IMG/VR virus record: IMGVR_UViG_3300008448_000676
Span: 1-23,305 of that record
Origin: a virus
Length of the DNA stretch: 23,305 nucleotides
Direction: 5' to 3' (one strand)
Below, piece after piece: positions 1 through 23,305 of this stretch. The notes beneath the pieces are model-generated. The model did no database searches and was not told where the DNA came from. It saw only the letters and a program-made list of their open reading frames with translations. Every line of letters begins with the position of its first letter. Within the stretch, counting starts at the first letter, position 1. Position numbers and translations under genes: made by a program.

Positions 1-65
1 ATCTAACTGTTGGACAAAGCACATTAGGTTTTAGAAATCTAACAGTGCAGGTTGTCAAACCATAA
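1..65 (+). CDS. C-terminal end of an upstream gene (partial)
   Basis: The frame beginning at base 3 is open from the window edge to a TAA at 63-65 and encodes about 20 residues ending in FRNLTVQVVKP. The short beta-type sequence resembles the tail of a phage fibre or structural protein, but so little is visible that no function can be assigned. It lies 20 bases upstream of the oxygenase gene on the same strand, consistent with one transcription unit. Confidence 0.5.
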   Translation, partial: LTVGQSTLGFRNLTVQVVKP

Positions 66-85
66 GCAAAGATGAAAGCAAAGCA

Positions 86-1087
86 ATGACCCAAAGAGTA
101 AAACAAGTATTTCCGGATGAATTATTAAAAGAAGTAAAATCAGTAATAGACACCGTGCCCTGGCGTTATGGATGGGCGTCAAATCGCAGTATAGAGTTCA
201 CGCATTGGAACCATGACTTTGCCGGAGCAGGCGCACTTAACAGCATAGATGTCAGCAACAAGATCTCAGGCCCAATCAAGGAGGCTTGGGATCACATACA
301 GAAACATATCACTGGTCCTGCAGACTTGTTGCGATGCTACACAAACAGTCACACATTTGGTGTTGAAGGTTATCCGCACACCGATTCAAAACGCGGTGTA
401 GACAAAACTATTCTAATCTACATGACTCCAGGATGGCAACGCAACTGGGGTGGCGAAACTGTAGTTTACCATGGTGATGAAATTGCACACGCTGAACTGC
501 CAAAGTATAACAATGGCCTAATCTTCAATGGCGCAGATTGGCATTGTGCTCGTGCAGTTACTCGCATTTGCCCCGCACAACGCATTACCTTAATGTTTAA
601 GTTTTGCCCCAAAGATGCAGATCCTATTCGTAATAAACTACAGGAATTCTTAACTGCTCTAGGCACAAATAAAGTAAAGCACAGTGGACGCAATCTTTGG
701 ACACATTTGCTTAATGTCTATGACATCTTAAAGGCTAATGGCTTCAAACAGGATATCTGCAGTGCAGGTGCCTTACACAGCATATTTGGCACAAACGCAT
801 TTAAGACTAAGACCTTACACACAGATCAAAGAGATCTTGTTGTAAATGTCATAGGTGAAACTGCAACAGAATTGGTTGAGTTGTTCCATAAAATAAAGCG
901 TCCTTCTACATTAGAACTGGCGTTGAAGAACAACACAACAACAGTAGAGTTAAATGACGGATCCATCATGATCCTGGATCCAATTCAGTTAAATAGTATA
1001 TGCGCTATAGAAGCCGCTAATCTTGCTGACCAGAAAGCACTAAAGAACTATCCGCTGATTAAAAAGTTCTTAAGGAATTTAGAATGA
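86..1087 (+). CDS. 2OG-Fe(II) oxygenase fused to a DUF6817-like (HD-type) domain
   Basis: This 333-aa protein appears to have two domains. Residues about 80-175 look like a prolyl-4-hydroxylase-type 2-oxoglutarate/Fe(II) dioxygenase: H98 and D100 form the HxD motif (YPHTD), H153 (DWHCA) is the distal iron ligand and R166 (QRITL) is the likely 2OG-binding arginine. Residues about 195-330 resemble DUF6817, an HD-superfamily-like domain of unknown activity, with H199, H207 (THLLNVY) and H231 (AGALHSIFGT) as candidate metal ligands. The family role would be iron-dependent hydroxylation of a protein, nucleotide or small molecule; the substrate is unknown. The start is weakly supported because the Shine-Dalgarno sequence is poor, and a five-codon mini-ORF (72-89) ends in a TGA overlapping the ATG. 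It overlaps the next gene by ATGA. The oxygenase call is fairly sure, the second domain less so. Confidence 0.75.
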   Translation: MTQRVKQVFPDELLKEVKSVIDTVPWRYGWASNRSIEFTHWNHDFAGAGALNSIDVSNKISGPIKEAWDHIQKHITGPADLLRCYTNSHTFGVEGYPHTDSKRGVDKTILIYMTPGWQRNWGGETVVYHGDEIAHAELPKYNNGLIFNGADWHCARAVTRICPAQRITLMFKFCPKDADPIRNKLQEFLTALGTNKVKHSGRNLWTHLLNVYDILKANGFKQDICSAGALHSIFGTNAFKTKTLHTDQRDLVVNVIGETATELVELFHKIKRPSTLELALKNNTTTVELNDGSIMILDPIQLNSICAIEAANLADQKALKNYPLIKKFLRNLE

Positions 1088-2268
1088 AACGAAAAAATAA
1101 AGACTACCAAATACCCGCAGTTTACAATAGTAAAGGGAAGAAACTAAGTGGCCCAGTAGCGGCCAAAATGCTTAGTGATTACCTTGCCGGATTAGGTGAA
1201 GGTGAAGATACCTTATTGGCTCACATTAATGAAAGTGAAGCCGAATTATTGAAAAAGCGTGGCGGAAGTGGCGCAGTCAATCCTCACACCGGCCTAATTG
1301 AATTCGAAGGTGGCGACGGCGGCGGAGACGGCGGTGGCGGTGATGGAGGAGGCGGCGGAGACGGCGGTGGCGACGGCGGCGGAGCAGGTGATGGAGGAGA
1401 CGGCAGGGGAGCAGGTGATGGAGCCGGAGGCGACGCAGGCGGAGATGCTGGTGGAGATGCTGGTGGAGATGCTGGAGACGCAGGTGATGCAGGTGATGCA
1501 GGTGATGCAGGTGATGCCGGAGACGCAGGTGATGCAGGTGATGCAGGTGATGCCGATGGTGATGCAGACGCCGGCGATGATGGAGATGCAGATTCCGACA
1601 GTGATGCCGCAGATGATGCAGCCGATGATGCCGCAGATGACGCCGCAGATGACGCGGATAGTGACGATGCTGATGACAGTGATGATGCTGATGACAGTGA
1701 TGATGCTGACGATGCCGATGACAGTGATGATAGTGATGATAGTGATGACGCAGACGATGCCGATGATAGTGATGATACCGGAGACTTCGGTGGTGATGGT
1801 GGTGGAGACGCTGGAGGCGGAGGTGATACCGGCGGTGGCGGAGATACAGGCGGAGGCGATGGAGGAGTTCCGGGCCCAATAACACCGCCCCCAGGTCCTG
1901 CTCCGAAATATCTAAATGCTGGGCTAATCGAAACAACACCATTCTATCAAACTACAAACCCAGCACAAAGCAAATTTTATTGGGGTGATAGACCACTTCA
2001 AACAGGCGACACATTCAATGCACAAGCATGGAATGCAGTTCCAAACGCTCCACAACAAGCATGGGGATTACAGAATTTTGGTGCGCCGAACATGGCAGAT
2101 TATTTGAGTGTTTTCCAAGGACAAAATTCATTTATACCACAAAACAACCCATTAGGTGTGCCTTTACCTATACCAGCACAACCATTAACGCCGCAAGAGC
2201 AGGCATACTTAGCGACACTTGAGCCTTTTGCCGCACAGGCATTCCTGCAAAGCAAAGGCCTGGCTTAA
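1084..2268 (+). CDS. Putative virion protein with long Asp/Gly/Ala/Ser low-complexity region
   Basis: The 394-aa product has three parts. Residues 1-75 are a globular or helical N-terminus ending in GGSGAVNPHTGLIEF, a GSG-x-x-NP-x-TGL-x-EF pattern I associate with phage structural proteins. Residues about 76-262 are almost entirely Asp, Gly, Ala and Ser. After a proline-rich linker (PGPITPPPGPAP), residues about 277-394 form a non-repetitive C-terminal domain with the FYWGDRPLQ and PQQAWGLQNFG patterns, also of marine-phage type. The gene starts in the ATGA overlap with the oxygenase, so the two are probably translationally coupled. The repeat segment is much more G+C-rich than its neighbours. 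Function is unknown. A position just before the ejection genes suggests a virion or assembly component, and the acidic stretch may bind calcium or act as a disordered spacer; both roles are inferences. Confidence 0.8.
   Translation: MKRKNKDYQIPAVYNSKGKKLSGPVAAKMLSDYLAGLGEGEDTLLAHINESEAELLKKRGGSGAVNPHTGLIEFEGGDGGGDGGGGDGGGGGDGGGDGGGAGDGGDGRGAGDGAGGDAGGDAGGDAGGDAGDAGDAGDAGDAGDAGDAGDAGDAGDADGDADAGDDGDADSDSDAADDAADDAADDAADDADSDDADDSDDADDSDDADDADDSDDSDDSDDADDADDSDDTGDFGGDGGGDAGGGGDTGGGGDTGGGDGGVPGPITPPPGPAPKYLNAGLIETTPFYQTTNPAQSKFYWGDRPLQTGDTFNAQAWNAVPNAPQQAWGLQNFGAPNMADYLSVFQGQNSFIPQNNPLGVPLPIPAQPLTPQEQAYLATLEPFAAQAFLQSKGLA
1309..1868 (+). repeat. In-frame low-complexity tandem repeat, GAT/GAC-rich
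   Basis: This stretch is made of short in-frame repeats that change in order: GGGD-type units, then GDA triplets (GGTGATGCA repeated), then ADDA units, then SDDADD units (AGTGATGATGCTGATGAC repeated), then GGGD-type units again. Replication slippage or unequal recombination would readily expand or contract it. All other frames also stay largely open here because of the composition, which creates spurious ORFs. Confidence 0.9.
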
Positions 2269-2272
2269 ACAC

Positions 2273-2280
2273 GCTAAATA
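2273..2280 (+). promoter_or_regulatory. T4-late-like promoter GCTAAATA
   Basis: GCTAAATA lies between the stop of the acidic-repeat gene (2268) and the ATG at 2299, within the longer shared core ACGCTAAATA that recurs at 12941 and 18431. It differs from T4 late consensus TATAAATA at the first two bases. With T4 spacing, transcription would start near 2286 and the mRNA would carry the AAAAAAGG Shine-Dalgarno sequence. Confidence 0.6.
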
Positions 2281-2298
2281 TAAAAAAGGAAAACGATT

Positions 2299-3054
2299 AT
2301 GAGTGACTTATTCGGTGGACTATTCGGCGATACTAAAGAAACAGAAGTTAACTATTTGCCTGAACAGATTGGCGATATTCAAAAGACTAATGAATTTAGA
2401 CAAGGCACAATGATGCCTTTTAGCAAGGATTACCTAGGCAAATTAAGCAAAGGCTACGAAGAAGGCCTAGCAGGTATTAACAAAGCCGCACAAGGTGGCG
2501 CAGGTTATGCTGGCCAAGTTGGACAAACATTAGGCGAGACAGGCGAAAGCGCGGCTCGCACAGGTGTAGCAGGTCTTGAAAGTTTCTTTAATCCACAATA
2601 TGGACAAGAACAATTCGCGGCTGCTATGCAACCTATTCAAAGCCAATACCAAACTAACCTTGCTAACCAAGGTGCTACATTCGGTGGCGCAGGACAATTA
2701 GGATCAGCACGTCAAGCCTTAGCAGGCACACAACTTGCAGGTCAAACACAGGCTGCACAAATGCAAGCAGCCGCAAATGTTATGCGTGATTTGAACCAAC
2801 AACGCTTACAAGCAGGACAATCATTAGCCGGTCTTGCTCCACAGTATTTCGGTCAAGGCATGACAGCAAAGCAACAACAATTAGGTTATGCTCAAGCCCC
2901 GACAGATTACTTGTTAAGCACGTTAGGCAAAGGCCAACAATACGTGCCTGGTCAATTGTATACAGCGCAGTATCCAGGCCAGCAAGGATCGACTACGTCA
3001 AACAATCCAAGTCTGTTTGATATTGGCGCGAAGATCCTACCGTTCTTCTTATAA
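2299..3054 (+). CDS. Putative internal virion / DNA ejection protein
   Basis: The 251-aa protein is rich in Gln, Ala and Gly and predicted largely helical, with a repetitive central region (LGSARQALAGTQLAGQTQAA, about residues 135-155). This resembles small ejection or pilot proteins of short-tailed phages, which are expelled with the DNA to help form a conduit through the cell envelope. No catalytic motif is visible. It has a good Shine-Dalgarno sequence (AAAAGGAAAA before ATG) and follows a late-type promoter. It is directly followed by the transglycosylase-containing protein and a third Ala/Gln-rich protein, a three-gene arrangement like the ejection-protein sets of P22- or T7-like phages. 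The ejection role is inferred from composition and context; a tail-associated structural role is the alternative. Confidence 0.6.
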   Translation: MSDLFGGLFGDTKETEVNYLPEQIGDIQKTNEFRQGTMMPFSKDYLGKLSKGYEEGLAGINKAAQGGAGYAGQVGQTLGETGESAARTGVAGLESFFNPQYGQEQFAAAMQPIQSQYQTNLANQGATFGGAGQLGSARQALAGTQLAGQTQAAQMQAAANVMRDLNQQRLQAGQSLAGLAPQYFGQGMTAKQQQLGYAQAPTDYLLSTLGKGQQYVPGQLYTAQYPGQQGSTTSNNPSLFDIGAKILPFFL

Positions 3055-3069
3055 TAAGGATTTAATACA

Positions 3070-5790
3070 ATGGCAGAATATGATGTAATGGGCAATTATA
3101 CAGGTTATGATGATAGTTATGGTTATGATACCGGCTATCCTGCTGAACCCGTAGCACCAACAGGCCCACAATTTTATGATGACTTTGGTAATCCTGTTGC
3201 CAATGCTGAAGAAGAACGCCGTCGTCGTGAAGAAATGGAACGACAGATTGAAGAATATCGTAAGCAACAAGAGAAACTAGGTAGCGAAGTCACTAACAAG
3301 CAAGAAGTCACGACTTATGCAGATGGTAGTCAAACAATTACTACCAAGCGTGAAGTGCCTGGTAAGCAACCTTTACAACCAGTTGCTCCTGTCATGCAGG
3401 ATCAAGAAGGTTATAATCAGCGTATTGCACAGCAAGAAAGTGGCAATAGACCGGATATTGGTTACCACAATCAACAATTAAGTTCAGCGTATGGTCCATA
3501 TGGCATTACGCAAGGTGCATACGAGGATGCTCGTCGTGCAAATCCTGCGTTACCTGCTGACATTCGTCAAGCAACACCAGAACAAATGACAGCGGCACAA
3601 AATGCTGTCACACAAAACAACGCAAGATACTTACAAAGTTATGGAGTTCCTGTAAATCAAAACACATTACAGGCTGCTCACTTCCTAGGTGCCAAAGGTC
3701 TAAGCGAATTCTTAAAGACTGGTTATATCAGTCCTGCGGCCGCAAGGGCAAATGGCGGTGAAGAAAATGTTCGCCGTATTGTTCAACAGCGTTTAGGTGG
3801 CCAGGCTGCTCCTGCGAGCGGTGCAGTTCGACAACAACTTGTTCAAGGCGAACAAGGTGGTATGCCAACACAAAAGCCTCGTTTAGAACCTGTTAGTCCA
3901 GAAGCAGTAGCACAACCTGCACCACAGGCTGCACAACCTAAAATGGAGCCAAACAGTTTTGATGAGTTTGGCACTCCTGTGTTTAGTCAAGCGCAAGCAG
4001 ACTTAGACAAGAATTTAAAATCATTTGAAGCAATTCAAAATGATCCTAAAGCATTGATGAACTTTGAAGGTCCAGAATGGATGCAAAGCAATGCCAAAGC
4101 ACGTGCCGCAGACATTTTAGCCAATGAGCGTGAAAATCAAAAGGCACAAGAAAAATTAAGCACAGCGACCCCAACTGACTTGGCTCGTTATCTACAAGGT
4201 AAAACAAAGTCAGGCGAAGATTATAATCTAGCAACTCGTGTTCGTGCTATGTTATTCAGCGCCGCAGGTCAAAAAGAACTTGCAATGCGTGAATGGAACA
4301 AATTAGACACAGTAGGCACTGACAAATACGTGCAGGGTCCTGATGGCAAGCCATATCTAGTTCGTCAAAGAGCAGATGGTGAGATTATGGGAGGCTTTAA
4401 TGCTGAAACAGGCAAGGCCTTAAATGCTGAAGAATTAGTTAAAGTAGGTGCAGGCGTAACAGGTGCTGCCAAACTAAACATTGTCGGTGGAACTTATGTC
4501 AATGACAAGACAGGTGAAGTTGGTCGTGTTATAACAGATGAAAAGACTGGCGTAAGTTATATTCAAACTGACACAGGTCGCAAGCCAATGACTGGATTCC
4601 GTCCGCAAGGTCAGGCTGGCACAATGGATATGCAACGTGCTCAACAAATCCAAAAACAAAATATTGATTTAGCCGGTGATTGGGCTAAACTACAAATGAA
4701 AGTGCAAGGTGCCGCTCCAGAAGCCGCTAATAAGTTCTTAGGTGAATTTAACGCTAAACATGGCACAAACTTTGGCCTAGCAAGTGTAAGTGGTAGTGCA
4801 CCACAAATCGATATGACTACTGGTCAAATGATTCAGGCTGCACCAACAGCAGGTGCTCCACAAGCACCAACAGCCGTTGCGGCACCAGCAGCCGCAGTTA
4901 CAGCACCTGCAGGTCAAAAGCCTGGCGCTGTTACAGCAGTAAGTCCAGCAGATTTAGAAGCACAACGCGAACGTGAAAAGAAAGAACGTGAAGCCGGCTT
5001 AGAAGTTCAAACCACAGAGCAAAAAGAATTTGTAAAAGAAACTAAACCAGCAGTTGGTCAAACAGCCGGTGATGGACAAGCGGTTGCAAATGCACGTCGT
5101 CAACAATTAGATATTATTAAACGTAATCCAAGCATTGTTAATATTATGAATGGACAAGGCACACAGTATGATCAAGCCCGCCGTATTATGATCAATGCTG
5201 TTAGTGGTGCATATGGCGCAGAAGAACGCCAACAGTTAGCCAACGATCTAAGTCAAGTTATGAACAAGTTGACTGAAAGTGAACAAGGCGCACTACAAGA
5301 ATTCGTTAACTTGAATACTGTAGTTAATGCTAAAACACTTCGTGCTAACGCAGGTCCAGGTGCTGTTAGTAATGCTGAACAACAGGCAAACAAAGATGCC
5401 AATATTGGTAACGTTGATCGTATTCCTGCGTATGCGGCATTGGCTGGATTGCATCGCAGTCAATTTACCGGAGATCTTGCGGCAAGCAAACAAGCATTCT
5501 TGGCTGATAATCCGCAGATCAAAACTACAGCAGAATTTAATAGCGCATGGCAAAAGCAAGAAGCATTACGTCTCAAAGAATATCAAGCAATTGCCAAGGC
5601 TAGGTTTGATATTATGGGTCGCGCACCTGAAACAAACGCTAGCCCTGAAGCAATTAAAGCATACAGAGACCGTGTGTTCCGCGCATTTGAAGCATATCCT
5701 GCTCCACAATTCGATCCGGCTACTGGTAAATGGAACTATCAAACAGCAAATGCTCGCAGAGCGGCAATGGCAGCAGTATTAGGACAATAA
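3070..5790 (+). CDS. Internal virion protein with lytic transglycosylase domain
   Basis: This 906-aa protein carries an SLT/lysozyme-fold domain at about residues 112-220. IAQQESGNRP supplies the probable catalytic Glu (E123), followed by AYGPYGITQGAY (residues 140-151), the counterpart of the family's glycine-glutamine motif, and LQAAHFLGAKGLSEFL (200-215). Such domains cut peptidoglycan glycan strands locally so that the ejectosome can cross the wall. A charged probable coiled coil (about 45-72) precedes it. The remaining ~650 residues are Ala/Gln/Pro-rich, with a low-complexity stretch of alternating Ala and Pro near residues 590-625 and no recognised catalytic motif. The start has a TAAGGA Shine-Dalgarno sequence. 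Size, domain order and flanking Ala/Gln-rich genes fit a large ejection protein; T7 gp16 and P22 gp16 are functional analogues rather than assigned homologues. Confidence 0.8.
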   Translation: MAEYDVMGNYTGYDDSYGYDTGYPAEPVAPTGPQFYDDFGNPVANAEEERRRREEMERQIEEYRKQQEKLGSEVTNKQEVTTYADGSQTITTKREVPGKQPLQPVAPVMQDQEGYNQRIAQQESGNRPDIGYHNQQLSSAYGPYGITQGAYEDARRANPALPADIRQATPEQMTAAQNAVTQNNARYLQSYGVPVNQNTLQAAHFLGAKGLSEFLKTGYISPAAARANGGEENVRRIVQQRLGGQAAPASGAVRQQLVQGEQGGMPTQKPRLEPVSPEAVAQPAPQAAQPKMEPNSFDEFGTPVFSQAQADLDKNLKSFEAIQNDPKALMNFEGPEWMQSNAKARAADILANERENQKAQEKLSTATPTDLARYLQGKTKSGEDYNLATRVRAMLFSAAGQKELAMREWNKLDTVGTDKYVQGPDGKPYLVRQRADGEIMGGFNAETGKALNAEELVKVGAGVTGAAKLNIVGGTYVNDKTGEVGRVITDEKTGVSYIQTDTGRKPMTGFRPQGQAGTMDMQRAQQIQKQNIDLAGDWAKLQMKVQGAAPEAANKFLGEFNAKHGTNFGLASVSGSAPQIDMTTGQMIQAAPTAGAPQAPTAVAAPAAAVTAPAGQKPGAVTAVSPADLEAQREREKKEREAGLEVQTTEQKEFVKETKPAVGQTAGDGQAVANARRQQLDIIKRNPSIVNIMNGQGTQYDQARRIMINAVSGAYGAEERQQLANDLSQVMNKLTESEQGALQEFVNLNTVVNAKTLRANAGPGAVSNAEQQANKDANIGNVDRIPAYAALAGLHRSQFTGDLAASKQAFLADNPQIKTTAEFNSAWQKQEALRLKEYQAIAKARFDIMGRAPETNASPEAIKAYRDRVFRAFEAYPAPQFDPATGKWNYQTANARRAAMAAVLGQ

Positions 5791-5791
5791 T

Positions 5792-6685
5792 ATGGACCAA
5801 CAAGACATTGAAAAATTAAGAGCCGCGGGTTATACTGATGATGACATCCGTGATTATATGGCTAATCAGCCTAAAGTCAGCGGTGCGCCGACACAAACCG
5901 AAGCAGAAACATTGCCTGAGATTGATGTTACTAAACCTAGTGATACATTAAAGCAAGCAGAAGCCGCAGGTGTGCCGATCGGCGCAAGAGAAAGCAGTAT
6001 AATTAGTGATGTTGCTACAGCCGCTCCTGTTGTGTTAGGTGAAAACGTTGGCAAAGTAGCATTAGGTGCAGGTGGTTTAGGTGCTGCCTATGCTGCCAAT
6101 CAAGTTCGTAAAGGTATGCAAGCACGTGCCGCATCCGGCGCCGCTCAAGCAGCCGCTCAGGCAGCACAAGCACAAGCCGCAATGGAACAAGCACGTGCCG
6201 CGCAACAGGCAGCACAAGGTGTTCAACAAAGATTTGAAGCAAGAGCAGCCGCTCAAGCCGCAAGAGCAGTTCCAACAGGTCCACAAATTCTAGATGCCGC
6301 AGGACGTCCAATGGCTCCTAGTGCGCCGGTTGCTCCACAAGGTCCAGTAAGCACAGGTCCAGTTGCTCCAAGTGCAACAGCACCAATGGCACAACCTGCT
6401 CCACAAGCACAACCTAGCATGTTAGATAAAACAACTAACATGATTCGTCAACTTGCCGCTAACAAAGTATTCAATACAATGGCCAAAGCCGGTGTTGGAG
6501 CCGCAGCCGCATTGACTCCTGGTAATGTTGGACAAGACTATATGGTCCCACAAACAGGTAGAATGAGGGGCATGGAGATAAATCCTATGACAGGCCGTCC
6601 ATGGACTAGAGAACAGTTACAGGCCTATAGTGCCAACCCTGCTATGTATGATCAAGCATTGGGTCAAGCGCAAATGCCAAGATAA
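5792..6685 (+). CDS. Putative Ala/Gln-rich ejection protein
   Basis: The 297-aa product opens with a short helical motif, IEKLRAAGYTDDDIRDYMAN (residues 6-25), of a kind seen at the N-terminus of phage internal proteins. Residues about 84-102 (GKVALGAGGLGAAYAANQV) could be a weak membrane-interacting segment. The centre (about 103-165) is an almost pure Ala/Gln/Arg helix, then a Pro/Ala linker, then a C-terminal region with GMEINPMTGRPWT. It begins two bases after the stop of the transglycosylase gene, so the two are tightly coupled. Context and composition support a DNA-ejection or internal-core role; no enzymatic motif is seen. Confidence 0.6.
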   Translation: MDQQDIEKLRAAGYTDDDIRDYMANQPKVSGAPTQTEAETLPEIDVTKPSDTLKQAEAAGVPIGARESSIISDVATAAPVVLGENVGKVALGAGGLGAAYAANQVRKGMQARAASGAAQAAAQAAQAQAAMEQARAAQQAAQGVQQRFEARAAAQAARAVPTGPQILDAAGRPMAPSAPVAPQGPVSTGPVAPSATAPMAQPAPQAQPSMLDKTTNMIRQLAANKVFNTMAKAGVGAAAALTPGNVGQDYMVPQTGRMRGMEINPMTGRPWTREQLQAYSANPAMYDQALGQAQMPR

Positions 6686-6694
6686 GGAAATGAA

Positions 6695-7126
6695 ATGACA
6701 ACAGCAGAATCACTACAAGAAGTATTCTATAACAACTTCACTGCATACTATCGCAGTCATGTAGCACACGTAAACGTCACTGGTAGAAACTTTGCCAGTG
6801 ACCACAAACTATTGCAAAAAGTCTATGAAGATCTGCAGGAACAAATTGATCGTCTTGCAGAATTGCTACGCACCATTGGCGAATACATGCCTTGCGAAAT
6901 TCAATTTGTATTAGATCAAAGCACAATTGGCACCGGCATATTTGAAGGTGATAGCATTGAACTAATCACAGGCGTTCGCAATGATTTAGATACACTAAAA
7001 GATTTTTATGATGATTTGATGTTAACTGCCGAAGCAGAAGGACATCAAGAAATTGCCAACTACGCACAAGATAGAATTCTTGCGCTGGCAAAACATATTT
7101 GGATGTTAGACGCTACATTAGAATAA
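6695..7126 (+). CDS. dps: Dps-like ferritin-superfamily protein
   Basis: The 143-aa protein matches the Dps family, which oxidises and stores Fe(II) using peroxide in a 12-subunit shell and protects DNA. Candidate ferroxidase residues are H25, H37, D52 and E56; their spacing (12, 15, 4) is identical to E. coli Dps H51, H63, D78, E82. The equivalent of E. coli D67 is Q41, and the tryptophan usually after the first histidine is V26. The C-terminus (KHIWMLDATLE) matches the usual Dps final helix. It lacks the long Lys-rich N-terminal DNA-binding tail of E. coli Dps. The start has a strong AAGGAA Shine-Dalgarno sequence; an upstream ATG at 6690 reads only two codons before a TGA that overlaps the true ATG. 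It is the last gene of the ejection-protein unit. Family is fairly certain; role (host oxidative protection, or virion/DNA protection) is inferred. Confidence 0.82.
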   Translation: MTTAESLQEVFYNNFTAYYRSHVAHVNVTGRNFASDHKLLQKVYEDLQEQIDRLAELLRTIGEYMPCEIQFVLDQSTIGTGIFEGDSIELITGVRNDLDTLKDFYDDLMLTAEAEGHQEIANYAQDRILALAKHIWMLDATLE

Positions 7127-7221
7127 AGTTAAGCGATCAGGAACCCCATCAAGAACCAGTTTGATTTTATCGCTTTCTAGGCTGGGCATCAACGGATTGG
7201 CAGGCGTGGCTTGTGTCGGGT
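7127..7221. other. Convergent intergenic region, possible weak stem-loop
   Basis: Ninety-five bases separate the convergent Dps gene and minus-strand acetyltransferase gene. AAGCGAT (7131-7137) can pair with ATCGCTT (7169-7175), and inside it ATCAA (7148-7152) with TTGAT (7161-7165). There is no strong G/C stem followed by a T-run, so a bidirectional terminator is possible but weakly supported. No tRNA or ORF was recognised. Confidence 0.3.
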
Positions 7222-7731
7222 TCAAAATAATGTAGTAGCAGTGTTAGATAAATCAATTCGTTTATAACCTACACCACCACGCACTAGATATCCTGCTTGT
7301 TCGTGTAAGCGCATAAATGCAGTTTGTTCCTGTCTAATACTGCTACTGGCAATAACAGAACAATTTGTAATTTTTGCAAACTGTTCCCAAATTGACAACA
7401 TATCTTTTACAAGGAGAATACGACAACGAACACCTAGATCCGGATCAACATGTGCAATGCGAACATTGACTATTGTTTCTCTGCTCCACATACCTTTTTC
7501 GCCACCTTTGGCCCAAGTATAACCTAAAAGATTATTATTGGTATCACGAGCAACAGCAACCAAATCACTGTATCCTGTATAATATTGATTGATAATGGCA
7601 GAAGTAATGTTATGTGCAAACACATTAACATCGACTGTAAAGATAGGGTCTATTTCGTATTGATATTTTACGCTAAGATTAACTAATGCTTCTGCATCAG
7701 GTAAATGTGCGTAAGTCCAATTGTAATTCAT
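7222..7731 (-). CDS. GNAT-like acetyltransferase
   Basis: The 169-aa protein fits the GNAT N-acetyltransferase fold: an N-terminal helix-rich substrate region, central strands (LVAVARDTNNNLLGYTWAKG, 57-76), then VRIAHVDPDLGVRCRILL (90-107) where the acetyl-CoA motif would sit, and a C-terminal FMRLHEQAGYLVRGGVGYKR (139-158) typical of the final GNAT strands. The canonical (Q/R)xxGx(G/A) loop is not evident, so activity is uncertain. GNAT enzymes transfer acetyl groups from acetyl-CoA to amines; the substrate here is unknown. It is the only minus-strand gene, with its own Shine-Dalgarno sequence (AAAGG, 7 nt before the ATG) and a T4-late-like TATAAGTA upstream on the minus strand. Its isolated reverse orientation suggests a separately acquired accessory gene. 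Confidence 0.65.
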   Translation of the reverse strand: MNYNWTYAHLPDAEALVNLSVKYQYEIDPIFTVDVNVFAHNITSAIINQYYTGYSDLVAVARDTNNNLLGYTWAKGGEKGMWSRETIVNVRIAHVDPDLGVRCRILLVKDMLSIWEQFAKITNCSVIASSSIRQEQTAFMRLHEQAGYLVRGGVGYKRIDLSNTATTLF

Positions 7732-7757
7732 TGCCGTGCCTTTCGTGTAAAATTCCT

Positions 7758-7765
7758 ACTAAATA
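7758..7765 (+). promoter_or_regulatory. T4-late-like promoter ACTAAATA (leaderless geometry)
   Basis: ACTAAATA ends exactly 5 nt before the ATG at 7771. In T4 the late motif occupies about -13 to -6, so the first transcribed base would be the A of the ATG. No Shine-Dalgarno sequence precedes this start, which is consistent with a leaderless mRNA. Confidence 0.55.
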
Positions 7766-7771
7766 CTTATA
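7764..7771 (-). promoter_or_regulatory. Possible divergent T4-late-like promoter TATAAGTA
   Basis: The reverse complement reads TATAAGTA, one base from TATAAATA. It overlaps the plus-strand ACTAAATA box and points to the acetyltransferase gene. T4 spacing would start transcription near 7758, leaving a leader of about 27 nt containing the AAAGG Shine-Dalgarno sequence. Confidence 0.35.
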
Positions 7772-8112
7772 TGACAGAAGAAAAGAAAAGCAAAGGAAAA
7801 AATGGGGGAGCCCGCCCAGGAGCAGGTCGCCCTAAAGGTTCTACGAATTCATTGTCTATTGCAGGCTTACTAAATCAAGTATATGCACAAAGCAATGGAC
7901 AAAATTATGAAGAATTGTTAATACGTGACTTCTTAGAAGCCCGCGATAGTCATGACAAACAGTTATTGTTAAAGTATCACAACTTGATACTGAACAAAGT
8001 AATGAATAGTCTAGCAAAGATAGAGGTTACAGACAGCGCGGATGCTGTTGAAGCCAAAAAACTAGCATTCGCAGAAGCACTGGCCAAACTGACCGGTGTA
8101 AAAGAGGAATAA
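7771..8112 (+). CDS. GGARPGAGRPKGS-motif protein, possible small terminase or DNA-binding protein
   Basis: The 113-aa product begins MTEEKK, followed by a basic glycine/proline-rich segment GGARPGAGRPKGS (12-24) and a helical remainder. This N-terminal motif is common in phage small terminase subunits and other DNA-binding phage proteins, where it resembles an AT-hook. The same frame is open upstream to 7705, but an upstream start would overlap the divergent acetyltransferase gene and bypass the promoter-like box that ends 5 nt before 7771, so 7771 is preferred. No Shine-Dalgarno sequence is present. TerL is 3 kb away rather than adjacent, so the TerS role is only a possibility; a general DNA-binding protein is the alternative. 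Confidence 0.7.
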   Translation: MTEEKKSKGKNGGARPGAGRPKGSTNSLSIAGLLNQVYAQSNGQNYEELLIRDFLEARDSHDKQLLLKYHNLILNKVMNSLAKIEVTDSADAVEAKKLAFAEALAKLTGVKEE

Positions 8113-8115
8113 ATA
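8108..8115 (+). promoter_or_regulatory. T4-late-like promoter AATAAATA (leaderless geometry)
   Basis: AATAAATA spans the stop codon of the preceding gene and ends exactly 5 nt before the ATG at 8121, the same spacing as at 7771 and 18446. GAGGAA just upstream could also serve as a Shine-Dalgarno sequence in a read-through transcript, though its distance is long. Confidence 0.45.
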
Positions 8116-8120
8116 ACATT

Positions 8121-8273
8121 ATGCCGTTAATTAAATCAACTTCTAAAAAAGCATTCGCTAAGAATGTTAAAAAGGAAATCGCCGCAGGCAAGCCTCCAAA
8201 GCAAGCAGTGGCCATCGCATACTCTACTAAGAGAGCAGCGGCTAAAAAGACAACCAAAGGAAAATCAAAATGA
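8121..8273 (+). CDS. Small basic DUF6496-like phage protein
   Basis: This 50-aa lysine-rich protein begins MPLIKSTSKKAFAKNVKKEI and continues AAGKPPKQAVAIAYSTKR. The pattern matches a small family widespread in phages and annotated as DUF6496; its function is unknown, and a nucleic-acid-binding or virion-associated role would fit the charge. It starts 8 nt after the previous gene, has a promoter-like box 5 nt upstream of the ATG, and overlaps the next gene by ATGA (8270-8273), implying translational coupling. Confidence 0.75.
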   Translation: MPLIKSTSKKAFAKNVKKEIAAGKPPKQAVAIAYSTKRAAAKKTTKGKSK

Positions 8274-8629
8274 AATTTGAAAAAGTAAATCCTGCAACCG
8301 GCGCGGCAGCACCTGGATTTAGTCGCGGCAGTGACAAATACAGCAAGAATCAATGGAGCGGACACAGCAATGATGGCCGTGAAGTTAATTTCGGTCGTGG
8401 CCCTACAAAGGGTAACACAGACAATACAGCACATGAAGGCAAGCGTCCTCAGGCTGCTGGTGTTCCAAGCAACACAAAGATTAAGAACCCCGATTACATC
8501 AATGGTGGTGCACAAGTTCGCACGCCAGGTGGCACTCGTGCTTGGGCTCCAAGTGCAGGTCAAAACTACAAGGGCAACATTGATAGCATGAATGTAGGTC
8601 GTGGTCCAACGAAAGGTAATCAACAATGA
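8270..8629 (+). CDS. Hypothetical GRGPTKGN-repeat protein
   Basis: The 119-aa protein is rich in Gly, Asn and basic residues and probably disordered. It contains GRGPTKGN twice, at residues 42-49 and at the extreme C-terminus (110-117); a variant, RGPTTGN, occurs near the N-terminus of the protein at 8972. The motif may be a docking peptide or a cleavage signal, but no function is known to me. It has a good Shine-Dalgarno sequence (AAAGGA) and ATGA overlaps with both neighbouring genes, so it belongs to a tightly coupled small-gene cluster that probably encodes virion components. Confidence 0.7.
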   Translation: MKFEKVNPATGAAAPGFSRGSDKYSKNQWSGHSNDGREVNFGRGPTKGNTDNTAHEGKRPQAAGVPSNTKIKNPDYINGGAQVRTPGGTRAWAPSAGQNYKGNIDSMNVGRGPTKGNQQ

Positions 8630-8961
8630 GCGCATATCAATTAGCAGGTCCAGCATTTACATTGGCCGCTGATTCAACACCTGCAACAGGTGATGTTACC
8701 GGCGCTGAGGTAACAGGTAACTTGGCTGGCGCACAAACACCATTGTTCTTAAAAGTAACAAACCCAAGTGCAACAGTTCCTGTATACTTTGACGCTGATA
8801 TAACTTCATTATCAGTGGCTACAGCAGGCACAGTTATTGGCCCAGGCCAAACTGAATTCATTCAAGTATTGAATCCCGGTGCCTTTCGAACAGTATATGT
8901 TGCCGCAAGCGCAGCCAGTGCTGTAACCGTTTATGTTACACCAGTAACATTAGTAGGATAA
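8626..8961 (+). CDS. Small beta-rich protein, possible capsid decoration protein
   Basis: The 111-aa protein is low in charged residues and rich in Thr, Val, Ala and Pro, with alternating hydrophobic stretches (LFLKVTNPSATVPVYF; TVYVAASAASAVTVYVTP) that predict a compact beta-sandwich. Size, composition and location among late small genes fit a head decoration or fibre-base protein; this is inference from composition. It starts in an ATGA overlap with the previous gene, with AAAGG about 9 nt before the ATG. Confidence 0.7.
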   Translation: MSAYQLAGPAFTLAADSTPATGDVTGAEVTGNLAGAQTPLFLKVTNPSATVPVYFDADITSLSVATAGTVIGPGQTEFIQVLNPGAFRTVYVAASAASAVTVYVTPVTLVG

Positions 8962-8971
8962 GGAAAAAGAA

Positions 8972-9253
8972 ATGTCTACAAATCCAATGAGCAAACCAAT
9001 CAACCAAAAGCGTGGTCCTACTACAGGTAATGTCGCTACTGGTAGTAAAAGAGCAGACTTCATGAAAGCCAAATCTGCAACCAACAGTGAACGTGCTACT
9101 ATTGCTAACATGATCACTGGCGCACTTGAAATGCGTGGTCGTGGACAAGCAGGCACAACTAATCCAGCATTAGAAGGCCTACATGAGAAAACAGGTAAGG
9201 CTGCTAACCCAACTGCTAATGGTAGTCGTTTACCTGCAAAGTATAAGAAGTAA
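8972..9253 (+). CDS. Hypothetical basic protein with RGPTTGN motif
   Basis: The 93-aa protein is basic and probably largely disordered, with RGPTTGN at residues 14-20, related to the GRGPTKGN repeats of the protein encoded at 8270. A helical patch follows (SERATIANMITGALEMRGRG, about 38-57). The start has a strong Shine-Dalgarno sequence (TAAGGAAAAAG). No family is recognised. The shared motif suggests that the two proteins bind a common partner or are processed by the same enzyme. Confidence 0.7.
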   Translation: MSTNPMSKPINQKRGPTTGNVATGSKRADFMKAKSATNSERATIANMITGALEMRGRGQAGTTNPALEGLHEKTGKAANPTANGSRLPAKYKK

Positions 9254-9255
9254 TC

Positions 9256-9690
9256 ATGAGTAATATGTTTAGCAGTGTTACCGGTGATATGAGTCAAGTC
9301 TTGCCTGTATCCGGTATGATGCCTAACTATGCACAACAGCCCGGAGGCCTAGCAGGTCAGCCGATCTTTGGTGGAAACATGCGTGGTCCTCAACCTATAG
9401 GCGGACCTGCAGGCAGGCCTATATTCGGAAATCAATTGCCGGGCTATATTCAACCTCTTAATGATCCTATGCCTGGGCCTATGCCTATGCCTATACCGGC
9501 GCAACCGGTAGCAGGCCCAGTTGCACCTATGCAACAACCTAATCAACCAGTTGATCAATACCGACCATATTTTCAACAAATGCGTCAAAATATAGCCGGC
9601 TTAGATCGATCTTTACAACAGTTTGAACAAAATATGTTACCTGGCCAACAAGGTTATGGTATGGGTAATAATAGATTAGGAATGTTTTAA
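9256..9690 (+). CDS. Hypothetical Pro/Met/Gln/Gly-rich protein
   Basis: The 144-aa product is low complexity. It contains two related repeats, GLAGQPIFGG (31-40) and GPAGRPIFGN (50-59), then a PMPGPMPMPIP stretch (71-81) and a more ordinary helical C-terminal part (FQQMRQNIAGLDRSLQQF, 106-123). No domain is recognised. It begins 2 bases after the previous stop with a weak Shine-Dalgarno sequence and its stop overlaps the next start (TAATG), so it is translated as part of the small-gene cluster. A virion or assembly role is a guess from context. Confidence 0.65.
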   Translation: MSNMFSSVTGDMSQVLPVSGMMPNYAQQPGGLAGQPIFGGNMRGPQPIGGPAGRPIFGNQLPGYIQPLNDPMPGPMPMPIPAQPVAGPVAPMQQPNQPVDQYRPYFQQMRQNIAGLDRSLQQFEQNMLPGQQGYGMGNNRLGMF

Positions 9691-9827
9691 TGGCAACGAA
9701 AATAATTAAAACAAAAAAGCCAATGGCTAAACCCGCACCAAAGAAACCTGCACCAAAACCCCGTGCTCCTAACAGAGCCAGTGGAGCAGGTCGCAAAGGT
9801 GCAATGGGTGCAACCAGCGGTTACTGA
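9690..9827 (+). CDS. Small Lys/Pro/Ala-rich basic protein
   Basis: The 45-aa product begins MATKIIKTKKPMAKPAPKK and resembles the lysine-proline-alanine tails of histone H1-like proteins, suggesting nucleic-acid binding; this is based on composition only. The ATG shares its A with the TAA of the preceding gene (9688-9692), typical of coupled translation. It is the last gene before a promoter-like box and hairpin. Confidence 0.6.
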   Translation: MATKIIKTKKPMAKPAPKKPAPKPRAPNRASGAGRKGAMGATSGY

Positions 9828-9828
9828 T

Positions 9829-9836
9829 AGTAAATA
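9829..9836 (+). promoter_or_regulatory. T4-late-like promoter AGTAAATA
   Basis: AGTAAATA lies just after the stop at 9827 and 42 nt before the ATG at 9879. Transcription from it would begin near 9842, in or at the edge of the hairpin at 9840-9857, and carry an AAGGAA Shine-Dalgarno sequence. Confidence 0.4.
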
Positions 9837-9839
9837 ACT

Positions 9840-9857
9840 GAACTGCAATAGCAGTTC
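9840..9857 (+). other. Short hairpin between promoter box and start codon
   Basis: GAACTGC (9840-9846) and GCAGTTC (9851-9857) form a perfect 7-bp stem with an AATA loop. No T-run follows, so it is not a standard terminator; it may stabilise the 5' end of the transcript or bind a regulator. Confidence 0.45.
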
Positions 9858-9878
9858 TAGCAATGACAAGGAAATGAA

Positions 9879-10688
9879 ATGGTAAAGAAAAATCTAACTC
9901 CACCTTCTACAGCAAATGTAGAAAATCCCTGGGACGACAAGGCTCCCGATCAAGATATCACAGCAGACGAAATTATGGAAGTGGCCGAACAGGTTGCTGC
10001 CACTGCGCCTAAGAGTTTAAGCAACGCAGAATATGACATGGAAGGTCTAATGACTGACTTTCCAACTGCTAAAGAATTAGAGCGTTTTGTATTCGACGAA
10101 ACAGGCGTAGTATTAAACCTAAAAGGTCGCGCTAACAAACTAAAATATCAAGTAGCAATGGATGTGCTTAATGGACTTGAAATTGATCCAAAATTTATCG
10201 GCGGTGACAATCCATATATCGACAGAACCGAACTAGTTCCTGTCGAAGAACTAAAGCCAGTCCCACCACGCGATAAGACATTGCCTGATCCAAGAGAAAT
10301 GCAAAACATTTTTGTCAGCAATCAAATCCCACACACCGACTTTGAGTATCGTATGCAGGACAAGAAAGTATCAGTATACTTCCGCAAATACAAGAGCGGT
10401 GAAATCAGTTATGAAATTGTTGGGCCAATTGATCAACGCCCACATGGTATCAAATTAGACAAGTATGGCCGTGAGCGTCCTGAGATTATTAAATGGGTTG
10501 ATCCCCGCAGTGGTGAACAAACAGTTGTTCGCAGTGATGGCACATTGACTCCACAAGGTCGTAAACTTCGCGCACTAATGCAAAGTTTCAAAGTCAACAC
10601 CAGCAACCAATGGGACACATGGATTGACCGTGAATTCATTACACTAGGTGATAATGTAATGACCAATGTTTGGGATCTAGACAAATGA
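9879..10688 (+). CDS. Hypothetical protein, start of packaging module
   Basis: The 269-aa product has an acidic N-terminus (to about 45), a helical segment (TAKELERFVFDETGVVLNLKG, near 69-89) and a mixed alpha/beta remainder rich in charged residues (VSVYFRKYKSGEISYEIVG). I do not recognise the family. The gene has an AAGGAA Shine-Dalgarno sequence and its stop overlaps the next start (ATGA). It is the first gene after a promoter-like box, and is followed by a 101-aa helical protein and TerL, so an accessory role in packaging or head assembly is possible. Confidence 0.75.
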   Translation: MVKKNLTPPSTANVENPWDDKAPDQDITADEIMEVAEQVAATAPKSLSNAEYDMEGLMTDFPTAKELERFVFDETGVVLNLKGRANKLKYQVAMDVLNGLEIDPKFIGGDNPYIDRTELVPVEELKPVPPRDKTLPDPREMQNIFVSNQIPHTDFEYRMQDKKVSVYFRKYKSGEISYEIVGPIDQRPHGIKLDKYGRERPEIIKWVDPRSGEQTVVRSDGTLTPQGRKLRALMQSFKVNTSNQWDTWIDREFITLGDNVMTNVWDLDK

Positions 10689-10990
10689 GCGATGTAAAAA
10701 AAGCAATCATTGATCAAGCGCAACAACAGCGCATGGTTAAAGACACGCTGATTTTACAAAAGGTTAATAAGGCACACAGGGAAGCATTTACATATCGTTT
10801 TCCTGTGGCCTGCGAACACATGATGCGTTTAACACAAGAACGCCTGCAGGCAATGTTAACTAACAAGCCTACAGATCTAGCAGATCCTGAAACATGGATT
10901 AGCACAGCACAAGAAATTCGTGATCTCAGTGAAGCCTTATATTATCTCAGTTTAATCAGTAAAGAGTATCCTATTGTAAAAGAGGAATAA
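10685..10990 (+). CDS. Small helical protein upstream of TerL, candidate small terminase
   Basis: The 101-aa protein starts MSDVKKAIIDQAQQQRMVKD and is predicted almost entirely helical, without a recognisable helix-turn-helix. It starts in an ATGA overlap with the preceding gene (an in-frame upstream ATG at 10670 is disfavoured by this overlap) and ends one base before the TerL start. Position and size are those of many small terminase subunits, which select DNA for TerL, but the sequence alone does not show this. The GGARPGAGRPKGS protein at 7771 is the rival candidate. Confidence 0.7.
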   Translation: MSDVKKAIIDQAQQQRMVKDTLILQKVNKAHREAFTYRFPVACEHMMRLTQERLQAMLTNKPTDLADPETWISTAQEIRDLSEALYYLSLISKEYPIVKEE

Positions 10991-10991
10991 T

Positions 10992-12605
10992 ATGCTGGGC
11001 ACAGAAACCATAATGGCACGTGCCTTGCGTTATGTTATTGACGAGCACGATTTAACTATTGATGCTCTCAAAACTATTCCAGGCCCATTAAAGAATCAAC
11101 TGCAAGACTTTGCTATCTCAGTAGCAGAAGACATGAAGTATAACAGCCTAAAATATTTTAGGCCATTTGAACATCAGCGTAAGTTCTTTAGAACTGGCGA
11201 TGCGGATCGTAGAGGCATATTGGCTGCTAACCGTGTTGGTAAAACAGTTTCAACTTGTTATGAAACAGCCATGCACTTAACTGGCTTATATCCAGATTGG
11301 TGGGATGGTTATCGCTTTGCCAATCCTATTACTTGTATGGTAGCAGGTGAAGGTTGGTCGCAGGTTGCTCTTGTATTACAAAATGAATTGCTAGGAACGC
11401 AGGATGTTAAGATTACAGAGAATTTGGGAACTGGTGCAATACCTCGTGATTGCATTGTTGTTGATACCATGCGTAATGATGGTGCTAACTGTATCGGTGT
11501 TGAGATACGCCACAAATCAGGTGCTAACAGTTATCTCCTATTTGCCAATTATACGCAAGAAGTCCGCCAACTACAGGGTTTCAAACTTAATTTGGCTGTG
11601 TTTGACGAGCAGCCACCAGATGATTTTTTCAGTGAAGTGGTTACGCGAACTGCTACCACACAAGGTAAGGTCCTTTGTTCGTTTACACCGCTTAAAGGCT
11701 TAAACGGACTTGTATCAAAGTTCTGGAACAAAGAACCCGGCTACGAATTCATTCGTGTAAGTTGGGATGATGTGCCTGAATACAGTCCATGGGGCGAACC
11801 ATTCTTGCTAATGGAAACACGCAGACAATTGGAACGTGATTACTTACCACATGAGCGTGAGGCTCGTATTGCAGGTAAGCCAGTTATGGGTAAAGGTGCT
11901 GTATTCCAATTAGGCAATTGGCCTACATACAAAACAGGAGAATATAATTTCTCTGTTATGCCCAATATACAGCGAGTTATCGCACTTGACTTAGGACTTG
12001 TAAATGACAAAACAGTTATCAGTCTCATGTATTGGGACCCATATGAAAGAACTGCGTGGCTACATAGACAAATTGTGGTGCAAGGCGTGGAAGAGGCTGT
12101 GCCTACTCAGTATGTTAACCATTTACTTCGCCCTGAGGTGTTTGGTTGTCCTATCGTTTTACCTAGTGATGCATCTACTCCTGGCAGATACACTATGAGT
12201 AGTGAAAGTATTCGTGAACTATTTCAGGGATACGAATTAAATGTAATAGACGATCCTATTATGAATCCGCCCGATCCACAGGGGCGTAAAACTAATCACA
12301 AGAGTTATGGTATAAACCAAATGCGTCAAATGTTAGAAGTTGGCGCACTAATGGTCAATGAAAATTGCAGTCATTTCTTAAGTGAAGCACAGAATTATTT
12401 CGTAGATGAAAAAGGAAGATTTAGTGATCCGGATGACTGCATTGACAGTTGTCGCTATGCTTTGTTGGCTTGTCTCCAAGGCATTGCTGAACCATGGGAT
12501 AATCGCAGTCCTGCAGAACGCATGAGAGCCCAAAGAGACAGATATGTAACTAGAGATTACACAAATAAACCAGCATGGAAACAAGCATATGACCCAAACA
12601 ATTGA
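10992..12605 (+). CDS. terL: Terminase large subunit
   Basis: The 537-aa protein is the ATP-driven DNA-packaging motor and nuclease. Walker A is ANRVGKT (79-85), Walker B is LAVFDE (201-206) with D205 and the catalytic E206, and the coupling motif is SFTP (230-233). The C-terminal RNase H-like nuclease shows the first acidic residue in VIALDLG (D333), a second candidate in LPSDAST (D393) and a third cluster in SDPDDCIDS (D481/D482). Length is normal for the family. The start is supported by AGAGGA 5 nt upstream; a downstream ATG at residue 8 is the alternative. It docks on the portal encoded 370 bp downstream of its end. The stop overlaps the following small gene by 17 nt. Confidence 0.95.
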   Translation: MLGTETIMARALRYVIDEHDLTIDALKTIPGPLKNQLQDFAISVAEDMKYNSLKYFRPFEHQRKFFRTGDADRRGILAANRVGKTVSTCYETAMHLTGLYPDWWDGYRFANPITCMVAGEGWSQVALVLQNELLGTQDVKITENLGTGAIPRDCIVVDTMRNDGANCIGVEIRHKSGANSYLLFANYTQEVRQLQGFKLNLAVFDEQPPDDFFSEVVTRTATTQGKVLCSFTPLKGLNGLVSKFWNKEPGYEFIRVSWDDVPEYSPWGEPFLLMETRRQLERDYLPHEREARIAGKPVMGKGAVFQLGNWPTYKTGEYNFSVMPNIQRVIALDLGLVNDKTVISLMYWDPYERTAWLHRQIVVQGVEEAVPTQYVNHLLRPEVFGCPIVLPSDASTPGRYTMSSESIRELFQGYELNVIDDPIMNPPDPQGRKTNHKSYGINQMRQMLEVGALMVNENCSHFLSEAQNYFVDEKGRFSDPDDCIDSCRYALLACLQGIAEPWDNRSPAERMRAQRDRYVTRDYTNKPAWKQAYDPNN

Positions 12606-12807
12606 TAAGAAATACATTTGCGCTATAGAAGAAAACACAATGATTTTGTGCGAAAAACATGCACAAGCATTTGAAGCAGCCGCTACAGTTGCAAAAACAC
12701 CACATACTATCATAGAGATGGAAGATGAGGATGCCATAGATGTTAAATGTCATGCTTGTGATTTGCAGGACGAATTAACTCGTCCTCGTATTATATTACC
12801 TAATTAA
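12589..12807 (+). CDS. Small Cys/His protein, possible zinc-binding
   Basis: The 72-aa product overlaps the end of terL by 17 nt in another frame. Residues C11, C21, H24, C54 and C57 (CEKH and CHAC motifs) could coordinate one zinc ion. The middle is helical and acidic (IIEMEDEDAIDVKC). The Shine-Dalgarno sequence is weak, suggesting translation by coupling with terL. The function is unknown; a position between terL and portal suggests a packaging or assembly accessory. Confidence 0.65.
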   Translation: MTQTIDKKYICAIEENTMILCEKHAQAFEAAATVAKTPHTIIEMEDEDAIDVKCHACDLQDELTRPRIILPN

Positions 12808-12816
12808 GGAGAACAT

Positions 12817-12951
12817 ATGGGAAAAGGAAGCAATCCACGCCCTTTTGAAGTTCCTAAAGAAGAGTTTAGGAATAACTGGGACAAAATATTCGGTAAGAAG
12901 GATCCTAAAGAAGATAAGCCGCAGCCGCCTAGTCAAAAAGACGCTAAATAA
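12817..12951 (+). CDS. Conserved 44-aa phage protein (MGKGSNPRPF type)
   Basis: This short gene encodes a 44-aa product starting MGKGSNPRPFEVPKEEFRNN and continuing WDKIFGKK before a basic tail. Very similar mini-proteins occur in many short-tailed phages, usually near head genes; their function is not established. Expression is well supported by a strong AAGGAG Shine-Dalgarno sequence 5 nt before the ATG. Its coding region overlaps an upstream open extension of the portal frame, which is why the portal start is placed downstream. The GCTAAATA promoter box for the portal lies inside its last codons. Confidence 0.8.
   Translation: MGKGSNPRPFEVPKEEFRNNWDKIFGKKDPKEDKPQPPSQKDAK
12943..12950 (+). 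promoter_or_regulatory. T4-late-like promoter GCTAAATA
   Basis: GCTAAATA, within the shared core ACGCTAAATA, overlaps the last codons of the 44-aa gene and lies 26 nt before the portal ATG. The following bases, ATACTAT, resemble the downstream part of the extended T4 late consensus (TATAAATACTATT). Confidence 0.6.
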
Positions 12952-12976
12952 TACTATAATAAGGAAACACCCTTCT

Positions 12977-15271
12977 ATGTTAGATATTAAACACATACCG
13001 GTTCAAGACATTAATCAAAACGTTAAGCAGAACGCTACGTTTGTCCGCATGAAGAACCAAATGGACGTGAAGATGGCGTCTTACTTACGTTATCTCGGAA
13101 CAAAAAATGCTGTGAACCGCGCCAGTGATTATCACTACTTGTGTTTAGCAGTTACAGATTCTACTGCTCCGGTTAACGGCATTGACTACATTCACCCAAG
13201 CGTAAAACCTGTTGTTGATTATGCAACAGCAGTTATTGCCAAAGGACTAATGCCTAATGGCACTATTAACTTTGAGTTTGTTGCCGATGGTGAGTATGAT
13301 GAAGTAGCCGCACGTCAAGCAACAGATATGGTTAGCAAAGTTGTTAACCAAATGAATGATCCACACTTTATTCTAGAGCGTTGGGTTATGGATGCCGCTA
13401 TGCACAAAAACGGTATGATGATGATCAAACCTGTGCGTGAACAGATCACTCGTTATGTCGAAACAGAAGGCACCTTAGAACAACTTAAGGCATTTGAACT
13501 ACAGGCAGCAGAAAGTGGCCTAACAACACTGCGCCAAGGCAAACGTAAAATTAATGTTAACATGCAGGCAGTTATGGCAGAAATGCAACAACTACTTGGT
13601 GAACAACAACGAGAATTTGCCGGCGAAATGTTAGATCAACACATTGCCAACTTGCGTGAAGCACCAGAAGAAACTACAATGGAATCTATGGCTGCTGAAT
13701 CTGCAGAAATGATGGCAGGTAATTTAGAAACGCAAGAAGATATTATCAATGATGCGATTAGACGCAACACAATTTATAAAGCCAAGTATAAAGTTACTGG
13801 CTACATGTTAAACATCAAATTCCATCCTATTGCACAGCACTACTGGATCTGTGATCCTACTGTGCCAGAGATGAAGGATCAACCATTTTGTGGTTACTAC
13901 GATCCAATGACAATTCAGGAAGCAACAGAACTATATCCTGACATTAAAGACAACTTAGAGGCATTTGAACAATTTGCCGAATACAACATGAACGGTGCTT
14001 ATCAAGCAGGTAGCGTTCTAAACAACTTGGCAATCCACGCTCGCGACAGTGTGCCTGTTATGGGCATTCCAGTAAGCAGTGCGGCAAGTGCAGATCCAGA
14101 CAGCAGACAAGTTAGTATCGTCACAGTATGGAACAAATACGACATTGACGGCGATGGCGAACTTGAACTAATTGAATTGATTTACAGTGGCAGTTATATT
14201 ATCAGTGCCCGTGAAGTAGAGTTTATTCCAGTTGCTAATATGTGTCCAAAGCCTTTACCTGGTAACTTCTACGGCATGAGTATCGCTGAATCGGTTATCC
14301 CGATGCAGGAATACGCAACAAGTGCGGCTCGTGCCGAAATTCAATTGGGTCTGTTAACTGCCACTCCCCGTATTGGTGTTAAGCCAGATAGACTTGACTT
14401 TGAAATGTTGCAGGATGGTGAAGCCGCTATCTTTATTTTAGATAGTAAGTTTGATCCACAGAAAGACATTTACCAAATTCCTCCTCCAAGTGGTAACTTA
14501 AACTTCTTGGAAACAAGTATGCAACGCATACAACAAGATACTATGGCCATGGTTGGTATGACTACTCCTCAGGATGTATTCAATCCAGAAGTTATGGCTC
14601 CAGGTAACAGCGGTGTTAAATTGCAAATGGCATTAACACCAAACCAAATCATTCAAGACAACACAGTTCGTAATAGCGCAGAAGGTTTGAAAGAAGCACT
14701 ATACTTGGTATGGCGCACATTGATTCAATTCGGTGATGACTATGGCGTTAAGAAATTGGCTGCAAGTTGCCACCCAGATAAGCAACCAGAATTCCTAGAC
14801 TATAAAGCATGGGATGAAATGACTGACTTATGCGATCGCAAGCAAATCCATTTAGAACTTGCAGTCGGTATGATGAGTGAAGAAAATCAATTGGGTCGTT
14901 TACAATTAATCCAAAAAGCACAAACTGGTTTATATCAGGCTATTCAAGGTATGGTTGCTAACGGCACAATGACACCTGAAATTTACAAGAAGGTTAAAAA
15001 GCCTTATGAAGATACATTGTATGTTCTAGGTGTTAAAGATTGTAATGTTTATTTGCCTAGTGATGAAGAAGTTGCTAAGATGATTAAACAAGCACAAGAA
15101 GCCGGTAAGAACAAACAACCAAGTCCAGAAGATCAACAGAAACTTGCAAGTGCTGGTTTAGATGCTGCCAAGACAAAACAGATTATGGCAGAAATCGAAG
15201 GCACTGATCCTGAAACACAATTGAACTACATGTCAATTGCCACAGGACATGCACAAGACTATGGTCACTAA
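12977..15271 (+). CDS. Portal protein (P22-type)
   Basis: The product is 764 aa from the ATG at 12977. Portals form the dodecameric ring at one capsid vertex through which TerL threads DNA and to which the tail attaches. Size matches the P22 portal class (725 aa), as do LPGNFYGMSIAESVIPMQEY, TATPRIGVKP and the helical C-terminal region ending in a Gln/Lys-rich barrel-like tail. Residues 389-400 (DIDGDGELELIE) fit a 12-residue EF-hand-type calcium loop. The frame is open back to 12845, but that extension overlaps the well-supported 44-aa gene; 12977 has an upstream AAGGAA (12 nt spacing, slightly long) and a late-type promoter. Position after terL and before scaffold and capsid genes is canonical. 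Confidence 0.9.
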   Translation: MLDIKHIPVQDINQNVKQNATFVRMKNQMDVKMASYLRYLGTKNAVNRASDYHYLCLAVTDSTAPVNGIDYIHPSVKPVVDYATAVIAKGLMPNGTINFEFVADGEYDEVAARQATDMVSKVVNQMNDPHFILERWVMDAAMHKNGMMMIKPVREQITRYVETEGTLEQLKAFELQAAESGLTTLRQGKRKINVNMQAVMAEMQQLLGEQQREFAGEMLDQHIANLREAPEETTMESMAAESAEMMAGNLETQEDIINDAIRRNTIYKAKYKVTGYMLNIKFHPIAQHYWICDPTVPEMKDQPFCGYYDPMTIQEATELYPDIKDNLEAFEQFAEYNMNGAYQAGSVLNNLAIHARDSVPVMGIPVSSAASADPDSRQVSIVTVWNKYDIDGDGELELIELIYSGSYIISAREVEFIPVANMCPKPLPGNFYGMSIAESVIPMQEYATSAARAEIQLGLLTATPRIGVKPDRLDFEMLQDGEAAIFILDSKFDPQKDIYQIPPPSGNLNFLETSMQRIQQDTMAMVGMTTPQDVFNPEVMAPGNSGVKLQMALTPNQIIQDNTVRNSAEGLKEALYLVWRTLIQFGDDYGVKKLAASCHPDKQPEFLDYKAWDEMTDLCDRKQIHLELAVGMMSEENQLGRLQLIQKAQTGLYQAIQGMVANGTMTPEIYKKVKKPYEDTLYVLGVKDCNVYLPSDEEVAKMIKQAQEAGKNKQPSPEDQQKLASAGLDAAKTKQIMAEIEGTDPETQLNYMSIATGHAQDYGH

Positions 15272-15283
15272 TGGTTTAATCGA

Positions 15284-15291
15284 ACTAAATA
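15284..15291 (+). promoter_or_regulatory. T4-late-like promoter ACTAAATA
   Basis: ACTAAATA lies between the portal stop (15271) and the ATG at 15311, with a TAAGGAAA Shine-Dalgarno sequence in between. It would supply a transcript for the HNH-like gene and the downstream scaffold and capsid genes. Confidence 0.5.
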
Positions 15292-15310
15292 ACTTTAGTA
15301 AGGAAATGCA

Positions 15311-15649
15311 ATGAGAAAACCGTTCAATGATGAATATCATAGACAAAAAGCAGTTGCCAAATATAGAAATATAGATTGGCAACTCACATATGATGAATGG
15401 ATTAGTTGGTGGGGAGAAGATATCGTTAATCGTGGCAAAGGTCCGGGCAAACTGGTAATGGCAAGAAATAACGATGTTGGACCTTATAGTATTGATAACT
15501 GCAAAAAAATTACGCATAGTGAAAATTGCAGTGAAGGTCAAAAAGGTAAAGCGAAGCCTGAGGGTTTTGCTGAAAAGGCCAGAAATTCAATGCTTGGTAA
15601 AATTAACAATCCATATGGACGCAAAGGTAAAGAATTAGTATATGATTAA
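15311..15649 (+). CDS. HNH/NUMOD3-like protein, putative homing endonuclease
   Basis: The 112-aa protein has LTYDEWISWWGED (25-37), then MARNNDVGPYSIDNC (50-64) and THSEN (68-72), a spacing like that of phage HNH-type proteins in which a conserved GPYS-x-x-N segment precedes a helix. The C-terminal GQKGKAKPEGFAEKARNSML (77-96) and NNPYGRKGK resemble NUMOD3, a DNA-binding module of homing endonucleases. A full HNH catalytic set is not obvious (only one or two histidines), so it may be a reduced nuclease or only a DNA-binding remnant. It sits between portal and head genes, with a strong TAAGGAAA Shine-Dalgarno sequence, and overlaps the next gene by 8 nt. A two-codon mini-ORF at 15306 ends over its ATG. 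Confidence 0.6.
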   Translation: MRKPFNDEYHRQKAVAKYRNIDWQLTYDEWISWWGEDIVNRGKGPGKLVMARNNDVGPYSIDNCKKITHSENCSEGQKGKAKPEGFAEKARNSMLGKINNPYGRKGKELVYD

Positions 15650-15980
15650 TGAAGATGTAGTGAGTGCATATAACAGCCGCCTAACTGTTGATTTAAGTCA
15701 GCCTAGTAAGTTGACAACAAGTCAAAAAGATCAAGTTAGACATTACGGCAGTCAAGCAGAAGCCCTGTTGAAAAACAGGGACTTGGCAATGTTTGTGCAT
15801 CACTTTAAGTTTACTATTGCTGATGAGTTATCTAATATTAGAAGTCATACAGCAGAAGACAATGCCCAGCGAGTTGCACTCAGTCATCAACTTGCAGGGA
15901 TAGACAGTTTCGTAAACAGCCTAAAAAGGGCAGTTTACTTAAAAAACCGCATTGGTAATGCAGAAGCACCCGATGCTTAA
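15642..15980 (+). CDS. Small helical protein upstream of scaffold
   Basis: The 112-aa product is predicted mostly helical (ALLKNRDLAMFVHHFKFTIA, 41-60; RVALSHQLAGIDSFVNSLKR, 77-96). It is not confidently recognised. It overlaps the HNH-like gene by 8 nt and is followed 12 nt later by the scaffold gene, so it belongs to the head-assembly unit. A perfect 7-bp hairpin with a GAAA tetraloop lies within the coding sequence (15763-15780). Confidence 0.7.
   Translation: MINEDVVSAYNSRLTVDLSQPSKLTTSQKDQVRHYGSQAEALLKNRDLAMFVHHFKFTIADELSNIRSHTAEDNAQRVALSHQLAGIDSFVNSLKRAVYLKNRIGNAEAPDA
15763..15780 (+). other. GNRA-tetraloop hairpin inside a coding sequence
   Basis: CCCTGTT (15763-15769) pairs perfectly with AACAGGG (15774-15780) around a GAAA loop, a very stable RNA motif. 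No T-run follows, so it is not a terminator. It may be a pause, an RNA-processing or stability element, or chance. Confidence 0.4.
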
Positions 15981-15992
15981 AAGGAAAAAGAA

Positions 15993-17159
15993 ATGACAGA
16001 AACCACAACGATCAGCCCTAACGCTCCAGTGAGCGCGGCCACTGACCAAAGTGCAGGGATCAGCGATGCTAGTATTGCCGCTAAGATGGCCGCTATGCGT
16101 GAACACACCGAGCGTAACTTGATTAGACAGCAGGCAGCGCAAACTGCAACAGGAGAAGAAGATGCGGCAGCAACTTCAACCTCTGTGGCACCAAATGATG
16201 GAGCCGAAGTTGATGATACAACAACCGAAGAATACGCCAGCGACAATCAAGAAGCAGATGCCCAGGAACCTGTAAGCACTGATAGTAATGATTCTACAGC
16301 AGACGAATTAATTGACTTTATTGAGTTCGCAGAAACGAACCCAAATGCCAAATTCAAGTTTATGAAGAATGGCAAGGAAGTCGTAATTGATGCTAAGAAA
16401 GCCGCAGCCATTTTAGGTCAAGGATCAGCAATACACGAAGAAGCAAGACAATTGAAAGTGGAGCGAGCCGAATTTGACGAATATGTCAAAACAGCCCGTC
16501 AACAGCAAGATAGTCTTACTCTTGCAATGGAATTTACTGTGCAACCAAAGTTGCAGAAAGCGTATAATGAAATCTTGAAAACTCAAGGTTATCAAACTAC
16601 ATTTCAACAACAATTGGCTCGTGCAACGGATCCGGCAGACATTGCTCGTATCCATGCAAGTATGCAACAGAATGAACAGTATATACAGCAACAGCAAAAG
16701 CAAATTAATCGCTTGAAGCCCGCTGTAGATCAGTTCAGACAAATTCGCAGTCAACAAGTTAACGAAGCGTTAACTACTGCTCGTAAATCATTCCAAGATA
16801 AGGAATTGAAAAATGAGTATGTATATAATGAACTTCGTAACAAGATTGAGAAAATTTGGCCTAGTGCTAAAGGCGAACTTGTTCCAGGAATTCCAAACAT
16901 TGATCTTATCGCTAGCGATGAGGCATTGTTAAGTTTGGTGCGTGATGGTCTTAAATATAGAGACAAGCCCGCAACTAAAAGTGCAGGAGCAAGTATTGCA
17001 ACGTTGACAAGTCGCAAAGGATCGTCAAACACTTCAAAAGGAAATGATGATAACATCAGCAAACTTCGTGAACAAGCCAATAAAGGCGACAAGAAAGCCG
17101 CCGACAACCTGCTAATGGCACAACTACAGAAGATTCGTGCTGGCAGGGGTTCAAGATAA
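15993..17159 (+). CDS. Putative capsid scaffolding protein
   Basis: The 388-aa product has the usual scaffold profile: a helical N-terminus (1-50), a very acidic disordered segment (about 53-110), a long charged coiled-coil-like centre (145-275, including QQNEQYIQQQQKQINRL) and a basic C-terminal tail (about 325-388, ending LQKIRAGRGSR) of the type that contacts the capsid protein. Scaffolds guide assembly of the procapsid and then leave or are degraded; no protease motif is visible. It has a strong AAGGAAAAAG Shine-Dalgarno sequence and ends 15 nt before the capsid gene, a typical position. The assignment rests on composition and context. Confidence 0.8.
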   Translation: MTETTTISPNAPVSAATDQSAGISDASIAAKMAAMREHTERNLIRQQAAQTATGEEDAAATSTSVAPNDGAEVDDTTTEEYASDNQEADAQEPVSTDSNDSTADELIDFIEFAETNPNAKFKFMKNGKEVVIDAKKAAAILGQGSAIHEEARQLKVERAEFDEYVKTARQQQDSLTLAMEFTVQPKLQKAYNEILKTQGYQTTFQQQLARATDPADIARIHASMQQNEQYIQQQQKQINRLKPAVDQFRQIRSQQVNEALTTARKSFQDKELKNEYVYNELRNKIEKIWPSAKGELVPGIPNIDLIASDEALLSLVRDGLKYRDKPATKSAGASIATLTSRKGSSNTSKGNDDNISKLREQANKGDKKAADNLLMAQLQKIRAGRGSR

Positions 17160-17174
17160 TTTAAGGAGCCAAAC

Positions 17175-18353
17175 ATGGCAGAAATTACAACCAGTCAAAT
17201 TGGTAACGGCACAACCGCATATGGTAGTGACATCGTTGTCAAGGACTTAGACCTAGATGTGTCTAACAGAGTTAAAGACGATACGCCTATTCTTAATATG
17301 GCGATGTCTAAGAAGCGTAAAGTTAACAGCACTTTACCTCTATGGACTGACGATATCTATCGCACTCCAGCAGTTCAAGCCCAAGTTGAAGGTGCAGTTG
17401 TTAGCACAGCAAATGCTGAAAGCAACAGCCGTTACAACTTAGGTAACTACACACAGATTTTCAGCACTACAATCGCTAGTTCTGGAACTGCTCGTGCAGT
17501 TATGCAGGCAGGTGGTGACCCACAAGCCTATCAAGAAGTCAAGCAATTGATTGAATTGATGTTTGACGTTGAACTACAATTAGTTCGCGCAGACCAGATC
17601 GGCACAAAATATGCTGGTCAAAGCGGTAGTGCTAGTGGCCTACCAAGCGGCCAAACTGGTCGTCGTATGGGTTCTTTGAATGCTTTCGCAGGAACGATCT
17701 CCATCAACGCTGCCGCAGGTAGCGGTTCTCTAAGTGGTGTTGATACTTTCATCAACAACGAAGATACTGACGTAGCAGTTCAAGCAAGTAACGCTTTCCG
17801 TGTTTACGCAAACGGTAGTTCTTTCTTAGGTGGTTCTTTCACTAACCAATTCTTCAGCCCTGCTTTATACAAGCAGTTAGTAACTGTTGCTGAACAGCGT
17901 TACAATGCTAAGATCCGCACTGTTGTTGCTCCTACAAGTCTACGCACTAGTATCAGCGATAACATGCCACAAAGCCGTGGTATCAACCGTGTTGATAGTG
18001 CTCGTGGTGATACAATCAGCACATACGAAGGCGACTTCAACTACACATACGAAGTTTATGATTCTTGGATCATGGACCAAATCAATCCTAACGCTATCTA
18101 CTTCTTGAATGAAGATGTAGTTCAGTGGGGTTCTTTACGTGACCTAGGTCCTAACAACGAAGTATTCAGCAATGCTGACGCTTCTCTAGACCAGTTCATC
18201 ATGGAAGGAACATTGATTGTTCGTAACCCAGCAGGCGTTGGTGTTCTAAACAACATCACAGCAGGCACAACTGCTCAGAGTTCCTTACCTGGCGCTCGTA
18301 ACGCTGCTTATGTAAGCCGCACAAACATCGGCCCTGGCGATGTTACTCCTTAA
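17175..18353 (+). CDS. Major capsid protein (SU10/DUF5309 type)
   Basis: The 392-aa protein fits the SU10 major capsid family (DUF5309), an HK97-fold shell protein. Indicators are the N-terminal pattern DDTPILNMAMSKKRKVNSTL (35-54) followed by PLWTDDIYRTPAVQAQVEG (55-73), the EVKQLIELMFDVELQLVRAD helix (121-140), and a C-terminal region (YDSWIMDQINPNAIYFLNED) with the expected beta content. It has the strongest Shine-Dalgarno sequence of the head genes (AAGGAG) and codon use leaning to a few favoured codons (GGT, AAC, CGT), consistent with high expression. It is followed by an intrinsic terminator, so large amounts of capsid mRNA would end here. Confidence 0.9.
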   Translation: MAEITTSQIGNGTTAYGSDIVVKDLDLDVSNRVKDDTPILNMAMSKKRKVNSTLPLWTDDIYRTPAVQAQVEGAVVSTANAESNSRYNLGNYTQIFSTTIASSGTARAVMQAGGDPQAYQEVKQLIELMFDVELQLVRADQIGTKYAGQSGSASGLPSGQTGRRMGSLNAFAGTISINAAAGSGSLSGVDTFINNEDTDVAVQASNAFRVYANGSSFLGGSFTNQFFSPALYKQLVTVAEQRYNAKIRTVVAPTSLRTSISDNMPQSRGINRVDSARGDTISTYEGDFNYTYEVYDSWIMDQINPNAIYFLNEDVVQWGSLRDLGPNNEVFSNADASLDQFIMEGTLIVRNPAGVGVLNNITAGTTAQSSLPGARNAAYVSRTNIGPGDVTP

Positions 18354-18377
18354 TTCTTAACGAATTAAAAGTAAAAC

Positions 18378-18404
18378 AAAAAGGCTACTTCGGTAGCCTT
18401 TTTT
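18378..18404 (+). terminator. Intrinsic terminator after the capsid gene
   Basis: AAAAAGGCTAC (18378-18388) pairs with GTAGCCTTTTT (18393-18403) around a TTCG tetraloop: an 11-bp stem with the very stable UUCG loop and a T-run at the 3' side. It is 24 nt after the capsid stop. A smaller inverted repeat, TTAATTC/GAATTAA (18350-18368), overlaps the stop codon region just upstream. Confidence 0.92.
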
Positions 18405-18432
18405 AACGGCTACTTATACCTGAATAAAATAC

Positions 18433-18440
18433 GCTAAATA
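18433..18440 (+). promoter_or_regulatory. T4-late-like promoter GCTAAATA (leaderless geometry)
   Basis: GCTAAATA, within the shared core ACGCTAAATA, sits 28 nt downstream of the terminator and ends exactly 5 nt before the ATG at 18446. There is no Shine-Dalgarno sequence between. It restarts transcription for the tail genes and by T4 geometry would make a leaderless mRNA. Confidence 0.65.
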
Positions 18441-18445
18441 CTTGT

Positions 18446-19030
18446 ATGACTGATTACAACAAACCCGAATATCTAGATGACAAAGATCCCGAAAAAAACT
18501 GGGATTATTATAGACAAGACCACGGTGGTATGATTACTAACCATAATGGTGTAGCCGATAAATTATTGACTAACGATAACTTATATCGCAATATGAAAGG
18601 CGATTGGAAACGCACTGAATCCAACAAAAGTGGTAATATCATTATTACAACGGGCCGTGAAGATGGTAAGTTCTATATTCGTCGTGAACAACAAAATATT
18701 GAAGCAATTAAACAAGGTGTAAGAAATTATAGGGCGGCCGCCGAAGCAGGTGTTCCGGATCCCATGGCTCCTATTGGTGATGATGGTAAGTTGTCATTTA
18801 AGTGGATGGACCTTCCTAATGTTATTGCTATTCGTATCAGCGATCAATATTTTGATGGTATCCCATGGAGTGCTCTTAAGAATGATAGAACACTCAAAGC
18901 ACAATTTTACAGAGTAGTAGAAACAGAATACCCAGAGTATGTGTGCTACCCAGGCGGAAAGTTGCCTATCCCAGTTTCGGTTCCATACCCAACTAAAAAA
19001 GGCGAAAAGAAATATTTTCAAGGAAACTAA
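18446..19030 (+). CDS. Hypothetical protein between capsid and connector genes
   Basis: The 194-aa protein is soluble, rich in Asp, Asn, Lys and Tyr, and not recognised. The N-terminal half is hydrophilic (DYNKPEYLDDKDPEKNWDYY, 3-22); the C-terminal half has short hydrophobic strands (LPNVIAIRISDQYFDGIPW, 123-141). It is the first gene after the terminator and promoter, has no Shine-Dalgarno sequence, and ends 3 nt before the connector gene. Position suggests a head-completion or neck protein. Confidence 0.75.
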   Translation: MTDYNKPEYLDDKDPEKNWDYYRQDHGGMITNHNGVADKLLTNDNLYRNMKGDWKRTESNKSGNIIITTGREDGKFYIRREQQNIEAIKQGVRNYRAAAEAGVPDPMAPIGDDGKLSFKWMDLPNVIAIRISDQYFDGIPWSALKNDRTLKAQFYRVVETEYPEYVCYPGGKLPIPVSVPYPTKKGEKKYFQGN

Positions 19031-19033
19031 ACC

Positions 19034-20254
19034 ATGTTTGTTATACCAACCGCAGATGCTCTTGTAGAATACATCAAAGACTTCACTGGTAGCACTAGTG
19101 ATGCAGAAATTAAGCAATGTATTTTCCTAGGTGAACTTTCAATGCGTAACATTGAGTTACCTGCATTACGTAGCGATCCATATGATCCACAATACATCGG
19201 TGTTGTTGATAGTGAGGGTGGCATTGAAATCCCCGGCGACATGAACAAGCCAATCTTGTTTTTTAAACAAGGACAGCAATATCTAACCAGTGCAACTGCT
19301 ACAGGTAATATTGGCGAAACTACTATCTTACTAAGTAGCACGCCTTCACAAACACTAACAACAGGTATGTTGGTAACAGGAACAGGTATTGGCACTGGTG
19401 CTACTGTTGTAACAACCGGTGGTGGTGGTGCTGGTGATACTGTTACATTAAGTGTTGCAAATACTGCCGCAGTCAATGGAACAATTACATTCCAAACACC
19501 TCCACAAACACAAGGAAACCAAAGTCAAAGCGGTCCTTGGATTGTCTATGATCGTATTGGTGATAGAGATATTATTACGCAGGGTATGATTGCACAATTA
19601 TATTTGCAACCAGTTAATGTGCCCGCAGTTATTCGCGGTAAGTTTAGTGAAGTTGGACAAAAATATAAATTTCTACCATATGCCGCAGAAGGCGATTTGA
19701 TTAACTTGTATTACTACAAAGCATGGCCTTTGTTATTTGCTCCTGTAGCAGATATTTTAATCAGTGCAACAGGCACAGTTGGCACAATCAGCGGTGGTGG
19801 CACAGTTAACAATCCATATCTAGCACATATCACTGGAATGTCAACAACTGCTGGTATGGAAGTAGGACAAAGTGTAATAGCCACAGCAGGAACAGGTAGC
19901 ATAGGCGCTGGCACTATAACAGTATATCAAGTAGTTGATGATACAGAAATTGTTATTAGTGTAGTTGGAACAACACCAACTGCGGGCACAGTTACAGATA
20001 TCAAAATTACAGATTTAGATACACAAACTAACCCAGTGTTACAAACTTGGCCAGAAGGTTATGTATATTCCACACTACGCGAATATTACATCAAGCGCCA
20101 CAACGAAGCAGATGCCGCAATTTATGAACAGAAATTCCAAGCGGCTGTGGCCACAGTTGAAGATCAAAACAATCTTGGCAAGTGGAGTGGTGGCCACACA
20201 AGACTAACATCAGTATGGCAACCAAGACAGTATCGCCAATACAACATTAAGTAA
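19034..20254 (+). CDS. Head-tail connector/adaptor protein with two inserted beta domains
   Basis: The 406-aa protein appears to be an interrupted connector. The helical N-terminus (VIPTADALVEYIKDFTGSTS, 3-22), the middle (WIVYDRIGDRDIITQG, 169-184; GKFSEVGQKYKFLPYAAEGD, 202-221) and the C-terminus (EGYVYSTLREYYIKRHNEAD, 341-360) resemble the helix-rich adaptor proteins that bind below the portal. Two Gly/Thr-rich beta segments, at about 84-153 and 243-327, share a similar pattern (GMLVTGTGIGTGATVV; GMEVGQSVIATAGTGSIGAG) and look like exposed insertions. The position after the capsid and before the fibres agrees. The Shine-Dalgarno sequence (CAAGGAAAC) overlaps the previous stop. The adaptor call is an inference. 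Confidence 0.65.
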   Translation: MFVIPTADALVEYIKDFTGSTSDAEIKQCIFLGELSMRNIELPALRSDPYDPQYIGVVDSEGGIEIPGDMNKPILFFKQGQQYLTSATATGNIGETTILLSSTPSQTLTTGMLVTGTGIGTGATVVTTGGGGAGDTVTLSVANTAAVNGTITFQTPPQTQGNQSQSGPWIVYDRIGDRDIITQGMIAQLYLQPVNVPAVIRGKFSEVGQKYKFLPYAAEGDLINLYYYKAWPLLFAPVADILISATGTVGTISGGGTVNNPYLAHITGMSTTAGMEVGQSVIATAGTGSIGAGTITVYQVVDDTEIVISVVGTTPTAGTVTDIKITDLDTQTNPVLQTWPEGYVYSTLREYYIKRHNEADAAIYEQKFQAAVATVEDQNNLGKWSGGHTRLTSVWQPRQYRQYNIK

Positions 20255-20265
20255 GGATAACAACA

Positions 20266-22080
20266 ATGCCAAGTTTATATGAAACAACAGCGCCAACAGG
20301 CGAAGTAAGCAGTAGCAATTTTACTACACTTTACAATGCCAGCGGCTTGGCCGTGCCCAACGCAGGCGCAGGATCAGTTACTGGCAATTTGAATGTATCA
20401 GGAAACCTAACAGTTCAAGGAACTAGCCAATTGATTGGTGCGGTAGTAATTGGTAGCACACTAAGCACACCAAACTATACATTCCCATTGCCGGATGGAA
20501 CTACAGACCAAGTTCTTGTAACAGATGGTAGCGGCAATTTATATTGGACCGACGTAAGTGCTATTCCAGGTGCCGCTTATAGTATCAGTGCTACAACAGC
20601 AACAGGTGGTGCTAACTTAACACTAGCAGATAGCGCAGGTGGAACAGATTCAGTTAAATTTGCAGGCGGCACTAATGTAACAGTTACAAGAACAGATGCT
20701 AACACAATTACAATCAGTAGTAGTGCTGATGATATTCCAGATGGCACAGCACAAGGTCAGGTATTATATTGGGATGGTAGTGCATGGACCGCTAACAGCA
20801 CCATTACCAGTTTGGCTACTGCTAACAGATTTACCACCGAATTAAAAAACAGTAGCAAAAGTTTTAGTGGTAGTGCAGTGTTCCGTAGAAATTATGCTAG
20901 TAGCACATATGTAGAAGGTGATGCATCTAGTGTAATTTTCCAAGTAGACAGCGATAGTCAGGCTATCGTGCCGGTGGGAACTATTGGTTATAATTATAGC
21001 ACAACTAATCCAACATTAAGTGCTTACGTAAGCACTGATAGTTTTGCAACTAGCACAGAAATTGCCAAGATCAATTTAACTAACGTTGAATTTAACGGCA
21101 CTAACTTATATCTAAACAAAAATCATACTGGCGCTCCGAGTAGCAACGCCGCAATTATTGTAGAGCGTGGATCAAGCACTGACGCAACATTAACTTGGAA
21201 TGAAACTAACGATCAATGGGAACTTAATAACCAATTATACATTACCAGTGGCAACTTATATGTCAATGGTGAAGTTGCAGGTGTTAACCAAGATTCTACC
21301 GCAGTAGACAGTTACATATATTTGAAAGGCAACACACAATATCTTAAGTGGAATAACACTACTCAGCAATTTGAATTGAGTAATGCCGGTGTTGTTGGCG
21401 GCAACTTAACTGTGAATGGAGTGTATAGTCAATCTGGTGAAACAATGTCTATCAACAGTGATAACACCAGTGCAGACAGTTACCTATACATGAAAGGCAC
21501 TAACAAGTATCTAGCATGGTTAAATTCCACGAACAGATTTTTCTTAAACGAAGATACTAAGATAGACGGGTTGTTAGAATTACAAGGCGACCAGTTAGTT
21601 ATTAACATTGACAATACTGCGGTCAGCAGCCAGATTTGGGCAGGCACTGCAAGTTCATTAATTTATGATAATGTTGCCACTGATTGGACATTCAGTGATA
21701 GTTTGAATGTGCAAGGTGATTTAGATGTTACTGGTAATATTGATGCTTCTAGTATAGTAATTGATGGTCTTGCTGGTATGAATACCAATACTACAACTAC
21801 TACCAGCACAGCAACCGTTGCTATTGCAGGAACTGTTCGTAATGTATTAAAGACATTAGTTTATATTGTAGATAATGTCACTGGTGCTGTTCATACAGTG
21901 GAAGCACTAATTCTGCGTAATGGCGCAACTGCTATGCTAACCACATATGGAGAAATGTATAGTGCAAGTGCATTGGCAACTTTCACAGCGGATGTAAGTG
22001 GTGGATTTATAAGATTACTGGCAACCCCGGCCAGTGCAAATAATACAACAATAGATATTGTTGGTGTGGGACTAACCTGA
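20266..22080 (+). CDS. Tail fibre / receptor-binding-type structural protein
   Basis: The 604-aa product is rich in Ser, Thr, Asn, Gly and Val, with recurring short beta repeats such as VTGNLNVSGNLTVQGTS (38-54) and GNLYVNGEVAG, and units with the TLTWNETNDQWELNN and YLKWNNTTQQFELSN patterns. These repeats are typical of trimeric phage fibre shafts. The last ~104 residues (from about 500) form a distinct, less repetitive domain (VLKTLVYIVDNVTGAVHTVE) and may be a chaperone-like or receptor-binding tip. The start has a TAAGGATAA Shine-Dalgarno sequence. It follows the connector gene, as expected. Receptor specificity cannot be read from the sequence. Confidence 0.8.
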   Translation: MPSLYETTAPTGEVSSSNFTTLYNASGLAVPNAGAGSVTGNLNVSGNLTVQGTSQLIGAVVIGSTLSTPNYTFPLPDGTTDQVLVTDGSGNLYWTDVSAIPGAAYSISATTATGGANLTLADSAGGTDSVKFAGGTNVTVTRTDANTITISSSADDIPDGTAQGQVLYWDGSAWTANSTITSLATANRFTTELKNSSKSFSGSAVFRRNYASSTYVEGDASSVIFQVDSDSQAIVPVGTIGYNYSTTNPTLSAYVSTDSFATSTEIAKINLTNVEFNGTNLYLNKNHTGAPSSNAAIIVERGSSTDATLTWNETNDQWELNNQLYITSGNLYVNGEVAGVNQDSTAVDSYIYLKGNTQYLKWNNTTQQFELSNAGVVGGNLTVNGVYSQSGETMSINSDNTSADSYLYMKGTNKYLAWLNSTNRFFLNEDTKIDGLLELQGDQLVINIDNTAVSSQIWAGTASSLIYDNVATDWTFSDSLNVQGDLDVTGNIDASSIVIDGLAGMNTNTTTTTSTATVAIAGTVRNVLKTLVYIVDNVTGAVHTVEALILRNGATAMLTTYGEMYSASALATFTADVSGGFIRLLATPASANNTTIDIVGVGLT

Positions 22081-22097
22081 TAGGGATTGTGTGAACT

Positions 22098-23305
22098 ATG
22101 AGTAACGAAAAATTCAAAGTCAAATTTGGCTTGGCTGTAGGCGACACTGCGGCAACGATTGATGGCACAACTGGTGCTATTACCAGTATTGGTGATGCCA
22201 GTATTAATGATCTTATCGTCAATGGTGGCGATATTAAAAGCACAGGTGGCACAACAGTAATTACATTAAGTGGTAATAGTGCTAGTATCGCAGGTGATTT
22301 AACTGTTGATGGTGGTGATTTAGTAATGAACAGTGCTACAGCCAATGTAGCAAACACCACTGCAACAACTGTTAATTTTGCAGGTGCGGCTACTACAGTT
22401 AGCATTGGTGCTAATACAGGCACAACAACTATTAACAATGATTTGGTTGCTGATAACTTTGATACAGCAAACCTAAGAGCCACTGGTTATATTACTGCTG
22501 GTTATGGTGGAGCAGCCCCAACTACTTTGGCTGCTAACGGTGATGTAACTGTTGGTTTAGATATTACTATCAACGGCAACACAATTAAAAGTAATGGTGG
22601 CAACAATGCTATTCAGTTAAATGTCAACGATGTTCAAGTTCTTGGTGATTTAACAGTTGGTGGTAATACAATTTTCAGTTCAACAAGTAATGCTATTGAA
22701 CTTAGTGGTAGCAACGTTGAAGTTATTGGCGATTTAACCGTTACTGGTAATGATATCAAGTCAAGTGGTGGAACTACTGCTATCACTATGTCAAGTGCAG
22801 ATGTAACAGTAGCAGGTGATCTAACAGTTACTGGTAATGATATTAAAAGCAGTGCGGGCACATCTGCTATTGTTTTAAGTGGAATAGATGTGGCAGTTAA
22901 TGGTGATTTAACTGTAACAGGTAATGATATCAAGTCAAGTGGTGGAACTACTGCTATCACTATGTCAAGTGCAGATGTAACAGTAGCAGGTGATTTAACT
23001 GTAACAGGTAATGATATTAAAAGCAGTGCGGGCACTGCTGCCATTACACTTAGCGGTATAGATGTTGCAGTGAATGGCGACCTAGATGTAAAAGGTGCAA
23101 ACATTAGCAACAGCACAGGTGCTTTAATTTTAACCAGCACAGGTGCTACAAACATTGAATTAACTCCTGGTAGCGGAACTACTGTTAATAACGGTAACAT
23201 GATTCTTGGTCCTGCTAACACAAACACATTATTAACTACAAACGGCACAGGTGATTTAACAATTCACACAAACGGTGGCACTAACAGTGGCACATTTGTA
23301 ATTAC
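22098..23305 (+). CDS. Repeat-rich tail fibre protein, 3' end outside window
   Basis: The frame from ATG at 22098 (MSNEKFKVKFGLAVGDTAAT) stays open to the window edge, giving at least 402 residues. Most of it is made of about 29-residue units with a GDLTVTGNDIKSS pattern; the GD of successive units starts at 22728, 22815, 22902, 22989 and 23076, all 87 bases apart. Such regular units build beta-helical fibre shafts. No receptor-binding end is visible because the gene is cut. The Shine-Dalgarno sequence is weak (AGGGA, long spacing) and the gene begins 17 nt after the other fibre. Low charge and high Ser/Thr/Asn/Gly content agree with a fibre role. Confidence 0.8.
   Translation, partial: MSNEKFKVKFGLAVGDTAATIDGTTGAITSIGDASINDLIVNGGDIKSTGGTTVITLSGNSASIAGDLTVDGGDLVMNSATANVANTTATTVNFAGAATTVSIGANTGTTTINNDLVADNFDTANLRATGYITAGYGGAAPTTLAANGDVTVGLDITINGNTIKSNGGNNAIQLNVNDVQVLGDLTVGGNTIFSSTSNAIELSGSNVEVIGDLTVTGNDIKSSGGTTAITMSSADVTVAGDLTVTGNDIKSSAGTSAIVLSGIDVAVNGDLTVTGNDIKSSGGTTAITMSSADVTVAGDLTVTGNDIKSSAGTAAITLSGIDVAVNGDLDVKGANISNSTGALILTSTGATNIELTPGSGTTVNNGNMILGPANTNTLLTTNGTGDLTIHTNGGTNSGTFVI
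22746..22820 (+). repeat. 75-bp perfect direct repeat, copy 1
   Basis: This 75-base segment of the fibre gene is identical to 22920-22994, 174 bases (two 29-codon units) downstream. Identity at the DNA level, including synonymous positions, indicates a recent duplication or gene conversion. Confidence 0.95.
22920..22994 (+). repeat. 75-bp perfect direct repeat, copy 2
   Basis: This is the second copy of the segment at 22746-22820. The flanking unit GGTAATGATATTAAAAGC is also shared at the same 174-base offset, so the duplicated block is a 58-codon, two-unit module. Confidence 0.95.

Follow-up and report, generated by a model that had tools for sequence, protein, structure and literature searches.

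An uncultured podovirus lineage with SU10-type capsid and portal proteins carries the Dps-type mini-ferritin gene as a core gene of its late cluster

Why would a phage encode a mini-ferritin among the genes for its particle? Phage-encoded Dps as such is already known, but the genes have so far been read as host-protecting auxiliary genes; those of gut phages (PMC8008677) and Lactobacillus phages (PMC6669764) were interpreted as oxidative-stress genes. The window analyzed here, a virus genome fragment of 23,305 nt (23.3 kb), carries a dps ORF at positions 6695-7126 of the plus strand. On the same strand lie genes for the terminase large subunit (10992-12605; profile match), which was used as the lineage marker, for an SU10-type portal protein (12845-15271) and for an SU10-type major capsid protein (17175-18353), the latter two assigned by Pfam and PHROG. 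The Dps of this lineage bears on whether phage particles carry iron.

The 6695-7126 ORF starts with ATG and encodes a 143-aa protein that matches the Pfam Ferritin family (PF00210; E = 4e-13, 49.8 bits against a gathering score of 24.5) and PHROG 3636 (E = 2e-25, 90.5 bits). An earlier note on this DNA had called the protein a Dps and had named a profile search beforehand as a possible refutation; the search places it inside the Dps/ferritin family. The PDB sequence match was HP-NAP (HMMER, E = 1e-11). AlphaFold2 predicted the monomer confidently (pLDDT 95.7), with helices at residues 3-27, 33-60, 69-75, 87-114 and 118-142. As in Dps, helices B and C are separated by the short helix 69-75, and the four-helix bundle of the model has no fifth helix. 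The top Foldseek match was also HP-NAP (PDB 1ji4, 3t9j; TM 0.93, 28% identity), and all 50 chains in the VIA-align listing, almost exclusively Dps, superimposed with Z ~20-22 and 1.3-1.7 Å over 140-143 residues. These results identify the product as a Dps/NapA-type mini-ferritin. Judged from the sequence and its relatives, the dps of the window is a real and conserved gene and is probably functional.

The HMMER alignment to HP-NAP is ungapped in the region of the ferroxidase site: H25 (codon 6767-6769), H37 (6803-6805), D52 (6848-6850) and E56 (6860-6862), all on the plus strand, bear the same numbers in both proteins, and Q41 (6815-6817) is opposite E41. The four ligands correspond to H51, H63, D78 and E82, which we take to be the ferroxidase residue numbers of E. 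coli Dps. The E. coli spacing reported in the earlier note is therefore present at these positions, and the four residues are unchanged in 45 of 45 non-redundant relatives (<97% identical), down to the most distant ones at ~41% identity (L098, L102 and L108). Invariant columns make up 18 of the first 78, which gives P ~0.002 for four given sites all being invariant. The codons of the tetrad vary synonymously (H37, for example, is CAC in 23 and CAT in 22 sequences), and dN/dS for dps is ~0.18, with dS near saturation, showing purifying selection on the gene. By analogy with known Dps, the His/His and Asp/Glu ligand pairs would meet across the subunit interface.

The earlier note had also singled out Gln at the place of E. 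coli D67. The residue is indeed Gln, and the Asp typical of E. coli Dps is absent from the lineage, where position 41 is Q in 30, G in 8, E in 6, K in 1 and D in none of the 45 relatives. Gln is within the normal NapA-type range. Because cellular NapA-type Dps usually have E or M and sometimes Q at the equivalent position (E 55, M 18, Q 5 and G 1 in the 79 sequences among the matches listed), Gln41 is no sign of lost function, and loss of ferroxidase activity through this residue was rejected. The Trp beside the first ligand His, a typical but non-defining feature of the Dps subtype, is absent as well; position 26, Trp in HP-NAP, is V in 35, A in 6, F in 3 and L in 1 of the relatives. Since Trp26 is missing and most members have no carboxylate at position 41, catalysis in the lineage may be slower or altered. 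The Dps of the window thus resembles HP-NAP and other NapA-type Dps in fold, length and ligand numbering, in having H22 and in the lack of Asp at position 41, and differs from HP-NAP in the absence of Trp26, in Q rather than E at position 41, in its more acidic composition and in being phage-encoded in a late cluster.

The placement of dps in the late virion cluster, proposed in the earlier note, was confirmed and is conserved across related loci. The gene begins 9 bp past the stop codon of a 297-aa Ala/Gln-rich ORF (5792-6685, plus strand), upstream of which lies a 906-aa ORF (3070-5790, plus strand). On the other side, a weakly GNAT-acetyltransferase-like ORF (7222-7731, minus strand; PHROG acetyltransferase, E = 0.02) converges with dps, and the next ORF on the plus strand encodes 135 aa (7705-8112). 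The order common to the 29 loci selected by Dps is homologues of the 2299-6685 region (scored where the contig extends that far), dps, the reversed acetyltransferase-like ORF (26 of 29), the 7705 ORF (29 of 29), terminase and portal. The reversed ORF, which sits inside the rightward late cluster, is missing from L011, L012 and L013. In 46 of 48 loci, dps begins between -4 and +18 bp relative to the stop codon of the ORF before it, and 11 loci show a 4-bp overlap; this closeness and the overlaps suggest that dps is translationally coupled to the upstream ejection-type ORF. Near dps, terminator-like sites numbered 4 versus 3.3 (sd 1.8) in shuffled sequences and promoter-like sites 10 versus 6.1 (sd 2.4), the latter 1.6 sd above, and none of either kind was convincing at dps.

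The earlier description of the neighbours as ejection proteins is reasonable in view of position and fold, with moderate support. For the 906-aa protein, sequence searches against Pfam, PHROG and the PDB gave no confident match. The best Foldseek matches of its model (pLDDT 65) are six lytic transglycosylase chains of phage phi6 (prob 0.99-1.0, E = 8e-3 to 0.2). The phi6 lysin-like domain together with the position of the gene fits an ejection protein, so that its assignment as a probable internal/ejection protein is moderately supported.

Several other ORFs of the window were observed in passing. The 333-aa protein encoded at 86-1087 joins a 2OG-Fe(II) oxygenase domain to DUF6817 (HD-like), and is another iron-dependent protein of the same late region, also found in L012 and L013. 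The 394-aa ORF at 1084-2268 contains a long Asp/Gly/Ala repeat, and its matches between relatives span short parts only; a long His/Arg/Leu-rich antisense ORF (1277-1942) looks like the mirror of this repeat. A 112-aa ORF at 15311-15649 resembles, by eye only, an HNH-type endonuclease; its homologues are positioned differently in L013, L051 and L102, as expected of a mobile gene.

When contigs were picked by terminase irrespective of Dps, dps was present in 35 of the 35 that were long enough to show the site. Exactly one ferritin-family match was found in 25 of 28 longer contigs, and the three without a match are fragments ending inside or short of the site. The dps gene is a core late gene of this uncultured podovirus lineage. 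Since the ferroxidase tetrad is the same in all relatives found and the gene lies among the particle genes, these results suggest that iron/peroxide handling is a fixed part of particle building in the lineage and not an occasional borrowed gene.

The earlier note had raised a host origin as a matter for phylogeny. In a tree of 178 sequences (144 columns, quick search without bootstrap), the Dps of the lineage form one clade (SH-aLRT 100), which shares one side of a 98-supported branch with 65 other viral Dps and 0 cellular ones. On the opposite side are 19 viral Dps, including those of SU10 and LAh8, and all 79 cellular Dps, a sample picked by the HxxHWN motif among the matches listed. Because the gene falls inside the phage-side clade, we rejected the idea that it was recently acquired from a host, within the reach of 144 columns, a quick search and a motif-picked cellular sample; dps so belongs to an old phage-side group. 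The same tree does not support orthology with the Dps of C3 phages. A search for a bacterial source in genome contigs with the lineage alignment gave 213 pattern matches and 0 relatives.

The protein has a charge of ~-15 and a pI of 4.5, and its first helix begins at residue 3. E. coli Dps shares the ferroxidase spacing with the Dps of the window and has D67 and a basic N-terminal tail, whereas the latter has neither. Protection of DNA, one of the roles considered in the earlier note, is accordingly unlikely to work through binding, since the protein is strongly acidic and devoid of the lysine-rich tail. A Dps of the E. coli kind that binds DNA and condenses the genome would agree with the label of PHROG 3636, 'DNA binding protein', but this label is a transferred annotation, and the median charge of the lineage is -16, compared with ~-7 for the Dps of cells and of other phages. 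We regard a DNA-condensing role as very improbable; for an acidic tail-less protein, iron handling is a better fit than DNA coating.

Dps domains also occur near or within head genes of other phages. A motif scan of viral contigs for Dps yielded at least 80 loci. Among the matches listed, 4 of 10 long Dps-holding ORFs combine a Peptidase_S78 prohead protease with the Dps domain (L133, L165, L191 and L206), and three more of them have matches to PHROG families of head maturation proteases or portal proteins (L144, L146 and L202). The 114 Dps-neighbour proteins in the loci listed include 11 terminase small subunits (DNA_Packaging) and 11 large subunits (Terminase_6N), which are raw counts with no base rate; the Dps-protease fusions are evidence independent of any base rate. 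In L129, dps (3411-3846) is flanked directly on both sides by ORFs whose size and location suit the small and large terminase subunits. Loci resembling L129, which represents another phage group, include L139, L143, L150, L190 and L200; most of the loci with flanking terminase genes may belong to a single clade.

A lineage-fixed Dps with a strict iron site in a late virion operon, together with the independent protease fusions elsewhere, suggests that Dps takes part in building the particle or in protecting it. We consider it likely that the gene provides an iron- and peroxide-detoxifying Dps cage made together with the virion proteins. Four-helix subunits of the HP-NAP kind would assemble into a dodecameric cage with ferroxidase sites between subunits, H25/H37 coming from one and D52/E56 from the other. 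Such a cage would bind Fe(II), oxidise it with H2O2 or O2 and store Fe(III) inside. Translated with the ejection-type virion proteins, presumably late in infection, it would keep free Fe(II) and peroxide low in the surroundings of new genomes and procapsids or, should it be packaged, within the particle. This last option, in which the cage or its subunits are packaged with the internal proteins and either shield the DNA in the particle against Fenton chemistry on the way from host to host or are delivered along with it, is compatible with the detoxifying cage and adds a location. Consistent with it are the apparent coupling of dps to ejection-type ORFs, the fusions of Dps with head maturation protease seen in other viral contigs, and the detection of Dps or ferritin-like proteins in particle or phage proteomes: MS of CsCl-purified Privateer virions detected the Dps of that phage (PMC7881722), the proteome of phage SU10 included 6 peptides of its DPS-domain protein CDS67 (PMC4281155), and the ferritin-like gp217 of Sajous1 was detected in CsCl-purified phage (PMC10892097). 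However, these genes are not orthologues of the dps of the window, and that of SU10 is a middle gene which the tree places on the side of the cellular Dps. Because DNA polymerase was also detected in the SU10 proteomics (PMC4281155), detection there is no proof of packaging. Packaging is thus a serious possibility, though we would sooner expect that it does not occur.

The late cluster position and the fusions to prohead proteases could also be read as signs of an assembly factor without catalysis, a cage or subunit that forms part of the procapsid core or scaffold and whose iron site is a relic, and the missing Trp26 and D41 would agree with this. A relic site should decay, yet H25, H37, D52 and E56 are constant across all 45 sequences, even those with as little as 41% identity; the fused domains of other phages keep the same motif as well, although the search pattern selected for it. 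A purely structural role is therefore quite doubtful. Somewhat less so, but still unlikely, is a host-directed auxiliary gene, in which iron storage would feed or protect the infected cell in an iron-poor or oxidising habitat independently of virion formation, as proposed for the Dps of gut (PMC8008677) and Lactobacillus phages (PMC6669764). The isolate phages examined have Dps among DNA-metabolism or middle genes, whereas the gene is late here, and it is present in every informative contig and not scattered as auxiliary genes often are.

Beyond this lineage, Dps cages might recurrently be brought into or onto the procapsid in tailed-phage head morphogenesis, shielding the packaged genome from iron and peroxide. 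Such a virion-built iron module would be a free coupled gene here and protease-fused or placed between terminase genes elsewhere; we offer this as a tentative idea, with considerable reserve. A literature search, mostly of non-subscription journals, found no published description of Dps-prohead protease fusions. These fusions, and a lineage with a core dps that is coupled to genes of the virion, seem to be new.

Dps is phage-encoded, as in the window, in C3 podophages (SU10, Privateer, 7-11 and LAh_6/8), in Lactobacillus and gut phages and in cyanophages. In contrast to the late gene of the window, those genes occupy middle or DNA-metabolism positions where examined, and the tree groups the SU10 and LAh8 proteins with the cellular side rather than the phage side. 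The nearest annotated genome, Podoviridae sp. ctfne034 (MW202484; capsid 58%, terminase 50%), has related terminase, portal, scaffold and capsid genes but no Dps at this place. It carries elsewhere a short Dps-like DUF5856 protein (L115 18493-18849, corresponding to MW202484 38492-38848), which follows the pattern HLLHW...H...D...E, matches a Dps profile weakly and is located outside the late cluster.
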